From Nocardioides pantholopis (GTDB taxonomy: Bacteria > Actinomycetota > Actinomycetes > Propionibacteriales > Nocardioidaceae): a stretch of 64,000 bases of DNA. The stretch lies in contig NZ_CP033324.1 of NCBI RefSeq assembly GCF_003710085.1, positions 3,721,501 through 3,785,500 of the forward strand, read 5' to 3'. This document shows positions 1 to 64,000 of the stretch, piece after piece (position 1 is the first letter of the stretch; every line of letters begins with the position of its first letter). The translations under genes and the position numbers were made by a program. The notes beneath the pieces are model-generated. The model saw only the letters and a program-made list of their open reading frames with translations, had not been told where the DNA came from and made no database searches.

Positions 1-1
1 C

Positions 2-673
2 CCGGACATGATCTGGGTCGCCCGCTGGGACGGCAAGGCCAACACCTCGTCCTCCTACCTGCGCGAGGACGGGTGGCGGCCCGGCGGTCGGGTCAAGCAG
101 TACCGCGGCGGCCACGACGAGACCTGGGGCGGCGTCCGCATCAACATCGACAGCAACTACCTCGACCTCGGGCGCGGCTCTGTGGCGCCCGCCGAGAGCC
201 ACTGCGGGGTGCGTGTCGACTTCCCCTCCTACGGCTCCCTGAAGCCGCCGAAGACCGGAGCGAAGCCGGACCCGACGCGGGTCCGGGCGCTGCAGTGCCT
301 GATGAAGGAGAAGGGCGGCTACACCGGGCGGATCAACGGCGTCTTCAACCGGCGCCTGCTCGCCTCGGTGCGCAGCTGGTCGGCCCGGCAGGGCCTCCCG
401 GTCGTCGACGGCTTCTCCCGCCGGCACTGGACAGCGCTCCTGGTGGCCGGCCCCCGCCAGGTCCTCAAGGTCGGCTCCGCCGGCCCCGAGGTACGCCGGG
501 TGCAGCGGGCCCTGAACGCCGCCGGCAAGGCCAAGCTGCCCGTGAACGGCGTCTTCGGACCCAGCACCACCACCGCGCTGAAGGCGTGGCAGGCCAAGGT
601 GCGGCTGCCGCGCACCGGCGTCGTCTCGGCCGGCAGCTGGAAGCTCCTGGAGCAGGGCTACCGCAAGCGCTGA
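2..673 (+). CDS. Glycoside hydrolase-like/peptidoglycan-binding protein, 5' truncated
   Basis: The frame is open from base 2, so the N-terminus lies outside the window; the ATG at 8 is probably internal. The first ~65 visible residues (IWVARWDG, then a KQYRGGHDETWGGVRINID stretch) look like the end of a DUF1906 (Rv2525c-like) glycoside hydrolase-like domain. Two peptidoglycan-binding-1 type repeats follow, at about residues 88-145 and 152-215, each with the pattern of a G-x-NGVF turn and a final helix. Such proteins act outside the cell on, or anchored to, the wall. The secretion signal would be upstream and cannot be seen. The family assignment of the first part is by recognition only. Confidence 0.7.
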   Translation, partial: PDMIWVARWDGKANTSSSYLREDGWRPGGRVKQYRGGHDETWGGVRINIDSNYLDLGRGSVAPAESHCGVRVDFPSYGSLKPPKTGAKPDPTRVRALQCLMKEKGGYTGRINGVFNRRLLASVRSWSARQGLPVVDGFSRRHWTALLVAGPRQVLKVGSAGPEVRRVQRALNAAGKAKLPVNGVFGPSTTTALKAWQAKVRLPRTGVVSAGSWKLLEQGYRKR

Positions 674-719
674 GCGGCCGGGCCCCGACGGCGGGCCATG
701 ACGGCGGGCCATGGCAGCG

Positions 720-741
720 CGCCATGACATCCGTCATGGCG
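720..741. promoter_or_regulatory. 22-bp inverted repeat, likely operator of the ABC/two-component operon
   Basis: A perfect 9-bp inverted repeat (CGCCATGAC, 4-base spacer, GTCATGGCG) lies 54 bases before the ABC transporter start. A further GCCATGAC half-site is at 695-702 and a GCCATGG at 709-715. NarL/DesR-type response regulators bind such inverted repeats, and one is encoded at the end of this operon, so autoregulation is the likely meaning (inference). Confidence 0.5.
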
Positions 742-795
742 GACTCGTGATCCTCGGCCGAGGCGGGCGGGCCGGCGGACCGCCAGGCTCGAGGC

Positions 796-1725
796 ATGCC
801 TCTTCATGACACCCTCAGCCCACCCGGCCGCGCCGCCACCGGCGTCCCGGCCGTCCGTCTCGCCGGCGTGACCCGGCACTTCGGCTCCGTCCAGGCGGTC
901 CGTGGCCTCGACCTGGAGATCGCCCCCGGTGAGGTCGTGGCCTTCCTGGGGCCCAACGGCGCCGGCAAGACCACGACGATCGACATGCTCCTGGGCCTGA
1001 CCCGCGCCACGTCGGGCACCGTCGAGGTGCTCGGGATGGAGCCCCGGGCGGCCGTCGTCCGGGGTCTGGTCTCGGCGGTCATGCAGACGGGCGGCCTGCT
1101 GCCCGACCTCACGGTCCGCGAGACCGTCGCCTTCACCGCGAGCCTGTTCTCCCGGGCGCGGCCGGTCGACGAGGCGCTCGACGCGGCCGGCATCACCGAC
1201 CTGGCGAACCGGCGGGTCGGCAGCTGCTCCGGCGGTGAGCAGCAGCGCCTGCGGTTCGCGCTGGCGCTGCTGCCCGACCCCGCGCTGCTGCTCCTCGACG
1301 AGCCCACCACCGGCATGGACGTCGAGGGTCGGCGGAGGTTCTGGTCCGCGCTGCGCCGCGACGCCGCGCGGGGCCGCACAGTGGTCTTCGCGACCCACTA
1401 CCTCGAGGAGGCCGACCGGTACGCCGACCGGATCGTGCTGGTCAGCCGCGGCCGCGTGGTGGCCGACGGCAGCAGCGCCGAGGTGCGGGCGCTCGCCACC
1501 GGGCGGACCCTGCGGTTCGCCACCCACCACCCGGACGCCGCGGCGTACGCCGCCCTCCCGGGCGTCGAGGACGTCGAGATCCAGGGCGAGAGCGTGCTGC
1601 TGCGCGCCACGGACAGCGACGGCCTGGCCCGGCACCTGCTCACCCGAACCGACGCCCGCGACCTGGAGATCACCGCCCAGGGCCTCGAGGACGCGTTCGT
1701 GGCGCTGACGGGAGGCGACCAGTGA
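796..1725 (+). CDS. ABC transporter ATP-binding protein (DrrA/NatA type)
   Basis: A 309-residue ATPase of an ABC-2 type exporter. Walker A GPNGAGKTT is near residue 53, the signature is an SGGEQQR variant, and Walker B with LLLLDEPTTGMD and a switch histidine (FATHYLEEAD) follow. The last ~80 residues form the usual C-terminal extension of the DrrA-like group. It drives export through the permease encoded next; the stop codon overlaps the permease GTG start by four bases (GTGA), indicating coupled translation. The substrate is not predictable; exporters paired with DesK/DesR systems often handle peptides, antibiotics or lipids. Confidence 0.9.
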   Translation: MPLHDTLSPPGRAATGVPAVRLAGVTRHFGSVQAVRGLDLEIAPGEVVAFLGPNGAGKTTTIDMLLGLTRATSGTVEVLGMEPRAAVVRGLVSAVMQTGGLLPDLTVRETVAFTASLFSRARPVDEALDAAGITDLANRRVGSCSGGEQQRLRFALALLPDPALLLLDEPTTGMDVEGRRRFWSALRRDAARGRTVVFATHYLEEADRYADRIVLVSRGRVVADGSSAEVRALATGRTLRFATHHPDAAAYAALPGVEDVEIQGESVLLRATDSDGLARHLLTRTDARDLEITAQGLEDAFVALTGGDQ

Positions 1726-2516
1726 GCACCATCAACGTCGACACCGACCTCGACCCCACCGCGCGACGGGCTCCCCGGCTCGGCGGCTTCAGCACCGTGG
1801 TGCTGCGCATCGAGCTGCGGCGGATGCTGCGCAACCGACGCACGCTGCTGTTCGCGATGGCCTTCCCCGCCGCCCTGTTCCTCTCCTTCGGCGGCCAGGA
1901 GAACGCCGAGGACTCGGTCGGCAACGGCAACGTCGCCGCCTACATCATGGTCTCGATGGCCCTGTACGGCGCCGCGCTGACCGCCGCGTCCGGTGGTGCC
2001 TCGGTCGCCGCCGAACGGGCCCTCGGGTGGTCGCGCCAGCTGCGGCTGACCCCGCTGCACCCGGCGGTCCACGTGCTGACGAAGGCGGTGCTGGCGCTGG
2101 TGCTCGGGGCGGTGGCGATCACCGTGGTCAACCTGGTCGGCCTGGCCCAGGGCAAGCCGGAGATGCCGCTGGACGTGTGGCTGGCCTGCGGGCTGCTGAC
2201 GCTGGCCTGCACGCTGGTCTTCGCGGCACTCGGGGTGTTCGTCGGCTACCTGGTCCCGGGCGAGAGCGCCATGCAGGTGCTCGGCCCCGGGCTGGCGCTG
2301 CTCGGCTTCCTGGGCAACGTGTTCATCCCGATGGAGACCGGCTCGACCATCCACCGGGTCGCCGAGTGGACCCCGATGTTCGGGGTGGCCGAGATCAGCC
2401 GCTGGCCGTTGACCGGCGACCTCGGGACCGGCGCGGTCGTCAACGCCGTCGCCTGGCTGGTGGTCTTCGTCGCCGGCGCCGCCTGGTGCCTGGGCCGAGA
2501 CACCGGGCGGGTGTGA
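1722..2516 (+). CDS. ABC-2 type transporter permease
   Basis: A 264-residue integral membrane protein with an N-terminal cytoplasmic stretch and about six hydrophobic segments, the first after RRMLRNRRTLLFAM, as in ABC-2 permeases. It pairs with the upstream ATPase, whose gene overlaps it by four bases. The GTG at 1722 is the start that fits this overlap. Together with the kinase and regulator downstream it forms a four-gene exporter/sensor unit of the kind common in Actinobacteria, where the sensor reports on the transported or membrane-active compound (inference). Confidence 0.88.
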   Translation: MSTINVDTDLDPTARRAPRLGGFSTVVLRIELRRMLRNRRTLLFAMAFPAALFLSFGGQENAEDSVGNGNVAAYIMVSMALYGAALTAASGGASVAAERALGWSRQLRLTPLHPAVHVLTKAVLALVLGAVAITVVNLVGLAQGKPEMPLDVWLACGLLTLACTLVFAALGVFVGYLVPGESAMQVLGPGLALLGFLGNVFIPMETGSTIHRVAEWTPMFGVAEISRWPLTGDLGTGAVVNAVAWLVVFVAGAAWCLGRDTGRV

Positions 2517-2529
2517 GGCCGGCCGTGAC

Positions 2530-2535
2530 TACCCT
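2530..2535 (+). promoter_or_regulatory. -10 box for the histidine kinase gene (leaderless)
   Basis: TACCCT lies seven bases before the ATG at 2543, the spacing seen for leaderless transcripts elsewhere in this window. It supports the ATG at 2543 over the in-frame GTG at 2525 and suggests that the kinase and regulator can be transcribed apart from the ABC genes. Confidence 0.4.
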
Positions 2536-2542
2536 CGCCTCC

Positions 2543-3646
2543 ATGCCTCAGACCGAGCCGGACCGGCCCACGCGGCTGGACCGGCTCGGTCCGGTGTTCG
2601 CCTCGATCTGGCTGATCTTCCTGGTCGACTCCGTGCTCGAGGGGTGGGCCCGGCGCGACGAGCCGGCTGGGGTCGTCGGCCTGCTGGCGACGCTGGTCTT
2701 CGCCGGCGCCTACCTGACGCTGTGGCTGCAGATCCGCTCCGACCGGTCCCGGCTGATCACCAACCCGCCGCCGCGCACGGCCGTCGCGCACCTCGGCGGC
2801 CTGCTCGGGCTCGCGGTCGTGGCCGTCGCCTGCCTCGGCGAGCCGGCCCTGAGCACCATCGTCTTCATCGCGGTCAGCGCCGTGATGGTGCTGCCGCTGC
2901 GGGCCGCGGCGCCGGTGGTCGCGGTGCTGGTCGCCGGGGCGCTCGGCCTGGCCGACGCCGAGGGCTGGGGCAGCCAGTCCGGCCTGGTCTTCGCGGTGCT
3001 GGCGGCGTCGATCTCGCTCCTCGGGCTGCGCACCGTGCTGCGGGCCAACGCCGCCCAGGTGCGCGCCGAGCAGGAGAACGCCCGGCTGGCGGTGGAGAAC
3101 GAGCGCACCCGCTTCGCCCGGGACCTCCACGACATCCTCGGGCACTCGCTCACGGTGATCACGGTGAAGGCTGAGCTCGCCGGCCGGCTGCTCGACGTCG
3201 ACCCCGAGCGCGCCCGCGCCGAGCTCGCCGATCTGGAGTGGCTCAGCCGCGACGCTCTCAGCGACGTACGCCGCGCCGTGGGCGGCTACCGCGACCTGAC
3301 GCTGCCCGGGGAGCTGGTCCGGGCCCGCGCCGCGCTGGAGGCGGCCGGGATCCAGGCGCGGCTGCCGGGCTCGGTCGAGGAGGTGCCGGCCGACCTGCGC
3401 GAGCTGTTCGCGTGGACGCTGCGCGAGGGGGTCACGAACGTCGTGCGGCACTCCCGGGCGAGCACCTGCGACGTCCGGCTCGGGCCGACCTCGATCGCGG
3501 TCCACGACGACGGCACCGGCGCCGGCGACGAGCCCGGCCGGGGGCACGGGCTCACCGGCATGCGCGAGCGGGCCGCGGCGGTCGGCGCTACCGTCACCGT
3601 CCGCCGGCTGGACCCGGGGTTCGCCCTGGAGGTGAGCCGCGCGTGA
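2543..3646 (+). CDS. Sensor histidine kinase, DesK/LiaS type
   Basis: A 367-residue membrane sensor kinase. Residues ~15-165 hold five or six hydrophobic segments with no sizeable extracellular domain, typical of kinases that sense events in the membrane. A short coiled linker (~165-190) leads to the HisKA_3 box FARDLHDILGHSL with phospho-accepting His196. The C-terminal HATPase has the DDGTGAG and GHGLTGMRERA motifs. An open frame continues upstream into the permease, but that is a shadow; ATG 2543 is chosen because it follows the permease stop and a TACCCT box. The four-base overlap with the regulator gene marks its partner. Confidence 0.9.
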   Translation: MPQTEPDRPTRLDRLGPVFASIWLIFLVDSVLEGWARRDEPAGVVGLLATLVFAGAYLTLWLQIRSDRSRLITNPPPRTAVAHLGGLLGLAVVAVACLGEPALSTIVFIAVSAVMVLPLRAAAPVVAVLVAGALGLADAEGWGSQSGLVFAVLAASISLLGLRTVLRANAAQVRAEQENARLAVENERTRFARDLHDILGHSLTVITVKAELAGRLLDVDPERARAELADLEWLSRDALSDVRRAVGGYRDLTLPGELVRARAALEAAGIQARLPGSVEEVPADLRELFAWTLREGVTNVVRHSRASTCDVRLGPTSIAVHDDGTGAGDEPGRGHGLTGMRERAAAVGATVTVRRLDPGFALEVSRA

Positions 3647-4248
3647 TCCGGCTGCTGCTGGCCGACGACCAGGCCCTCGTGCGCGGCGCGCTCGCGGCAC
3701 TGCTCTCCCTCGAGCCGGACCTGGAGGTGGTGGCCGAGGTGGGCAGCGGCGACGCGGTCCTGCCCGCCGTGCTCGCACACCGGCCCGACGTCGCGCTGGT
3801 CGACGTCGAGATGCCCGGCCTGGACGGCATCGCCGCCACCGCGCTGGTCCGCGACGCCGCCCCGGGGACCCGGGTGCTGGTCGTGACGACCTTCGGGCGG
3901 CCGGGCTACCTGCACCGGGCGCTGCGGGCCGGCGCCTCCGGCTTCGTCGTCAAGGACACCCCGGCGGCCCGGCTGGCCGACGCCGTACGCCGGGTGCACG
4001 CCGGCCTGCGGGTCGTGGACCCCACGCTGGCCGCCGACAGCATCGTGACCGGCGCGTCCCCGCTCAGCGAGCGCGAGACCGAGGTGCTCCGGGCCGCGCG
4101 CGGCGGATCCTCGGTCGCGACGATGGCCCGGCGGCTCTCGCTGTCGGGCGGCACGGTGCGCAACCACCTCTCCGCGGCCATCGGCAAGACCGGCGCCGCC
4201 AACCGCACCGAGGCGGTGCTGATCGCGGAGGACAACGGCTGGCTCTAG
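3643..4248 (+). CDS. Response regulator, NarL/LuxR family (DesR type)
   Basis: A 201-residue regulator. The receiver domain has the acidic pair D8-D9, phospho-acceptor D54 in LVDVEMPGLDG, a conserved T/S in VVTTFG and K near residue 105 (FVVKDTPA). The C-terminal LuxR-type HTH (LSERETEVLRAARGG ... GTVRNHLSAAIGKTGAANRTEA) binds DNA. The GTG start overlaps the kinase stop by four bases. It probably binds the inverted repeat at 720-741 and controls the exporter operon (inference from position and family). Confidence 0.9.
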   Translation: MIRLLLADDQALVRGALAALLSLEPDLEVVAEVGSGDAVLPAVLAHRPDVALVDVEMPGLDGIAATALVRDAAPGTRVLVVTTFGRPGYLHRALRAGASGFVVKDTPAARLADAVRRVHAGLRVVDPTLAADSIVTGASPLSERETEVLRAARGGSSVATMARRLSLSGGTVRNHLSAAIGKTGAANRTEAVLIAEDNGWL

Positions 4249-4267
4249 CCAGCCGGCGGAAGCGGCC

Positions 4268-4714
4268 TCAGCCGACCGGCGGGCCGGCGACCAGCGCCAC
4301 CGCGAAGAGCACGGCGACGGCGGCGACGCCGGTCGCGACGCCCTGGGCCGGCTTGCGGATCAGCCAGGCCGCGAGCTTCTCCAGCACCCCGGCGGGCGCG
4401 GCCTGCGCCAGCCGCCAGGACGAGCCCAGCATCCCGCGCCGCTCGGCGTACCGCTCGAACGGGATCGTGACGAACGGCGGCACCGCGGAGGCGAGGCCGG
4501 CGACGACCTTGCCGGCGGACCAGCGCTGGTCGATCGCGACCAGGACCGTCGTGAGGCAGTAGGCGATGAAGACCGCGCCGTGGACCATGCCGCCGACGCG
4601 GACGCCGAGCTCGGTGGTGTCGGTGACGTACTTGAGGAACATGCCGATCAGCAGCACCGCCCAGGTGATCGCCTCGGCGGTGGCGACGGTGCGGTAGAGA
4701 CGGGTGGGACTCAT
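4268..4714 (-). CDS. DUF3817 membrane protein
   Basis: A 148-residue protein with four or five hydrophobic segments. The pattern ([26 protein letters not shown] ... [18 protein letters not shown]) matches the DUF3817 family of small actinobacterial membrane proteins of unknown function. A poorly conserved hydrophobic tail ends in AGPPVG. The ATG overlaps the purQ stop by four bases (ATGA), so it is translationally coupled to purQ. The coupling to purine synthesis is clear in the sequence, but its reason is not known. Confidence 0.8.
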
Positions 4715-5388
4715 GCGGACGCCTCCAGGACGTTCAAGGCGAGTGAGGTGAAGAAGCCGAGGCCGTCGGTGCCGGTGCCGGTGAGGTCCTCGACGGAGTG
4801 CTCGGGGTGCGGCATCAGGCCCACGACGTTGCCGCGCTCGTTGCAGATGCCCGCGATGTCGCGCAGCGACCCGTTGGGGTTCTCGCCCCGGTAGCGGGCC
4901 ACGACCTGGCCCTCGCCCTCGAGGCGGTCCAGGGTCTCGGCGTCGGCGACGAACGAGCCCTCGCCGTTCTTCAGCGCGATCACGACCTCCTGGCCCTCGG
5001 CGTACGCCGCGGTCCACGGGGTGCTGTTGTTCTCGATGCGCAGCGGCTGGTCGAGGCAGAGGAACTTCTGGCGCTGATTGCGGATCAGCGCCCCCGGCAG
5101 CAGGTGGGACTCGCAGAGCACCTGGAAGCCGTTGCAGATCCCGAGGACCGGCATGCCGCGCTCGGCGGCGGCCACGACCTCGGCCATCACCGGGGAGAAC
5201 CGCGAGATCGCGCCGCAGCGCAGGTAGTCGCCGTAGGAGAAGCCGCCAGGCAGCACGATCGCGTCCACGCCGCGCAGGTCGTGGTCGCCGTGCCACAGCG
5301 CGACGGCCTCGTGGCCGCCGATCCGGACCGCCCGCTGGGCGTCGGCGTCGTCCAGCGAGCCGGGGAAGGTGACGACCCCGACCTTCAC
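4711..5388 (-). CDS. purQ: Phosphoribosylformylglycinamidine synthase, glutaminase subunit
   Basis: A 225-residue class I glutamine amidotransferase that supplies ammonia to the PurL synthase for FGAM formation in purine synthesis. The nucleophile is Cys85 in GICNGFQ, and the catalytic His194 and Glu196 are in MPHPEH. The oxyanion motif [12 protein letters not shown] is at 46-57. Length is normal for the small, PurS-dependent form. It overlaps purS by four bases upstream and the DUF3817 gene downstream. No purL is found next to it, which means purL is elsewhere on the chromosome. Confidence 0.96.
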
Positions 5389-5654
5389 GCGAGCACCTCG
5401 GCGCCGGAGGAGTCCTCGACGCGGACCGTGAAGTTCTCGATGACTGGGTTCGACAGCAGCGTCTCGGCCATCTCGTGGACGCGGGCGAGGACCTCGTCGG
5501 TCACCTCGCCGTCGACCTCGAGCTCGAAGCGCTTGCCCTGACGGACGTCCGTGACCCCGGCGAAGCCGAGGCGGGGCAGCGCGCCCAGCACCGCCTTCCC
5601 CTGCGGGTCGAGGATCTCGGGCTTGGGCATGACGTCGACGACGACACGGGCCAC
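5385..5654 (-). CDS. purS: Phosphoribosylformylglycinamidine synthase subunit PurS
   Basis: An 89-residue protein that bridges PurQ and PurL in the FGAM synthase complex. It shows the PurS signature [27 protein letters not shown] near the N-terminus and a [10 protein letters not shown] strand. The GTG start is preceded by AAGGAG at good spacing. First gene of a purS-purQ-DUF3817 unit with four-base overlaps. Confidence 0.95.
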
Positions 5655-5764
5655 GGAGGGGCTCCTTCGCGCAGTGATGGGGTGCGCGGCCAGTCTAGGT
5701 CACCGCGTCGTGGAACCGGACGTGACCTGCGCCGCTGGTCACCGGGCGCGGTTGCGGCCTCGGG

Positions 5765-5770
5765 CACACT
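5765..5770 (+). promoter_or_regulatory. Possible -10 box (CACACT) for the stress protein gene
   Basis: CACACT ends six bases before the ATG at 5777. This fits the leaderless pattern of the window, though the first base departs from TAnnnT. Confidence 0.3.
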
Positions 5771-5776
5771 GGCCCC

Positions 5777-6292
5777 ATGAGCATGCCCACCCCCGCAGCG
5801 GGCGGCGCCCGCGCCACCTCGCCGCTGCGGCTGCAGTTCCCCCAGTCCCTCGCCGTCTACGACGAGTACTCCGCGGCCCAGCGCGCTGTCGACTTCCTCT
5901 CCGACCGCAAGTTCCCGGTGGAGCAGTGCATGATCGTCGGCACCGACCTGAAGCGGATCGAGCGGATCACGGGCCGGCTCACCACCGGGAAGGTCGCGCT
6001 CAGCGGGGTGCTCTCGGGCCTGTGGTTCGGCCTGTTCATCGGCGTGATCTTCACGCTGTTCACCGCCGAGAACACGATTGTGATCGTGGCCTCGACGATG
6101 CTCTTCGGCGCACTGTTCGGCGTCATCTGGGCCCTGGTCGGGTACGCCGCGACCCGCGGCCAGCGCGACTTCTCCTCGGTCACCGAGGTCGTCGCGACCC
6201 GCTACGAGGTGCTCGTCGAGCACAAGGTGGCCGCCCAGGCCCGCGAGCTGCTCAGCCAGCTGCCGGGCGGGCGCCCGGACCCGTTCGCCTGA
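5777..6292 (+). CDS. General stress protein, YflT/GsiB-17M-like membrane protein
   Basis: A 171-residue protein. Residues ~25-65 match the N-terminal domain of YflT-like heat-induced stress proteins (AVYDEYSAAQRAVDFLSDRKFPVEQCMIVGTDL). Two hydrophobic segments with glycine-rich packing follow (KVALSGVLSGLWFGLFIGVIF and a second at ~100-120), then a C-terminal domain ending HKVAAQARELL. Related proteins are common in Actinobacteria as general stress protein 17M. Molecular function is unknown. It is divergent from purS and convergent with the acyl-CoA ligase. Confidence 0.75.
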   Translation: MSMPTPAAGGARATSPLRLQFPQSLAVYDEYSAAQRAVDFLSDRKFPVEQCMIVGTDLKRIERITGRLTTGKVALSGVLSGLWFGLFIGVIFTLFTAENTIVIVASTMLFGALFGVIWALVGYAATRGQRDFSSVTEVVATRYEVLVEHKVAAQARELLSQLPGGRPDPFA

Positions 6293-6329
6293 GCGAGGGG
6301 TCCGGGCCTCCCGTCCTGCGAGCGGTCCG

Positions 6330-7898
6330 TCAGGACAGCTCGCGCTTGAGGATCTTCCCGGTCGCGGTCATCGGCAGGCTGTCGCGGAACTCCACGAGGC
6401 GCGGGTACTTGTAGTTGGCCATCTGCTCCTTGGCCCAGCCGATCAGCTCGTCCTCGGTGAGCGAGGAGCCCTCGGTCCGGATGACGACTGCCTTGATCTC
6501 CTCGCCGTGGCTCTCGTTCGGCACCCCGATCACCGCGCACAGCGACACCTCGGGGTGGGTGAGGAGCACCTCCTCGATCTCGCGGGGATAGACGTTGAAC
6601 CCACCGCGGATGATCATCTCCTTGGCCCGGTCGACGATGTAGTACCAGCCGTCCTCGTCCTTGCGGGCCAGGTCGCCGGTGCGGAACCAGTCGTCGCGGA
6701 TCGCCTCGGCGGTGGCTTCGGGGCGGTTGTAGTAGCCCTTCATCACGTTGTGGCCCTTGATCGCGATCTCGCCGATCTCGTCGGTGCCGGCCGTGATCTC
6801 GTTCCACTCCGGGTCGATCAGCTTCATCTCGACGCCGGGGATCGGGACCCCGATCGAGCCCGGCCGCACCGGCTCGCCGTACTTGCTGAACGAGGCGACC
6901 GGCGAGGTCTCCGAGAGGCCGTAGCCCTCGAGGATCGTCACCCCGAACTTGGACTGGAACTCGCGGTGCACCTCGACCGGCAGCGCGGAGCCGCCGGCCA
7001 CGGCGACCCGGAGGTTCTCGGCGATCGGCGTGACGTCGACCCCGGCCCCGAGCGCGCCGAGCAGGCCCCAGTACATCGTCGGGACGCCGGCGAACGAGGT
7101 GATCCTCTCCTTCAGCATCAGCTCCAGGGCGGCGTGCGGCTCGAAGCGCGGCTGCATCACGACGGTCCCGCCGTAGGCGAAGACGCCGTTCTGGCACACG
7201 GTCTGGCCGAAGGAGTGGAACAGCGGCAGCACGCACAGGGAGGTGTCGGGGCGCTCGGCGCTCGCACCGAAGAGCTGCTCGCCGCTGAGCGCGTTGTCGC
7301 GCATGTTGCGGTGCCGCAGCTCGGCGCCCTTGGGCTGCCCGGTGGTGCCGGAGGTGTAGAGGATGACAGCTGTGTCGTCCTCGTCGGTCGCGACGGTCTC
7401 GAACTCCCCGGGGTGGGCCATCATCGCGCCGGCCATCGTCTCCACGCCCTCGATCGGCGACGGGGCGGCGAGGTCGGCGGTGATGACGAAGAAGTGCTCG
7501 CAGCCGTCGGTGGCCGAGAACCCCTCGTGGCCGTTGGCGCCCATCGGGAGGTCCTCGGTGCCCTCGAAGCAGAAGTAGGCCTTCGCGTCGGAGTCCTGGA
7601 GGTGGTAGGCGATCTCGCGGCCCTTGAGCAGGACGTTGAGCGGCACCACGGTGGCTCCGGCCTTGAGGATGCCGAAGTAGACGACCGTGAAGAACGGCAG
7701 GTTCGGGCAGCTCAGGGCCACCTTGTCGCCCGGCTTGATCCCGCGCGCCACCAGCAGGTTCGCGCACATGTTCGCGAACGTGTCGACGGTGGCGTAGGTC
7801 AGCCGGGTGTCGTTGATGACGATCGCCTCGCGATCGGGGTACTTCTGGGCGCTCTCCTCGAGCAGGGTCGACAGGTTGTAGCTCAACGTGGCCTCCAT
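6330..7898 (-). CDS. Long-chain fatty-acid--CoA ligase (AMP-binding)
   Basis: A 522-residue acyl-adenylate enzyme that activates a carboxylic acid with ATP and transfers it to CoA. Motifs visible: the P-loop YTSGTTGQPKGAE, adenylate motif GYGLSETSP, DWFRTGDLA, the hinge DRAKEMIIRGGFNVYP, and the catalytic lysine in TATGKILKREL at the end. Length is typical for fatty acyl-CoA synthetases. The ATG at 7898 (MEATLSYN) is chosen; a TTG seven codons upstream is possible. Neither has a strong ribosome site. It stands alone, divergent from the PAP2 gene. The substrate is not predictable from the sequence; medium or long-chain fatty acid is the best guess. Confidence 0.88.
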   Translation of the reverse strand: MEATLSYNLSTLLEESAQKYPDREAIVINDTRLTYATVDTFANMCANLLVARGIKPGDKVALSCPNLPFFTVVYFGILKAGATVVPLNVLLKGREIAYHLQDSDAKAYFCFEGTEDLPMGANGHEGFSATDGCEHFFVITADLAAPSPIEGVETMAGAMMAHPGEFETVATDEDDTAVILYTSGTTGQPKGAELRHRNMRDNALSGEQLFGASAERPDTSLCVLPLFHSFGQTVCQNGVFAYGGTVVMQPRFEPHAALELMLKERITSFAGVPTMYWGLLGALGAGVDVTPIAENLRVAVAGGSALPVEVHREFQSKFGVTILEGYGLSETSPVASFSKYGEPVRPGSIGVPIPGVEMKLIDPEWNEITAGTDEIGEIAIKGHNVMKGYYNRPEATAEAIRDDWFRTGDLARKDEDGWYYIVDRAKEMIIRGGFNVYPREIEEVLLTHPEVSLCAVIGVPNESHGEEIKAVVIRTEGSSLTEDELIGWAKEQMANYKYPRLVEFRDSLPMTATGKILKRELS

Positions 7899-8040
7899 CA
7901 CGACGGGTGTGAGCCACAACCTACTGGTCGGTCACCACGTCGCGCAGCCGCCCTCCCGCCAGGCTCGGGGGAACGTCTCGGGGACCGACCGGGGTCATTC
8001 CCGTTGCGGCCGACCACGTCCGCCAGCGACGGTTGTCACC

Positions 8041-9213
8041 ATGAGCATGACCGCCGGCTGCAGCTCCCCGGGCGCCGGACCACGGACGACGGCCCGGCGG
8101 CTGGTGCCTGCCCTCCTGGAGCTGGTCTCGGTCCTCGTCCTGTTCGGCGCCTACAACCTCGGCCGGCTGGTCGCGACCGGCCGGGTGGCCCCCGCCGACG
8201 ACAACGCCCGGGCCGTGCTCGACCTGCAGGCGGCCCTGTCCCTGCCCAACGAGGCATTCCTCCAGGCGCAGGCCCTCCAGGTGCACCACCTCGTCGGCCT
8301 GGCCGACCGCTACTACCTGCTGCACTTCCCGGTGACGATCGGCGTGCTGGTCTGGCTCTTCGTCCACGACCGCACCGGCTACCGCTGGGCCAAGCACGCG
8401 CTGGTGGCGGTCACCGGGGTCGCCATGGTCGTCCACATCGTGCTGCCGGTGACGCCGCCCCGGCTGCTCGCGGCCTCCGGCATGGTCGACACCGGTCAGC
8501 GCTCGGGGGCGAGCGTGTACGACGGCTCCCCGCTCTCCGGCCTGGCCAACGAGTACGCCGCGATGCCGAGCCTGCACGTCGGCTGGGCGCTGCTGCTGGC
8601 CATCGTCCTGGTGGTGCGCGGCTCCAGCCGGTGGCGGTGGGTCTGGCTGCTGCACCCGGTGCTGACGACCGCGACCGTCGTGGTCACCGCCAACCACTAC
8701 CTGCTCGACGCGATCGCCGGCGCCGCCCTGGTCGTGCTGTCACTGGTCTGGCTGCGTCCGTCCCGACGGGGGCGACCTCGCTCAACTCGCTCAGCCCGCC
8801 AACCGGCGGGCGGCACGACGCAGGTCCGCCCGCACGGCGTACGGCGCGACCCGGGCGAGGAGGAGCGCCACCAGCCGTCCGGGCCCGCTGGCCCGGACCG
8901 TCATCGAGGCCTCCACCACGCAGCCTCCGGGAGCCGGGGCGAACTCGAGGGTGAGGTCGGCACGGAACCGGCGCCAGGTGCCCTGCTCGGTCCAGCGGTG
9001 CGGGCGGTCCAGGACCGTGGTCCGCATCCGCGGTCGCAGGCCGAGGCCGGTCACGTCCACCCAGGTCTGGCCGACCCGCGGCCCGCCGTCGACCTCGGCC
9101 ACCCGGACCAGGCTGGACTGCCAGGCCGGCCGGTTCCGCGGCTCGACCAGGTAGTCGAAGGCCGCCTCCGGCGGGACCGGCAGGTGCAGCACCCTAGAAC
9201 CGTTCCCCGGTGA
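8041..9213 (+). CDS. PAP2-superfamily membrane protein; C-terminal extension doubtful
   Basis: The N-terminal ~240 residues (to about base 8760) form a membrane enzyme of the PAP2/Aur1-like group: hydrophobic segments, then MPSLHVGWALLL and NHYLLDAIAGAALV, which supply the two catalytic histidines and the aspartate. Such proteins transfer or remove phospho head groups of lipids. The frame has no stop until 9213, so it runs about 420 bases antisense through the SRPBCC gene. That part has arginine/glycine-rich, non-hydrophobic sequence and poor third-position GC, so it is probably not natural protein. A lost stop or an assembly error near 8760-8790 may explain it. Confidence 0.65.
   Translation: MSMTAGCSSPGAGPRTTARRLVPALLELVSVLVLFGAYNLGRLVATGRVAPADDNARAVLDLQAALSLPNEAFLQAQALQVHHLVGLADRYYLLHFPVTIGVLVWLFVHDRTGYRWAKHALVAVTGVAMVVHIVLPVTPPRLLAASGMVDTGQRSGASVYDGSPLSGLANEYAAMPSLHVGWALLLAIVLVVRGSSRWRWVWLLHPVLTTATVVVTANHYLLDAIAGAALVVLSLVWLRPSRRGRPRSTRSARQPAGGTTQVRPHGVRRDPGEEERHQPSGPAGPDRHRGLHHAASGSRGELEGEVGTEPAPGALLGPAVRAVQDRGPHPRSQAEAGHVHPGLADPRPAVDLGHPDQAGLPGRPVPRLDQVVEGRLRRDRQVQHPRTVPR
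8791..9192 (-). CDS. SRPBCC (START/polyketide cyclase-like) protein
   Basis: A 133-residue single-domain protein. It begins VLHLPVPPEAAFDYLVEPRNRPAWQSS, the start of the SRPBCC helix-grip fold, and has the G-x-x-W-x-x-V turn and the C-terminal long helix (LVALLLARVAPYAVRADLRRAARRL). These proteins bind hydrophobic ligands in a cavity; the ligand is unknown. The GTG start lies one base after the proper purC stop (9194-9196). Because purC is frameshifted here, the disturbed purC frame runs straight into this gene without a stop. Confidence 0.72.
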   Translation of the reverse strand: MLHLPVPPEAAFDYLVEPRNRPAWQSSLVRVAEVDGGPRVGQTWVDVTGLGLRPRMRTTVLDRPHRWTEQGTWRRFRADLTLEFAPAPGGCVVEASMTVRASGPGRLVALLLARVAPYAVRADLRRAARRLAG

Positions 9214-10089
9214 GCAGCTCGTAGGCCTCGACGTAGCGCGACCGGGTGCGCTCGACGACCTCGGGGGCAGCGGGGGCGGCGCCGCCCCCGAGCTGCGGTC
9301 CCAGCCGGACTCCGCGGAGGTCAGCCAGTTGCGCACGATCTGCTTGTCGTAGGAGGGCTGGGTGCGGCCCGGCCGCCACTGGTCGGCCGGCCAGAAGCGC
9401 GAGGAGTCCGGGGTGAGCACCTCGTCGGCGAGCACCATCACGCCGTCGGGGCGGGCGCCGAACTCGAGCTTGGTGTCGGCCAGCACGATCCCGCGCTCGC
9501 GGGCGATGCCCTCGGCCCGCTCGTAGACAGCCAGCGTGAGCTCGCGCAGCGCCGCCGCCGTGTCCTCGCCGACGCTGGCCGCGACGGCCGCGTAGGAGAC
9601 GTTCTCGTCGTGGTCGCCGACCGCGGCCTTGCTGGCCGGGGTGAAGATCGGCTCCGGCAGCCGGCTGCCGTCCTCCAGCCCCGCGGGCAGGTGGACGCCG
9701 CAGACCTCGCCGGTGGCGCGGTAGTCGGCGAGGCCGGAGCCGGTGAGGTAGCCGCGGGCCACGCACTCCACGGCGTACATCTCCAGGCGCTCGCAGATCA
9801 CCGCCCGGCCGCGCACCGCGTCGGGGACGTCGGTGGAGATCACGTGGTGCGGCACCAGGTCGTCGAGCCGGTCGAACCACCACAGCGACATCCGGGTCAG
9901 GATCTCGCCCTTGTCCGGGATCGTGGAGGACAGCACGAAGTCGTAGGCCGAGATCCGGTCGCTGGCCACCATCAGCAGCCGGCCGGCGTGCTCGCCGCCC
10001 TCGATCTCGTAGAGGTCGCGCACCTTCCCGGAGTGGAGGTGGCGGGCGCCCGGGATCGTCGGGGCGTCGGGGATGTTCAGGTCGACCAC
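9194..10089 (-). pseudogene. purC: SAICAR synthetase, with a one-base frameshift near its 3' end
   Basis: Phosphoribosylaminoimidazole-succinocarboxamide synthase, which joins CAIR and aspartate with ATP. The first ~273 codons are intact from the GTG at 10089: HSGKVRDLYE, DRISAYDFVL, VARGYLTGSGLADYR, DTKLEFG and DEVLTPDSSRFW. In the run of five G at 9263-9267 one base is missing: the frame leaves PurC after WDRSSGAAPPPLP, while the expected end EVVERTRSRYVEAYELLTGERF is found in the next frame with its stop at 9194. One added base would give a normal 298-residue enzyme. PurC is normally essential without added purine, so an assembly error is likely. As written, the frame continues to 8791 as a 432-residue PurC-SRPBCC fusion. 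Confidence 0.85.
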
Positions 10090-10131
10090 GGGGCCAGCCT
10101 AGGGGGGCTTCACCTCGCCGCCCGCGCGTGA

Positions 10132-10137
10132 CAGGGT
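10132..10137 (+). promoter_or_regulatory. Possible -10 box (CAGGGT) for the HIT-like gene
   Basis: CAGGGT ends six bases before the ATG at 10144, the same geometry as other leaderless starts in this window. Confidence 0.3.
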
Positions 10138-10143
10138 CCGGAC

Positions 10144-10740
10144 ATGGCCGAGTCCGCAGAAGAGGTGCACCGCCGCGTCGCCGCCGCCGAGCCGCTGCCC
10201 CTCCCCGACGTCGCCGAGTGGCCCACCTTCCCGTGGACGGTCGTCGACGGGCGGCTCGCCGTACGCCACCTCGCGGGGCCGCAGGACGAGCCGGCCCGGG
10301 CCGGCGAGGACGGCCGGTCCTGCCCGCTGTGCGGCGACCAGCCCGGCACGATCTGGGTGAACGACAACTGGCGGGTCAAGCACCTGCCGCAGCGCTCCGG
10401 GCTGCCGCTGGTGCTGGTGCTGGAGCCGCTGGAGCATCTCGACCTGCCCGACCTCGACGACGCGATGGCCGGCGAGCACGGCCGGATCAGCGTCTGGCTG
10501 GCCCGGATCATGGAGCGGCTCCCGCACGTCGGCCGGGTGCACGTCAGCCGCTGGGGCGACGGGTGCGAGCACCTGCACACCTGGTTCCACGCACGCACCG
10601 AGCGGCTGACCAGCCTGCGCGGCAGCTTCTCGGTCGACTGGGACGAGGTCCTCCCGCCCGGGCCGGAGGACGTCTGGAGGGCCGACCTGGCGGCGGTGGC
10701 CGCCCGGCTCGCCACCCACGACGGGCGCGCGCTGGTCTGA
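10144..10740 (+). CDS. HIT-like protein with an N-terminal CxxC motif
   Basis: A 198-residue protein. A CPLCGDQPG motif at about 58-66 resembles the zinc knuckle at the front of some HIT-family (histidine triad) nucleotide hydrolases. Near residue 140 the sequence CEHLHTWFHAR holds three spaced histidines in an H-x-H-x-x-x-H arrangement, close to but not the canonical HIT triad. A nucleotide-binding or nucleotidyl hydrolase role is plausible but not shown. It is divergent from purC across 54 bases. Confidence 0.55.
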   Translation: MAESAEEVHRRVAAAEPLPLPDVAEWPTFPWTVVDGRLAVRHLAGPQDEPARAGEDGRSCPLCGDQPGTIWVNDNWRVKHLPQRSGLPLVLVLEPLEHLDLPDLDDAMAGEHGRISVWLARIMERLPHVGRVHVSRWGDGCEHLHTWFHARTERLTSLRGSFSVDWDEVLPPGPEDVWRADLAAVAARLATHDGRALV

Positions 10741-10765
10741 GGGCGGGGCGTCCGACCCGCGGCCA

Positions 10766-10785
10766 CCCGTGACGACCCGTGACGA
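10766..10785. repeat. Tandem 10-bp direct repeat before the MFS exporter
   Basis: CCCGTGACGA occurs twice in perfect tandem, and CGTGACG recurs at 10791-10797. The array lies 30-60 bases before the exporter start. It could be a binding site for a regulator of the exporter; no regulator gene adjoins it. Confidence 0.45.
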
Positions 10786-10826
10786 CACAGCGTGACGTGC
10801 GGGCCGACGGGGCACTGTTCTCGACG

Positions 10827-12257
10827 ATGACGAAGCAGACGCCGGCCTCCGCGCCGCCCCAGGACGGGTTCGAGCCCGACCCCCGCCGCTGGCGCATCCT
10901 CGGCGTCAGTCTCGTGGTCGGGTTCATGTCGCTGCTCGACGTGACGATCGTGAACGTCGCGATCCCGTCCCTGCGGGCCGGGCTCGAGGCCTCCACCGCC
11001 ACCGTGCAGTGGGTGATCTCGGGCTACGCGCTGGCCTTCGGGCTGACCCTGGTGGCCGGCGGCCGGCTCGGGGACGCCTACGGACGCAAGCGGATGATGG
11101 CGATCGGGCTGGCCGGCTTCGTGGCGTCCAGCGCCGCTGTCGGGTTCGCGCCGAACATCGAGACGGTCGTGGCGGCCCGGCTGGTCCAGGGCGCCTCCGC
11201 GGGGCTGCTCACGCCGCAGAACTCCGGACTCATCCAGGACCTCTTCCGCGGCCCCGAGCGGGGCCGCGCCTTCGGCCTGTTCGGGTTCACGGTGGCGACG
11301 GCCTCCGCGTGCGGGCCGATCCTCGGTGGCGCGATCATCGCGCTGGCCGGGGAGCAGGACGGCTGGCGCTGGCTGTTCCTGGTCAACATCCCGATCGGGC
11401 TGGTCGCGATGGTCGCGATCCTGCGGCTGGCCCCCGGGAAGCCCCCGGGGGCCGACGAGCGCCCCTGGATCGACATCCCCGGCGCGGTGCTCCTCGGCGG
11501 GGCGGTGCTGTGCGTGCTCTACCCGCTGGTCAGCGCGGAGGGCGGGGCCCGGCTGCCGTTGCTGCTGCTGGTCCTCGCGCCGCCGCTGGGCTGGGCCTTC
11601 GTGGCCTGGGAGCGCCGGCTGCGCGCCCAGGGCCGGCCTCCGCTGCTCGACGTCGGCCTGCTGCGCCGGGTCTCCGGGTACGCCGGCGGCCTGGTCGTGG
11701 GCACCCTCTACTTCACCGGGTTCACCGGGATCTTCCTGGTGCTCTCGGTGCACCTGCAGGAGCAGCTCGGGCTCTCGCCGCTCGCCGCGGGTGCCCTCAC
11801 CACGCCGTTCGCCGTCGGCGCGGCGTTCACCGCACCGCTCTCCGGACGGCTGGTGACCCGCCTGGGCCGGCGGATCACGGTGCTGGCGCTGTCGGTGATG
11901 ATCACCGGCACCCTGCTCGTCACGCTGCTCGCGCCGGGCCGCGAGGGCACGGCGCTGGTGGCCGTGCTGGTCCCGACCCTGCTGCTGGCCGGGCTCGGCG
12001 GCGGCGGGGTCATCTCGCCGAACTTCACACTCACCCTCGAGGGGGTCCCGCCCGCGATGGGCGGCGCGGCCGGCGGGGCGCTCCAGACCGGGCAGCGCAT
12101 CGGCACCGCGTTCGGGGCCGCGGCCCTGATGACTGCCTACAGCATCGGCCTGGACCACGGCCCCGCCGTCGCGCTCCGGGCCGCGCTGATCTGCTCGCTG
12201 GTGCTGCTCGGCCTCGCCCTCGCGGTGGCGCTCCGCGACGCGCGCGTGCGCGCCTGA
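10827..12257 (+). CDS. MFS drug exporter, DHA2 (EmrB/QacA) family
   Basis: A 476-residue transporter with about 14 hydrophobic segments, as expected for the DHA2 group of proton-driven exporters. Motifs include LDVTIVNVAIPSL in the first helix, the motif A-like GGRLGDAYGRKRMM between helices 2 and 3, and the antiporter motif C-like region GFTVATASACGPILGG. The ATG at 10827 places the first helix after a short cytoplasmic tail; a GTG at 10779 is an alternative. Likely exports toxic organic compounds; the true substrate is unknown. Confidence 0.88.
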   Translation: MTKQTPASAPPQDGFEPDPRRWRILGVSLVVGFMSLLDVTIVNVAIPSLRAGLEASTATVQWVISGYALAFGLTLVAGGRLGDAYGRKRMMAIGLAGFVASSAAVGFAPNIETVVAARLVQGASAGLLTPQNSGLIQDLFRGPERGRAFGLFGFTVATASACGPILGGAIIALAGEQDGWRWLFLVNIPIGLVAMVAILRLAPGKPPGADERPWIDIPGAVLLGGAVLCVLYPLVSAEGGARLPLLLLVLAPPLGWAFVAWERRLRAQGRPPLLDVGLLRRVSGYAGGLVVGTLYFTGFTGIFLVLSVHLQEQLGLSPLAAGALTTPFAVGAAFTAPLSGRLVTRLGRRITVLALSVMITGTLLVTLLAPGREGTALVAVLVPTLLLAGLGGGGVISPNFTLTLEGVPPAMGGAAGGALQTGQRIGTAFGAAALMTAYSIGLDHGPAVALRAALICSLVLLGLALAVALRDARVRA

Positions 12258-12265
12258 GCGAGCTC

Positions 12266-12295
12266 TTGACGCTCGCCGCCCGCCGGGTGTCGAGT
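12266..12295 (+). promoter_or_regulatory. Promoter for the CMD-family gene
   Basis: TTGACG (12266-12271), an 18-base spacer and TCGAGT (12290-12295) lie just before the ATG at 12301. The -10 box ends five bases before the start codon, so the mRNA is probably leaderless. Confidence 0.4.
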
Positions 12296-12300
12296 GACTC

Positions 12301-12870
12301 ATGGCCTTCCTCGGCGACGCCCCGGAAACCGCCGACGCCCGGGCGCTCTACGACGACGATCGGTCCTCGTACGGGTACGTCATGGACCTCTCCCACCTCT
12401 GGGCGCACCACCCGCCTGCGCATCAGCAGCTGTTCGCGCTGCTCGAGGAGCTGGTCGAGGCCGGCGGGCTGACCCTGCGCCAGCGCGCGATCCTGGTGGT
12501 ATCCGGCGCCGCCACGGTCGGCGACTCCTACTGCTCGCTGGCCTGGGGCGGGAAGCTCGCGACCGTCACGGACCCCGACCTCGCCGCGGCCGTGCTCCGC
12601 GGGTCCGACGACGGGCTGAGCCCCGCCGAGCACGCGATGGCGACCTGGGCGCGCACCGTCGCCCGGGACCCCAACGCCACCACCGCCGCCGACGTCGAGG
12701 AGCTGCGGGCCGCCGGCTGGACCGACCGGCAGGTCTTCGCGATCACCACCTTCGTGGCGCTGCGCGCGGCGTTCTCCACCGTCAACGACGCCCTGGGCGC
12801 GGTGCCTGACCCGGAACTGCGCGCCGGCGTACCGCTGCAGGTCCGCGACGCCGTCACCTGGGGGCGGTGA
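12301..12870 (+). CDS. Carboxymuconolactone decarboxylase/AhpD-like protein
   Basis: A 189-residue all-helical protein of the AhpD/CMD fold (RQRAILVVSGAATVGDSYCSLAWGGKLA, then DDGLSPAEHAMATWARTVARDPNATT, the second half of peroxidase-related members). The usual redox motif is E-x(n)-C-x-x-C-x-x-x-H; here only one cysteine is present (GDSYCSLAWG) and the histidine is missing, so peroxidase activity of the AhpD kind is doubtful. Function unknown. Confidence 0.65.
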   Translation: MAFLGDAPETADARALYDDDRSSYGYVMDLSHLWAHHPPAHQQLFALLEELVEAGGLTLRQRAILVVSGAATVGDSYCSLAWGGKLATVTDPDLAAAVLRGSDDGLSPAEHAMATWARTVARDPNATTAADVEELRAAGWTDRQVFAITTFVALRAAFSTVNDALGAVPDPELRAGVPLQVRDAVTWGR

Positions 12871-12925
12871 CCTCGGGACCGGCGGGGGTCGGGCTCGCTC
12901 AGCGCGGACAGTCCAGGCCAGCCGG

Positions 12926-14356
12926 TCAGAGGATCTCGCCCGGGACGTACGCCGCGGCGTCCGGGTGCCGGGCCGCGAGGGCCTCGACCCGGCGCACCAC
13001 CTCGTCGACCTGGTCGACGGCGGCGCCGGTGAACGTGATCGGGTCCGCCACCAGCGAGGCGAGCTGGTCGGCGGTCAGGCCGAGGCGGGGGTCGGCGGCG
13101 AGGCGGGCGAAGACGTCGTTCTCGGCCTGGCCGCGGCGCATGTCGAGCGCGGTGCCGACGGCTGCCTCCTTGATCGCCTCGTGCGCGGCCTCGCGGCCCA
13201 CGCCGTTGCGGACCGCCGCCATCAGCACCTTGGTGGTGGCCAGGAACGGCAGGTAGCGGTCCAGCTCGCGCTGGATCACGGCCGGGAACGCGCCGAACTC
13301 GTCGAGCACGGTGAGGAACGTCTGGAACAGCCCGTCGGCGGCGAAGAACGCGTCCGGCAGCGCCACCCGGCGGACCACGGAGTCCGAGACGTCGCCCTCG
13401 TTCCACTGGTCGCCGGCGAGCTCGCCGACCATCGAGACGTAGCCGCGCAGCACCACCGCGAGCCCGTTGACCCGCTCGCAGGAGCGGCTGTTCATCTTGT
13501 GCGGCATCGCCGAGGAGCCGACCTGGCCCTCCTTGAACCCCTCGGTGACGACCTCGTTGCCGGCCATCAGCCGGATCGTGGTCGCCAGGTTCGACGGAGC
13601 GGCGACGAGCTGGGCCAGCGCGGTGACCGCGTCGTAGTCGAGCGAGCGCGGGTAGACCTGGCCGACCGAGGTCAGCACTCGGTCGAAGCCCAGGTGCGCC
13701 GCGACCCGCTGCTCGAGGTCGGCCAGCTTGGCGGCGTCCCCGTCGAGCAGGTCGAGCATGTCCTGGGCGGTGCCCATCGGGCCCTTGATGCCGCGCAGCG
13801 GGTAGCGGCCGAGCAGGTCCTCGACCCGCTCGATCCCGATCAGCAGCTCGTCGGCGACGGTCGCGAACCGCTTGCCGAGCGTGGTCGCCTGCGCGGCGAC
13901 GTTGTGGCTGCGCCCGGCCATCACCGTGGCGCGGTGCTCGGCGGCCAGCCGGCCCAGGCGCGCCGCCGCGGCGACCGCCCGGTCGCGGACCAGCGCGAGG
14001 GACTGGCGGACCTGGAGCTGCTCGACGTTCTCGGTCAGGTCCCGCGAGGTCATGCCCTTGTGGATGTGCTCGTGCCCGGCGAGCGCGCAGAACTCCTCGA
14101 TGCGCGCCTTCACGTCGTGGCGGGTGACCCGCTCCCGGGCCGCGATCGAGGCGAGGTCGACGCCCTGCTCGCCCCGGTCGACGACGGCCTGGTAGGCCTC
14201 GATGACGCCGTCGGGGACCTCGATGCCGAGGTCGCGCTGGGCGCGGAGCACCGCGACCCACAGCTGCCGCTCGAGCACGATCTTGTGCTCGGGCGACCAG
14301 ATCTGGGCGAGATCGGCCCCGGCGTAGCGGGTGGCGAGCACGTTGGGGACGGTCAT
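12926..14356 (-). CDS. purB: Adenylosuccinate lyase
   Basis: A 476-residue fumarase-superfamily enzyme acting twice in purine synthesis: it splits SAICAR to AICAR and adenylosuccinate to AMP, releasing fumarate. The signature loop GSSAMPHKMNSRSCERVNGL carries the catalytic serine, and TSRDLTENVEQLQ and GRSHNVAAQATTLGKRFA are the other conserved regions. Start ATG follows AAGGAG at good spacing and overlaps the purD stop by one base (TGATG), so purD and purB are coupled. Confidence 0.95.
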   Translation of the reverse strand: MTVPNVLATRYAGADLAQIWSPEHKIVLERQLWVAVLRAQRDLGIEVPDGVIEAYQAVVDRGEQGVDLASIAARERVTRHDVKARIEEFCALAGHEHIHKGMTSRDLTENVEQLQVRQSLALVRDRAVAAAARLGRLAAEHRATVMAGRSHNVAAQATTLGKRFATVADELLIGIERVEDLLGRYPLRGIKGPMGTAQDMLDLLDGDAAKLADLEQRVAAHLGFDRVLTSVGQVYPRSLDYDAVTALAQLVAAPSNLATTIRLMAGNEVVTEGFKEGQVGSSAMPHKMNSRSCERVNGLAVVLRGYVSMVGELAGDQWNEGDVSDSVVRRVALPDAFFAADGLFQTFLTVLDEFGAFPAVIQRELDRYLPFLATTKVLMAAVRNGVGREAAHEAIKEAAVGTALDMRRGQAENDVFARLAADPRLGLTADQLASLVADPITFTGAAVDQVDEVVRRVEALAARHPDAAAYVPGEIL

Positions 14357-15648
14357 CAGGACTCCTTGACGGCGGCGACGGCGGCGCCCTCGACGACGCC
14401 CAGGGGTTCGGCGGCGATGTCCGAGCGGCGCTGGAGGCCCTCGAACGCGATCCGGTCGGCGGCGGCGTACGCCGCGGCGCGGGCGGCGGCGACGTCGGGG
14501 CCGGTGGCCCGGACGGCGAGCACCCGGCCGCCGGCGGTGACCAGCTCGTCGCCGGCCAGCGCGGTGCCGGCGTGGATCACGTCGACGCCCGGCTCCGCGT
14601 CGGCGGCGTCGGCGCCGGTGATCACGTCGCCGCTCGAGGAGGTCTCGGGGTAGCCGGCGGAGGCCAGCACCACGCTGACGGCGGCCTCGTCGCGGAAGCG
14701 CGGGGCGGGCACCTCGTCGAGCCGGCCCTGGGCCGCGGCGAGCAGCAGCTCCCCGAGCGGGGAGTCGAGCACCGCGAGCACGGGCTGGATGTCGGGGTCG
14801 CCGAACCGGACGTTGAACTCGATGACCCGCGGCCCGGCGGCGGTCAGCGCCAGCCCGACGTACAGGCAGCCCCGGAACGGCGCGCCGCGGCGCGCCATCT
14901 CGTCGAGGGTCGGCTGGACGACGGACTCGATGACCACCTCGGCGAGGTCGGCCGGCGCCCAGGTCAGCGGCGTGTAGGAGCCCATGCCGCCGGTGTTCGG
15001 GCCCCGGCCGCCGTCGAAGATCCGCTTGAAGTCCTGCGCGGGCTGGAGCGGGTGGGCGGTGGTGCCGTCGCAGATCGCGAACAGCGAGACCTCGGGTCCG
15101 TCCAGGAACTCCTCAACCACGACCCGGCCGCACCCGGCGGCGTGCGCGAGCGCGGCGTCCCGGTCGGTGGTGACCACGACCCCCTTGCCGGCCGCCAGCG
15201 CGTCGTCCTTGACGACGTACGGCGCGCCGAGCTCGTCCAGCGCGGCCGCGACCTGCTCGGCGTCCTCGCAGGTGCGGGACCGGGCGGTCGGCACCTGGGC
15301 CGCCGCCATGACCTCCTTGGAGAAGGCCTTGGACCCCTCCAGGCGGGCGGCCGCCCGGGACGGGCCGAAGCAGGCGATCCCCGCCGCGACCACGGCGTCG
15401 GCGACCCCGGCCACCAGCGGCGCCTCCGGGCCGACGACCACCAGGTCGACGCCCAGGCGACGGGCCAGGTCCGCGACCGCGGCCGGGTCCATCGGGTCGA
15501 CGTCGTGCCGCGTGGCGACGGCCCCGATCCCGGGGTTGCCCGGGGCGGCGTGCACCGCGTGCACGGCCGGGTCGCGGGCCAGGGCCAGCGCGAGGGCGTG
15601 CTCGCGGCCACCCGTCCCGATCACGAGACAGGACAGGGAGTTCGTCAC
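14356..15648 (-). CDS. purD: Phosphoribosylamine--glycine ligase
   Basis: A 430-residue ATP-grasp enzyme that makes GAR from phosphoribosylamine and glycine. It shows GTGGREHALALAL at the N-terminus, the ATP-grasp loop around PYVVKDDALAAGKGVVV, and RFGDPDIQPVLAVLDSPLGELLLAAAQG. The GTG at 15648 gives the family's usual N-terminus (VTNSLSCLVIGTGGREH). A TAGGCT box lies eight bases upstream of this GTG. Coupled to purB by a one-base overlap, and 45 bases after purA. Confidence 0.95.
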   Translation of the reverse strand: MTNSLSCLVIGTGGREHALALALARDPAVHAVHAAPGNPGIGAVATRHDVDPMDPAAVADLARRLGVDLVVVGPEAPLVAGVADAVVAAGIACFGPSRAAARLEGSKAFSKEVMAAAQVPTARSRTCEDAEQVAAALDELGAPYVVKDDALAAGKGVVVTTDRDAALAHAAGCGRVVVEEFLDGPEVSLFAICDGTTAHPLQPAQDFKRIFDGGRGPNTGGMGSYTPLTWAPADLAEVVIESVVQPTLDEMARRGAPFRGCLYVGLALTAAGPRVIEFNVRFGDPDIQPVLAVLDSPLGELLLAAAQGRLDEVPAPRFRDEAAVSVVLASAGYPETSSSGDVITGADAADAEPGVDVIHAGTALAGDELVTAGGRVLAVRATGPDVAAARAAAYAAADRIAFEGLQRRSDIAAEPLGVVEGAAVAAVKES

Positions 15649-15693
15649 GTGCCGAGAGCCTATCGGGGGGAGCACGGCGGACGGTCCGCCCGA

Positions 15694-17133
<1,440 letters not shown>

Positions 17134-17134
17134 C

Positions 17135-17140
17135 TAGGGT
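17135..17140 (+). promoter_or_regulatory. -10 box TAGGGT for the lipid kinase gene (leaderless)
   Basis: TAGGGT is followed by six bases and the GTG start at 17147. No ribosome site lies between, so the transcript probably begins at the start codon. Confidence 0.45.
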
Positions 17141-17146
17141 CTCGCC

Positions 17147-18058
17147 GTGGACCCGCTCCTGGTGATCAAGAACGCCGATGCCGGCACGGCGGACGAGGAG
17201 ACCCTCGGGCGCGCTCTGTCGCTGCTGCGGGAGCACACCTCGGTGGAGGTGCAGGAGACCGCGAACCCCGGAGAGCTCGACGGCGCCCTGACCCGCGCCG
17301 GGTCCCGCAGGATCGTGGTCGCCGGCGGCGACGGCAGCCTGCACGCGGTGGTCTCGGCCCTGCACCGGCGCAACGACCTGGCCGGCGCGGTCCTCGCCCT
17401 GCTGCCGCTCGGCACCGGCAACGACTTCGCCCGCGGCAACGGCATCCCGCTCGACCTCGAGGACGCCGCGCGGGTGATCCTCGACGGCGACGTCCGCCCG
17501 CTGGACCTGATCCTGGACGAGGTCGGCGAGGTCGTCGTCAACAGCGTGCACGCCGGCGCCGGCGCCCAGGCCAGCCGCCGCGGCGCCCGCTGGAAGGGCC
17601 GGCTGCACCAGGTCGGGGTGGGCAAGGTCAACCTCGGCAAGCTCGGCTACCCGATCGGAGCGGCGCTCTCGTCGTTCCGGCCGCCGTACGTCCGGCTGCG
17701 CATCGAGGTCGACGGCGAGCTGGTCTGCGACTACGACCAGCCGGTGCTGATGGTCGCCGTCGGCAACGGCAGCCGGGTCGGCGGCGGCACCCCGCTGGTC
17801 CCCGACGCCGACGCCGAGGACGGCCTGCTCGACGTGATGATCTCGCTGGCGACCGGCCCGGTGGCCCGGTTCGGGTACGTCGCGCAGCTGCTGCGCGGCA
17901 AGCACACCGAGCGCACCGACGTGCTGGACCTGCGCGGCAAGCAGGTCTCGATCAGCGGCGAGCAGTTCTACTGCGCCGCCGACGGGGAGATCTACGGCCC
18001 GGAGCGGTCCCGGACCTGGCGGCTGGAGCCGGCGGCGTACCGCATGGTGCTGCCCTGA
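17147..18058 (+). CDS. Diacylglycerol kinase family lipid kinase
   Basis: A 303-residue soluble lipid kinase of the DagK/YegS group. It has the nucleotide-binding VVAGGDGSLHAVVSAL near residue 65, LPLGTGNDFARG near 90, and a C-terminal beta domain with SGEQFYCAADGE containing the conserved D-G-E. It phosphorylates a lipid alcohol such as diacylglycerol; the physiological lipid is not determined by sequence. Monocistronic, convergent with the HTH regulator. Confidence 0.85.
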   Translation: MDPLLVIKNADAGTADEETLGRALSLLREHTSVEVQETANPGELDGALTRAGSRRIVVAGGDGSLHAVVSALHRRNDLAGAVLALLPLGTGNDFARGNGIPLDLEDAARVILDGDVRPLDLILDEVGEVVVNSVHAGAGAQASRRGARWKGRLHQVGVGKVNLGKLGYPIGAALSSFRPPYVRLRIEVDGELVCDYDQPVLMVAVGNGSRVGGGTPLVPDADAEDGLLDVMISLATGPVARFGYVAQLLRGKHTERTDVLDLRGKQVSISGEQFYCAADGEIYGPERSRTWRLEPAAYRMVLP

Positions 18059-18100
18059 TCCGCTGACCCCCTGCTCCGCTGCTCCCAGCCGGCGGCCGGC

Positions 18101-19093
18101 CTAGAGCCAGCCCCGGCGGACGGCCTCCACACCGGCCTGGAAGCGGGTGTCCACGGCGAGCTCCTCCATGATGTCGGCGACCCGCCGCCGCACGGTGCGC
18201 AGGCTCACCCCGAGCCGGCGGGCGATCTGCTCGTCCTGGGCGCCGGAGGCGAGCTGCTGGAGCAGGAACCGGCGCAGGTCGGAGCGGACGTCGTCGCTGT
18301 CCAGCGCCGGCACCGGTGCGGCCCGGTTCCACATCATGTCGAACCAGAAGATCATCGCCTCGACCAGGCCGCGCTGCCGGGTCAGCGTGCGCGGCTCGTC
18401 GAAGTAGCCGAGCGGCTCGGGCAGCACCGCGACGCTCGTCCCGATGATCAGCATCCGGGTGGGCAGCTGGGGCAGCACCCGGATCTCCTCGCCGAGGGCC
18501 GCGCGCTCGGTCAGGATCTCCCGGGCCTCGGTGAGGGCCCGGACCGGATAGATCGCCCGGGAGCGCCGGCCGTCCTCGACCACGCCCCGGATCACGCCCG
18601 CCAGCGCGTCCCCCTGCGGCGGGCGGAACTGGTCGGGCCGCAGCCAGCACAGGTTCCCCGGGCTGGTGCGGACCAGCTCCGCGATCAGGTGCCGCGGCTG
18701 GCCACCGGCACTCACCTCGCCGTCGAGCTGCTTGACCTCCGGACCGGTGCCCAGCGAGGCCCGCGGGACATTGCCGGAGAGGAACGGGATCGCGGCGGCG
18801 ACCTCGTGCAGCCGGGCCTGGGCCCGGGCGGCGCCGGCCGCGGTCTCGCCGAGCAGCCGGGTGACGGCCTCGACCGGGGTCTCGACGAAGACCCGGGCGT
18901 CCTCGACCCGCACCACGCCGCGCTCGAGCAGCGGCTCGAGCTGGCGCAGCAGGTCCTCGGAGGAGAGCGTGAGCACCTCGGCGACCGAGATCAGCTCGCG
19001 CCCGGACTGACGCAGGATGCGGTCGTAGAGCCGCTCGACCTGGACGGGCAGGCCGAGGGCGCCCATCAGGGTCGTCGGGGTCGCGCGTGCCAT
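18101..19093 (-). CDS. HTH transcriptional regulator with N-terminal TrmB-like region and C-terminal LuxR-type HTH
   Basis: A 330-residue regulator. The N-terminus (MGALGLPVQVERLYDRILRQSGRELISVAEV) looks like a winged-helix TrmB-like segment. The middle ~200 residues form a sensor-like domain with RTSPGNLCWLRPDQF and an R-x-Y-P-V-R motif, as in many actinobacterial regulators near biosynthetic or stress genes. The C-terminus (QDEQIARRLGVSLRTVRRRVADIMEELAVDTRFQAGV) is a LuxR-type HTH. The ligand and target are unknown. The ATG follows a TAGCAT box by seven bases. Confidence 0.78.
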   Translation of the reverse strand: MARATPTTLMGALGLPVQVERLYDRILRQSGRELISVAEVLTLSSEDLLRQLEPLLERGVVRVEDARVFVETPVEAVTRLLGETAAGAARAQARLHEVAAAIPFLSGNVPRASLGTGPEVKQLDGEVSAGGQPRHLIAELVRTSPGNLCWLRPDQFRPPQGDALAGVIRGVVEDGRRSRAIYPVRALTEAREILTERAALGEEIRVLPQLPTRMLIIGTSVAVLPEPLGYFDEPRTLTRQRGLVEAMIFWFDMMWNRAAPVPALDSDDVRSDLRRFLLQQLASGAQDEQIARRLGVSLRTVRRRVADIMEELAVDTRFQAGVEAVRRGWL

Positions 19094-19100
19094 TGGTGGG

Positions 19101-19106
19101 ATGCTA
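19101..19106 (-). promoter_or_regulatory. -10 box TAGCAT for the HTH regulator (leaderless)
   Basis: On the minus strand TAGCAT is followed by seven bases and the ATG at 19093. Same geometry as the other leaderless starts here. Confidence 0.45.
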
Positions 19107-19246
19107 GGCCCCCGACGGCCCCGCCGCCGGGTCGCCACCGAGGACGGCCCCGTCGGCGCCCACCGGTCCGGACCGGAGCGCCCGCGCGCGTTAGCCTTCC
19201 CGGAGCACCCACCCGCATCCAGCACCAGTCCAGGAGCAAGCACCCG

Positions 19247-20962
19247 ATGGCACGAGGCAGCAACAGCGGCGAACCCACCGACTGGGTCACCCGGGCCGCC
19301 GACGACGCCATCCGGCACGCCCGGCGCACCGGTCCCGAGGACCGCCTGATCACCTGCGCCTCGGGGGCCAGCCCGTCCGGTCCCATCCACCTGGGCAACC
19401 TGCGTGAGTTCCTCACCGTGCACTTCGTGGCCGAGGAGATCCGCCGCCGCGGCCTGCCCGTGCGGCACCTGCACAGCTGGGACGACTTCGACCGGTTCCG
19501 CAAGGTCCCGGCCGGCGTGGACCCCTCCTGGGCCGAGCACATCGGCCGTCCCCTCTCCGCCGTTCCCGACCCGTGGGCCTGCCACGAGTCGTGGGCGGAG
19601 CACTTCAAGGCCCCGCTGCGCGACGCGCTCGTCGAGCTGGGCGTGGAGATGGAGGAGATCTCCCAGACCGAGCGCTACCGCGCCGGCGCGTACACCGAGC
19701 AGGTCCTGCACGCGATCCGCTACCGGGACACGGTCGAGGAGGTGCTGGCCAAGTTCCGCACCAAGAAGGCCGAGCCGGTCGCGGAGAGCGACCAGGAGGC
19801 GGCCGCGCTCGCGGACTCCGTGGCCGACCAGGACGAGGACGTCGCCGGCCCCGGCGACCTGGCCCGGTTCCCCTACCGGCCCTACTGCCGCGACTGCGGC
19901 CGGGACACCGTCGAGGTCACCGGCTACGACGACGAGACCACCGACCTGGACTACACCTGCTCCTCGTGCGGCTTCTCCGGCACCACGAACGTGACCACCC
20001 AGCACGAGGGCAAGCTCGTGTGGAAGGTCGACTGGCCGATGCGCTGGTCGGTCGAGGGCGTCGACTTCGAGCCCGCCGGGCTCGACCACGCCACCCCCGG
20101 CTCGTCGTACACGGTCGGCAAGGAGCTGGTGAAGCGCGTGTACGCCACCCCCGCGCCGTCCTTCACGGGGTACGCGTTCGTCGGCGTCGCCGGCATGCAG
20201 AAGATGTCCTCCTCGCGCGGCGGCGTGCCGACCGCCGCGGACGCCCTGAAGATCCTCGAGGCGCCGATCCTGCGCTGGCTCTACGTGCGTCGCCAGCCCC
20301 GGCAGGCCTTCAACGTCGACTTCGGCGCCGAGGTGGTCCGGCTCTACGACGAGTGGGACGCGCTGGCGCGCAAGGCCGCCGACCCGGCGAAGCGGGACGC
20401 CCAGACGCTGGCGTTCGAGCGGGCCCGGACGACGAGCACCGCCGGGACGCTGCCGACCCCGGCCGTCGTCGTGCCGTTCCGGCTGCTGTCCTCGGTCGCC
20501 GACGTCACCGCCGGCAGCGCCGAGCAGATCAGCCGGATCGTCGGCGAGGTCGGGCACGCCCACGGCACGGTCGCGGAGCTGGAGCCGCGGCTGACCAAGG
20601 CGATGACCTGGACCGCCGAGTTCGTCCCGGCGGAGGACCGCACCCTGGTGCGCTCGGAGCCGGACACCGCCCGGCTGGCCGCGCTGGGCGAGGACGAGCG
20701 GCGCTGGCTCGCCACGCTGCTCGACCGGCTGCCGGACTCCCCCGACCCCGACGAGCTGACCGCGCTGGTCTACGGCGTCCCGAAGCTGGCGCGGGGGCTG
20801 CAGCTCGACGACGCGCCCACCGACGAGGTGAAGGCTGACCAGAAGGCGTTCTTCAAGCTGCTCTACAACCTGCTGGTCGACGCCGACCGCGGGCCGCGGC
20901 TGCCCACGCTGCTGCTGGCCCTGGGCACCGCGAAGGTCCGCGCGCTGCTCACCCCCGCCTGA
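19247..20962 (+). CDS. lysS: Lysine--tRNA ligase, class I (LysK)
   Basis: A 571-residue class I lysyl-tRNA synthetase. The HIGH-type motif is in ASGASPSGPIHLGNLREF near residue 48 and the KMSKS-type loop is MQKMSSSRGG. Four cysteines (YCRDCGRD, CSSCGF) form a zinc-binding insert around residue 210-245. Class I LysRS is the rare form in bacteria, found in some Actinobacteria and alpha-proteobacteria. ATG 19247 is preceded by AGGAG. A TAGCCT box at 19192-19197 probably gives a leader of about 45 bases. Confidence 0.95.
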   Translation: MARGSNSGEPTDWVTRAADDAIRHARRTGPEDRLITCASGASPSGPIHLGNLREFLTVHFVAEEIRRRGLPVRHLHSWDDFDRFRKVPAGVDPSWAEHIGRPLSAVPDPWACHESWAEHFKAPLRDALVELGVEMEEISQTERYRAGAYTEQVLHAIRYRDTVEEVLAKFRTKKAEPVAESDQEAAALADSVADQDEDVAGPGDLARFPYRPYCRDCGRDTVEVTGYDDETTDLDYTCSSCGFSGTTNVTTQHEGKLVWKVDWPMRWSVEGVDFEPAGLDHATPGSSYTVGKELVKRVYATPAPSFTGYAFVGVAGMQKMSSSRGGVPTAADALKILEAPILRWLYVRRQPRQAFNVDFGAEVVRLYDEWDALARKAADPAKRDAQTLAFERARTTSTAGTLPTPAVVVPFRLLSSVADVTAGSAEQISRIVGEVGHAHGTVAELEPRLTKAMTWTAEFVPAEDRTLVRSEPDTARLAALGEDERRWLATLLDRLPDSPDPDELTALVYGVPKLARGLQLDDAPTDEVKADQKAFFKLLYNLLVDADRGPRLPTLLLALGTAKVRALLTPA

Positions 20963-20965
20963 GCG

Positions 20966-21385
20966 TCAGGCGGCGCCGAGCAGCGCGTCGTACGCCGCGG
21001 GGCTGGACTCGCGCAGGAAGTCGCGGCAGCGCTCCCACTCGGGGGTCTCGCCGATGGCGCGGGCGGCCAGGGCGAGCAGCGCCAGGCAGCGCAGGAAGCC
21101 GCGGTTCGGCTCGTGCTCCCACGGCACCGGGCCGTGGCCCTTCCAGCCGCTGCGACGCAGCAGGTCCAGGCTGCGGTGGTAGCCCACCCGGGCGTAGGCG
21201 TAGAGCGTGACGTCGTCGGCGCCCTGGTCGCGGGCCTGCTCGGCCAGCGCCGCCCACGCGAACGGGGACGCCGGCAGGTCGCGCACCACCGCCGCCGGGG
21301 CCTCGCCGGCCGCCAGCCGCTCGGCCGCCGGGTCCTGCGGGAGGTGGGTGGGCGGGGGGCCGGCCATCAGGTCCACGTGACTCAT
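20966..21385 (-). CDS. DUF3151 protein
   Basis: A 139-residue soluble protein matching DUF3151: PPPTHLPQDPAAERLAAGEAP, then FAWAALAEQA and VTLYAYARVGYHRSLDLLRRSGWKGHGPVPWEHEPNRGFLR. Known only from Actinobacteria; function unknown. It follows fbaA in the same direction, 32 bases downstream of no gene and before it on the strand: DUF3151 lies downstream of its own CACAAT box, so it may have a separate promoter. Confidence 0.85.
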   Translation of the reverse strand: MSHVDLMAGPPPTHLPQDPAAERLAAGEAPAAVVRDLPASPFAWAALAEQARDQGADDVTLYAYARVGYHRSLDLLRRSGWKGHGPVPWEHEPNRGFLRCLALLALAARAIGETPEWERCRDFLRESSPAAYDALLGAA

Positions 21386-21391
21386 GGGTCG

Positions 21392-21397
21392 ATTGTG
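21392..21397 (-). promoter_or_regulatory. -10 box CACAAT for the DUF3151 gene (leaderless)
   Basis: On the minus strand CACAAT is followed by six bases and the ATG at 21385. Confidence 0.35.
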
Positions 21398-21417
21398 CCC
21401 CGGCCCCCCACCGCGGC

Positions 21418-22449
21418 TCAGCCCAGGGTCTTGCCGGCGGAGCGCAGGTCCTCACAGGCGGCGACGACGCGGGCGGCCATGCCGGCCTCGGCGGCCTTGC
21501 CCCAGGCACGGGGGTCGTAGGCCTTCTTGTTGCCGACCTCGCCATCGATCTTCAGCACGCCGTCGTAGTTGTCGAACATGTGCGCCGCGGCGGGGCGGGT
21601 GAAGGCGTACTGGGTGTCGGTGTCGACGTTCATCTTCACGACGCCGTAGTCGACGGCCTCGGCGATCTCCTCGGGCGAGGAGCCCGAGCCGCCGTGGAAG
21701 ACCAGGTGGAACGGCTTGGCGCCGGACTCGAGACCGAACTCGGCGACGACCGCCTCCTGGGCGGCCTTGAGCACCGAGGGCTTGAGCTTGACGTTGCCGG
21801 GCTTGTAGACGCCGTGCACGTTGCCGAAGGTCAGTGCGGTCATGTAGTAGCCGCGCTCGCCGTAGCCGAGCTTCTTCGCGGTCGCGATCGCGTCCTCGGG
21901 GGTGGAGTAGAGCTTGTCGTTGATCTCGTGCGCGACCCCGTCCTCCTCGCCGCCGACGACGCCGACCTCGATCTCGAGGATGATCTTCGCCTTGATGCAC
22001 CGGTCCAGGAGCTCCTCGGCGATCACCAGGTTCTCCTCCAGCGGCACCGCGGACCCGTCCCACATGTGCGACTGGAACAGCGGCGCCTCGCCGCGGGCGA
22101 CCCGCTCCTCGGAGATCGCCAGCAGCGGCCGGACGAACCCGTCGAGCTTGTCCTGGGGGCAGTGGTCGGTGTGCAGCGCGATGTTGACCGGGTAGTTCTT
22201 CGCGACCTCGGCGGCGTACGCCGCGAAGGCGACCGAGCCGGTGACCATGTCCTTGACCGACGGCCCGGAGAGGTACTCGGCACCGCCGGTCGAGACCTGG
22301 ATGATGCCGTCGGAGCCGGCGTCGGCGAACCCCTTGAGCGCGGCGTTGAGCGTCTGGGACGAGGACACGTTGATCGCCGGGAAGGCGTAGGCCCCGGCCT
22401 TCGCGGCGTCGAGCATCTCGGCGTACTTCTCGGGGGTGACGATGGGCAT
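21418..22449 (-). CDS. fbaA: Class II fructose-bisphosphate aldolase
   Basis: A 343-residue zinc aldolase of glycolysis and gluconeogenesis, splitting fructose 1,6-bisphosphate to two triose phosphates. Zinc ligands are in ALHTDHCPQDK and the HGGSGSS segment; the FPAINVSSSQTLNAAL start and NVHGVYKPGNVKLKP region fit the class IIA long form. ATG 22449 follows GAGGAG. Normal length. Confidence 0.95.
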   Translation of the reverse strand: MPIVTPEKYAEMLDAAKAGAYAFPAINVSSSQTLNAALKGFADAGSDGIIQVSTGGAEYLSGPSVKDMVTGSVAFAAYAAEVAKNYPVNIALHTDHCPQDKLDGFVRPLLAISEERVARGEAPLFQSHMWDGSAVPLEENLVIAEELLDRCIKAKIILEIEVGVVGGEEDGVAHEINDKLYSTPEDAIATAKKLGYGERGYYMTALTFGNVHGVYKPGNVKLKPSVLKAAQEAVVAEFGLESGAKPFHLVFHGGSGSSPEEIAEAVDYGVVKMNVDTDTQYAFTRPAAAHMFDNYDGVLKIDGEVGNKKAYDPRAWGKAAEAGMAARVVAACEDLRSAGKTLG

Positions 22450-22535
22450 CGGGGCTACTCCTCGGGCAAGGCGGGGCGGTACGACGTCGCTCGCCAGCCT
22501 AGTGGCTCCCGGCCGCACCCCGGAGGGCTGGTGCG

Positions 22536-22541
22536 TAGCCT
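22536..22541 (+). promoter_or_regulatory. -10 box TAGCCT before a short leader ORF
   Basis: TAGCCT is followed by six bases and an ATG at 22548, which opens a 15-codon ORF ending on the start of the LOG-family gene. The position fits a leaderless transcript whose first codon is this ATG. Confidence 0.4.
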
Positions 22542-22547
22542 CGGACC

Positions 22548-22595
22548 ATGCGCGCTCCTGCCCCGGTTCCGGACCCCGAGGAAGGCCGGCGGTGA
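22548..22595 (+). CDS. Possible 15-aa leader peptide coupled to the LOG-family gene
   Basis: ATG at 22548, six bases after a TAGCCT box, opens a 15-residue proline-rich peptide (MRAPAPVPDPEEGRR) whose TGA overlaps the GTG of the next gene in the sequence GTGA. GAGGAAGG inside this ORF can serve as ribosome site for the GTG. Three X-Pro pairs in a row could slow ribosomes. Whether it is regulatory or only a loading site for ribosomes on a leaderless mRNA cannot be told from sequence. Confidence 0.4.
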   Translation: MRAPAPVPDPEEGRR

Positions 22596-23062
22596 CCTCG
22601 CTGGCCGGGCGCTACGTGGCAGTGGTCGGCCCCGCCGACGGTGCCCGCCCCGTAGACCTGGCCCGCGCCGCCGAGGTCGGCCGGCTGCTCGCCGAGCAGG
22701 GCGCCGTGGTCCTGACCGGCGGCCACCACGGCGTGATGGACGCGGCCGCCCGCGGCGCCACGCAGGCCGGCGGCGAGGCGATCGGGCTGCTGCCGGGCAG
22801 CGACCGGGCCGCGGGCTCCCCGCACCACACCCACCTGCTGCCGACCGGCCTCGGCGAGCTGCGCAACGGCCTGCTGGTGCGGGCCGCGGACGCGGTCCTG
22901 GCGGTGGGCTGCAGCTGGGGCACGCTCAGCGAGATCGCGCTGGCCCGCCGCACCGGCGTACCCCTGGTGCTGCTCGAGCCGTGGGACCTCCCCGAGGACG
23001 TCGGCCCGGTCGCCGCGGACCCGGCCGACGCCGTCGCGGTGCTCGCCCGGGCCCTGGCGTAG
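22592..23062 (+). CDS. LOG-family/SLOG-domain protein
   Basis: A 156-residue Rossmann-like protein: YVAVVGPADG, GGHHGVMDAAARGATQAGGEAIGLLPG, and SWGTLSEIALARRTGVPLVLL correspond to the nucleotide-binding and P-G-G-x-G-T-x-x-E-like regions of the LOG/YgdH/TIGR00725 families. Here the canonical PGGxGTxxE reads GCSWGTLSEIA, so the second glycine is changed but the glutamate is kept. Relatives split nucleotide monophosphates or bind nucleotide ligands. The exact role is unknown. GTG 22592 overlaps the end of the leader ORF. Confidence 0.75.
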   Translation: MTSLAGRYVAVVGPADGARPVDLARAAEVGRLLAEQGAVVLTGGHHGVMDAAARGATQAGGEAIGLLPGSDRAAGSPHHTHLLPTGLGELRNGLLVRAADAVLAVGCSWGTLSEIALARRTGVPLVLLEPWDLPEDVGPVAADPADAVAVLARALA

Positions 23063-23079
23063 CGACGCGCCCGGCGTCG
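23063..23079. terminator. Small hairpin between convergent genes
   Basis: CGACGC, five bases, GCGTCG directly after the LOG-family stop and before the TrmH stop. There is no T run, as usual in this GC-rich group. Weak evidence. Confidence 0.3.
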
Positions 23080-23088
23080 GGGCGGACC

Positions 23089-23796
23089 TCAGCCGCGCCA
23101 GGCGTCGTCGCCGGAGAGGTCGGCATGCGCCCGGATCCAGGAGTGCATCGCGATCGCGGCGGCGGCGCTGGCGTTGATGGAGCGGGTGGACCCGAACTGG
23201 GCGATCGAGAAGGTGCCCGCGCACGCCTCCCGGGCGCCCGCGGACAGGCCGGGGCCCTCCTGACCGAAGAGGAAGCAGACCCGCTCCGGCATCGTCATCG
23301 TCTCCAGGTGCAGCGACCCGGGCAGGTTGTCGACACCGAGCAGCGGCACCGGTCCCCCGGGCAGCTCGCCGAGGTACGCCGCGAGGTCGGCGACGGTCTC
23401 GTGGTGGTGCACGTGCTGGTAGCGGTCGGTCACCATCGCTCCGCGCCTGTTCCAGCGCCGGTTGCCGACGATGTGCACCTGCGCGGCGAGGAACGCGTTG
23501 GCCGTCCGCACGATCGTGCCGATGTTGAAGTCGTGCTGCCAGTTCTCGATGGCCACGTGGAACCCGTGCCGGCGGGTGTCCAGGTCGGCGACGATCGCCT
23601 CCAGGCTCCAGTAGCGGTAGCGGTCGACGACGTTGCGCCGGTCGCCCTCGGCGAGCAGCTGCTCGTCGTACACCTCGCTGCCGGGGCCCGTCGGCCACGG
23701 GCCGGGCCAGGGTCCGACACCGACCTCGGCGGGCCCGTGCGGCATCGGGTCGTACGGCGCGCGCCGCTGCGCCGCGTCGCTGCCCTCCCCGTCCAT
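23089..23796 (-). CDS. TrmH/SpoU-family RNA 2'-O-methyltransferase
   Basis: A 235-residue SPOUT methyltransferase. The AdoMet knot motifs are visible: HDFNIGTIVRTANAFLAAQVHIVG (motif 1, with the catalytic N and R), CFLFGQEGPGLS (motif 2) and IAQFGSTRSINASAAAAIAMH (motif 3). It should methylate a ribose in tRNA or rRNA; the target is not evident. A TACGAT box seven bases before the ATG suggests a leaderless mRNA. Confidence 0.88.
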   Translation of the reverse strand: MDGEGSDAAQRRAPYDPMPHGPAEVGVGPWPGPWPTGPGSEVYDEQLLAEGDRRNVVDRYRYWSLEAIVADLDTRRHGFHVAIENWQHDFNIGTIVRTANAFLAAQVHIVGNRRWNRRGAMVTDRYQHVHHHETVADLAAYLGELPGGPVPLLGVDNLPGSLHLETMTMPERVCFLFGQEGPGLSAGAREACAGTFSIAQFGSTRSINASAAAAIAMHSWIRAHADLSGDDAWRG

Positions 23797-23803
23797 CGGC
23801 GGA

Positions 23804-23809
23804 ATCGTA
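23804..23809 (-). promoter_or_regulatory. -10 box TACGAT for the TrmH gene (leaderless)
   Basis: On the minus strand TACGAT is followed by seven bases and the ATG at 23796. Confidence 0.45.
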
Positions 23810-23876
23810 GGACACCCGCCCTCCCCTGACCGACCGGCACCGGAATAAACCCCTCGCCGGCGACGGTTACGCTGAG

Positions 23877-24677
23877 GTGGTGAGTGTGCTTCCGGCAGAT
23901 CTGTCCTCGCTGCCCTCTCCACTCATGTTCGGGATCGATTTCCTCGACCCGCAGTGGCTGCTCCAGCAGTTCGGCCCGGAGCTGTTCTGGCTGAGCCTGC
24001 TCATCGTCTTCATCGAGTGCGGGCTGTTCTTCCCGTTCCTGCCCGGCGACAGCCTGCTGTTCGCGCTCGGCATCTTCATCGCCACCGGCCAGATCGACCT
24101 GTTCCCCGGGTCCCGGCTGGTCGAGCTGCTGATCGCGATGACGCTGATGACGGCCGCGGCCTGGCTCGGCAACGTCGTCGGCTACGAGATAGGCCGCAAG
24201 ATCGGCCCCTCCCTGCGGGAGCGCGACGGGCGGGTGCTGAAGCAGAAGTACTTCGACCAGACCGAGGTCTTCTTCGACCGGCACGGCAACAAGGCGCTGG
24301 TGATCGGCCGCTTCGTGGCCTTCGTGCGCACCTACATCACCGTCGTCGCCGGCATCACCTTGATGCCCCGGCGACGCTTCTACGTCTGGAGCCTGATCGG
24401 CGGGGTCTCCTGGGTGCTGGTGGTCACCAGCCTGGGCTACTTCCTCGGCCACACGGTGCCGTGGCTCGAGCACAACATCGACCTGATCTTCCTGGTCATC
24501 CTGGCGTTCACCGCGGTGCCGATCGCCTACGAGTGGTGGCGCCACCGCCGCACCGACAGCCCGGAGGCCGACGACCGCGACCACGACGGCCGCCCGGACC
24601 GCGACATCACCGGCGCCACGGTGCCGCCGCAGTCGTCGGGTCGCGCCCCGTCGCAGCACTCCCGCGACGAGGCCTGA
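23877..24677 (+). CDS. DedA-family membrane protein (VTT domain)
   Basis: A 266-residue DedA/VTT protein. FIECGLFFPFLPGDSLLFALGIF is the entry region with the family's acidic residue and proline-glycine-aspartate, and a GRFVAFVRTYITVVAGITLMPRRRFYVWSLIGG segment is the hallmark F-x-R-x-x-x-P-x-x-A-G-like region. Family members are proposed lipid scramblases or flippases, including for undecaprenyl phosphate. GTG 23877 or the next codon GTG 23880 may start. The last ~45 residues are charged and disordered. A second DedA gene lies on the opposite strand immediately after. Confidence 0.87.
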   Translation: MVSVLPADLSSLPSPLMFGIDFLDPQWLLQQFGPELFWLSLLIVFIECGLFFPFLPGDSLLFALGIFIATGQIDLFPGSRLVELLIAMTLMTAAAWLGNVVGYEIGRKIGPSLRERDGRVLKQKYFDQTEVFFDRHGNKALVIGRFVAFVRTYITVVAGITLMPRRRFYVWSLIGGVSWVLVVTSLGYFLGHTVPWLEHNIDLIFLVILAFTAVPIAYEWWRHRRTDSPEADDRDHDGRPDRDITGATVPPQSSGRAPSQHSRDEA

Positions 24678-24687
24678 CCGGTCCCGC

Positions 24688-25353
24688 TCAGGCGTCGCGG
24701 TGCGTGGCCCGCGTCGCGCGGACGCGCAGCACCACCCACCAGCACACGCCCAGCACGACTGTGCAGATCACTACCCACTGGAAGGTGCCGGCGACGCCCT
24801 CCACCTTGTGCCACTGCTCGCCGAGCCAGTAGCCGGCCAGCACGAACGCGACGTTCCAGATCGTGGAGCCGGCGGTGGTGAGCAGCAGGAACTGGCCCAG
24901 CGGCATCCGCTCGACCCCGGCCGGGACCGAGATCAGGCTGCGGAAGATCGGAATCATCCGGCCGAAGAACACCGCCTTGCGCCCGTGCCTGCCGAACCAC
25001 GCCTCGGTCTTCTCCAGGTCCTCGACCTTGACCAGCGGCAGCCGCTCCCAGACCCAGTACATCCGAGCCCGGCCGAAGACCGCGCCGATCAGGTAGAGCA
25101 CCAGCGCGCCGAGCACCGAGCCGGCGATCGTCCACGCGATCACCTCGACCAGGCCGAAGCTGCCCCGGCTGGCGGTGAAGCCGGCCAGCGGCAGGATCAC
25201 CTCGCTCGGCAGCGGCGGGAACAGATTCTCCAGCGCGATCGCGAGCCCGGCGCCCGGGGCGCCGAGACGCTCCATCAGGTCGACGGCCCAGCCGGCGACC
25301 CCGCCGAGCTCCTCGGGGTCCGACGCGGCCGCCAGCAGCGTGCCGGCCCTCAT
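24688..25353 (-). CDS. DedA-family membrane protein (VTT domain)
   Basis: A 221-residue DedA protein: ENLFPPLPSEVILPLAGFTASRG, GRHGRKAVFFGRMIPIFRSLISVPAGVERMPLGQFL and a last hydrophobic helix. ATG 25353 overlaps the pyrE stop by four bases, so it is coupled to pyrE. It is convergent with the neighbouring DedA gene, but the two are only distantly alike and do not look like a recent duplication. Confidence 0.87.
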   Translation of the reverse strand: MRAGTLLAAASDPEELGGVAGWAVDLMERLGAPGAGLAIALENLFPPLPSEVILPLAGFTASRGSFGLVEVIAWTIAGSVLGALVLYLIGAVFGRARMYWVWERLPLVKVEDLEKTEAWFGRHGRKAVFFGRMIPIFRSLISVPAGVERMPLGQFLLLTTAGSTIWNVAFVLAGYWLGEQWHKVEGVAGTFQWVVICTVVLGVCWWVVLRVRATRATHRDA

Positions 25354-25889
25354 GCGCGCGCGCGGGCGGCGTCGAGGTCGGCCTTGGTCAGCACGGCGCG
25401 GACCTCCAGCCCGACGTCCGCGAGCGGGTTCTCCCCCGCCGGGCTGCGGTCGATCGCGCACACCACGTGGGTCACCACCGCCCCGGCCTCGCGCAGCGCC
25501 CGGGTCGCGTCCCGGACGGCGCCCCCGGTGGTGATCACGTCCTCGATCAGCGTGACCCGCCGACCCGCGACGTCCGGCCCCTCGGCGAGCTTGCAGGTGC
25601 CGTAGGTCTTGGCCTGCTTGCGCACGAAGAGCGTGCGGTGCCCGGTCATCGAGGCCACCATCGTCGCGATCGGGACCCCGCCGAGCTCCAGGCCGCCGAG
25701 CAGCTCGGTGTCCTGCGGCAGCAGCTGCACCATCTCCCGGGCCACCCGCGACAGCAGGGCCGGGTCGGCCTCGAAGAGGTACTTGTCGAAGTACTCCGAG
25801 GAGACCTGGCCGGACCGGAGGGTGAAGGTCCCGGTCAGGCGGCAGGTCGCGTCGATGTCGGCTGCGAGGTCGGTGTCGGCGGTCGTCAC
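25350..25889 (-). CDS. pyrE: Orotate phosphoribosyltransferase
   Basis: A 179-residue type I phosphoribosyltransferase converting orotate and PRPP to OMP in pyrimidine synthesis. The PRPP motif is VTLIEDVITTGGAV; the FVRKQAKTYGT hood and SSEYFDKYLFEADP region are typical. GTG 25889 is chosen; a TTG nine codons upstream is possible. The other pyrimidine genes are not in the window. Confidence 0.93.
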   Translation of the reverse strand: MTTADTDLAADIDATCRLTGTFTLRSGQVSSEYFDKYLFEADPALLSRVAREMVQLLPQDTELLGGLELGGVPIATMVASMTGHRTLFVRKQAKTYGTCKLAEGPDVAGRRVTLIEDVITTGGAVRDATRALREAGAVVTHVVCAIDRSPAGENPLADVGLEVRAVLTKADLDAARARA

Positions 25890-25930
25890 GCCCCCATCAT
25901 CGCGTACGCCGCCCAAGCGCCCGCGGGCCG

Positions 25931-25936
25931 TACGGT
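25931..25936 (+). promoter_or_regulatory. -10 box TACGGT for the aminotransferase gene (leaderless)
   Basis: TACGGT is followed by six bases and the ATG at 25943. Confidence 0.4.
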
Positions 25937-25942
25937 GGGTCC

Positions 25943-27130
25943 ATGCCGGTCACCCAACGCCAGCGGCACGCCACCCGCCTGCACGGCATCCCGCCGACGA
26001 TCTTCTCGCAGATGTCCGCGCTGGCGGCCCGCACGGGCGCCGTCAACCTCGGTCAGGGGTTCCCGGACGTCGACGGCCCGCCGGCGGTGATCGCGCAGGC
26101 CGTGGCCGCGTTGCGCGGCGGCGCCAACCAGTACGCCCCCGGCCCCGGGGTCCCCGCGCTGCGCGCGGCGATCGCGCGCCACCAGCGCCGCCACTACGGG
26201 ATCGACCTCGACCCCGACACCGAGGTCGTGGTCACCACCGGCTGCACCGAGGGGATCGCCGCGGCCCTGCTCGGCCTGGTCGACCCCGGCGACGAGGTGG
26301 TCGTGCTGGAGCCCTACTACGACTCCTACCTGGCGATGATCCAGATGGCCGGGGGCGTGCGCCGCCCGGTGACCCTGCGGGCGCCGGACTTCCGGCTCGA
26401 CGTGGACGCGCTGCGGGCCGCGGTGAGCCCCCGGACCCGGCTGATCCTGCTCAACAGCCCGCACAACCCGACCGGCACCGTGCTCACCCGCGCCGAGCTC
26501 CAGGCCGTCGCCGACGTGGCAGTGGAGCACGACCTGGTCGTGGTCACCGACGAGGTCTACGAGCACCTCACCTACGACGACCACGAGCACGTCCCGATCG
26601 CCACCCTGCCCGGCATGGCCGAGCGGACCCTGACCCTCTCCAGCGCCGGCAAGTCCTACTCGTTCACCGGTTGGAAGGTCGGCTGGGCGACCGGTCCGGC
26701 CGACCTGGTCGGCGCCGTGCTGGGCGCCAAGCAGTGGCTGACGTTCACCTCCGGCTCGCCGCTGCAGCCGGCGGTGGCGCACGCGCTCGACGAGGAGCCG
26801 GACTTCCCGCGGCGGCTGGCCCTCGAGCTGCGGGAGCGGCGCGACCTGCTGTGCGCGGGCCTGGCCGCCGCCGGGCTCGACGTCCGGGAGCCGGAGGGCA
26901 CCTACTTCGCGACGACCGACACCAGCGCCCTGGGGTGGCCCGACGGGCTGGCCTTCTGCCTGGCCCTGCCGGAGCGGGCCGGCGTCGTCGCGATCCCCAC
27001 CCAGGGGTTCCACGACGACGCCGACGCGGGCCGGCACCTGGTGCGGTGGGCGTTCTGCAAGCAGCCCGAGGTCATCGCCGAGGGAGTACGCCGGCTGGCG
27101 GCCGCCGACCTGCGCGCCGGCGGCCGCTGA
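25943..27130 (+). CDS. Class I/II pyridoxal-phosphate aminotransferase (DapC/KAT-like)
   Basis: A 395-residue fold-type I aminotransferase. The PLP lysine is in LSSAGKSYSFTGWKVGW, the NSPHNPTGTVL loop and VVTDEVYEHLTYD (PLP-contacting D and Y) are conserved, and the C-terminal arginine lies in VRWAFCK. The subgroup (NLGQGFPDVDGPP start) includes actinobacterial N-succinyldiaminopimelate aminotransferase and kynurenine/methionine aminotransferases. The exact substrate is open; a role in lysine synthesis is possible. Confidence 0.87.
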   Translation: MPVTQRQRHATRLHGIPPTIFSQMSALAARTGAVNLGQGFPDVDGPPAVIAQAVAALRGGANQYAPGPGVPALRAAIARHQRRHYGIDLDPDTEVVVTTGCTEGIAAALLGLVDPGDEVVVLEPYYDSYLAMIQMAGGVRRPVTLRAPDFRLDVDALRAAVSPRTRLILLNSPHNPTGTVLTRAELQAVADVAVEHDLVVVTDEVYEHLTYDDHEHVPIATLPGMAERTLTLSSAGKSYSFTGWKVGWATGPADLVGAVLGAKQWLTFTSGSPLQPAVAHALDEEPDFPRRLALELRERRDLLCAGLAAAGLDVREPEGTYFATTDTSALGWPDGLAFCLALPERAGVVAIPTQGFHDDADAGRHLVRWAFCKQPEVIAEGVRRLAAADLRAGGR

Positions 27131-27136
27131 GGCCGG

Positions 27137-27622
27137 TCAGGACCGGGGCTGGACCGGCGGCGGCGACTCTTGGCGCTGCTGCGGCGCACCGCGCGCGGCG
27201 TACCAGTCCTGCGCGCCACCGGTGAACAGCAGCACGATCACCGCGACCGCGCCGAGCAGCGTCACCAGCGAGACCACCGAGGCCAGCGCCACCAGGCTGA
27301 GCAGGGCCACCACCGCGGCCGAGACCACCAGCAGGACCCGGGCCACCTGCGAGCGCCGCATCGCGAACACCGCCAGGACCACCGCGACCAACGACCAGAC
27401 CGCGAGCAGCCCCGCGACCGCGCCCACGAAGTCGGCCATCGCCTGCCCGTCGCCGCCCCCGTCGCCGCCCCCGTCGCCGTCGCCGGAGGAGGTCACCACC
27501 ATCACGGCGGCGACGCCGAAGCCGAGCGTGGCGAGCCCGGCCATCACCAGCGTGACGACGCCGGCGGCGGTGACCGTGCCGGGCCGCCGGTCCCGGTCGG
27601 GTTCCTGCGCGGGGTCGCTCAT
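27137..27622 (-). CDS. Small membrane protein, paralogue 1 of 3
   Basis: A 161-residue protein with four hydrophobic segments (~20-45, ~65-90, ~95-120, ~120-140), a glycine/aspartate-rich loop (GDGDGGGDGGGDGQ) and a tail ending in GAQDWYAARG then a proline/glutamine-rich end. It begins MSDPAQEPDRDRRPGTVTAAGVVTLVMAGLA, and the same R-R-P-G-T-V-T-A-A-G start of the membrane region occurs in the next gene. I do not recognise the family. DNA similarity to the next gene shows a duplication. Confidence 0.75.
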   Translation of the reverse strand: MSDPAQEPDRDRRPGTVTAAGVVTLVMAGLATLGFGVAAVMVVTSSGDGDGGGDGGGDGQAMADFVGAVAGLLAVWSLVAVVLAVFAMRRSQVARVLLVVSAAVVALLSLVALASVVSLVTLLGAVAVIVLLFTGGAQDWYAARGAPQQRQESPPPVQPRS

Positions 27623-27674
27623 GCGCCGATGGAACCACGTCCGCCCGGCGACCCCGGCCTCGGCCGGTGACCGG

Positions 27675-28403
27675 TCAGGACCAGGGCTGGACCGGCTGCT
27701 GGGGGTCCCGGGACTCCCGGGAGTCATTGCGGCCGGCGTACCAGTCGTTGGCGCCGCCGGTGAACAGCAGCACGATCACCGCGATCGCGGCGATCAGGGG
27801 CACCAGCGAGACCGCGGACGTGATGGTCAGCAGGCTGAGCACGGCCGTGACCGCCGCCGAGATCACCAGCAGGATCCGGGCCACCTGCGAGCGGCGCATC
27901 GCAAGCACCGCGAGGACCACCGCGATCAGCGACCAGACCGCGAGCACCACGACCACGACGACCAGGAAGTCGATCAGGTCCGAGGCGCTGAAGCCGTCCA
28001 GCCCCTCGGTGTTGCGGACCTCGCGCTCGAGGTCGCTCTTGAGGTCGTCGGGGAAGGCCAGCAGCGCCAGCGCGGTGAGCCCGAACGCAAGCAGGGACAG
28101 CCCCGCCACGACCATCGTCACGATGCCGGCGGCGGTGACCGTGCCGGGCCGCCGGCCGCGGTCGGGCTCGGTCTGTCCGTACGCCGGGTAGGCCCCGCCG
28201 GGCTGGCCGTACGGCTGCTGGGGCTGCTGGCCCGGCGCGCCGTACGGCTGCGGGGCGGCCTGCCCGTAGGGCTCCTGGCCGGGCTGGTGACCGTAGGGGT
28301 TCGCGGGCGCCTGGCCGTAGGGCTGCTGCTGGGACGGCTGACCGTAGGGCTGGTCGGACGGCTGGTCGTCGTGCGGCCCGGGGCCCTGGGGGGAGTCACT
28401 CAT
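27675..28403 (-). CDS. Small membrane protein with PYGQ-rich tail, paralogue 2 of 3
   Basis: A 242-residue protein. Residues 1-82 are cytoplasmic or disordered and rich in Q, P, G and Y with repeated PYGQ and similar tetrapeptides; the remaining ~160 residues share RRPGTVTAAGIVTMVVAGLS and the end GANDWYAGR with paralogue 1. Such tails in actinobacterial membrane proteins can mediate self-association, but nothing here shows it. ATG 28403 overlaps the next gene's stop by four bases, so translation is coupled. Confidence 0.78.
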   Translation of the reverse strand: MSDSPQGPGPHDDQPSDQPYGQPSQQQPYGQAPANPYGHQPGQEPYGQAAPQPYGAPGQQPQQPYGQPGGAYPAYGQTEPDRGRRPGTVTAAGIVTMVVAGLSLLAFGLTALALLAFPDDLKSDLEREVRNTEGLDGFSASDLIDFLVVVVVVLAVWSLIAVVLAVLAMRRSQVARILLVISAAVTAVLSLLTITSAVSLVPLIAAIAVIVLLFTGGANDWYAGRNDSRESRDPQQPVQPWS

Positions 28404-29512
28404 GAGTTCATCGAACCACGTGCGGCGGTGAACCAGGAGCGGGACTCGGGACGCGACAGCAGCGCGACGGTCGCCACGCAGGCCAGGAACGGCACCGCCA
28501 GCACGATGCTGCCGGTCAGGGTTCCGGCCAGACAGACCAGGCCGGCCAGCGCGGCGGAGACCACCAGGGCGACCCGCGCCCAGCGGACCCGCCGGAACGC
28601 CAGCACCGCGACGACGCTCACGGCCGCGCACCACACGACGACCAGGGCCGCGACCACGAGCACGGCGGACACCAGCTGGTCCTGGGTCATCTCGGCGGAC
28701 TCCAGCAGGTCCGGGCGCTGGCGGAGCATCTCGTCGAAGATCGGGTCCGGGGCCGCGGCCATCACCAGCGCGGTGAGCAGCATCAGGCCGCCGACGACGC
28801 CTGCGGCCGACCAGGTGAGGACACAGGCCCAGAGCACGACGGCGGGGCGGCTGGCCGCCTGCAGGTCGGCCCGCTGGGCACCCGCCGGTCCGGCGTACGG
28901 CGCCTGCGCCTGGCTCGGCGCGGTGCCGTAGCCGGCCCACGGACGCGGGGCGGACGCCTGCTCGCCGGGCCGGTCGGCGTGGGGCCGGTCCACCTGGGGC
29001 CGCTCGGTCTGGGGCTGCTGGACGGGCGGCGGCCACACCGGGGCCGCCGAGCGCTCTGCCTGGACGGACCGGGGCGCGGGCCGGTCGATCCCGGCGAACC
29101 AGTCCCGGGCGGGCTGCAGCCACAGCATCGCCACGGCGGCCGCGACGACCGAGGACATGAACCCGCCGGCCACCAGCCCGCTGATGAACAGCGGCACGGC
29201 CAGCACCGAGAGCACGACCCGGGCGCTGCGGGAGCGCTGCAGGACCTGGTAGCCCAGGACCAGAGCGGCCGCGGCGCAGGCGCCGGCGACCATCGCCATG
29301 GTCCGGAGCAGGTCGAGGACCCCCTCCACGCCCAGCCCGAGCCCGTCGCCGGGCGGCTCGGCGAGGAAGTCCTCGACCGCCTCGCGGGTGCGCAGGGAGG
29401 AGATCCCGGCGACCTGCTCGAAGACCGAGACCACGACGAACATCGACCCGCCCATGATCAGCCAGGCCGACATCGTCACCTGGCGCGGTCTGGTGGAGAC
29501 GGGCTCACTCAT
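28400..29512 (-). CDS. Membrane protein with an internal duplication, paralogue 3 of 3
   Basis: A 370-residue protein with two copies of a roughly 120-residue four-helix unit. Each copy has an S/V-R-x-A-R-V-x-L-x-V stretch and ends in W-F-x-G/A: SARVVLSVLAVPLF ... RDWFAG (~95-145) and WARVALVVSAALA ... RSWFTA (~305-362). A proline/glutamine-rich loop joins them (~150-210). The unit is the same as in the two downstream genes. First gene of a run that ends at 27137; function unknown. Confidence 0.78.
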   Translation of the reverse strand: MSEPVSTRPRQVTMSAWLIMGGSMFVVVSVFEQVAGISSLRTREAVEDFLAEPPGDGLGLGVEGVLDLLRTMAMVAGACAAAALVLGYQVLQRSRSARVVLSVLAVPLFISGLVAGGFMSSVVAAAVAMLWLQPARDWFAGIDRPAPRSVQAERSAAPVWPPPVQQPQTERPQVDRPHADRPGEQASAPRPWAGYGTAPSQAQAPYAGPAGAQRADLQAASRPAVVLWACVLTWSAAGVVGGLMLLTALVMAAAPDPIFDEMLRQRPDLLESAEMTQDQLVSAVLVVAALVVVWCAAVSVVAVLAFRRVRWARVALVVSAALAGLVCLAGTLTGSIVLAVPFLACVATVALLSRPESRSWFTAARGSMNS

Positions 29513-29553
29513 GGGCCCATTCCATCAGGTCGCCGGGCACGGCCCGACGCCGC

Positions 29554-32163
<2,610 letters not shown>

Positions 32164-32225
32164 CTGGTCTCCTGAGGAAGAGGTTCAGCGTGGATCCGGA
32201 CGTCTCGCGGCGTCGGCGTCACCAG

Positions 32226-32262
32226 ACTCAACATGCCCGGAGTTGAGTCTGTTCCACTCAAC
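32226..32262. promoter_or_regulatory. HspR operator (HAIR) of clpB, with a third half-site
   Basis: GTTGAGT (32242-32248), seven bases, ACTCAAC (32256-32262) matches the HAIR consensus CTTGAGT-N7-ACTCAAG in all but the outermost pair. A further ACTCAAC lies at 32226-32232, making three half-sites. The site is 80-100 bases before the clpB start. HspR, encoded at 32586, represses such sites together with DnaK in Actinobacteria (established). Confidence 0.85.
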
Positions 32263-32347
32263 TTTAGCGGGTGCCCTGCGACGCCCGTCACGTCGGCGCG
32301 GGCGCGGCCCGGTGGTCCGGTCGGGTCCGGCGTGCGGGGCCGTCGCG

Positions 32348-32353
32348 TAGCCT
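32348..32353 (+). promoter_or_regulatory. -10 box TAGCCT for the 72-aa gene (leaderless)
   Basis: TAGCCT is followed by six bases and the ATG at 32360. Confidence 0.4.
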
Positions 32354-32359
32354 GCCCGC

Positions 32360-32578
32360 ATGACCAGCGACCGCGAGACCGCCGAGGCCGAGCTCGTCTA
32401 CGCCACCGCGGATCGGCTGTGCGAGCAGCCGGACCCGGTCGAGGACGTGGCGATCGCCCACGAGTCCGGGGTGGACCTCGAGACCGTCCGCCGGTGGCTG
32501 GACGAGGCCGAGGACACCCGCTTCGAGGTGCGCACCTTCGGCAGCACCCGGACCGTGGTCCGCGGCCGCTCGATGTAG
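32360..32578 (+). CDS. Hypothetical 72-aa protein
   Basis: An acidic small protein (MTSDRETAEAELVYATADRLCEQPDPVEDVAIAHESGVDLETVRRWLDEAEDTRF...). Two short helices with a V-D-L-E-T-V-R-R-W-L segment could form an HTH-like or wHTH fold, but I do not recognise a family. It is transcribed between clpB and hspR on the other strand. The leaderless start and GC-rich third positions suggest a real gene. Its place inside the heat-shock cluster may be coincidence. Confidence 0.6.
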   Translation: MTSDRETAEAELVYATADRLCEQPDPVEDVAIAHESGVDLETVRRWLDEAEDTRFEVRTFGSTRTVVRGRSM

Positions 32579-32585
32579 CGCGGGC

Positions 32586-33017
32586 TCAGCGGCCGCGGCG
32601 CCAGACGACCATCGACCCCGCGACCGCCTGGTGCAGCACCGGGAGCTTGTTGACCGGCTCCCCGTCGCTCGAGCGGGACGGCGCCCGCAGCGCCTGCTTG
32701 GTGGCCTCGAGCTCGGCCAGCAGCTCCTCGTTGCGGGCCGACAGCGCGGTGAGGCGGGTCTCGAGGTCGAGGATCCGGCGCACGCCCTCGATGCCGATCC
32801 CGGCGGCGGTGAGGTCGGCGATCTCGCGCAGCCGCTCGATGTCGCGCGCTGAGTAGCGCCGACCACCGCCGCCGGTACGGCGCGGCGTGATCAGGCCGAG
32901 CCGCTCGTAGGTGCGCAGCGTCTGCGGGTGCAGACCGGTCAGCTCGGCGGCGACGCTGATCACGAACACCGCCGCGTCCGGCCCCGGGGGGCCGCCGAAG
33001 GGCTCCCGGCGGGACAT
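32586..33017 (-). CDS. hspR: Heat-shock repressor HspR (MerR family)
   Basis: A 143-residue MerR-type regulator: VFVISVAAELTGLHPQTLRTYERLGLITPRRTGGGGRRYSARDIERL is the DNA-binding HTH with wing, followed by a coiled coil (LETRLTALSARNEELLAELEATKQALR). HspR binds HAIR sites as co-repressor with DnaK and shuts off dnaK and clpB. Its ATG overlaps the dnaJ stop by one base (TGATG), the usual last gene of the dnaK operon. Confidence 0.94.
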   Translation of the reverse strand: MSRREPFGGPPGPDAAVFVISVAAELTGLHPQTLRTYERLGLITPRRTGGGGRRYSARDIERLREIADLTAAGIGIEGVRRILDLETRLTALSARNEELLAELEATKQALRAPSRSSDGEPVNKLPVLHQAVAGSMVVWRRGR

Positions 33018-34219
33018 CAGGACCCGGCCTCGCTGAAGAGGTTCGCTCGCAGCGGGGAGTCCGCCGTGGCGTCGCGGTAGGCCTCGACCGCCCGGCGGGC
33101 GGTCTCGTCGAGCACCGCCGGGACCTGGACCCGCACCGTGGCGAGCAGGTCGCCGACCGTGCCGTCGGCCTTCCGGGCGCCCTTGCCGCGCACCCGGAAG
33201 GTGCGGCCGTCCGGGGTGCCGGACGGGATCCGCAGGGTGACCGGGGAGCCGCCGAGGGTGGGGATCTTGATCTCGGCACCGAGCGCGAGCTCGTCGAAGC
33301 GCACCGGCACGTCGAGGGCGAGGTTGTCGCCCGAGCGCTTGAACAGCCGGTGCGGGCTGACCTTGACGGTGACGTACAGGTCGCCGGCCGGGCCGCCGTT
33401 CTCGCCGGCCGCGCCCTTGCCGCGCAGCCGGATCCGCTGGCCGTCCTTGACCCCCGCGGGGATCCGGGCCTGGATGGTGCGCGCCGAGGTGCCGCGCCCG
33501 GAGCCGTGGCAGGTCGGGCAGGGCTGGTCGTAGACCAGCTGGCGCCCGCCGCAGCCGGGGCAGGTCTCGTTCATCGAGAATCCGCCGCCGACCGAGGCCA
33601 CCGTGTAGCCGGCCCCTTCGCACTGGGGGCACACGTGCGGCTTGGTGCCGGGCTTGCCACCGGTGCCGTTGCACGTCGGGCAGGGCGCGTCGGAGGTCAG
33701 CCGCAGCGAGATCGTCACGCCCTCGAGCGCGTCGGTGAAGCTGATCGTCGCGGTGCTCTCGACGTCGGCGCCCTTCTGGGCACGCCGGGCCTGCTGCTGG
33801 CGGCGGCCGAAGCCGCCTCCGGCGCCCCCGAACAGGTCACCGAACATGTCACCGAAGCCGCCGGCGCCCGCGCCGCCCGAGGCCCGGTCGCGCAGCAGGT
33901 CGTCGAGGTTGAAGCCGCCACCCTGGCCGGAGGTGCCGCCGGGGAAGCCACCGCGGAAGCCGCCGGAGCCGTACAGCGAGCGCATCTCGTCGTACTTCGC
34001 GCGCTTGTCGGGGTCACCGATGACGTCGTAGGCCTCGGCGACCGACTTGAACTTCTCGTGCTTGGCGGTGTCCCCGGGGTTGGAGTCGGGGTGGTTGGCG
34101 CGCGCGAGCTTGCGGTAGGCCTTCTTGATCTCCTCGGCCGTGGCGTCCTTGCTGACCCCGAGCTCGGCGTAGAAGTCCTTCTGCGCCCACTCGGGCCGGA
34201 AGCCCTCGTTGTTGCTCAC
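33017..34219 (-). CDS. dnaJ: Chaperone DnaJ (type I)
   Basis: A 400-residue Hsp40. The J-domain (~10-75) has the HPD motif in RANHPDSNPGD. A G/F-rich stretch follows (~80-135, with FGDMFGDLFGGAGGGF). Four C-x-x-C repeats (CPTCNGTG, CPQCEGAG, CPGCGGRQ, CPTCHGSG) bind two zinc ions; the third repeat lacks the usual final glycine pattern. A C-terminal substrate domain completes it. GTG 34219 is preceded by GAGGAGG. It sits 73 bases after grpE, with a strong hairpin between. Confidence 0.96.
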   Translation of the reverse strand: MSNNEGFRPEWAQKDFYAELGVSKDATAEEIKKAYRKLARANHPDSNPGDTAKHEKFKSVAEAYDVIGDPDKRAKYDEMRSLYGSGGFRGGFPGGTSGQGGGFNLDDLLRDRASGGAGAGGFGDMFGDLFGGAGGGFGRRQQQARRAQKGADVESTATISFTDALEGVTISLRLTSDAPCPTCNGTGGKPGTKPHVCPQCEGAGYTVASVGGGFSMNETCPGCGGRQLVYDQPCPTCHGSGRGTSARTIQARIPAGVKDGQRIRLRGKGAAGENGGPAGDLYVTVKVSPHRLFKRSGDNLALDVPVRFDELALGAEIKIPTLGGSPVTLRIPSGTPDGRTFRVRGKGARKADGTVGDLLATVRVQVPAVLDETARRAVEAYRDATADSPLRANLFSEAGS

Positions 34220-34248
34220 GCATGCCCTCCTCTCGTTCGGATGCGGGT

Positions 34249-34285
34249 CCGGCGGGCCCGGCCGAGGTTCGGCCGGGCCCGCCGG
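34249..34285 (-). promoter_or_regulatory. Very stable mRNA hairpin between grpE and dnaJ
   Basis: A perfect 15-base stem (34251-34265 with 34269-34283) and three-base loop, extendable to 17 pairs (34249-34285), lies in the 73-base grpE-dnaJ gap. The stem is almost pure G/C. No T run follows. It may be a processing or attenuation site that lowers DnaJ and HspR relative to DnaK and GrpE (inference). Confidence 0.6.
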
Positions 34286-34292
34286 GCCGGGG

Positions 34293-34978
34293 TCACTCTG
34301 TCGGGGTTGCCGGGCTCGCCGGGTCGACCACCAGGACCTGGGCGGCGCGCAGCACGCGCTCACCCATCCGGTAGCCGGCCTTCGCGACCACCTTGCAGGT
34401 GGTCACCTCGACGTCCGGGTCCTGCCCGAGGTGGCTCAGCGCCTCGTGCAGGGCCGGGTCGAACGGGTCACCGGGGACGCCGAACTTGGTCAGCCCCTGG
34501 TTGGCGACCGCGCGCTCGAGCTGCTCGGCGACGGTCTTGAACCCGTCCTCGAGCGGCCCGTGCTCGCGGGCCCGGTCGATCGTGTCCAGGACCTCGGTGA
34601 CCGGCGCGAGCGCGGCGTACGTCGCGTTCTGCTGGATCAGCTCGCGGTCCCGGTCGACCCGGCGCTTGTAGTTGAGGAACTCGGCCTGGATGCGCTGGAG
34701 GTCGGTGGTCCGCTCCGCCAGCTCCATCCGCAGCACCTCGACCTGGTCGCGCGCCGCCTGCAGCGGGTCGCCACCGGTCTCCGCACCACCGTCGGACCCG
34801 GCCCCGCCCTCGACGTCACCCTCGATGTCGGAGGCATCGAGGTCGGGCCCGGGCGCCGTGGGGGTCTCGGCGACCCCCGGGTCGTCCGGGTGACCGGCGG
34901 CGTCGCCGGTCACCGGGTCCACCGGGTCATCGGTCGGCCCGCCGGTGGGCGGCCGCTGCTGGTCGGGCCGCTCCTCGC

Positions 34979-34982
<4 letters not shown>
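34293..34982 (-). CDS. grpE: Nucleotide exchange factor GrpE
   Basis: A 229-residue DnaK cofactor that releases ADP. The first ~75 residues are an acidic, disordered extension rich in D, P and G; the coiled-coil stalk is ~75-130 ([30 protein letters not shown]), and the beta domain ends with [24 protein letters not shown] 34982 overlaps the dnaK stop by four bases. Normal for Actinobacteria. Confidence 0.95.
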
Positions 34983-36835
<1,853 letters not shown>

Positions 36836-37170
36836 GGGAATTCACCTTCCGGTTCTTGCTCGGGGATCTTGCAGGTCTGTGTCTTCAAGCTGTGGCTGCG
36901 AGCTGTCCGCCAGGCCCCGCAGGCGGCCCGGGCACGCTCGTGCCCGGCCGTGCGGGCCGGCGTCGCCAGCTGCATCGCTGCCGTGAGTCTGACAAAACAC
37001 TTGAGTTCGTTCAACTCAAGTTTGCTCACATGGCTCAACGCCAGGTGGACCGTTGGTTGTTCCCGCCGCGGGAGGTTTTCTCGAACCGCGTGCCGCCGTG
37101 GACCTCCTCCGGTGACCCGATCCGGCCCGGAGCACACGGGTCGGCGGGCCCCAGGTGGTTGGATCGGCCC
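36836..37170. promoter_or_regulatory. Divergent regulatory region of dnaK and the M28 lipoprotein gene (335 bp, no gene)
   Basis: No gene lies here. On the dnaK side it holds a perfect HAIR operator (37000-37020), a likely -35 TTGAAC inside it with CAGACT 17 bases further on the minus strand, and a leader of about 150 bases. A hairpin in the leader (CCGGGCACG, two bases, CGTGCCCGG at 36928-36947) could affect translation. On the peptidase side no clear promoter is seen. Confidence 0.55.
37000..37020. promoter_or_regulatory. HspR operator (HAIR) of dnaK, perfect consensus
   Basis: CTTGAGT, seven bases, ACTCAAG: an exact match to the HAIR consensus bound by HspR. It covers the likely -35 region of dnaK (TTGAAC on the minus strand), so HspR binding would block the polymerase. 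Confidence 0.9.
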
Positions 37171-38169
37171 ATGAGGCCCCGGACGCTGGTGCTCGCGGGA
37201 GCTGTCGCGTGCGTCGCCCTGGCCGCCGGCTGCTCGGACTCCCCGAGCCCCGCGCCGGACCAGCCCCGCGAGCCGCGCTCCGCCGCGCCGACCCAGGCGG
37301 CACCACCCACCCAGCCACCCACCCAGGCGACCGAGCCGGCGCCCGCACCCCAGAGCGCGCCCAGGGTCGCGCCCGACGACGTCCGGGTCGCGACGGCGCA
37401 GGCCGCGGTGCGCCACCTGGCCGGGCGGATCGGACCGCGGCCCGGCACCTCCCCGGCGTACTTCCGGGCGGCGGCGTGGGTGCACGACGAGCTCGCCGGT
37501 CTGGGCTGGCAGGTCCGCCGTCAGCGGTTCCGTGCCCCGGCGGGCGTCTCGTGGGGCGTGCCGGTGCCCGGCGGGCGCTCGACGAACGTGATCGCCACCC
37601 GCGGCGACGTCCGACCGGGTCGGCCCTGGCTGCTGGTCGGAGCCCACCTGGACACCGTTCCGCAGGCGCCCGGGGCCGAGGACAACGCCTCCGGCGTCGG
37701 GGTCCTGCTCGCGGTCGCGGAGGCCGTGGCGGCGCGGCGGACCCGGCTGCCCGTCGTCCTGGTGGCGTTCGGCGCCGAGGAGCCCCGCGGGCCCACCGAC
37801 GCCGACCACCACTACGGGTCTCGCGCGTACGTCGCGTCGCTGCCGGCCCGCGAGCGCCGGGCCCTGCGCGGGATGGTCTCGCTGGACCGGGTCGGCGTCG
37901 GCGGCACCCTCCCCGTCGGGAGCGTCGAGGCCGGCGACCCGCTGCGTGCCGAGGTGCTCGCCGCCGCGCGGCGGGCCGGCGTCCCGACCCAGGCCGAGGA
38001 CGGCCAGCGCTCGAGCGACCACTGGTCGTTCGTCCGGGCCGGCCTGCCCGGCGTCCGGCTCGGCAGCACGCCGTACGCCGGCTACCACTCCGCGGGCGAC
38101 ACCCCCGGGGTGGTCGAGCGTGAGCAGCTGGAGCGGACCGCCCGGACCGTCGTCGCCTGGCTGCGCTGA
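37171..38169 (+). CDS. M28-family metallopeptidase lipoprotein
   Basis: A 332-residue secreted lipoprotein: signal with lipobox LAAGC (Cys21), then ~45 residues rich in P, T and A. The zinc-peptidase domain has metal-binding motifs VGAHLDTVP, EDNASGVG, FGAEEPRG, SSDHWSF and YHSAGDTP, in the order of M28 aminopeptidases. It probably acts in the cell wall on peptides. Divergent from dnaK. Confidence 0.85.
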   Translation: MRPRTLVLAGAVACVALAAGCSDSPSPAPDQPREPRSAAPTQAAPPTQPPTQATEPAPAPQSAPRVAPDDVRVATAQAAVRHLAGRIGPRPGTSPAYFRAAAWVHDELAGLGWQVRRQRFRAPAGVSWGVPVPGGRSTNVIATRGDVRPGRPWLLVGAHLDTVPQAPGAEDNASGVGVLLAVAEAVAARRTRLPVVLVAFGAEEPRGPTDADHHYGSRAYVASLPARERRALRGMVSLDRVGVGGTLPVGSVEAGDPLRAEVLAAARRAGVPTQAEDGQRSSDHWSFVRAGLPGVRLGSTPYAGYHSAGDTPGVVEREQLERTARTVVAWLR

Positions 38170-38172
38170 GCC

Positions 38173-39585
38173 TCAGCGCGCGAACGGGCCGGTCGAGGCC
38201 GCCCAGACGTCGGCCAGGATCTCCTCCCCCACCGTCCCGCGCGCCTCCCGCGGCGCGAACGTCACCGGGTCCATCGCGTAGGGCACCAGCCGCAGCGCCT
38301 TGAGCTCCGCGCCCCAGAACGTCGCCTCGAGCACGACGCCCTGGAGCGTCTGCTCCATGAAGTCCATGTCGAAGACGAAGTTGCCCAGCGAGTGCAGCAC
38401 CGGCACCCCGTCGACGACGTCCACGCCCTGCACCCAGTGCGGGTGGCCGCCGACCACCAGGTCCGCGCCGGCGGCCACCAGCGCCCGGGAGACGCGGCGC
38501 TGCACGGGCTCCGGCTCGTGGGTGTACTGCGTTCCCCAGTGCGGCAGCACCACCACGACGTCCGCTCGCCGCTCGGCCCGGCGGATCAGGCCGGTGACGT
38601 GGTCGACGTCGGCACCGACCAGCGGGCCGGTGCGCGGCGGCATCCGCACCGACAGCGCGCCGGGAGCGCCCGGCGTCGCCCGCGGCGTCTCGCCGATGGC
38701 GTTGAAGCCGATCAGCGCGAACCGGGTCCCGCCCGCCTCGACGTACGCCGGCCGGCCGGCGGCGCTCAGGTCGCGCCCGGCGCCGACGGGCCGCACCGGG
38801 CTGCGCCGCAGAGCTTGCACGGTCTCCAGCAGGGCGCGGGTGCCGAAGTCGCCGGCGTGGTTGTTGGCCAGCGACAGGACGTCGAACCCGCTGCGGCGCA
38901 GCGGCCCGAGCAGTCCGGGCCCGGCGCCGAAGGAGTCGCCGCCCTGGGTGGGCGCACCGGCGCGGGACAGGGTGGTCTCCAGGTTGCCGACGGTGAGGTC
39001 CGCCGAGCGCAGCCGGCGCGCCATCGGCGCGAGGGCCGCCGCCGCGTCGGGCACGCCGCGGACCGGCATCACGTCGCCGACGACCGTGACGTGCACCGCC
39101 TGCGGGGCGTCGCGGACCGGGTCCCGGCCGGCCACCCGGGCGACCGCGATCGTCGGGCCGACCACGTCCACCGGCACGACGGCCAGCAGCTCCGGGTCGC
39201 GCTCGACCCGGCGTACCGCCCGGCGCGCGGCGGCCGGCGCCGTCGCGCGCAGCACCCGCCGGCCCCGCCAGCGGGTGGCCGTCCCCTCGGTCAGGCGGTT
39301 CGCGGCCGCGGCGCCCAGCGGCGGCGGTGGCCGGGTCGCGTGCCCGACCACGACCAGCTCGGGCAGCTCGGGCAGCTCGGGCGGCTCGGGCAGCTCGGGC
39401 GGCCCGGGCCCGGGCTCGGCGGGGGGCGTCCCTGCCCGGGACGGCGGGGCGGTGGTGCCACCGCCCGCTCGGTCGCGCCCGTCGCCCCCCTCGTCGTCCG
39501 CGGTGCAGCCGCCGACGAGCGCCCCGCCCAGCACGGCCAGGAGCGCCAACACGGTGGCGGCGCCTGCGGGCGCCCGGGCTGACAT
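38173..39585 (-). CDS. CapA-family lipoprotein (poly-gamma-glutamate synthesis-like)
   Basis: A 470-residue lipoprotein (lipobox GGC, Cys27; a GTG three codons upstream is an alternative start). Residues ~45-80 hold a low-complexity repeat of P-E-L and P-E-P units. From ~165 the CapA metallophosphatase-like fold begins: VTVVGDVMPVRGV, TVGNLETTLS, SLANNHAGDFG, LIGFNAIGE, LPHWGTQY and VVGGHPHWVQGV supply the metal ligands. CapA/PgsA homologues work in poly-glutamate capsule or wall glycan synthesis; there are no other pgs genes here. The convergent M28 gene ends four bases away. Confidence 0.85.
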   Translation of the reverse strand: MSARAPAGAATVLALLAVLGGALVGGCTADDEGGDGRDRAGGGTTAPPSRAGTPPAEPGPGPPELPEPPELPELPELVVVGHATRPPPPLGAAAANRLTEGTATRWRGRRVLRATAPAAARRAVRRVERDPELLAVVPVDVVGPTIAVARVAGRDPVRDAPQAVHVTVVGDVMPVRGVPDAAAALAPMARRLRSADLTVGNLETTLSRAGAPTQGGDSFGAGPGLLGPLRRSGFDVLSLANNHAGDFGTRALLETVQALRRSPVRPVGAGRDLSAAGRPAYVEAGGTRFALIGFNAIGETPRATPGAPGALSVRMPPRTGPLVGADVDHVTGLIRRAERRADVVVVLPHWGTQYTHEPEPVQRRVSRALVAAGADLVVGGHPHWVQGVDVVDGVPVLHSLGNFVFDMDFMEQTLQGVVLEATFWGAELKALRLVPYAMDPVTFAPREARGTVGEEILADVWAASTGPFAR

Positions 39586-39666
39586 GCGGCTCACGCTAGC
39601 CGTCCGCGGAGCGTGACGTCGCTCGCGCCGGGGAATGGTTTGGGTCGGCATGGTCTTGTCGCAGGC

Positions 39667-40512
39667 ATGACCGTTCCGAACATCACCCTGCACGACCAGA
39701 CGACCATCCCCCAGCTCGGATTCGGTGTGTACCAGGTTCCCCCGGACCAGACGGCGGAGACCGTGGCCGCGGCCCTCGAGGTGGGCTACCGGCACATCGA
39801 CACCGCACAGATGTACGGCAACGAGAAGGGTGTCGGCGAGGCGATCGCGGCCTCGGGCATCGCGCGCGAGGAGCTCTACGTCACCAGCAAGCTCAACAAC
39901 GACGTGCACCGGCCCGACGACGCCCGGCGCTCCTTCGACGCCACCCTGTCGGCCCTCGGCCTCGACCGGATCGACCTGTTCCTCATCCACTGGCCGCTGC
40001 CGACCCGGTACGACGGCGACTTCGTCTCCACCTGGCGCACGCTCGCCGAGTTCGTCGCCGACGGTCGCGCGACCTCGGTCGGCGTCTCGAACTTCCAGCC
40101 CGCCCACCTGGACCGGATCGTCACCGAGACCGGCATCGTGCCGGTGGTCAACCAGATCGAGGTGCACCCGTACTTCACCAACGAGGACGCCCGCGCCGCC
40201 TCGATCCGGCACGGTGTCGAGGTCGAGGCCTGGTCGCCGCTGGCCCAGGGCGGGGTGCTGGGTGACGAGGTGATCACCCGGATCGCCGCCGCGCACGACA
40301 AGACCCCTGCACAGGTGACCCTGCGCTGGCACATCGAGCGCGGCGACATCGTGTTCCCGAAGTCGATGAGCGCCGAGCGGATGATGGAGAACTTCGACAT
40401 CTTCGACTTCACGCTCAGCGCCGAGGAGGTCGCCGACATCGCGGCCCTGGACCGCGGCGAGGCTGGCCGGACCGGCCCGAACCCGGACACGTTCGACTAC
40501 ATCCCGGCCTGA
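39667..40512 (+). CDS. Aldo/keto reductase (2,5-diketogluconate reductase-like)
   Basis: A 281-residue NADPH-dependent reductase. Catalytic tetrad: Asp45, Tyr50, Lys75 and His108 (GYRHIDTAQMYGNE, VTSKL, FLIHWP). The cofactor loop includes VFPKSMSAERMMENFDIFDF. The AKR5-type 2,5-diketo-D-gluconate reductase group is closest. The natural substrate is unknown. Ends before a strong bidirectional hairpin. Confidence 0.87.
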   Translation: MTVPNITLHDQTTIPQLGFGVYQVPPDQTAETVAAALEVGYRHIDTAQMYGNEKGVGEAIAASGIAREELYVTSKLNNDVHRPDDARRSFDATLSALGLDRIDLFLIHWPLPTRYDGDFVSTWRTLAEFVADGRATSVGVSNFQPAHLDRIVTETGIVPVVNQIEVHPYFTNEDARAASIRHGVEVEAWSPLAQGGVLGDEVITRIAAAHDKTPAQVTLRWHIERGDIVFPKSMSAERMMENFDIFDFTLSAEEVADIAALDRGEAGRTGPNPDTFDYIPA

Positions 40513-40523
40513 CTCCTCGGGCA

Positions 40524-40569
40524 CTCCTCGTGCTTCTCGGGCCTTGCAGAGGCCGAGAAGCGCGAGGAG
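40524..40569. terminator. Bidirectional terminator hairpin
   Basis: A 17-base stem (40524-40540 with 40553-40569, one mismatch: CTCCTCGTGCTTCTCGG pairs with CCGAGAAGCGCGAGGAG) and 12-base loop. It lies between the convergent aldo/keto reductase and membrane protein genes. No T run; this is typical in GC-rich Actinobacteria. Confidence 0.7.
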
Positions 40570-40585
40570 CCCTCCCCCGGCCTGA

Positions 40586-41179
40586 TCAGCCGATCGTCAC
40601 CGTGACCTCGTTGGACACCTTGCCGGAGTCGGTGTCGCGGACCCGGAAGCGGTTCTCCCCGGTCTGGCCCGTCTGGACGTACGTCGAGAACGTCTCGTTG
40701 CTGACCGACGCCGTCACCGGGAAGTCGGTCCAGCCCCCGTCGACGAAGCGCTCGACCTGGAGGATCGCCCCCTCACCCTGGGGGTAGGTCCCGCTGAGGT
40801 CGATGCGCTGCATCGGCGACACGGTGTCCTGGGCGACCGTGAGCGTGGGCTTCTTCTTCGCCTTCTTCTCGGTCTCCTCCGCCGGGTCGGCGGGCTCGCT
40901 GGCCTCGCCGTCCTCGGTCGCGAGCGTCATCATCGGCCCGGACGGGGTCTGGGTCTCCGACGGGGTCGGGAGGTACATCGAGGCGCCCGAGGACGCCCCC
41001 TCGGCGCTCTCCTCGCCATCGATCCCCAGCACCTGGGTGGCGACCAGTGCGACGCCACCCAGCACCAGGCCGACGACGAGGCCGACACCGACGAGGGCGA
41101 GCAGGCCGGTGAGGACGGGACGGTCTTCGGACGGGGCCACGGCGGTCACTCCGGGTTCGCTTCGAGGTCGGGCTGCCAT
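40586..41179 (-). CDS. Membrane-anchored protein with an Ig-like C-terminal domain
   Basis: A 197-residue protein. One hydrophobic helix (VLTGLLALVGVGLVVGLVLGGVALVATQVL, ~22-50) anchors it; a linker of ~60 residues rich in S, E, T and K follows; the last ~85 residues are beta-rich (PTLTVAQDTVSPMQRIDLSGTYPQGEGAILQVERFVDGGWTDFPVTASV ... VSNEVTVTI), like an Ig-fold. The protein should be outside the cell. I do not recognise the family. Confidence 0.65.
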   Translation of the reverse strand: MAARPRSEPGVTAVAPSEDRPVLTGLLALVGVGLVVGLVLGGVALVATQVLGIDGEESAEGASSGASMYLPTPSETQTPSGPMMTLATEDGEASEPADPAEETEKKAKKKPTLTVAQDTVSPMQRIDLSGTYPQGEGAILQVERFVDGGWTDFPVTASVSNETFSTYVQTGQTGENRFRVRDTDSGKVSNEVTVTIG

Positions 41180-41305
41180 TGTCGAGCACGACGGGCCGTG
41201 GCGCGAACCGGGACCTCCGGCCCTCGACGCGCTGGCCGTGCTGGGGAACCCGACCTAACCTCGAGAGATGGGTTCCGACGCGCTCCGGCCGGCGAGGCCG
41301 GTGCC

Positions 41306-42169
41306 ATGACGGTCCCGCCAGACCCGGCCGGGGGGTCGGCCCGCCACGAGCGCACCGCCCGCGCGGTCGAGGAGCGCTACCGCCCGCTCCCGCTGCTGCG
41401 CGACAAGGTGGTCGTCCTGTGCGGCGTCGGTCCGGGCCTGGGCCGGTCCCTGGGCGAGGAGGCGGCACGGATGGGCGCCGACCTGGTGCTGGTCGGCGCC
41501 ACCGAGCGCCGGCTGGACCGGACGGCCGCCGCGGTCCGCTCGCACGGCCGGCGGGCGCTCGTCGTGCCGGCCGACGTCACCGACGAGGACGAGCGGGTCC
41601 GGCTGGTCGAAACCGTGCTGACCGAGCTGGGACGGATCGACTGCCTGGTCAACAACGCGTTCGCGATCCCGTGGATGGACCCGCTCACGACGCTACCGGT
41701 GGAGTCGCTGCGCGCGGCCAACGAGGCAAACGTCTTCGCGCCGCTGCGGCTCGCCGCGCTGTTCGCCGACGGCCTCGCCGCCGCGCAGGGGTCGATCATC
41801 ATGCTGAACTCCTGCGTCCAGTACTCCTCCGAGCCCCAGTACGCCGGCCACCGGCTCTCCCAGGGCACCCTCGCCCATCTCGCCTCCTCGCTGGCCACCG
41901 AGCTGGGGCCGCGCGGGATCCGGGTCAACAGCGTGGCGCCGTCGTTCATCTACGAGGACGTCAACACCGGCTACTTCGACTGGCTCGCCGCCGAGGCCGG
42001 ACAGTCCCACGAGGACGTCTACCTGGAGAAGGCCGCCGCCACCGACCTCAAGCGGCTCGCCTCCGCGCAGGAGGTCGCCCGGGCGACGCTGTTCCTCGCC
42101 AGCGACCTGGCCTCGGCCGTCACCGGCACGATGCTGAACATCGACTGCGGGGAGTTCCACAACATCTGA
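41306..42169 (+). CDS. SDR-family oxidoreductase with altered catalytic lysine
   Basis: A 287-residue Rossmann protein. The cofactor motif is GVGPGLGRSLG at the N-terminus, NNA-type motif LVNNAF, and the active-site region has YAGHR where SDRs have Y-x-x-x-K, so the lysine is replaced by arginine. The serine (MLNSCVQYSSE) is present. The C-terminus ends TGTMLNIDCGEFHNI. Such changes occur in atypical or inactive SDRs. An upstream ATG (41198) would add a 36-residue tail of no clear fold; ATG 41306 is preferred. Confidence 0.75.
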   Translation: MTVPPDPAGGSARHERTARAVEERYRPLPLLRDKVVVLCGVGPGLGRSLGEEAARMGADLVLVGATERRLDRTAAAVRSHGRRALVVPADVTDEDERVRLVETVLTELGRIDCLVNNAFAIPWMDPLTTLPVESLRAANEANVFAPLRLAALFADGLAAAQGSIIMLNSCVQYSSEPQYAGHRLSQGTLAHLASSLATELGPRGIRVNSVAPSFIYEDVNTGYFDWLAAEAGQSHEDVYLEKAAATDLKRLASAQEVARATLFLASDLASAVTGTMLNIDCGEFHNI

Positions 42170-42239
42170 CGCCCCCCGCTCGTCCACAGGCGGGCGGCCC
42201 GCCGGTTTCGGCGTACGCCGCGGCGGTGAGGCCACGGAC

Positions 42240-42696
42240 ATGGCCCCCACCCCGCAGATCCCGCAGACCCCGCACCTGACCGTCTCGCTGCCGCCGCACT
42301 GGCGGCGGCGCGCGGAGCCCGACCACGGCGTGCTGGTGCACGCGACCGCGGCGACCGCCGGCGAGCGGGGTCCGCCCGGAGGTCGTCGTCCGCTGCGAGC
42401 CCGCCGGTGCGGACGTCGGGGTCGGCGCCTGGCGGTCCGAGGCGGTGGCCGCGCTGGCCGCCCGGCTGCCGGACTTCGAGCTGGAGGACGCCGACGAGTA
42501 CGACCTGGACGGGCGCCCGGTGGCCTACCACCGGTTCGCGCACCGGGGCCCGCTGGGCGACCTGGTCAGCGAGCAGTGGGGCTGGCTCGGCGGGGGGCTC
42601 GGCACCTGCCTGACCGCGACCGTCGCCCGGGCCGACTACGCCGAGTGGTGCGAGGTGTTCGAGGCGATCGCCGAGACCCTCGAGCCGCCCTGCTGA
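42240..42696 (+). pseudogene. Hypothetical protein with a one-base frameshift
   Basis: Two frames join into one protein. The first (from ATG 42240) reads ... HLTVSLPPHWRRRAEPDHGVLVHATAATAGER; after the G run 42367-42370 the coding signal moves one frame, reading VRPEVVVRCEPAGADVGVGAWRSEAVAALAARLPDFELEDADEYDLDGRPVAYHRF up to the stop at 42696. Removing one G gives a normal-looking 151-residue protein. I do not recognise its family; the C-terminal part has a TATVARADYAEWCEVFEAIAETL helix. Real mutation or assembly error cannot be separated. Confidence 0.7.
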
Positions 42697-42700
42697 GCAG

Positions 42701-42739
42701 CCGTCGACCCGCCCGGAGCAGTACCGGGCGGGTCGACGG
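42701..42739. terminator. Strong bidirectional terminator hairpin
   Basis: A perfect 16-base stem (CCGTCGACCCGCCCGG with its complement, 42701-42716 and 42724-42739) and seven-base loop, between the convergent frameshifted gene and the dehydrogenase gene. Three copies of CCGCTAG follow at 42751-42779, the last covering the stop codon of the minus-strand gene. Confidence 0.75.
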
Positions 42740-42775
42740 TGGAGCACAGGCCGCTAGCCGGCCGCTAGCCGACCG

Positions 42776-45103
42776 CTAGTTGGCAGCGGTCAGGAAGCGG
42801 CGGTACTGCCGGGCGACCTCCTTCGCGGTGACGGCGCGGTCGAGGAACATCAGCGAGTCGAACCGGCAGTCACACGGGTTCTGCTCCCGGGTGTCCTGGG
42901 GGTAGGACCCGCCGATCTTGATGCCGCGCGGCAGGGTCTCGCTGGTGCCGGTCCCGTCGACCTGCCACGGGTCGCCGGCGGTGGTGTAGAACCCGTCGAG
43001 GGGCCGCCCGTTGCGGTAGAGGGCCATCTCACCGGTGGTGTAGTCGAACGTCGCCGCCAGGTGGACCCACTTCCCGACCGGCAGCAGCTCGCGCCAGTCC
43101 TGGGACGCCGCGAACGTCTGCGACGAGCCGGTGTCGAGCCGGCGGCCGAGCGCGACCAGCCGGAGCTCCCCGTTGACGTTGATCAGCTCCAGCAGCGCGC
43201 GGACCCCGTGCCCGTCGGAGTCGCCGGACAGGATGCCGGCCAGCCCGATCGCGTTGTAGCGGTCGTTCGGGTCCGGGGTGTTGGAGTTCAGGGCGGGCCC
43301 CTCGCCGGTCATCTTGACCCAGCCCATCACCGAGATCTCCTCGGCGCCGGCGAACCGCTCCAGCGACGGCACGCCGTTCTCGCCCCAGACCCCGGCCTTC
43401 CAGTCGTCGTTGCCGGCGACCGTCGGATCGACCTGCTTGGTCTGGATGGAGTTGTTGCTGCCGGGGAAGGCGCCGTCGTCGTTCCACATCTCGTTGCCGC
43501 CGTTGACCAGGCTCAGCAAGGTGCGCGACGGGCCCTGGTCGAGCTCCCGGCCCCCGGCCGGGAACGGGTGCTCGAAGTCGTAGTGGGCGACCAGGTCGTC
43601 CTGGATCGACCGCTCGACCTCGCGCGGCCACGGCGTGTGCCGCGTCCCGACGACCTTCCAGATCTTCCCGTCGGCCTTGGTCACCAGGTAGAGGTTCCGG
43701 TCGGCGTCGGTGCCGAAGCGCAGGTCGACCCGCGGGTCGTCCACGAAGTCCGTCATCCGCATCCGGTTGCCGTCGGTGTCGAAGAGCTGCATCTCGTGCA
43801 GGGTGGCCTCCTCGCGCCGGCCCTGCTGCATCGAGGCGGCGTCGGTCCAGAAGACCCGTCCGTCCACGAGGTCACCGAAGACGTACTTGCCGTGCAGGCC
43901 GCGCAGCTTGTGGCCGCGGTAGACCTGACCGCCGCTGATGGCGTGGCCGCTGTCGGAGGTGCACGGCCAGCCGGCCGGCGGGTCGTGGTCGAAGGATGCG
44001 ACCGGGTAGACGATGCCGGAGTCGTCGTACCCCTCGGGCAGCGTGTAGAGGTTGCACTCGTCGGCCGGGTCGTAGAGGTAGCGGCCCTCGAACTCGCTCC
44101 AGCCGAGGTTGTCGCCCTTGCGGACCTCGTAGACGGCCTCGATCGCGTGCTGCCCGATGTGGCCGAGGTACATCCGGTTGCGGCCGCCGGCGTCCCACGA
44201 GAAGCGGTGCGGGTCGCGCATGCCGTAGGCGAAGATCTCGCCGACCGCGCCGGGGGTGCGCACGAACGGGTTCGACCGCGGTACGCCGTACTCGCCGGTG
44301 GGGCCGTTGCTGCCCCGCGGGTCGATGCGCAGGATCTTGCCGTAGGGGTTGTCGAGCTGCTGCGGGATCTCGGTGTTGAGACCGATGCCGCCGTCGCCGA
44401 CCGCGACGTAGAGCAGGCCGTAGTCCTCGTCCCAGCGCTGCGCCGTCGGGTTGAAGTCGATCTGCTGGACGGCGTGGATCTGGCTGGCGAACCCGAGCCG
44501 CAGGACCTCGCGGCTGGTGCCGCTGAAGGTGTCGGCCGACGGGTCGTCGGCGGTCCACTCGGTCACGACGCTGTGCAGGAAGGTGTTCGGCTGGGCCGGG
44601 TACGTCGTGGGCTTGGTCCCGATCGCGCCGAACTTCTCGGTGTGGACCGTGTAGAGCTTGCCGTTCCTGCGGAAGTCGGGGTGGAAGGTCACGAAGCCGA
44701 AGCCGCTGCCCATGCCGCGGCCCGAGTAGAAGTCGGGGAACTCCTCGCGGAAGTCGAGGTAGACGTGGCGCGCACGCCGTTCGAGCAGGTAGAGCGGGCC
44801 GTTGAGGTCGGGGACGTACTTGCGGCCCGAGCGGTCCGGCACCTCGCCGATGTGGTTGATCCGGGCGTGCCGCATCAGCCGGGCGTCGGTCGGCTCGGGG
44901 ATCGGCTCGGTCTCGGGGAACTGGTGGTACTCCTCGAGCACCAGGCCGAGCGAGCTGCGGACGGGGCTCTCGGGGATGGGGTCGGCGACGGGTGTGCTGC
45001 CGGGCGGTGCCGCGGCGGAGCCGACTCCCGCTGTCAGTGGTGCGAACAGTGCAGCGACCAGGGCTCCGGTCGCCGCAGCCGCCCACCAGGGTGACGTGCG
45101 CAT
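42776..45103 (-). CDS. Secreted PQQ-type sugar dehydrogenase-like protein with C-terminal LamG domain
   Basis: A 775-residue secreted protein. Residues 1-32 form a signal peptide (ends VGSAAAPPG). Residues ~50-490 match the glucose/sorbosone dehydrogenase beta-propeller (GFGFVTFHPDFRRNGKLYTVHTE, YGKILRIDPRG, AYGMRDPHRFSWDAGGRNRMYLGHIGQ, GDLVDGRVFWTD). Residues ~530-770 form a LamG/concanavalin-like domain (AEEISVMGWVKM, KWVHLAATFDYTTGEMALYRNGRPL, DSLMFLDRAVTAKEVARQYRRF). It probably oxidises a sugar outside the cell while the LamG part binds a glycan. Last gene of the catabolic locus on this strand. Confidence 0.85.
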   Translation of the reverse strand: MRTSPWWAAAATGALVAALFAPLTAGVGSAAAPPGSTPVADPIPESPVRSSLGLVLEEYHQFPETEPIPEPTDARLMRHARINHIGEVPDRSGRKYVPDLNGPLYLLERRARHVYLDFREEFPDFYSGRGMGSGFGFVTFHPDFRRNGKLYTVHTEKFGAIGTKPTTYPAQPNTFLHSVVTEWTADDPSADTFSGTSREVLRLGFASQIHAVQQIDFNPTAQRWDEDYGLLYVAVGDGGIGLNTEIPQQLDNPYGKILRIDPRGSNGPTGEYGVPRSNPFVRTPGAVGEIFAYGMRDPHRFSWDAGGRNRMYLGHIGQHAIEAVYEVRKGDNLGWSEFEGRYLYDPADECNLYTLPEGYDDSGIVYPVASFDHDPPAGWPCTSDSGHAISGGQVYRGHKLRGLHGKYVFGDLVDGRVFWTDAASMQQGRREEATLHEMQLFDTDGNRMRMTDFVDDPRVDLRFGTDADRNLYLVTKADGKIWKVVGTRHTPWPREVERSIQDDLVAHYDFEHPFPAGGRELDQGPSRTLLSLVNGGNEMWNDDGAFPGSNNSIQTKQVDPTVAGNDDWKAGVWGENGVPSLERFAGAEEISVMGWVKMTGEGPALNSNTPDPNDRYNAIGLAGILSGDSDGHGVRALLELINVNGELRLVALGRRLDTGSSQTFAASQDWRELLPVGKWVHLAATFDYTTGEMALYRNGRPLDGFYTTAGDPWQVDGTGTSETLPRGIKIGGSYPQDTREQNPCDCRFDSLMFLDRAVTAKEVARQYRRFLTAAN

Positions 45104-45173
45104 GGATGACTACCTCTCTGTCTGACTTCTCGTGACTATCTGGGGGCTTTCTCTCTGGGGTGGTGGTCGTGGC

Positions 45174-45914
45174 TCAGCGGGACCGGACGCCCGCGACGAG
45201 GACGTCCCGGACCCGGCCGAAGTTGTCGAACGAGCCGAAGCCGGCCCGGCCACCGCTGAACGTGGTGTCGGTCGCGGTCATCAGCGGCTTGCGCGCGCCG
45301 TCCACGAACACCGCGATGCCGCCGCGCCGGGCGTCGTAGACGAGGCGTACGTCGTGCCAGTCGGCGTCGGTGATCGCCGGGGCGGCCCCGACCGATCCGT
45401 TCCACTGGTCGTCGATGCGGCGCCGGTCGGCGTCGTCGACCACGAAGATCCCGTTGTGGGGATAGATCGTGTTGTCGGTCGAGAGGTGCGCGTAGTAGAA
45501 GCGCGTCGGTGACTGGTAGTTCCACACCAGGATCACGTCGCGGTTCGTGACCTCGACGGCCTCGTCGATGCGGACCTCGGCGCGGTAGACCAGCGAGCCG
45601 AGCTCCGGGCCCTGGGTGATGACGGCGTACTCGAACGGGCGCCGGGGGCCCGTCGGGGCGGTGCCCGGCTCGGTCAGCACGACCTGACCCCGCTCGAAGT
45701 CCCACTTCTCGGGCGTCAGCAGCGCCCAGTGCGCCGGGGTCGCCCGCGGCCTGACCACCGCGAACCCGGGGCCCTCCGCGTGCCGGGCACCGGCCGCGGC
45801 CGGCCGGTCGGTCCCGGCGACGCCCGGCGGGGAGGTCCCGGCGACCAGCGCCGCGGCGAGCAGGGCGACGGAGGCCGCGGCGGCTGTCGTGCGGTTCCTG
45901 ACTGAGGTGCCCAT
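45174..45914 (-). CDS. Secreted concanavalin-fold protein (3-keto-disaccharide hydrolase/GH16-like)
   Basis: A 246-residue secreted protein: signal peptide to about residue 34 (AALVAGTSPPGVAG), then one beta-sandwich domain: VILVWNYQSPTRFYYAHLSTDNTIYPHNGIFVVDD, ADWHDVRLVYDARRGGIAVFVDGARKPLM, SGGRAGFGSFDNFGRVRDVLV. This resembles DUF1080 (3-keto-disaccharide hydrolase) and LamG-like domains. I cannot tell between enzyme and binding protein. Close to the dehydrogenase, 70 bases upstream of it. Confidence 0.65.
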   Translation of the reverse strand: MGTSVRNRTTAAAASVALLAAALVAGTSPPGVAGTDRPAAAGARHAEGPGFAVVRPRATPAHWALLTPEKWDFERGQVVLTEPGTAPTGPRRPFEYAVITQGPELGSLVYRAEVRIDEAVEVTNRDVILVWNYQSPTRFYYAHLSTDNTIYPHNGIFVVDDADRRRIDDQWNGSVGAAPAITDADWHDVRLVYDARRGGIAVFVDGARKPLMTATDTTFSGGRAGFGSFDNFGRVRDVLVAGVRSR

Positions 45915-45952
45915 GCGTTTTCCCTTCCGAGTCGGACCCGCGGGGTGGGGCC

Positions 45953-46882
45953 CTAGCGCTGCGTCGCTGATGCCTCCAGGGGCGGCTGCACCAGCTCGAC
46001 GTACCGGCGGGCGAGAGTCGCGACGACCTCGTCGCCCGGCGCCGCCCAGAGGTCGGCGTTGAAGATCTCCACCTCGACGTCGCCGGCGTAGCCGGTGGCG
46101 GCGACGGCGGCGGTGAGCGCGGTGAAGTCGATGTGGCCGTCGCCGACCATGCCGCGGCTGAGCAGCGCGTCCGGCGGCAGCGGCGTGATCCAGTCGCCGA
46201 CCTGGTAGGAGACGATCCGGTCGCCGGCGCGCGCGATCTGCTCCAGCACGTCGGGCTCCCACCAGACGTGGAAGGTGTCGACGACGACGCCGACCTGGTC
46301 GGCCGGCAGCTGCTCGGCGATGTCCAGGGCCTGGCGGAGGCTGGAGACCACGCCGCGGTCGGCGGCGAAGATCGGGTGCATCGGCTCGATGCCGAGCCGG
46401 ACGCCGCGGGCGGCCGCCTCGGGGGCGAGCGCGGCGACCGCCTCGGCCGCGCGGGCGCGGGCGCCGGCGAGGTCGCGGTCGCCGTCGGGCAGCCCGCCGG
46501 GCACCAGCACGAGCGTGGGCGCGCCCAGGGCGGCCGTCTCGTCGAGGGCGCGGAGGTTCTCCTCGTGCGCCCGGCGGCGAGCGCCGCCGTCCGCGGAGGT
46601 GAAGAAGCCGCCGCGGCACAGCGAGGAGACCCGCAGGCCGGCGTCGCGGAGCCAACCGACGCCCGTGTCGACGCCGACCTCGGCCAGCGGCTCGCGCCAC
46701 ACCCCGATCGCCGGGAGCCCGGCCGCCACGCAGCCGTCGATCGCCTCGCGCAGCGACCAGCCCGCGACCGTGCGCTGGTTGAGGGAGAGCCGGGCCAGCC
46801 GCGGGTCGCCGGGCTCCGGGTCCGGGACCCGGGCGGGCGCCCCCGAGGGGACGTCGACCGGCGCCGCGAGCGTGCCGCTCAC
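45953..46882 (-). CDS. Sugar phosphate isomerase/epimerase (xylose isomerase-like TIM barrel)
   Basis: A 309-residue TIM-barrel protein of the AP-endonuclease 2/xylose isomerase-like fold: SLNQRTVAGWSLREAIDGCVAAGLPAIGVW, LGIEPMHPIFAADRGVVSSLRQALDIAEQL, VGVVVDTFHVWWEPDVLEQIA and GDVEVEIFN, with glutamates and histidines at barrel ends for metal. It likely interconverts a ketose or hydroxy sugar, or acts as epimerase, dehydratase or lyase. GTG 46882 overlaps the DUF993 stop by four bases, so they are coupled. Confidence 0.8.
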   Translation of the reverse strand: MSGTLAAPVDVPSGAPARVPDPEPGDPRLARLSLNQRTVAGWSLREAIDGCVAAGLPAIGVWREPLAEVGVDTGVGWLRDAGLRVSSLCRGGFFTSADGGARRRAHEENLRALDETAALGAPTLVLVPGGLPDGDRDLAGARARAAEAVAALAPEAAARGVRLGIEPMHPIFAADRGVVSSLRQALDIAEQLPADQVGVVVDTFHVWWEPDVLEQIARAGDRIVSYQVGDWITPLPPDALLSRGMVGDGHIDFTALTAAVAATGYAGDVEVEIFNADLWAAPGDEVVATLARRYVELVQPPLEASATQR

Positions 46883-48063
46883 CGGGTCAGCCCCTGCACC
46901 CGCAGCCAGTCGGCCATCCGCGACGCGGCGAGGTCGGGATCGCGCAGCAGGCGCGCGTCGTTCGCGAGCTCCAGCAGCCGTCCCAGGTGCAGCACCCCGC
47001 GCGCCGACTGGAGGCCGCCCACCATCGTGAACCCGGGCTGGTGCCCGTTGAGCCAGGCCAGGAACGCGATGCCGGTCTTGTAGTGGAAGGTCGGGGTCTC
47101 GAAGATGTGCCGCGAGAGCGGCAGGGTGCTGGCCATCGTGGCGTCGTACGTCGTCAGGTCGCCGTCGTCGAGCGCGGCGAGGGCGGCCGAGGCGGCCGGC
47201 GCCACGGCCGCGAAGGCGCCCAGCAGGGCGTCGGAGTGGTGGGTGCCGTCGCCGCGGATCAGCTCGGGGTAGTTGAAGTCGTCGCCGGTGTAGAGGCGGA
47301 CCCCCGCCGGCAGCGCGGCCCGCAGGCCGGTCTCGTGCTCGGCGGAGAGCAGCGAGACCTTGACGCCGTCGACCCGGCCGGCGTGGGCGCGCACCAGGTC
47401 GAGGAAGGTGGCGGTCGCGGTGGCGACGTCGGTGCTGCCCCAGTAGCCGCGCAGCTGCGGGTCGAAGGCCTCCCCGAGCCAGTGCAGGACCACCGGCTCG
47501 GTGACCTGCTCGAGCAGCCGCCCGTAGACGTGCAGGTAGTCCTCGGCGGACGTCGCGACGGCGGCCAGCTGCCGGGAGGCCATCAGCACGACCTGGGACC
47601 CGGTGGACTCGATGAAGGCGACCTGCTCGGTGTAGGCCGCGAGCACGTCGTCGACGGTCCTCAGCGACCCGGGCGCGGCCTGGTCGGTGCCCGCGCCGGA
47701 GGCGATCCGGGCCCCGTGCGCCGCGGCCTGCTCCGCGCTGCGGCGTACCAGCTCCTGCACGGCCGGCCAGTCCAGGCCCATGTTGCGCTGGGCGGTGTCC
47801 ATCGCCTCGGCGACGCCGAAGCCGTAGCGGAACAGCTCCCGGCGGAAGGCGAGCGTCGCGTCCCAGTCGATGACCGCCGGCGCCCCGGGGACGTTGTCGC
47901 CCAGCGGGTCGGCGGCCACGTGGGCCGCGGCGAAGGCGACCCGGGAGGCGTACGGCCCCGGGTGGTCGGCCCAGGGCCCGGGCTCGGCCAGCTGCACCCG
48001 CCGCCAGCTGCCGTCGGCGGACGGGATCTCGACGGCGCCGGCCCGGGCGGCGAGGACGCTCAT
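46879..48063 (-). CDS. DUF993 protein (dihydrodipicolinate synthase-like)
   Basis: A 394-residue protein of DUF993, a distant relative of the DHDPS/NAL aldolase family with a TIM-barrel core: IDWDATLAFRRELFRYGFGVAEAMDTAQRNMGLDW, PVVLHWLGEAFDPQLRGYWG, VDGVKVSLLSAEHE (a candidate Schiff-base lysine in DGVKVSLL), LYTGDDFNYPELIRGDG. Known to me only from sugar-type gene clusters with Gfo/Idh/MocA and TIM-barrel isomerases; function not established. Four-base overlaps with both neighbours. Confidence 0.75.
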   Translation of the reverse strand: MSVLAARAGAVEIPSADGSWRRVQLAEPGPWADHPGPYASRVAFAAAHVAADPLGDNVPGAPAVIDWDATLAFRRELFRYGFGVAEAMDTAQRNMGLDWPAVQELVRRSAEQAAAHGARIASGAGTDQAAPGSLRTVDDVLAAYTEQVAFIESTGSQVVLMASRQLAAVATSAEDYLHVYGRLLEQVTEPVVLHWLGEAFDPQLRGYWGSTDVATATATFLDLVRAHAGRVDGVKVSLLSAEHETGLRAALPAGVRLYTGDDFNYPELIRGDGTHHSDALLGAFAAVAPAASAALAALDDGDLTTYDATMASTLPLSRHIFETPTFHYKTGIAFLAWLNGHQPGFTMVGGLQSARGVLHLGRLLELANDARLLRDPDLAASRMADWLRVQGLTR

Positions 48064-49208
48064 GAGGTCCGGGTCTCGAGCGTGACCCGCCGGCCCTCGG
48101 CCGAGGAGCGCAGCCCGGCCTCGACCAGCTCCAGGCCGCGGACGGCCGACATGAAGTCGTAGGGGTGCGGCGTTCCGGCGACGACGTCGCGCAGGTAGTG
48201 CTCCCACTGGGCGCGGAAGCCGTTGCCGAACTCCTGGTTGTCGGGGACCTCGTCCCACTGGGCGCGGAAGTCCTGGTCGGTCGGGATGTCGGGGTTCCAC
48301 ACCGGCTTCGGGGTGCGGACCCGCGGCTGGATGCGGCAGCCGAACAGCCCGGCGACCGCCGAGCCGTGGGTGCCGTCGACCTGGAACTCCACCAGCTCCT
48401 TGCGGTCCACGCGGACCGCCCAGGAGGAGTTCATCTGCACGATCGCGTCGCCGACCTCGAAGATCGCGTACGCCGCGTCGTCGGCGGTCGCGTCGTAGCG
48501 CCGGCCCTGCTCGTCCCACCGCTCGGGGATGTGGGTGACTGCCTTCGCGATGACCGAGTCGACCCGGCCGAAGAGGTGCTCGAAGACGTAGTTCCAGTGG
48601 CAGAACATGTCCAGGACCATCCCGCCGCCGTCGGCGGCGCGGTAGTTCCAGCTGGGCCGCTGCGCCGGCTGCAGGTCGCCCTCGAAGACCCAGTAGCCGA
48701 ACTCGCCGCGCACCGAGAGGATCCGGCCGAAGAAGCCGGTTTCGACCAGCCGCTTGAGCTTCACCAGCCCCGGCAGGTAGATCTTGTCGTGCACGACGCC
48801 GTTGATCGTGCCGGCCGCCCGGCCGGCCTCCGCGATCTCCAGGCCCTCCTCGACGGTCTCGGCCAGCGGCTTCTCGGTGTAGACGTGCTTGCCGGCGGCG
48901 AGCGCCTTGAGGATCGCCTTCTTCCGCTCGGAGGTGACCTGGGCGTCGAAGTAGACGCTCGCGCTGTCGTCGGCCAGCGCCTCGTCCAGGTCGGTGGTGA
49001 AGTCCGCGACGCCGTGGCGCTCGGCGAGCTCGGCGAGCTTCTCGGCGTTCCGCCCGACCAGGATCGGCTCCACCTGCAGCCGGCTGCCGTCGGGCAGCCG
49101 GACGCCGCCGTCGTCGCGGATGGCCAGGATGGAGCGGACCAGGTGCTGGCGGTAGCCCATCCGGCCGGTGACGCCGTTCATCACGATGCGCTGGGTGCGG
49201 ACGCTCAT
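48060..49208 (-). CDS. Gfo/Idh/MocA-family oxidoreductase
   Basis: A 382-residue NAD(P)-dependent dehydrogenase. The N-terminal Rossmann part begins RIVMNGVTGRMGYRQHLVRSIL, with VYFDAQVTSERKKAILKALAAGKHVYTEKPLAET (the catalytic E-K-P lysine). The C-terminal domain has GGGMVLDMFCHWNYVFEHLFG, as in inositol and sugar dehydrogenases. It probably oxidises a hydroxyl of a cyclic or open sugar. First metabolic gene of the strand; overlapped by DUF993. Confidence 0.87.
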   Translation of the reverse strand: MSVRTQRIVMNGVTGRMGYRQHLVRSILAIRDDGGVRLPDGSRLQVEPILVGRNAEKLAELAERHGVADFTTDLDEALADDSASVYFDAQVTSERKKAILKALAAGKHVYTEKPLAETVEEGLEIAEAGRAAGTINGVVHDKIYLPGLVKLKRLVETGFFGRILSVRGEFGYWVFEGDLQPAQRPSWNYRAADGGGMVLDMFCHWNYVFEHLFGRVDSVIAKAVTHIPERWDEQGRRYDATADDAAYAIFEVGDAIVQMNSSWAVRVDRKELVEFQVDGTHGSAVAGLFGCRIQPRVRTPKPVWNPDIPTDQDFRAQWDEVPDNQEFGNGFRAQWEHYLRDVVAGTPHPYDFMSAVRGLELVEAGLRSSAEGRRVTLETRTS

Positions 49209-49238
49209 GCTCGTCTGCTCTCTCTTTCGGTCGGGGGG

Positions 49239-50048
49239 TCAGGACGTGGGGGCGGCGGCCGGGCGCCCGCCGAGGTACAGCTCGGCGAGCTGGGGGTCGG
49301 CGAGCAGCTCGCTGGCCGGGCCGGTGATGTGGACGCGGCCCAGGTCGAGCACGCAGCCGATGTCGGCGGTCTCCAGCGCCCGGCGGGCGTTCTGCTCGAC
49401 CAGGAGCACGGCGATGCCGGCGTCGCGCATCCGCACCACCTGCTCGAAGACCTTGCTGGTGGTCTTCGGGTCCAGGCCCATGCTGGGCTCGTCGAGCAGC
49501 ACCACCTTGGGGCTGACCATCAGCGAGCGGGCGAACTCGACCTGCTTCTGCTGGCCACCCGACAGGGCGCCGGCGAGGTCGTGCCAGCGCTCGGCGACGA
49601 CCGGGAAGAGCGTCTTGACGAAGTCGGTGCGCTCGGCGATGGCGGCCTTGTCGCGCACGGTGTAGGCACCGAGACCGACGTTCTCCGCGACTGTCATCTC
49701 CTTGAAGACCGAGTGACCCTGGAGCACGTGGGAGAGCCCGGAGCGGATCATGTCCTGCGGGCCGTTGCGGGTGACGTCGACGCCGTCGACAGTGATCCGG
49801 CCCGAGCGCGGGGTCAGCATCCCGCTGGCGACCTTGAGCACCGTCGACTTGCCGGCGCCGTTGGGGCCGACCAGGCAGACGATGCTGGACGGCGGCACCC
49901 GCACGGTGAGCCCGCGCAGCACCAGCGCCGCCCGGCCGTAGCCGGCCTCGATGTCGGTCAGGTCGAGGAGGTACTCGCCCGCAGCAGCAGGGCCGGCGGG
50001 GCTGGCGGGGCCCGCGGGGCCGGGGGGCGAGGGGACGTCAGATGCCAA
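49239..50048 (-). CDS. ABC transporter ATP-binding protein (LivF type)
   Basis: A 269-residue ATPase with Walker A GPNGAGKST, signature LSGGQQKQVEFARSL and Walker B VVLLDEPSMGLDP. A ~20-residue glycine/proline/alanine-rich N-terminus precedes the domain. The likely start is the TTG at 50048, which overlaps the LivG-type gene by 11 bases; a later start cannot be excluded. One of two ATPases of the five-gene importer. Confidence 0.86.
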   Translation of the reverse strand: MASDVPSPPGPAGPASPAGPAAAGEYLLDLTDIEAGYGRAALVLRGLTVRVPPSSIVCLVGPNGAGKSTVLKVASGMLTPRSGRITVDGVDVTRNGPQDMIRSGLSHVLQGHSVFKEMTVAENVGLGAYTVRDKAAIAERTDFVKTLFPVVAERWHDLAGALSGGQQKQVEFARSLMVSPKVVLLDEPSMGLDPKTTSKVFEQVVRMRDAGIAVLLVEQNARRALETADIGCVLDLGRVHITGPASELLADPQLAELYLGGRPAAAPTS

Positions 50049-50796
50049 GGTAGGCCTCCAGGACTCGCGGGTCGGCCTGCACCTCGGCGGGCGTCCCCTC
50101 GGCGATCGGACGGCCGCGGTCGAAGACCACGACGTGGTCGGAGAGGCTCATCACCATCTCCATGTTGTGCTCGACGATGATGAACGTGCGGCCCTCGGCG
50201 TTGAGCTCGCGGACGAGCGTGCCGATCCGGCCGATCAGCGCCGGGTTCACGCCGCCGGCGGGCTCGTCGAGCATGATCGTCTCCGGGTCGGTCATCAGCA
50301 CCCCGGCCAGCTCCAGCAGCTTCTGCTGGCCGTAGGAGATGTCGCGCGCCTCGGAGCGCTCCAGGTGGTCGATGCCGACCCGGCGCAGCAGCTCGCGCGC
50401 CTTGGCCATGTCGTCGGCGTTGCGGGACCCGCGCAGCCGGTGGACCAGGCCCTCCGGCCGGACCCCCACGAGCATGTTCTCGAGCACTGTCATCCGCGGG
50501 AAGATCCGGCACAGCTGGAAGCTGCGCCCGACGCCGGCCGCGGCGATCCGGTGCGGCGCCTTGCCGGTGATGTCCGCGCCCTGGTAGCTGACCGACCCGC
50601 CGTCCGGCTTGATCATCCCGGTCACGCAGTTGAAGAACGTGGTCTTCCCGGAGCCGTTCGGGCCGATCAGCGCGTTGATCCGGCCGGCCTGGAAGGTGAC
50701 GGTGGCGCCGTCGACGGCGTGGACGCCGCCGAAGGACTTGCGCAGCTCGACGGTCTCGAGCGTGCGGGTGGCCGGTGGGGCCGCGGTGGCGCTCAT
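50038..50796 (-). CDS. ABC transporter ATP-binding protein (LivG type)
   Basis: A 252-residue ATPase: Walker A GPNGSGKTT, ISYGQQKLLELAGVL (signature with a YG variant) and Walker B TIMLDEPAGGVNP. The LivG-specific insert between Walker A and signature (GMIKPDGGSVSYQGADITGKAPHRIAAAGVGRSFQLCRIFPRMTV) is present. ATG overlaps the LivM-type stop by four bases. Confidence 0.9.
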   Translation of the reverse strand: MSATAAPPATRTLETVELRKSFGGVHAVDGATVTFQAGRINALIGPNGSGKTTFFNCVTGMIKPDGGSVSYQGADITGKAPHRIAAAGVGRSFQLCRIFPRMTVLENMLVGVRPEGLVHRLRGSRNADDMAKARELLRRVGIDHLERSEARDISYGQQKLLELAGVLMTDPETIMLDEPAGGVNPALIGRIGTLVRELNAEGRTFIIVEHNMEMVMSLSDHVVVFDRGRPIAEGTPAEVQADPRVLEAYLGI

Positions 50797-51944
50797 CGGC
50801 CGACCTCCTCGATCTCGCGGTCTGCCGGGTCGGTGGTCCCGTCCCGGTCGTTCTCGAGGGCCCGGTTGTGCTCGAGCAGCTCGCCGGCCGTCATCTCCCG
50901 GATCGAGGTGGCCTGCGGCCGGAACCGGTTGACCAGCGACCCGAGGGCCGGCAGCACGCCGTCGGGCATGAAGAGCACGACGAGCGCGAGCAGCAGCCCG
51001 AGCGCGACCAGGTGGAACTGGGTGTCGCCGTACTGCGCCTTGAAGAACTCCAGCGCGTAGCCCACGATCACCGCCCCGACCACCGGGCCGAGCAGGCTCC
51101 GGATGCCGCCGAGCAGCGACATCAGGACCATGTAGGAGCCGACCAGGATCGAGAACTGGAAGATCGGGTCCAGCGACCCGAACCAGAGGGCGTACATGCC
51201 GCCGGCCAGCGCCGTGAAGAACGCCGAGATGATGAACACGGCCAGCTTGTAGTTGAACGTCGGCACGCCGAGCGCCTGCGCCTTGTCCTCGTCCTCGCGG
51301 ATCGCCTTGAGGCCGGTGCCGAAGCGGGAGCGGTCGATGGCCCACCAGACCGCCAGGGCGATGACCACCAGCCCGACGTGGAGGTAGAAGAACCGCTCGT
51401 GCTGCTCGGGCCGGAGCACGTCCTGCCCGAACGGACGCGGCACCCGCAGCCCGTTGGAGCCCCCGGTCAAGCTGGCCCAGCTCTGCGAGACGAGCAGCAG
51501 GATCAGGACCAGGGCGATCGAGACGATGACGAACGACGCGCCGCGGACGCGCAGCGACGCGATCCCGATGGGCACGGCGAGCACCGCGACCGCGAGCGCC
51601 GCGCCGACGAGCGAGAGCCACGGGTTCCAGCCGGCCTCGAGGATCAGCAGCGCGGTGCCGTAGCCGCCCATCCCGGAGTACGCCGCGTGGCCGAGCGAGA
51701 TGTAGCCGGTGAAGCCGCCGACGAAGTTCCAGGAGACGGCCAGGGCGGCGTAGCTGGCGATGACGACGCCGACGGAGAGGATGAAGGCGTCGGGTGCCAG
51801 CTGCGGGAACGCCAGGACCAGGACCGCCGCGGCCAGGAGGGCGACGGCTCGGGCCCCGAGGACCGCCTTGTCGAAGCCGGAGCGGCCGGCCCCGCCGGTG
51901 GAAGGGGCGGCGGCCACGGGCGGGCTGCTAGAAGCGCTGGGCAA
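50793..51944 (-). CDS. ABC transporter permease (LivM type)
   Basis: A 383-residue permease of the BPD_transp_2 family with about ten hydrophobic segments; the EAA-like cytoplasmic region is RFGTGLKAIREDEDKAQALGVPTFNYKL. The C-terminal ~45 residues are hydrophilic (REMTAGELLEHNRALENDRDG...), longer than usual. TTG 51944 overlaps the LivH-type stop by 17 bases, a plausible start given the overlap chain. Confidence 0.87.
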   Translation of the reverse strand: MPSASSSPPVAAAPSTGGAGRSGFDKAVLGARAVALLAAAVLVLAFPQLAPDAFILSVGVVIASYAALAVSWNFVGGFTGYISLGHAAYSGMGGYGTALLILEAGWNPWLSLVGAALAVAVLAVPIGIASLRVRGASFVIVSIALVLILLLVSQSWASLTGGSNGLRVPRPFGQDVLRPEQHERFFYLHVGLVVIALAVWWAIDRSRFGTGLKAIREDEDKAQALGVPTFNYKLAVFIISAFFTALAGGMYALWFGSLDPIFQFSILVGSYMVLMSLLGGIRSLLGPVVGAVIVGYALEFFKAQYGDTQFHLVALGLLLALVVLFMPDGVLPALGSLVNRFRPQATSIREMTAGELLEHNRALENDRDGTTDPADREIEEVGR

Positions 51945-52812
51945 GACGACCTCCGAAGAATCCCTGGGGGCGGACCATCAAGGTGGCGAACAGGGCGATG
52001 TAGAAGACGGTCTGCGCCCACGTCGTGCCGAGCGGGACCTGCAGCAGGCTCTGCGAGACGCCGAGCACCATCGCGGCGATCGCCGCGCCGGGGATGCTGC
52101 CCAGGCCGCCGATCACGATGATCGCCATCAGCGGCCCGATCCAGTGCCAGTGCAGCGACGGGTAGATCGTGGAGTCCAGCGAGAGCGCCGTGCCGCCGAT
52201 GGCGGCGGTGGCCAGGCCCAGGCCGAACCCGAAGCCCGCGATCCGGTCGGTGTTGATGCCGAGCAGGCGCGCGGCCTCCGGGTGCTGGATGGTGGCGCGC
52301 AGCGCCTGGCCGAACCTCGTCAGCTTCATCAGCGCCCACAGGCCCAGCAGCGCCACGGCCGCGAGGGCGAAGGCGATCATCTTGACCACGGCGATGTTCG
52401 CGCCGAAGAACTCGATGCTGCTGCCGGAGTAGTCCAGCTGGATCCGGCGCTGGGTGCCCGAGAAGAAGTATCCGAGCAGGCCCTCGATCGTCAGCGCGAT
52501 CGCGAAGGTCAGCAGCACCGACATCATCGTCAGGGTCGCCGGCCGGAGCCGGGCGAGCAGCAGCCGCTGCATGGTGAACCCGACGACGAAGAACAGCGGC
52601 ACCGTGACCAGCAGCGAGAGCAGCGGGTCCAGGCCGGTCTCGCGCTGGAAGTACCAGGCGAGGTAGGCGGCCAGCACGAGGAACGCCGAGTGGGCGATCA
52701 TCACGACCCGCATCACGCCGAAGTACAGCGTGAGGCCGGCGGCGAGCAGGGCGTACAGACCCCCGAGCAGCAGCCCGAGGATGATGCTCTGCAGCAGCAG
52801 GGAGCCGGACAC
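51928..52812 (-). CDS. ABC transporter permease (LivH type)
   Basis: A 294-residue permease with eight or so hydrophobic segments. ITLGLLLGGLYALLAAGLTL-like N-terminus and the cytoplasmic loop TRFGQALRATIQHPEAARLLGINTDRIAGFGF are typical of LivH. Pairs with the LivM-type protein. GTG 52812 lies five bases after the binding protein stop. Confidence 0.88.
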   Translation of the reverse strand: MSGSLLLQSIILGLLLGGLYALLAAGLTLYFGVMRVVMIAHSAFLVLAAYLAWYFQRETGLDPLLSLLVTVPLFFVVGFTMQRLLLARLRPATLTMMSVLLTFAIALTIEGLLGYFFSGTQRRIQLDYSGSSIEFFGANIAVVKMIAFALAAVALLGLWALMKLTRFGQALRATIQHPEAARLLGINTDRIAGFGFGLGLATAAIGGTALSLDSTIYPSLHWHWIGPLMAIIVIGGLGSIPGAAIAAMVLGVSQSLLQVPLGTTWAQTVFYIALFATLMVRPQGFFGGRLAQRF

Positions 52813-52817
52813 TCAGA

Positions 52818-54056
52818 TCACCACTGCGGCTTCACGGCGATGAACTCGGCCTCGGCCTGGTCCTCGGGCAGCACGATCCGGATCTCGCCGTCGACGTACT
52901 GCTGGATCAGGTGCGCGCTCTCCGGCCGGCCCTCGGCGTCCCAGCTCAGCGGCCCGACGACCGTGTCGACGGTCGCCTCGCGCAGGAAGTCGATCAGCTT
53001 CTGCTGGCACTCCTGGGACGGGTCGGCGCACTCGGCGTCCTCGACCGCCGCGGCCACGACCTCGCCGGTCGTCCAGGCGTTCGCCTCGTCCTCCGACGGC
53101 GGGGTGCCGTTCTTCTCCGTGTAGAACTCGACGAACTCCTGGTTCTCGGGGTACTTCGCGTCCGGCGTGTAGCCGGTCGGCGAGAGGATGCCCTCGGTCT
53201 TGGAGCCGATCGCCTCGGGGAACTCGGGGTTGGTCGGGGCCGTGGAGAAGGCCGCCATCTTCGGCTGGAAGTTGAGCTGCTGGAGGGCGACGATCAGGTT
53301 CACCGCGTCCTGGTACTGGGTGCCGCCGACGACGATGTCAGCCTTGCTGTCCGCGACCTTCGCCGCGATGCTGCTGAAGTCGGTGGTGTTCGGCGGGTAG
53401 ACCTCGTCGGCGACAGTGGTGACCCCGGCCGCCTCCAGCTTGTCCTTGAGGCCGTACGCCGTGCCCTGCGCGAACGGGTCGTCCATCGTGGCGTAGGCGG
53501 CCGTCTTGGGCCGCTCGCCCTCCGGCATCGCGATGATCTGCTCGGCCAGCAGGTTGTAGTGGTCGTCGGCGATCGCCGGCGCGGCGTAGAAGAGGTTGTC
53601 GAAGCCCTGGGTGAAGACCTCCTCGGCGGCACCGGCCGGCTCCACGAAGAGGAAGCCGTAGTCCTGGGCGACCTGCGCGGCGGGCACGACGAGCCGCGTG
53701 GAGAACGGGCCGAAGACCAGGTCGACCTTGTCCTGGTTGATCAGCTTCTCGTAGTCCGAGGCGACCCGGTCGGCACTGGACTGGTCGTCGAGGATCTCCA
53801 GGCGGACGTCCTTGCCGAGCAGTCCGCCGTTCTCGTTGACGTAGTCGGCCCAGGCCTCGTAGCCGCGCTGGACCCCCTTGCCGGGCTCGCTGAAGTCGCC
53901 GGTCAGCGGCAGCGAGACGCCGATGACGATCTCGTCGTCGCCACCCTCGCCCTCCCCTCCGCCGGAGTCGAGGCCGCACGCACCGAGGGACGCGGCGAGG
54001 CTGAGGCAGGCGGTCACGGCGAGGGCGCCGCGCCGTGACTTCCGGTGAGAGAACAT
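52818..54056 (-). CDS. ABC transporter substrate-binding lipoprotein (LivK type)
   Basis: A 412-residue lipoprotein with lipobox LGAC (Cys27). Peripla-BP-6 fold: IVIGVSLPLTGDFSEPGKGVQRGYEAWADYVNENGGLLGKDV, DQSSADRVASDYEKLINQDKVDLVFGPFST. Family members carry branched-chain amino acids, amides, urea or aromatic acids. The gene starts 20-40 bases from a LacI-type operator and is divergent from a LacI gene, so the ligand may instead be a sugar or polyol-like compound (inference). First gene of the five-gene importer. Confidence 0.88.
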   Translation of the reverse strand: MFSHRKSRRGALAVTACLSLAASLGACGLDSGGGEGEGGDDEIVIGVSLPLTGDFSEPGKGVQRGYEAWADYVNENGGLLGKDVRLEILDDQSSADRVASDYEKLINQDKVDLVFGPFSTRLVVPAAQVAQDYGFLFVEPAGAAEEVFTQGFDNLFYAAPAIADDHYNLLAEQIIAMPEGERPKTAAYATMDDPFAQGTAYGLKDKLEAAGVTTVADEVYPPNTTDFSSIAAKVADSKADIVVGGTQYQDAVNLIVALQQLNFQPKMAAFSTAPTNPEFPEAIGSKTEGILSPTGYTPDAKYPENQEFVEFYTEKNGTPPSEDEANAWTTGEVVAAAVEDAECADPSQECQQKLIDFLREATVDTVVGPLSWDAEGRPESAHLIQQYVDGEIRIVLPEDQAEAEFIAVKPQW

Positions 54057-54073
54057 CGGGACTCCTCGGTTAT

Positions 54074-54098
54074 GAAAGCGCTTACGTAAGCGGTTACA
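54074..54098. promoter_or_regulatory. LacI-type operator between livK-type and lacI-type genes
   Basis: A 14-bp palindrome (CGCTTACGTAAGCG, 54079-54092) within a 25-base stretch that begins TGAAAGCGCTT and ends AAGCGGTTACA. AAGCGCTT (54076-54083) is itself a palindrome. The two overlapping half-sites have the AAGCG..CGCTT form of LacI operators with a central CG. It lies between the divergent binding protein gene (start 54056) and the LacI-family regulator (54163). Confidence 0.8.
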
Positions 54099-54162
54099 GT
54101 GACGCTACACACATCATTGGCGGTGTGGCAACCGTCACAGCGCGGGAAAATTCCGGGGACCG

Positions 54163-55206
54163 ATGAAACGACCTAGCAACGGGCAGACCAGGCTGATCGA
54201 CGTGGCCGCCGCGGCCGGCGTCTCGATCGCCACGGCCTCGCGGGCTCTTTCGGGCACCCCCGGGGTCAGCTCCTCGCTGGCCGAGAAGGTGCGGCAGGTG
54301 GCCGCCGACCTCGGCTACGTCGCGAACCTGCACGCCCGCTCGCTGGCGAGCGGCTCGACCGAGACCGTGGGCCTGGTCGTGCACGAGATCGGGGACCCGT
54401 ACTTCTCCGAGATCGCCAGCGGCGTGCTGCGGGTGGCCGTCGCGGAGGGGCGGACCGTGCAGATCTGCCACACCGGGCGGGACCCGGAGGCGGAACTCCA
54501 CCAGATCCGCTCGCTGGTCGCGAGCCGGGTGGGCGCGATCCTGGTCGCCGGGTCCGGCTTCGTCGACCCCGAGGTCGAGCTGCCGTCGCGGCGAGAGCTG
54601 GAGCGGTTCGCCGAGACCGGCGGCCGGGTCGCGGTGATCGGACGCCACCACCTCGGCGTGGACGCCGTACTTCCCGACAACACCGAGGGCGGCCGGGACA
54701 TCGCCAGCCACGTGCTGGACCTCGGCCACCGCCGACTGGCGGTCATCGCCGGGTCGCGGGAGCTCACGACCGTGACCGACCGGCTGGCCGGCGTGCACGA
54801 GGCGATGGCGGCGGCCGGCCTGGATCCCGCGTCGGCGCCGGTTATCGAGGGCGAGTTCACCCGCGAGGGCGGCCGGGTCTGCGCCCGCACAGTCCTGGCC
54901 GAGCATCCGGAGACGACAGCGATCCTGGCGCTCAACGACGACATGGCGATCGGCTGCCTCTCCGAGCTGCGCCAGGCCGGGGTCCCGGTGCCCGGCCGGA
55001 TCTCGGTCACCGGCTTCGACGACGTCGCGGTGGCCGGCGACCTCTCCCCCGGCCTCACCACGGTGCGGCTGCCGATGGCCGAGATGGGCGCGCGGGCCCT
55101 GGGCCTGGCGCTGAAGGAGCCCGGCCGGCGACCGCGGCGGCAGCGGATGCCGGCCGAGCTGGTGGTCCGCGACTCCACCGGCCCGGCGCCGACCGGGAAG
55201 GGATGA
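54163..55206 (+). CDS. LacI-family transcriptional regulator
   Basis: A 347-residue repressor. The N-terminal HTH with hinge is LIDVAAAAGVSIATASRALSGTPGVSSSLAEKVRQVAADLGYVANLHARSLASG. A periplasmic-binding-like effector domain follows (TVGLVVHEIGDPYFSEIASGVL, VAVIGRHHLG, AILALNDDMAIGCLSELRQ, VTGFDDVAVAG). It should repress the divergent importer operon and its own operon, releasing on binding a sugar-like effector. It shares an ATGA overlap with glycerate kinase. Confidence 0.92.
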   Translation: MKRPSNGQTRLIDVAAAAGVSIATASRALSGTPGVSSSLAEKVRQVAADLGYVANLHARSLASGSTETVGLVVHEIGDPYFSEIASGVLRVAVAEGRTVQICHTGRDPEAELHQIRSLVASRVGAILVAGSGFVDPEVELPSRRELERFAETGGRVAVIGRHHLGVDAVLPDNTEGGRDIASHVLDLGHRRLAVIAGSRELTTVTDRLAGVHEAMAAAGLDPASAPVIEGEFTREGGRVCARTVLAEHPETTAILALNDDMAIGCLSELRQAGVPVPGRISVTGFDDVAVAGDLSPGLTTVRLPMAEMGARALGLALKEPGRRPRRQRMPAELVVRDSTGPAPTGKG

Positions 55207-56360
55207 GGCCACCCGTGAGGATCGTGATCGCCAGCGACAAGTTCAAGGGCTCGCTCACCGCCGCCGAGGTCGCCGAGGCGCTGACGGCGGGGCTGCGCCG
55301 GGCGGTCCGGGACGTCGTCGTCGAGCGGGTCCCGGTCGCCGACGGCGGCGACGGCACGCTGGCCGCCGCACTCGAGGCGGGTTACGAGCGCTGCCCGGTG
55401 ACCGTCGACGGCCCGACCGGGGAGCCGGTCGAGACCGCCTTCGCCCGGCAGGGCGACCTGGCGGTCGTGGAGCTCGCGGACGCCTCCGGCCTGCTCCGGC
55501 TGCCCGGCGCGTTCGCACCGCTGACGGCGAGCACGATCGGCACCGGCCAGCTCCTGGCGGCCGCGATCGACGCGGGCTGCCGCGACATCGTGCTCGGCGT
55601 GGGCGGCAGCTGCTCCACCGAAGGCGGCGCCGGCCTCGCGGTGGGCCTGGGCGCCCGGATCCTGGACGCGTCGGGTAGGCCGCTGCCGCCCGGCGGTGCG
55701 GCGCTGGCCTCGGCGGCGGCCCTGGACCTCGCTCCCCTGCGCGCGCGCCTCAGCGGCGTACGGGTCACGCTCGCGTCCGACGTCGACAACCCGTTGCTCG
55801 GCCCGTCGGGCGCGGCCGCCGTCTACGGCCCCCAGAAGGGCGCGGCGCCCGACGACGTCGCGGTGCTCGAGAAGGCGCTGACCGTGTGGGCGGAGCTGGT
55901 GGCGGAGACGACCGGCCGGGACCTGCGCGCCGGCCCCGGTGCGGGCGCGGCCGGAGGCGCCGGCTTCGGCGCGCTCGCCCTGCTGGACGCCGCGATGCGC
56001 CCGGGCGTGGAGACCGTGCTGTCACTGGTCGACTTCGACGCCGCGGTCGCGGACGCGGACCTGGTGATCACCGGCGAGGGCTCTCTCGACGAGCAGACGC
56101 TGCACGGCAAGGCCCCCGTCGGCGTCGCCGCCGCCTGCCGCCGCCTCGGCGTACCGGTCGTCGCCGTCTGCGGCCGTACGACGCTCGCGCCTTCCGCTCT
56201 CAAGTCCGCGGGCTTCGCCGGGACCTGGGCGCTGACCGACCTGGAGCCGGACCCGGCGCGGTGCATGGTGGACGCACGGACGTTGCTGGAGCGGACCGGC
56301 GAGGCGATCGGGGATCAGGTGATGCCTTCCGGCAGGCTCAAGGGCGCCACCGCTCCCTGA
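55203..56360 (+). CDS. Glycerate kinase (GarK/GlxK family)
   Basis: A 385-residue kinase giving 2- or 3-phosphoglycerate from glycerate: IVIASDKFKGSLTAAEVAEAL, VPVADGGDGTLAA, LGVGGSCSTEGGAG and ITGEGSLDEQTLHGKAPVGVA are the family's conserved blocks. ATG 55203 overlaps the LacI-type stop by four bases (a GTG at 55215 is the alternative). Its place suggests that glycerate is an end product of the locus's pathway. Confidence 0.92.
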   Translation: MRPPVRIVIASDKFKGSLTAAEVAEALTAGLRRAVRDVVVERVPVADGGDGTLAAALEAGYERCPVTVDGPTGEPVETAFARQGDLAVVELADASGLLRLPGAFAPLTASTIGTGQLLAAAIDAGCRDIVLGVGGSCSTEGGAGLAVGLGARILDASGRPLPPGGAALASAAALDLAPLRARLSGVRVTLASDVDNPLLGPSGAAAVYGPQKGAAPDDVAVLEKALTVWAELVAETTGRDLRAGPGAGAAGGAGFGALALLDAAMRPGVETVLSLVDFDAAVADADLVITGEGSLDEQTLHGKAPVGVAAACRRLGVPVVAVCGRTTLAPSALKSAGFAGTWALTDLEPDPARCMVDARTLLERTGEAIGDQVMPSGRLKGATAP

Positions 56361-56446
56361 TCTCGGTAGTCGAGCCGCACGAGGCGGCGCTGCCCACCGC
56401 CCAGTCAGACGCACCATCGAACGGCCCCATAACGGACGTCGTCGGA
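56361..56446. other. Short convergent gap with no clear terminator
   Basis: 86 bases between glycerate kinase and the KTSC gene. I see no hairpin comparable to those at 40524 and 42701. GC drops here, marking the left edge of the accessory island. Confidence 0.4.
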
Positions 56447-56659
56447 CTACGCCGCTGCCACGCGATGGTAGTGGTGTGCCTTGACATGGAAGCCAGTACG
56501 ACGCCACGGGTGCGGCAGCAGGATCTGCTTGAACAGCGGGTACGCGACGTCGAGGTAGTCGTAAACGCCGCCGCTGTGGAACGGGACCCGCATGGTGCGA
56601 GTGTCGGCGTCATACCCGACAGCGCTCAGGTTGTTTGAGACAATTGGTTGCATCCTCAC
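56447..56659 (-). CDS. KTSC-domain protein
   Basis: A 70-residue protein matching the KTSC domain: MQPIVSNNLSAVGYDADTRTMRVPFHSGGVYDYLDVAYPLFKQILL ... HVKAHHYHRV. The family is named for its lysyl-tRNA synthetase C-terminal relation and is found in phage, plasmid and genomic-island proteins; function unknown. GTG 56659 is preceded by AGGAGG at eight bases; ATG 56653 is the alternative. Confidence 0.75.
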   Translation of the reverse strand: MRMQPIVSNNLSAVGYDADTRTMRVPFHSGGVYDYLDVAYPLFKQILLPHPWRRTGFHVKAHHYHRVAAA

Positions 56660-56841
56660 TTTTCTTTCCTCCTCCCTTGGGCCTGTTGATCAATGGTGTA
56701 ACTGACTTGCGGCGCCGGGTCGCGGGCCAGACCGTCCGAGGCCCATGAGCGAGCTGCGGTTTCCGGGTGCGGCGACGCTGCAGGCACCGAGCGAGGTCGG
56801 GGGCGACTTGGACACGGTCAGGTGCCAGCCGCCCCCGAGTG
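56660..56841. other. Intergenic, accessory island, no gene seen
   Basis: 182 bases between two minus-strand genes. It holds the CT-rich strand of the KTSC ribosome site (56661-56680) and otherwise nothing I can name. No tRNA or repeat is seen. Confidence 0.4.
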
Positions 56842-56997
56842 TCACTTCTCGTTGCGGACGCCCTTGTGCTGGTTCGAGCTGCCGTTCATGATGCGACCCG
56901 TTGCGGCGTCTCGCTTGAACCAGGTCTTGCCGACCTTGAACTCGCTGCGACTCTTCACCGCGCCGACGCGGTGCCCGCGCCCCGTGTTCTTCGCCAT
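56842..56997 (-). CDS. Small basic protein, 51 aa
   Basis: A 51-residue, lysine/arginine-rich protein: MAKNTGRGHRVGAVKSRSEFKVGKTWFKRDAATGRIMNGSS... The pattern M-A-K-N-T-G-x-G ... V-G-A-V-K-x-R-S ... W-x-K-R-D-x-x-T-G-R recurs in small actinobacterial and phage-linked proteins of unknown function; it could bind nucleic acid. ATG 56997 follows GAGGAGGTGG, a strong ribosome site. Confidence 0.6.
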   Translation of the reverse strand: MAKNTGRGHRVGAVKSRSEFKVGKTWFKRDAATGRIMNGSSNQHKGVRNEK

Positions 56998-57078
56998 CCG
57001 TTCCACCTCCTCCCCGAGAGCCACCGACCGAGGTCTCGATGTCCTCTCACCTAGTAGTCGAGGCAGGTAGCCGGATGT

Positions 57079-58098
57079 TTAGCGGCACTCCTCGCAGCGA
57101 CCGTCCTCGAGGAGATGCGGGAGGTACTTCATGCCGCACCCGCCCGCGCACAGGGCCTCCCGCGACGCGCGACGTCCGCATCGGCACTTTCCGCACGTGG
57201 GGCAGTACGGTTCCCCGCAGTCCACGCACGGCCACGCACGAACAGTTCGCTCGACCCCGCAACACCGAAAGGTCCCCTCAGGTCGTTGGTCGAAATCGCG
57301 GCTTACCTGAGGGTGGAACACGTCAACGCCCCACAGGTCATCGTCGACCAGAACCGCAACGGTGCGGCGGTCCCCCGCATACGCATCGATGTAAAAGTCG
57401 GCGCGGCTTCCCCACGATGTCGCCCAGAACGAACGGCGGGTGAACGTCGCGCCGGAGGTCAGCCCACCCAGCGGGTGCGCAGCCGGCAGTGTCTGCCTCG
57501 GCCACGGGTGCACCGTCGGCCACCCGTGCTCAGGGTCAGGGTGAACGCTCGCGTACGTGACCACGTTCGTCGCCTGGTCAAGAACGATGACGGCGCCGAG
57601 CGTCGGAAGCCGGCCCGCTAGCGCAATGGCGCACGCCGGGACGCTCGCATTCGTGGCTTGGTACAGCTCAGCCACGTGACGTGCTCGCACCGGGCCGGCG
57701 CCGATGATGCGCGTCACTATTTCATCGGGGAACAGGAGTCGGGACGCGAGCCGGTCACACAGCGTCTCGAGCGCAACCGCGGCATCGGGCTGGTCAGCCA
57801 ACCAGTCGATAATGTCATCGATGTCGGCCACCAGAGAGTGGCCGAGTTCGTGCGCCAGCGTGAAGTTCTCTCGCCGGTTCCCGGTGGCCGCGTAAAGGAT
57901 GACGCCGTCCTTCAGGAACGACACCCCATCGCAAGTGCCGCCGTCGTCGCGCTGCTCGGTGAGATGGTCGGCGGCACGCACCTTCAACCCGAACTCCACG
58001 TTCAGGGTCCGGAGCGGGTCAGCGGCAAAGCTCGCCTGAATCGGCTCGTCGACTTCGCCCAAAGCCCGGTCGACACAGTCCTCCATGGTCTCTAACAC
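57079..58098 (-). CDS. ImmA/IrrE-family metallopeptidase with cysteine-rich tail
   Basis: A 339-residue protein. Residues ~20-130 carry the ImmA/IrrE protease: zinc motif H83-E-x-x-H87 (LAHELGHSL) and third ligand glutamate E111 in the following helix (ALETLCDRLASRLLFP), the IrrE pattern. A middle region of ~130 residues has FYIDAYAGDRRTVAVLVDDDLWGVDVFH. The last ~60 residues have 14 cysteines in C-x-x-C pairs (e.g. CVDCGEPYCPTCGKCRCG, CGMKYLPHLLEDGRCEEC), suggesting zinc ribbons. Start is GTG 58098 or ATG 58086. Downstream of the HTH gene by nine bases: probably cuts that regulator. Confidence 0.82.
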   Translation of the reverse strand: MLETMEDCVDRALGEVDEPIQASFAADPLRTLNVEFGLKVRAADHLTEQRDDGGTCDGVSFLKDGVILYAATGNRRENFTLAHELGHSLVADIDDIIDWLADQPDAAVALETLCDRLASRLLFPDEIVTRIIGAGPVRARHVAELYQATNASVPACAIALAGRLPTLGAVIVLDQATNVVTYASVHPDPEHGWPTVHPWPRQTLPAAHPLGGLTSGATFTRRSFWATSWGSRADFYIDAYAGDRRTVAVLVDDDLWGVDVFHPQVSRDFDQRPEGTFRCCGVERTVRAWPCVDCGEPYCPTCGKCRCGRRASREALCAGGCGMKYLPHLLEDGRCEECR

Positions 58099-58107
58099 GA
58101 ATGATCC

Positions 58108-58803
58108 CTAGTCGGACTCAAGCGCATCGACAAGACCCTCAACGGCCGACAACATCTGCTCGGCGTTGGGCTGGTCGCCGCGATGAACTGTGGCCAGCAT
58201 CCGTGCGTGCAGTGCCGACTCGGCCATCTTCTGGGTCATGTTCTGAAGAGCTGCGAACCGCTCGGCCAGACCTCGGAACCGAACTGTTCCGGCGACCTCG
58301 TTCGCAACGTCAGCTGCCACGACTTCCGCGCCAGCCCCAGACTTCACAGCCCCACGTGCAGGAGCCGTGAGGCGGTCAGCGTCCGTGTGCAGGACGTCCG
58401 CGACAGCGCGCACCAAAGCCGGCGGCACAACCGCGGCCCCACGCGTCTCCCATCCGAGCACGTCGACAGCACTCACCGACCAACCGCGACGGGTCAGGCG
58501 GTCAGCCAAAACCGACGCCTTCACCCCGGCACCCGACCGGACACGCTTCAGCGCAGCCGGGTCCAGCTGATACCCAGCATCAGGCACGAGACCCAGCAGC
58601 GCAGCTACCGGGTCGTCCTCCAAAGCCGGCGCCCCATGGGCGTCCTCCCACACCAGGTCGGCGACATTCAGCAGACGACGCGCGGCAGCCTGCTCAGCTT
58701 CAGGCAGCGTGCTCAACAGACTTTCACGCTCCGCACCTGGAGGCAGCTCCAAGAGCCGCGCCATGCGACCGCTGTCGTCACCGTGCTGCTCTTCATGACT
58801 CAC
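58108..58803 (-). CDS. HTH regulator (XRE-like), anti-sigma or repressor partner
   Basis: A 231-residue protein. Residues ~12-75 are helical and acidic (LLELPPGAERESLLSTLPEAEQAAARRLLNVADLVWEDAHGAPALEDDPVAALLGLVPD). Residues ~81-146 form an XRE-type HTH (DPAALKRVRSGAGVKASVLADRLTRRGWSVSAVDVLGWETRGAAVVPPALVRAVADVLHTD). The rest is helical. GTG overlaps the sigma factor stop by four bases. By position it may bind the sigma factor or DNA and be removed by the protease; the binding partner is not shown. Confidence 0.65.
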   Translation of the reverse strand: MSHEEQHGDDSGRMARLLELPPGAERESLLSTLPEAEQAAARRLLNVADLVWEDAHGAPALEDDPVAALLGLVPDAGYQLDPAALKRVRSGAGVKASVLADRLTRRGWSVSAVDVLGWETRGAAVVPPALVRAVADVLHTDADRLTAPARGAVKSGAGAEVVAADVANEVAGTVRFRGLAERFAALQNMTQKMAESALHARMLATVHRGDQPNAEQMLSAVEGLVDALESD

Positions 58804-59396
58804 AAACTCACCCCCTTCGCTTCCAATATTGTCGCCAACTTCTTGTACGCGGTCGTCTTCAACTGACTGATACGACCAGGCGTCAACCCAAGCTCCCGCG
58901 CAATCTGCGCTTGGCTCTGTTCGCCGTAGTACATCCGGCGAACGACCGCACGCTGGTCATCGGGAAGTTCGCTGATAGCCGCACGAGCCGCAGCGACCTT
59001 GAGCTCACGCTCCTCGACGGCGACGAACTCGCCCTCCACGTCAACGTCAGCCGCGACAGCGGGCCGCTCCGAGAGCTCAATGACATCCGGACCGGCATAC
59101 CTGGTCTCCCCAAGCTTCCCCACGTCGATAGCGCGACGTTTCACCGTCGACACCAACAACGCGACCCAACTCGACACCTGTGCCGGCGGGTGCCGCCACA
59201 CCGACAGAACCGCCTCCTGCACTACGTCCGGCGCATGCGACTCCAGGCCAAAGGGACGCAACGCCGCCGCGGCAACTCGATGCAGCATGTCCCGGTTCTC
59301 GGCGTAGGCCACCTCAAAGTCGGGAACGCCACCCGACTCGGGTCGCTCGCCTGGCTCTTCGTCCCCGTCACCGCTACTGGTCCCGCCTGAGCTCAT
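58800..59396 (-). CDS. Sigma-70-family RNA polymerase sigma factor (short, ECF-like)
   Basis: A 198-residue sigma factor. Residues 1-25 are acidic and disordered. Region 2 spans ~27-92 (LHRVAAAALRPFGLESHAPDVVQEAVLSVWRHPPAQVSSWVALLVSTVKRRAID), including the D-V-V-Q-E-A polymerase contact. Region 4 spans ~135-190 (AAISELPDDQRAVVRRMYYGEQSQAQIARELGLTPGRISQLKTTAYKKL). Two-domain layout as in ECF factors. ATG 59396 follows GAGGTGA. First gene of an operon with the HTH protein and protease; a promoter is seen at 59562-59589. Confidence 0.85.
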   Translation of the reverse strand: MSSGGTSSGDGDEEPGERPESGGVPDFEVAYAENRDMLHRVAAAALRPFGLESHAPDVVQEAVLSVWRHPPAQVSSWVALLVSTVKRRAIDVGKLGETRYAGPDVIELSERPAVAADVDVEGEFVAVEERELKVAAARAAISELPDDQRAVVRRMYYGEQSQAQIARELGLTPGRISQLKTTAYKKLATILEAKGVSL

Positions 59397-59561
59397 CGCA
59401 CCGTCACCTCGGATTAGGTCCGCAACCGCCGCACACACCCACGTCGCAAAGGGCGCATACCGAGCAGTCGACGCAGCCCACTCGACGTTTAGCCGACACC
59501 CTCGAATTCTCCGGCAACCCCGGGTCGCTAGCCGTAAGACGCGCGCAAATTCGGGTGTAGG

Positions 59562-59589
59562 CCTATACAACTCACCGGCACCCGTTCAA
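59562..59589 (-). promoter_or_regulatory. Promoter of the sigma-HTH-protease operon
   Basis: On the minus strand TTGAAC (59584-59589), 16 bases, TATAGG (59562-59567): close to a vegetative sigma consensus. It gives a leader of roughly 160 bases before the ATG at 59396. Confidence 0.45.
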
Positions 59590-59634
59590 CCTCCTCTCGT
59601 TCGGAGGGGTCTGCTAGACGGCGGGTGGCATCTA

Positions 59635-59649
59635 CAGGCGAGTCGCCTG
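59635..59649. terminator. 15-base palindrome, possible terminator of the HNH gene
   Basis: CAGGCGA, one base, TCGCCTG, 72 bases after the HNH gene's stop in its direction of reading. In RNA it would fold as a short stem. It might equally be an operator. Confidence 0.35.
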
Positions 59650-59720
59650 ACCTGTATCAAACCCCTGCGTCCTTCCGCCGCGATGGGGCGTCCCGGTCGG
59701 GCCGGGGTGCCAGGGGCGGT

Positions 59721-60989
59721 CTAACACCGTCGGTGGAAGGCGATCTTCCCGCCCGACAGCACCCTGGTCTCGTACGCAGGGTCGTGGGCGCGGGCGTGGT
59801 GGCGGGGGCAGAGCAGGCGGCCGTTGGTCAGGCTGGTCTCGCCGCCGAGGTGCCAGGGGATGACGTGGTGGCCGTGGCACAGGCCGGGTGGCCAGTCGCA
59901 TCCTTCGGCGGTGCAGCCGCCGTCACGTAGGCCCATCGCGGTCCGCTGGGCCTTGGTGAACAGCCGGCGGGTGCGGCCCACGTCGAGGGGCTGGCCGGCG
60001 CCGTCGAGGACGGCGGGGATGATCCCGGCCTCGCACGCCAGCCGCCTCGCCTCGGAGGCGGAGATGGTCTCGCCGGTGGCCAGCTGCGCGGCCCGGAGTC
60101 CGCCGACCAGCGACTCCATCTCCATCGTGACCACGATCGTGGCCGCGACGCCGCCGGCGTCGGGGAGCCGATCGACCGGGTAGCGCTCCACGTACTCGCA
60201 GAACGCCTGACCCATCCGCTCCGGACCCGGCCGCCGCTCACCGGCCCCAGTTCCGGCGCCGTTCACGGCGTGCTGGTGCTTGGGGGCGGCGATCGCCAGC
60301 AGCGCGGTGCGGAGCATTGCCGCGTGGTGGGTCGGGATCGTGAACCGGCCATAAGTCTTGCCGTGTCCGTCGTCGGACATCGTGAGCCGGGCGGCGGCGC
60401 GGGCGGCGGCCTCCTCCCGCTCCAGTCGGGCGGCCTCCACTGCGTCGGCGTGCTCGGGGGCGATGACCTCGATCAGCCGCTTGCCCAGTCTGCGCAGCGC
60501 GATGGCGTCGTGGTGGCGGGCCTGGCCGAGGAGGAACTCCTCGGCCCGCACCCGGGCGTCCTCGTCGACGTACTCCGCGGGAAGGTCCTCGACCGCGTCC
60601 ACGATCACCTGGGCCTGGTCCAGGTTGACCCGGCCCGCGGCGAGGGCATCCCGGACCGGGTCGTGGCGCGGCGTGTCCAAGGCCCGGGCCAGCCGCATCA
60701 ACCGGTGTGCCTCCGGGCGGGTCAACCGTGCCTCGTGGGCCCACCAGTTCGCCGTACTCGTCGCGCCCACAGCGGCGCCGGTCTCGACGGTGTGGGCCTG
60801 GGCCGCGACCCGGAGCCGCAGCTCGTGGAGTCGCGCGATCTCGGACGTCAGATCCAGCAGCGCGGCCCCCGCCTCGGCCGCGTCCAGCGACCACACCGGA
60901 GCCTCGGCCACCCCGTCCAACGCCTCCTGCACGTACGCCACCGCCCGGGCCACCGGATGCCCAGATCGAGGTGCGAACGCTGCCGTCAT
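59721..60989 (-). CDS. HNH endonuclease with DUF222 domain
   Basis: A 422-residue protein. The N-terminal ~300 residues match DUF222 (LHELRLRVAAQAHTVETG ... WWAHEARLTRPEAHRLMRLARALD ... VNLDQAQVIVDAVEDLP). The C-terminus carries the HNH nuclease: CTAEGCDWPPGLCHGHHVIPWHLGGETSLTNGRLLCPRHHARAHD. Many Actinobacteria hold several near-identical copies. The function is unknown (mobile-element or DNA-repair like). ATG 60989 chosen. Confidence 0.85.
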   Translation of the reverse strand: MTAAFAPRSGHPVARAVAYVQEALDGVAEAPVWSLDAAEAGAALLDLTSEIARLHELRLRVAAQAHTVETGAAVGATSTANWWAHEARLTRPEAHRLMRLARALDTPRHDPVRDALAAGRVNLDQAQVIVDAVEDLPAEYVDEDARVRAEEFLLGQARHHDAIALRRLGKRLIEVIAPEHADAVEAARLEREEAAARAAARLTMSDDGHGKTYGRFTIPTHHAAMLRTALLAIAAPKHQHAVNGAGTGAGERRPGPERMGQAFCEYVERYPVDRLPDAGGVAATIVVTMEMESLVGGLRAAQLATGETISASEARRLACEAGIIPAVLDGAGQPLDVGRTRRLFTKAQRTAMGLRDGGCTAEGCDWPPGLCHGHHVIPWHLGGETSLTNGRLLCPRHHARAHDPAYETRVLSGGKIAFHRRC

Positions 60990-61120
60990 GTGACCTACTA
61001 CACCACCGACCACCGACAGTTCTGATCGGCTGTTCCCCCAGGTCAGACCCCCTGTGGACAACTGCCGAACCGGGCCGAGACAGCGACGCTTGCCCCCCGC
61101 CTCCCGGGGTACGGGGAGCC

Positions 61121-61240
61121 ATGAGAGAGCCGCCCGAGCGACCTGCCCAGCCCGGCGCCGAGACGCACGTCGCCCAGGACGTCGCCGGGAGCCCCCACGC
61201 TGCCGGGGAGCTCGTCATCGCGGAGCCCGGCGAGGTCTGA
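61121..61240 (+). CDS. Possible 39-aa protein
   Basis: ATG 61121 after GGGGAGCC, 39 residues (MREPPERPAQPGAETHVAQ...), ending before the Mut7-C gene with 16 bases between. Only codon position GC and spacing support it. It could be a leader ORF or by chance. Confidence 0.25.
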   Translation: MREPPERPAQPGAETHVAQDVAGSPHAAGELVIAEPGEV

Positions 61241-61256
61241 GGGGCGCTGCCCGGTC

Positions 61257-61967
61257 ATGCCCGCTGACGCCGTGACGCTGGTGGTGCCGGGGCCGCTGCA
61301 GTTCTTCCTGCCGGCCAAGCACCGGGGCGCGGAGCAGGTGCTGCCGGCGGACGGCACCTCCACGGTCGGGCACCTGCTCGCCTCGCTCGGCGTGCCCCGG
61401 ACCGAGGTCGGCGAGCTGCGGGCGGGCGGCGTACCGGTGCCGCTGTCCTACCGCCCGGCGCCCGGTGACCGGATCGAGGTCGCCGCGGCACGCCGGCCGC
61501 AGGCCGCGCCGACGTCACCTCCCCGGTTCGTGCTCGACGTCCACCTCGGCACCCTGGCCCGCCGGCTGCGGCTGCTCGGCCTGGACACGGCGTACGCCGC
61601 GAACGCCGACGACGACGAGCTGCTCGAGACGTCGCTGCGCGAGCAGCGGATCCTGCTCACCCGGGACCGGGGACTGCTGCACCGCCGCGCCCTGCGCTGG
61701 GGCGCGCACGTCAACACCCAGGTGCCCGACGACCAGCTGCGCGAGGTGCTCGCGCGCTTCGCGCCGCCGCTGGCGCCGGGGACCCGGTGCCCCTCGTGCA
61801 ACGGCGAGCTGCACGCCGTCCCGAAGACCGAGGTCGAGTCGCTGCTGCGACCCGGCACCCGGCGCAGCTACGAGACGTTCCACCGCTGTGCGGCCTGCGG
61901 GCAGGTCTACTGGGACGGCGCTCACGGCACCCGGCTGCGCCGCATCGTCGACGCGGCGACCGGCTGA
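61257..61967 (+). CDS. Mut7-C ubiquitin/RNase domain protein
   Basis: A 236-residue protein. Residues ~5-80 form a ubiquitin-like MoaD/ThiS-type domain (LVVPGPLQFFLPAKHRGAE ... YRPAPGDRIEVA). Residues ~92-235 form the Mut7-C PIN-like RNase: FVLDVHLGTLARRLRLLGLDTAYAANADDDELLETSLREQRILLTRDRGLL, with acidic residues for metal, and a zinc ribbon (CPSCNGEL ... CAACGQVYWDGAH). The fused form is the usual bacterial architecture. Likely an RNA-cutting enzyme; the substrate is unknown. Confidence 0.85.
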   Translation: MPADAVTLVVPGPLQFFLPAKHRGAEQVLPADGTSTVGHLLASLGVPRTEVGELRAGGVPVPLSYRPAPGDRIEVAAARRPQAAPTSPPRFVLDVHLGTLARRLRLLGLDTAYAANADDDELLETSLREQRILLTRDRGLLHRRALRWGAHVNTQVPDDQLREVLARFAPPLAPGTRCPSCNGELHAVPKTEVESLLRPGTRRSYETFHRCAACGQVYWDGAHGTRLRRIVDAATG

Positions 61968-62048
61968 GCCCGGGCGAGGTTGCGGGCTGTTGTCGACGGT
62001 GTCGACCCCGAGTTCGTCATCGAGCCGGCCCGATGACGACGCTCGTCG

Positions 62049-62738
62049 TCACCACGCGAGCTCCCCGTCCTCGTCGCTCAGGGTGCCGGTCGGCCCGTCC
62101 GGGCCGAGGGTCGCCATCCGGACGACGACCCGGGCGCTCTCCTCGACGGGCCGCCCGCCCGCCATCCCCGCGGTCATGTCGGTGGCGGTGAAGCCCGGCT
62201 CGACGGCGTTGAACCTGATGCCGGGCTCGGCCTTCGCGTACTGGAGCGTGAGCATGGTGGCCGCCGACTTCGACGCCGCATAGAGCGGGGCGACGATGCC
62301 GTGCTCGGCACGCTCGGGGTTCGTGGTCGCCCAGAACGACCCCATGCTGCTGGAGACGGTGACCACCACCGGGTGCTCGGAGCGGCGCAGCAGCGGGAGC
62401 GCCGCCGTGGTGACCCGGACGATGCCGACCACATTGGTGTCGAAGACGCCCAGCGCCGTCGGACCGTCGGGGTCCGGGTCGGTGTTCATGACTCCCGCGT
62501 TGTGGACCAGCACGTCGAGCCGGCCCTCGGCCTCCTCGATCGTGGCCAGGGCGGCGCGCACCGACGCCTCGTCGGCGACGTCGAGCTGGACGAACCGTGC
62601 GCCCAGCGCGGCGGCGGCCTTCCCGCCCCGCTCGGCGTCGCGCGCGCCGACGTACACCTCGTGGCCGAGGTCGAGGAGCTGGCGGGCGGTGGCGAAGCCG
62701 ATGCCCTTGTTCGCGCCGGTGATCAGGGTGACGGTCAT
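62049..62738 (-). CDS. SDR-family oxidoreductase
   Basis: A 229-residue classical SDR: cofactor motif TGANKGIGFATA, NNAG-type VLVHNAGVMN, catalytic Ser in VTVSSSMGSF and Tyr-x-x-x-Lys in YAASKSAATM. It likely reduces or oxidises a small carbonyl compound. Divergent from an XRE regulator across 137 bases, which probably controls it. Confidence 0.87.
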   Translation of the reverse strand: MTVTLITGANKGIGFATARQLLDLGHEVYVGARDAERGGKAAAALGARFVQLDVADEASVRAALATIEEAEGRLDVLVHNAGVMNTDPDPDGPTALGVFDTNVVGIVRVTTAALPLLRRSEHPVVVTVSSSMGSFWATTNPERAEHGIVAPLYAASKSAATMLTLQYAKAEPGIRFNAVEPGFTATDMTAGMAGGRPVEESARVVVRMATLGPDGPTGTLSDEDGELAW

Positions 62739-62806
62739 GGGAGTCCTTCCGTGGGGATGCCCCGGGTGGGCAGGACGCGACGCTAGGCGCGCTCGCGGCC
62801 GGCAGG

Positions 62807-62850
62807 CAGGACCCCGTCGGGCCGGGGGAGCGACAGGACCCCCCTTCGGG
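62807..62850. repeat. Imperfect direct repeat in the SDR/XRE intergenic region
   Basis: CAGGACCCCGTCGGG (62807-62821) and CAGGACCCCCCTTCGGG (62834-62850) are direct copies 27 bases apart, near three helical turns. A GGACC..GGTCC inverted pair (62849-62864) follows. Likely binding sites of the divergent XRE regulator (inference). Confidence 0.45.
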
Positions 62851-62864
62851 ACCCGTTGCGGTCC

Positions 62865-62870
62865 TAGGCT
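62865..62870 (+). promoter_or_regulatory. -10 box TAGGCT for the XRE regulator (leaderless)
   Basis: TAGGCT is followed by five bases and the GTG at 62876. Confidence 0.4.
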
Positions 62871-62875
62871 GAGGC

Positions 62876-63733
62876 GTGCCCACTCGACCGAACGTCCTCG
62901 GCGACTACCTGCGCGCCCGGCGCGGCCTGGTCTCCCCGCAGCAGGTCGGGATCCCCGACGCCGGCACGCGACGCGTCCCCGGCCTGCGCCGCGAGGAGGT
63001 GGCGATGCTGGCCGGGATCAGCGCCGACTACTACCTGCGTCTCGAGCGTGGCCGCGACCGCAACCCCTCGACCCAGGTCCTGGAGGCGATCGCCCGGGTG
63101 CTCCAGCTCGACCAGGCCCACCTCGCCTACCTGCGGACGCTGGCGTGCGACGGGCCGGCGCCGCGACGCCGCCGCCCGCACCCGGAGACCGTTCCGCCCG
63201 GGGTGGCCACGCTGGTGGCCTCGCTGCCCCACCCGGCGTACGTGGAGGGGCGCTACTTCGACATCCTGGTGGCGAACGGGTGGGCGCGGGCCCTCTCCCC
63301 GCGCCTGGTCGTGGGTGGCAACCAGCTGCGCGACCTCTTCCTCGACCCGGCCGAGCAGGCGCTCCACCCGGACTGGCACGGCTCCACCGCCTGCCTGGCC
63401 GCCAACCTGCGGCACGCCGTCGGCACCGACACCGGCGACCCGCGCTTCATCGAGCTGGCGGGCGAGCTGTCGCTGGCGAGCCCGCGGTTCAGCGACCTGT
63501 GGGCACGCCATGACGTGAAGACGCAGTTCGGCGCGCCGATGCGATTCGACCATCCACAGGTGGGCGAGATGACGCTGAACCGGGAGCGGCTCAGCGTCGA
63601 CGGGACCGACGGCCTGCACCTCGTGGTCTTCCACCCCGACCCCGGCACCGAGAGCGCGGAGAAGCTGGCCCTGCTGATCTCGGCGGCCGTGCCCTCGAGC
63701 GACGTCCCGCCCCGGGAGCGCACCGGCGCCTGA
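62876..63733 (+). CDS. XRE-family regulator with MmyB-like ligand-binding domain
   Basis: A 285-residue regulator: HTH at ~8-75 (LGDYLRARRGLVSPQQVGIPDAGTRRVPGLRREEVAMLAGISADYYLRLERGRDRNPS), then an MmyB-like domain (~105-275) with FDILVANGWARALSP, LRHAVGTDTGDPRFIELAGELSLASPRFSDLWARHDV. Such regulators often control a neighbouring oxidoreductase, here the divergent SDR. The ligand is probably a lipid or small organic compound. Confidence 0.88.
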   Translation: MPTRPNVLGDYLRARRGLVSPQQVGIPDAGTRRVPGLRREEVAMLAGISADYYLRLERGRDRNPSTQVLEAIARVLQLDQAHLAYLRTLACDGPAPRRRRPHPETVPPGVATLVASLPHPAYVEGRYFDILVANGWARALSPRLVVGGNQLRDLFLDPAEQALHPDWHGSTACLAANLRHAVGTDTGDPRFIELAGELSLASPRFSDLWARHDVKTQFGAPMRFDHPQVGEMTLNRERLSVDGTDGLHLVVFHPDPGTESAEKLALLISAAVPSSDVPPRERTGA

Positions 63734-63744
63734 GGGCGGTGCCG

Positions 63745-64000
63745 CTAACCGCGCGCCGTCACCCGGATCCGGGCGCCCTCCCGCGGCACGCTGGTGATGT
63801 TGCGGACCTTCGGGCGGTCCGCGCCCACCGCCGCGACGTCGTACGCCGTGAGCACCTCGCGCAGCACGGCCACGCCCTCCATCTGCGCGAACCCCGCGCC
63901 GAGGCAGCGGCGGACCCCGCCCCCGAACGGGATCCAGGAGTTCGGCGGCGGGCTCGAGCCCAGGAACCGCTCGGGGCGGAAGGCCGCCGGCTCCGGATAG
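63745..64000 (-). CDS. Cytochrome P450, C-terminal part (cut by window end)
   Basis: The last 85 codons of a P450 enzyme on the minus strand; the rest lies beyond 64000. FRPERFLGSSPPPNSWIPFGGGVRRCLGAGFAQMEG holds the heme-ligand cysteine in F-G-G-G-x-R-R-C-L-G. It ends VPREGARIRVTARG. A monooxygenase; the substrate cannot be judged from this part. Confidence 0.9.
   Translation of the reverse strand, partial: YPEPAAFRPERFLGSSPPPNSWIPFGGGVRRCLGAGFAQMEGVAVLREVLTAYDVAAVGADRPKVRNITSVPREGARIRVTARG

What the first reader, a model, noticed from the sequence alone, without database searches (positions are those of the whole stretch)
57079..59396. Sigma factor, HTH protein and ImmA/IrrE protease in one overlapping operon
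The three genes follow each other with a four-base overlap and a nine-base gap, in an island of lower GC. ImmA/IrrE proteases are known to cut HTH repressors (ICEBs1, Deinococcus IrrE-DdrO). Here a sigma factor is added in front. The HTH protein has an extra acidic helical domain and could hold the sigma factor or repress the operon, and the protease could release it. I do not know a described system with this order.
Basis: partly seen in the sequence, partly recalled or inferred. Interest (0 to 1): 0.68.

Follow-up and report, generated by a model that had tools for sequence, protein, structure and literature searches.

The report
Sigma-driven switch for phage-defence operons
A small mobile gene set in actinobacteria (a sigma factor, a DNA-binding-fold protein and a protease) carries its own matching promoters and sits in front of many different anti-phage defence operons, so it looks like an undescribed on-switch for bacterial immunity.

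Summary
The triad is real: sigma 58800-59396, HTH 58108-58803, ImmA/IrrE 57079-58098 (minus strand). Its order recurs in 28 of 29 GTDB loci by tblastn, in the 29th by profile, and on 3 plasmids. It looks like a portable controller of phage-defence operons: in 19 of 31 non-redundant loci the genes beside it belong to defence families (CBASS, Bil, E1/ubiquitin-like, HerA), and two near-identical cassettes carry unrelated cargo. A bipartite promoter, CTAAC-N16-TCGACTAC, precedes sigma and recurs at the end of immA, before the cargo: 56 of 57 matches (one mismatch allowed) in 454 kb, counting one by hand; reversed control 3. Its variants match within a locus and track sigma region 4.2. The protease folds like ssDNA-activated PprI and CapP, with a 12-cysteine tail; the HTH domain resembles CapH/DdrO, behind an extra helical domain. 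Best model: HTH restrains sigma, the protease removes HTH on a DNA-damage or phage signal, sigma fires both promoters. Binding, cleavage and signal are untested. The window copy has only PDC-S38 and KTSC genes downstream.

The parts
58800..59396 (-). ECF-like sigma-70 family sigma factor (198 aa, regions 2 and 4)
   Evidence: Pfam Sigma70_r4 2.6e-12, Sigma70_r2 below cut-off; NCBIfam sigma70-ECF 3.1e-16; homologue in the same place in related loci
58108..58803 (-). HTH protein (231 aa): N-terminal helical domain (about 1-76), XRE HTH (77-150), C-terminal helices (150-231); proposed brake and protease substrate
   Evidence: AlphaFold2 pLDDT 87.7; CapH N-domain 7t5u Z 9.7, rmsd 1.5, 63 aligned; 30-row alignment
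57079..58098 (-). ImmA/IrrE (M78) metalloprotease (339 aa) with GAF-like domain and 12-cysteine C-terminal tail
   Evidence: AlphaFold2 pLDDT 88.9; PprI-ssDNA 8sln Z 22.3, rmsd 3.0, 233 aligned; CapP 7t5t Z 14.3, rmsd 5.1, 225 aligned; PADLOC capP 9.2e-15; HExxH and E111 in 29 of 29
59464..59492 (-). proposed sigma promoter 1 (autoregulation): CTAAA-N16-TCGACTGC upstream of the sigma gene
   Evidence: exact match to CTAAM-N16-TCGACTRC in the genome; same place in related loci
57054..57082 (-). proposed sigma promoter 2 (cargo): CTAAA-N16-TCGACTAC overlapping the immA stop codon
   Evidence: exact match to CTAAM-N16-TCGACTRC in the genome; same place in related loci
57016..57048 (-). candidate hairpin in the 5' leader of the PDC-S38 transcript
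   Evidence: on all 22 leaders: 80% of cells paired, 14 cells with changes on both sides, 0 of 500 shuffles, slid versions 1-11; in the window alone the stem is not exceptional, 77 of 200 shuffles reach it
56842..56997 (-). 51-aa PDC-S38 / phrog_12550 protein, first gene of the cargo operon
   Evidence: PADLOC PDC-S38 9.7e-13, phrog_12550 1.3e-8; found in 20 of 29 genome loci and 3 of 3 plasmids, 73-90% identical
56447..56659 (-). KTSC-domain protein, last gene of the window's cassette
   Evidence: Pfam KTSC 7.5e-11; 61% identical homologue in the same place in L027

Best explanation
The genes form a mobile, self-contained transcriptional controller of anti-phage defence operons. At rest the HTH protein keeps the sigma factor inactive, most likely by binding it. 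The IrrE/CapP-type protease, activated by a DNA-damage or phage signal (perhaps ssDNA), cuts the HTH protein. The freed sigma factor then fires two copies of its own promoter: one before its gene (positive feedback) and one at the end of immA that drives PDC-S38 and the attached cargo. Well supported by comparison: the conserved unit, the frequent defence cargo, the paired promoter-like sites. Inferred: that sigma binds these sites, that HTH binds sigma, that the protease cuts HTH, and the signal. In the window the cargo is only PDC-S38 and KTSC, so this copy may be minimal or may have lost its effector.
For: Triad order in 28 of 29 loci by tblastn, the 29th by Pfam and hhalign, and on 3 plasmids. 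Defence-family cargo in 19 of 31 non-redundant loci. Cargo swap between cassettes 83/85/90% identical. Promoter motif: of 57 matches in 454 kb, 55 fell in the scripted site windows and a 56th is L051's cargo promoter, 120 bases past immA; reversed control 3. Both exact hits in the window's genome lie in the cassette; two one-mismatch hits lie elsewhere. The exact motif is in 2 of 189 relatives without the cassette and in 6 of 6 with it, although those six were among the loci that defined it. Class-wide it is in 5 of 6 carriers and 12 of 387 others; of the five carriers not used to define it, four have it. In L048 and L049, where PDC-S38 is divergent, its promoter turns with it. The two promoters of a locus match better than shuffled pairs: 13.47 against 12.89, 0 of 20000, 30 loci. 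The 4 CTAAA loci all carry GR in the region 4.2 helix, against 2 CTAAC loci; the CTTAC loci and the TTAAC-N15 locus have helices of their own. Protease fold: PprI-ssDNA Z 22.3, CapP Z 14.3. HTH and ImmA distances correlate at 0.91 over 28 loci.
Against: No binding, cleavage or expression data. ssDNA sensing is only partly supported: of the PprI contacts R85, F88, R207 and R267 (passages), R76 and F79 are kept in 29 of 29 and R245 is R or K in 25 of 29, but R207 falls on an acidic residue, D188; R76 and F79 are common in M78 proteases in general (recalled). The HTH recognition helix is conserved, which also fits DNA binding. Ten of 31 loci, the window among them, have no recognised defence cargo. 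L058 and G237 carry the triad without a recognised motif, and L044's sigma-side promoter was not found at spacing 16. The reversed pattern is no rarer than the forward one in genomes without the cassette: 4 of 195 relatives and 33 of 393 class-wide by my count. The shuffle ignores relatedness (L051/L052 and L054/L055 are sister pairs).
Confidence: 0.7

Rival explanations
1. The HTH protein is an ordinary CapH/DdrO-like DNA-binding repressor at these promoters, and the protease removes it from DNA; the sigma factor is an activator whose access is blocked, with no direct sigma-HTH contact.
For: XRE domain 77-150 matches the CapH N-domain and DdrO; D114, V115 and W118, in the third helix of the HTH, are nearly invariant; the CapH+CapP precedent (PMC13373217, passages).
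Against: No strongly conserved element shared by both promoters besides the -35/-10 blocks; five invariant residues (L61, D64, A67, L70, G71) lie before the XRE domain, though others lie in it (A100, L103, W108, P128, A129) and after it (R208, G209, Q216).
Confidence: 0.3
2. A selfish or toxin-antitoxin-like module (HTH antitoxin, protease partner, stray sigma) that only hitch-hikes in defence islands.
For: Patchy and mobile: HTH in 6 of 195 relatives, three plasmids, clustered relaxase-like genes; ten of 31 copies have no recognised defence cargo.
Against: The second promoter points into the downstream operon and turns with the reoriented PDC-S38; cargo varies but is often defence.
Confidence: 0.1
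3. The bipartite motif is an operator of the HTH protein, not a sigma promoter.
For: It is conserved alongside the HTH recognition helix.
Against: Two different blocks, mostly at a spacing of 16 (15 at both sites of L057), not palindromic; -35 variants track sigma region 4.2; it points towards transcription at both sites.
Confidence: 0.08

Closest known systems
CapH + CapP (controllers of CBASS and other immune operons)
   Same: IrrE-fold protease plus XRE HTH protein upstream of varied immune operons (PMC13373217, passages); CapP fold Z 14.3, CapH N-domain Z 9.7.
   Different: A sigma factor with its own promoter pair leads the operon; the HTH protein has an extra N-terminal helical domain; the protease has a 12-cysteine tail and matches PprI better than CapP.
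PprI/IrrE - DdrO (Deinococcus)
   Same: Closest protease structure (Z 22.3, ssDNA complex) and DdrO-like HTH.
   Different: PprI-DdrO controls a DNA-damage response (PMC10904395, abstract and passages) and has no sigma factor in its core (recalled); here a local, mobile, often defence-linked cassette.
CalpL/CalpT/CalpS (type III CRISPR)
   Same: Protease, anti-sigma factor and ECF sigma factor in one defence module (PMC11417357, passages).
   Different: Lon/SAVED protease activated by cA4 and another anti-sigma protein (CalpT); here an IrrE-type protease, an XRE-type protein and many kinds of cargo.
CapK + CapS and CapW/BrxR
   Same: Small controllers upstream of immune operons, responding to DNA damage (PMC13373217, passages).
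   Different: Kinase-repressor pair or ssDNA-binding repressor; no sigma factor or protease is described in the passages seen.
ImmR - ImmA (ICEBs1)
   Same: HTH plus ImmA protease in a mobile element (recalled); the ImmR DNA-binding domain matches the HTH (7t8i Z 9.3).
   Different: No sigma factor; it controls transfer of the element, not a defence operon (recalled).

Membership tests
CapH+CapP controllers | IrrE-fold metalloprotease with HExxH | tested here: met
CapH+CapP controllers | XRE HTH partner encoded directly beside the protease | tested here: met
CapH+CapP controllers | located beside immune operons | tested here: met
   19 of 31 loci; not in the window copy itself
CapH+CapP controllers | ssDNA-activated cleavage of the HTH protein that derepresses the operon | not testable with these tools
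   residue mapping only, and partly negative
CapH+CapP controllers | two-gene system without its own sigma factor | tested here: not met
   a sigma gene precedes the HTH gene in 28 of 29 loci by tblastn and in the 29th by Pfam
ECF sigma factor with cognate anti-sigma factor | sigma regions 2 and 4, no region 3 | tested here: met
   sigma70-ECF 3.1e-16 over both regions; no region 3 match listed, region 2 below its Pfam cut-off
ECF sigma factor with cognate anti-sigma factor | own -35/-10 motif upstream of the sigma gene | tested here: met
   by sequence only; autoregulation itself was not shown
ECF sigma factor with cognate anti-sigma factor | adjacent gene product binds the sigma factor | not testable with these tools
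   no complex prediction available
CalpL/T/S | Lon protease with SAVED domain | tested here: not met
   the protease is M78 with the IrrE fold
PprI-DdrO | PprI-like peptidase plus GAF-like domain | tested here: met
   8sln Z 22.3, 233 residues
PprI-DdrO | the ssDNA-binding arginines R85, R207 and R267 | tested here: inconclusive
   R85 and R267 have counterparts, R207 does not in the sequence alignment

The most novel reading that the evidence does not exclude
A new family of bacterial immune controllers in which an IrrE-type protease destroys an XRE-fold anti-sigma factor, freeing a dedicated sigma factor that amplifies itself and switches on whatever defence operon has been plugged in behind a standard promoter: a sigma-gated, swappable immune switch.
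Probability: 0.5. Interest if true: 0.85.

Novelty: new variant of a known kind. Interest (0 to 1): 0.75.

Why it matters
How toxic defence operons are kept off and then switched on is an open question; a 2026 paper presents the third family of local, DNA-damage-activated controllers, and no sigma factor is among them in the passages seen (PMC13373217). A sigma-based one with positive feedback would act as a switch rather than a simple derepression. Its promoter is so regular that it could help to find new defence genes, and the triad is small enough to rebuild in a laboratory strain.

Tried and rejected
Chance or artefact: rejected; the triad recurs, by record titles, from Nocardioides to Arthrobacter, Gordonia, Mycolicibacterium and a Thermoleophilaceae MAG.

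Prophage repressor: rejected as the main reading; the protease has no match in the phage collection, and one scan of viral contigs matched 177 stretches of which none was confirmed.

An operator shared by both promoters besides the -35/-10 blocks: looked for by information content, none strong.

Distant plasmid relatives with HTH-ImmA but no annotated sigma factor beside them (Sinomonas H7, Streptomyces H4): their HTH proteins do not match the cassette's convincingly (hhalign probability 3.7% and 35.7%); left out of the family.

Full ssDNA-site conservation: I first read PprI R207 as residue 186; a recount of the alignment puts it on D188, so the claim was withdrawn and my odds for ssDNA as signal went from 0.5 to 0.45 and for the whole model from 0.72 to 0.7.

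Hairpin: first counted on 19 of 22 leaders (L057, L061 and L062 left out), then on all 22; the second count is the one used.

Gene overlaps are upper bounds on tightness, because the script chose the start codon nearest to the preceding stop.

Empty-site comparison: the glycerate kinase neighbour was found in relatives, but its far flank was not examined; no insertion boundary is claimed.

Rows dropped: near-identical loci L036, L040, L042 and L056 from counts; L058 also; L026 and L027 and from the ImmA alignments (split genes); plasmid rows L060-L062 from structure prediction, and L026/L027 from its HTH alignment; L051's cargo promoter fell outside the site windows and L044's sigma promoter did not match. 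L025, L028 and L029 duplicate L035, L051 and L052 and were not counted twice.

Papers: PMC13373217, PMC11417357, PMC8195603, PMC10904395 and PMC12255303 were seen as passages; others only as search listings and abstract starts. No paper on a sigma-HTH-ImmA controller was recognised in ten term searches (listings were capped in several) of an open-access library; most subscription papers are not held. The id I believed to be the original CapH-CapP paper is not held; CapH-CapP is cited through PMC13373217.
Full report
Observation. The three minus-strand genes are as described: sigma 58800-59396, HTH 58108-58803, ImmA/IrrE 57079-58098, with a 4-base overlap and a 9-base gap, in the two lowest-GC kilobases of the window. 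Two further genes follow on the same strand: a 51-aa PDC-S38/phrog_12550 protein (56842-56997) and a KTSC-domain protein (56447-56659). The window lies in a 4.04-Mb genome of one contig. Same-genus relatives G103, G007 and G090 have the contig lengths of records of Nocardioides phosphati, N. furvisabuli and N. halotolerans, so it is probably a Nocardioides.

Conservation. A profile of four protease sequences gave 29 loci in the GTDB collection. Sigma, HTH and protease stand in the same order in 28 of 29 by tblastn; in the 29th (L058, Thermoleophilaceae) the two preceding genes are a sigma region 2 protein (1.2e-4, below the Pfam cut-off) and an HTH homologue over nearly the whole length (hhalign probability 96.5%). 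Three plasmids carry the same unit. It is sparse: the HTH is found in 6 of 195 relatives and the protease (E at most 1e-40) in 6 of 393 genomes drawn from the class. No relative was found in the phage collection or confirmed in viral contigs. The genes can overlap or lie within 13 bases in the loci measured, with start codons chosen by script. Pairwise distances over 28 loci correlate (sigma-HTH 0.78, sigma-ImmA 0.79, HTH-ImmA 0.91; largest of 2000 permutations 0.31), so the three travel together and HTH and protease are the tightest pair.

What it is attached to. PDC-S38 is found beside the triad in 20 of 29 genome loci (after immA in 18, divergent from the sigma gene in L048 and L049) and on the 3 plasmids. 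Variable genes follow. In 31 non-redundant loci, 19 carry defence-family genes, assigned from searched representatives and their BLAST clusters: CBASS cyclases, with patatin, Cap4/SAVED-HNH or Cap15 effectors where seen (6); a ThiF/E1 protein (8, in 7 with a small possibly ubiquitin-like protein whose Multi_ubiq match is weak, 0.03); multiubiquitin with DUF6791-ThiF (3); Bil (BilC 3e-53, BilD 3.5e-115; 1); HerA ATPase (1). L032 and L061 have weaker candidate matches. Ten, including the window, have none recognised. Cassettes L054 and L055 are 83% (sigma), 85% (HTH) and 90% (ImmA) identical but are followed by CBASS and by a multiubiquitin/E1 system respectively, while the E1 protein of L055 resembles those of the distant cassettes L051 and L052 (38%). 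The controller is therefore modular. A cluster of proteins, of which the one tested is a MobF-type relaxase, occurs in ten loci of the full set, consistent with mobile elements.

The promoters. Reading the DNA before sigma and after immA across loci showed the same bipartite sequence, CTAAC-N16-TCGACTAC. Over 31 non-redundant loci (454 kb, both strands) the pattern CTAAM-N16-TCGACTRC with at most one mismatch occurs 57 times: 26 before sigma, 27 at the end of immA, 2 before the divergent PDC-S38 of L048 and L049, and 2 elsewhere, of which one (L051) is the cargo promoter 120 bases past immA; the reversed pattern occurs 3 times. In the window's genome the only two exact matches are the two cassette sites; two one-mismatch hits lie elsewhere. 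Among 195 relatives the exact pattern hits the 6 carriers, which were among the loci that defined it, and 2 of 189 others; the reversed control hits 4 genomes. Class-wide it hits 5 of 6 carriers and 12 of 387 others; the reversed control hits 33 of 393 by my count, none a carrier. Of the five class-wide carriers other than the window's genome, three (G428, G471, G546; identities unlike any locus) show the full cassette with both promoters, G368 shows the second promoter (its locus starts inside immA), and the divergent G237 has no recognised motif. Variants go together within a locus: CTAAA at both sites in the window, L051, L052 and L059, CTTAC at both in L054 and L055, a 15-base spacer at both in L057. 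Shuffled partners never reached the observed similarity in 20000 trials, although related loci inflate this. The sigma region 4.2 helix follows the -35 type: GR in all four CTAAA loci and only two others (L053, L061), RPRVNQ in both CTTAC loci, RVRVSQ in L057. This is the best evidence that the sigma factor reads these sites. Outside the two blocks no strongly conserved element is shared by both promoters. The leader of the cargo transcript holds a candidate hairpin: on all 22 leaders 80% of cells pair, 14 cells change on both sides, 0 of 500 shuffles reach that, and slid versions give 1-11; single leaders are mostly unremarkable.

The proteins. The ImmA model (pLDDT 88.9) matches PprI bound to ssDNA (Z 22.3, rmsd 3.0, 233 residues) and CapP (Z 14.3, rmsd 5.1, 225 residues). 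HExxH and E111 are invariant, and a C-terminal tail carries 12 cysteines, 10 of them invariant in 29 rows and the other two in 27 and 28. Of the PprI residues reported to contact ssDNA (R85, F88, R207, R267; passages of PMC10904395), R85 and F88 map to R76 and F79 (29 of 29) and R267 to R245 (R or K in 25 of 29), but R207 maps to D188 (numbering offset of two inferred from HExxH). The HTH model (pLDDT 87.7) has an XRE domain at 77-150 (CapH N-domain Z 9.7, rmsd 1.5) and aligns loosely along DdrO (Z 8.9, rmsd 8.6, 123 residues); the N-terminal helical domain is additional, with L61, D64, A67, L70 and G71 invariant in 30 rows, as are residues of the XRE and C-terminal parts.

Mechanism. The anatomy fits a sigma factor held by the HTH protein until the protease cuts it, after which sigma drives its own gene and the cargo. 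My estimates: sigma reads both promoters 0.9; HTH is the protease substrate 0.75; HTH restrains sigma by direct contact 0.5 (DNA-binding repression about 0.3); ssDNA or DNA damage as signal 0.45. Of six copies in the window's genome and its relatives, two have a broken protease (IS3 insertion in G073, frameshift in G142) while sigma and HTH stay open, which fits a system that fails safe, although the frameshift could be a sequencing error.

Known or new. CapW/BrxR and CapH+CapP, with CapK+CapS as the third, are the local, DNA-damage-activated controllers of immune operons named in a 2026 paper (passages); no sigma factor is mentioned as part of them there. CalpL/T/S has protease, anti-sigma and sigma but a different protease, signal and anti-sigma protein (passages). 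A 2021 survey mentions ECF sigma genes near other conflict systems (passages). No description of this triad was recognised in the searches listed under Tried and rejected. I call it a new variant of a known kind: CapH+CapP-like logic with a dedicated sigma factor and promoter pair added.

Noticed in passing
L027 (G073) 8388-9604: An IS3-family-like transposase pair sits inside immA; sigma and HTH remain open, and the same locus has PDC-S38, KTSC and a HerA-like ATPase downstream.
   Followed up: partly
L026 (G142) 8525-9563: immA is split by a frameshift while sigma, HTH and both promoters are present.
   Followed up: partly
window 56842-56997 and homologues: The 51-aa PDC-S38 protein is the most conserved protein of the cassette (73-90% identical) and usually the first gene behind promoter 2; its function is unknown and it could be a universal component rather than cargo.
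   Followed up: partly
window 57016-57048: Candidate covarying hairpin at the start of the cargo transcript.
   Followed up: yes
L039 3022-6576 and cluster c0 (10 loci): A MobF-type relaxase/helicase gene, or a BLAST-clustered relative, lies near many cassettes, suggesting spread by conjugative or mobilisable elements.
   Followed up: partly
L060 (Nocardioides plasmid pCHL): A cassette with E1-type cargo lies a few kb from an annotated erm gene among transposase genes.
   Followed up: no
L063 (Sinomonas plasmid pSA01) 4055-7036: A distant HTH-ImmA pair with no annotated sigma factor lies directly before a nucleotidyltransferase gene, possibly a CapH+CapP-like controller.
   Followed up: partly
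window 59721-61061: A DUF222-HNH endonuclease-like gene flanks the island.
   Followed up: no
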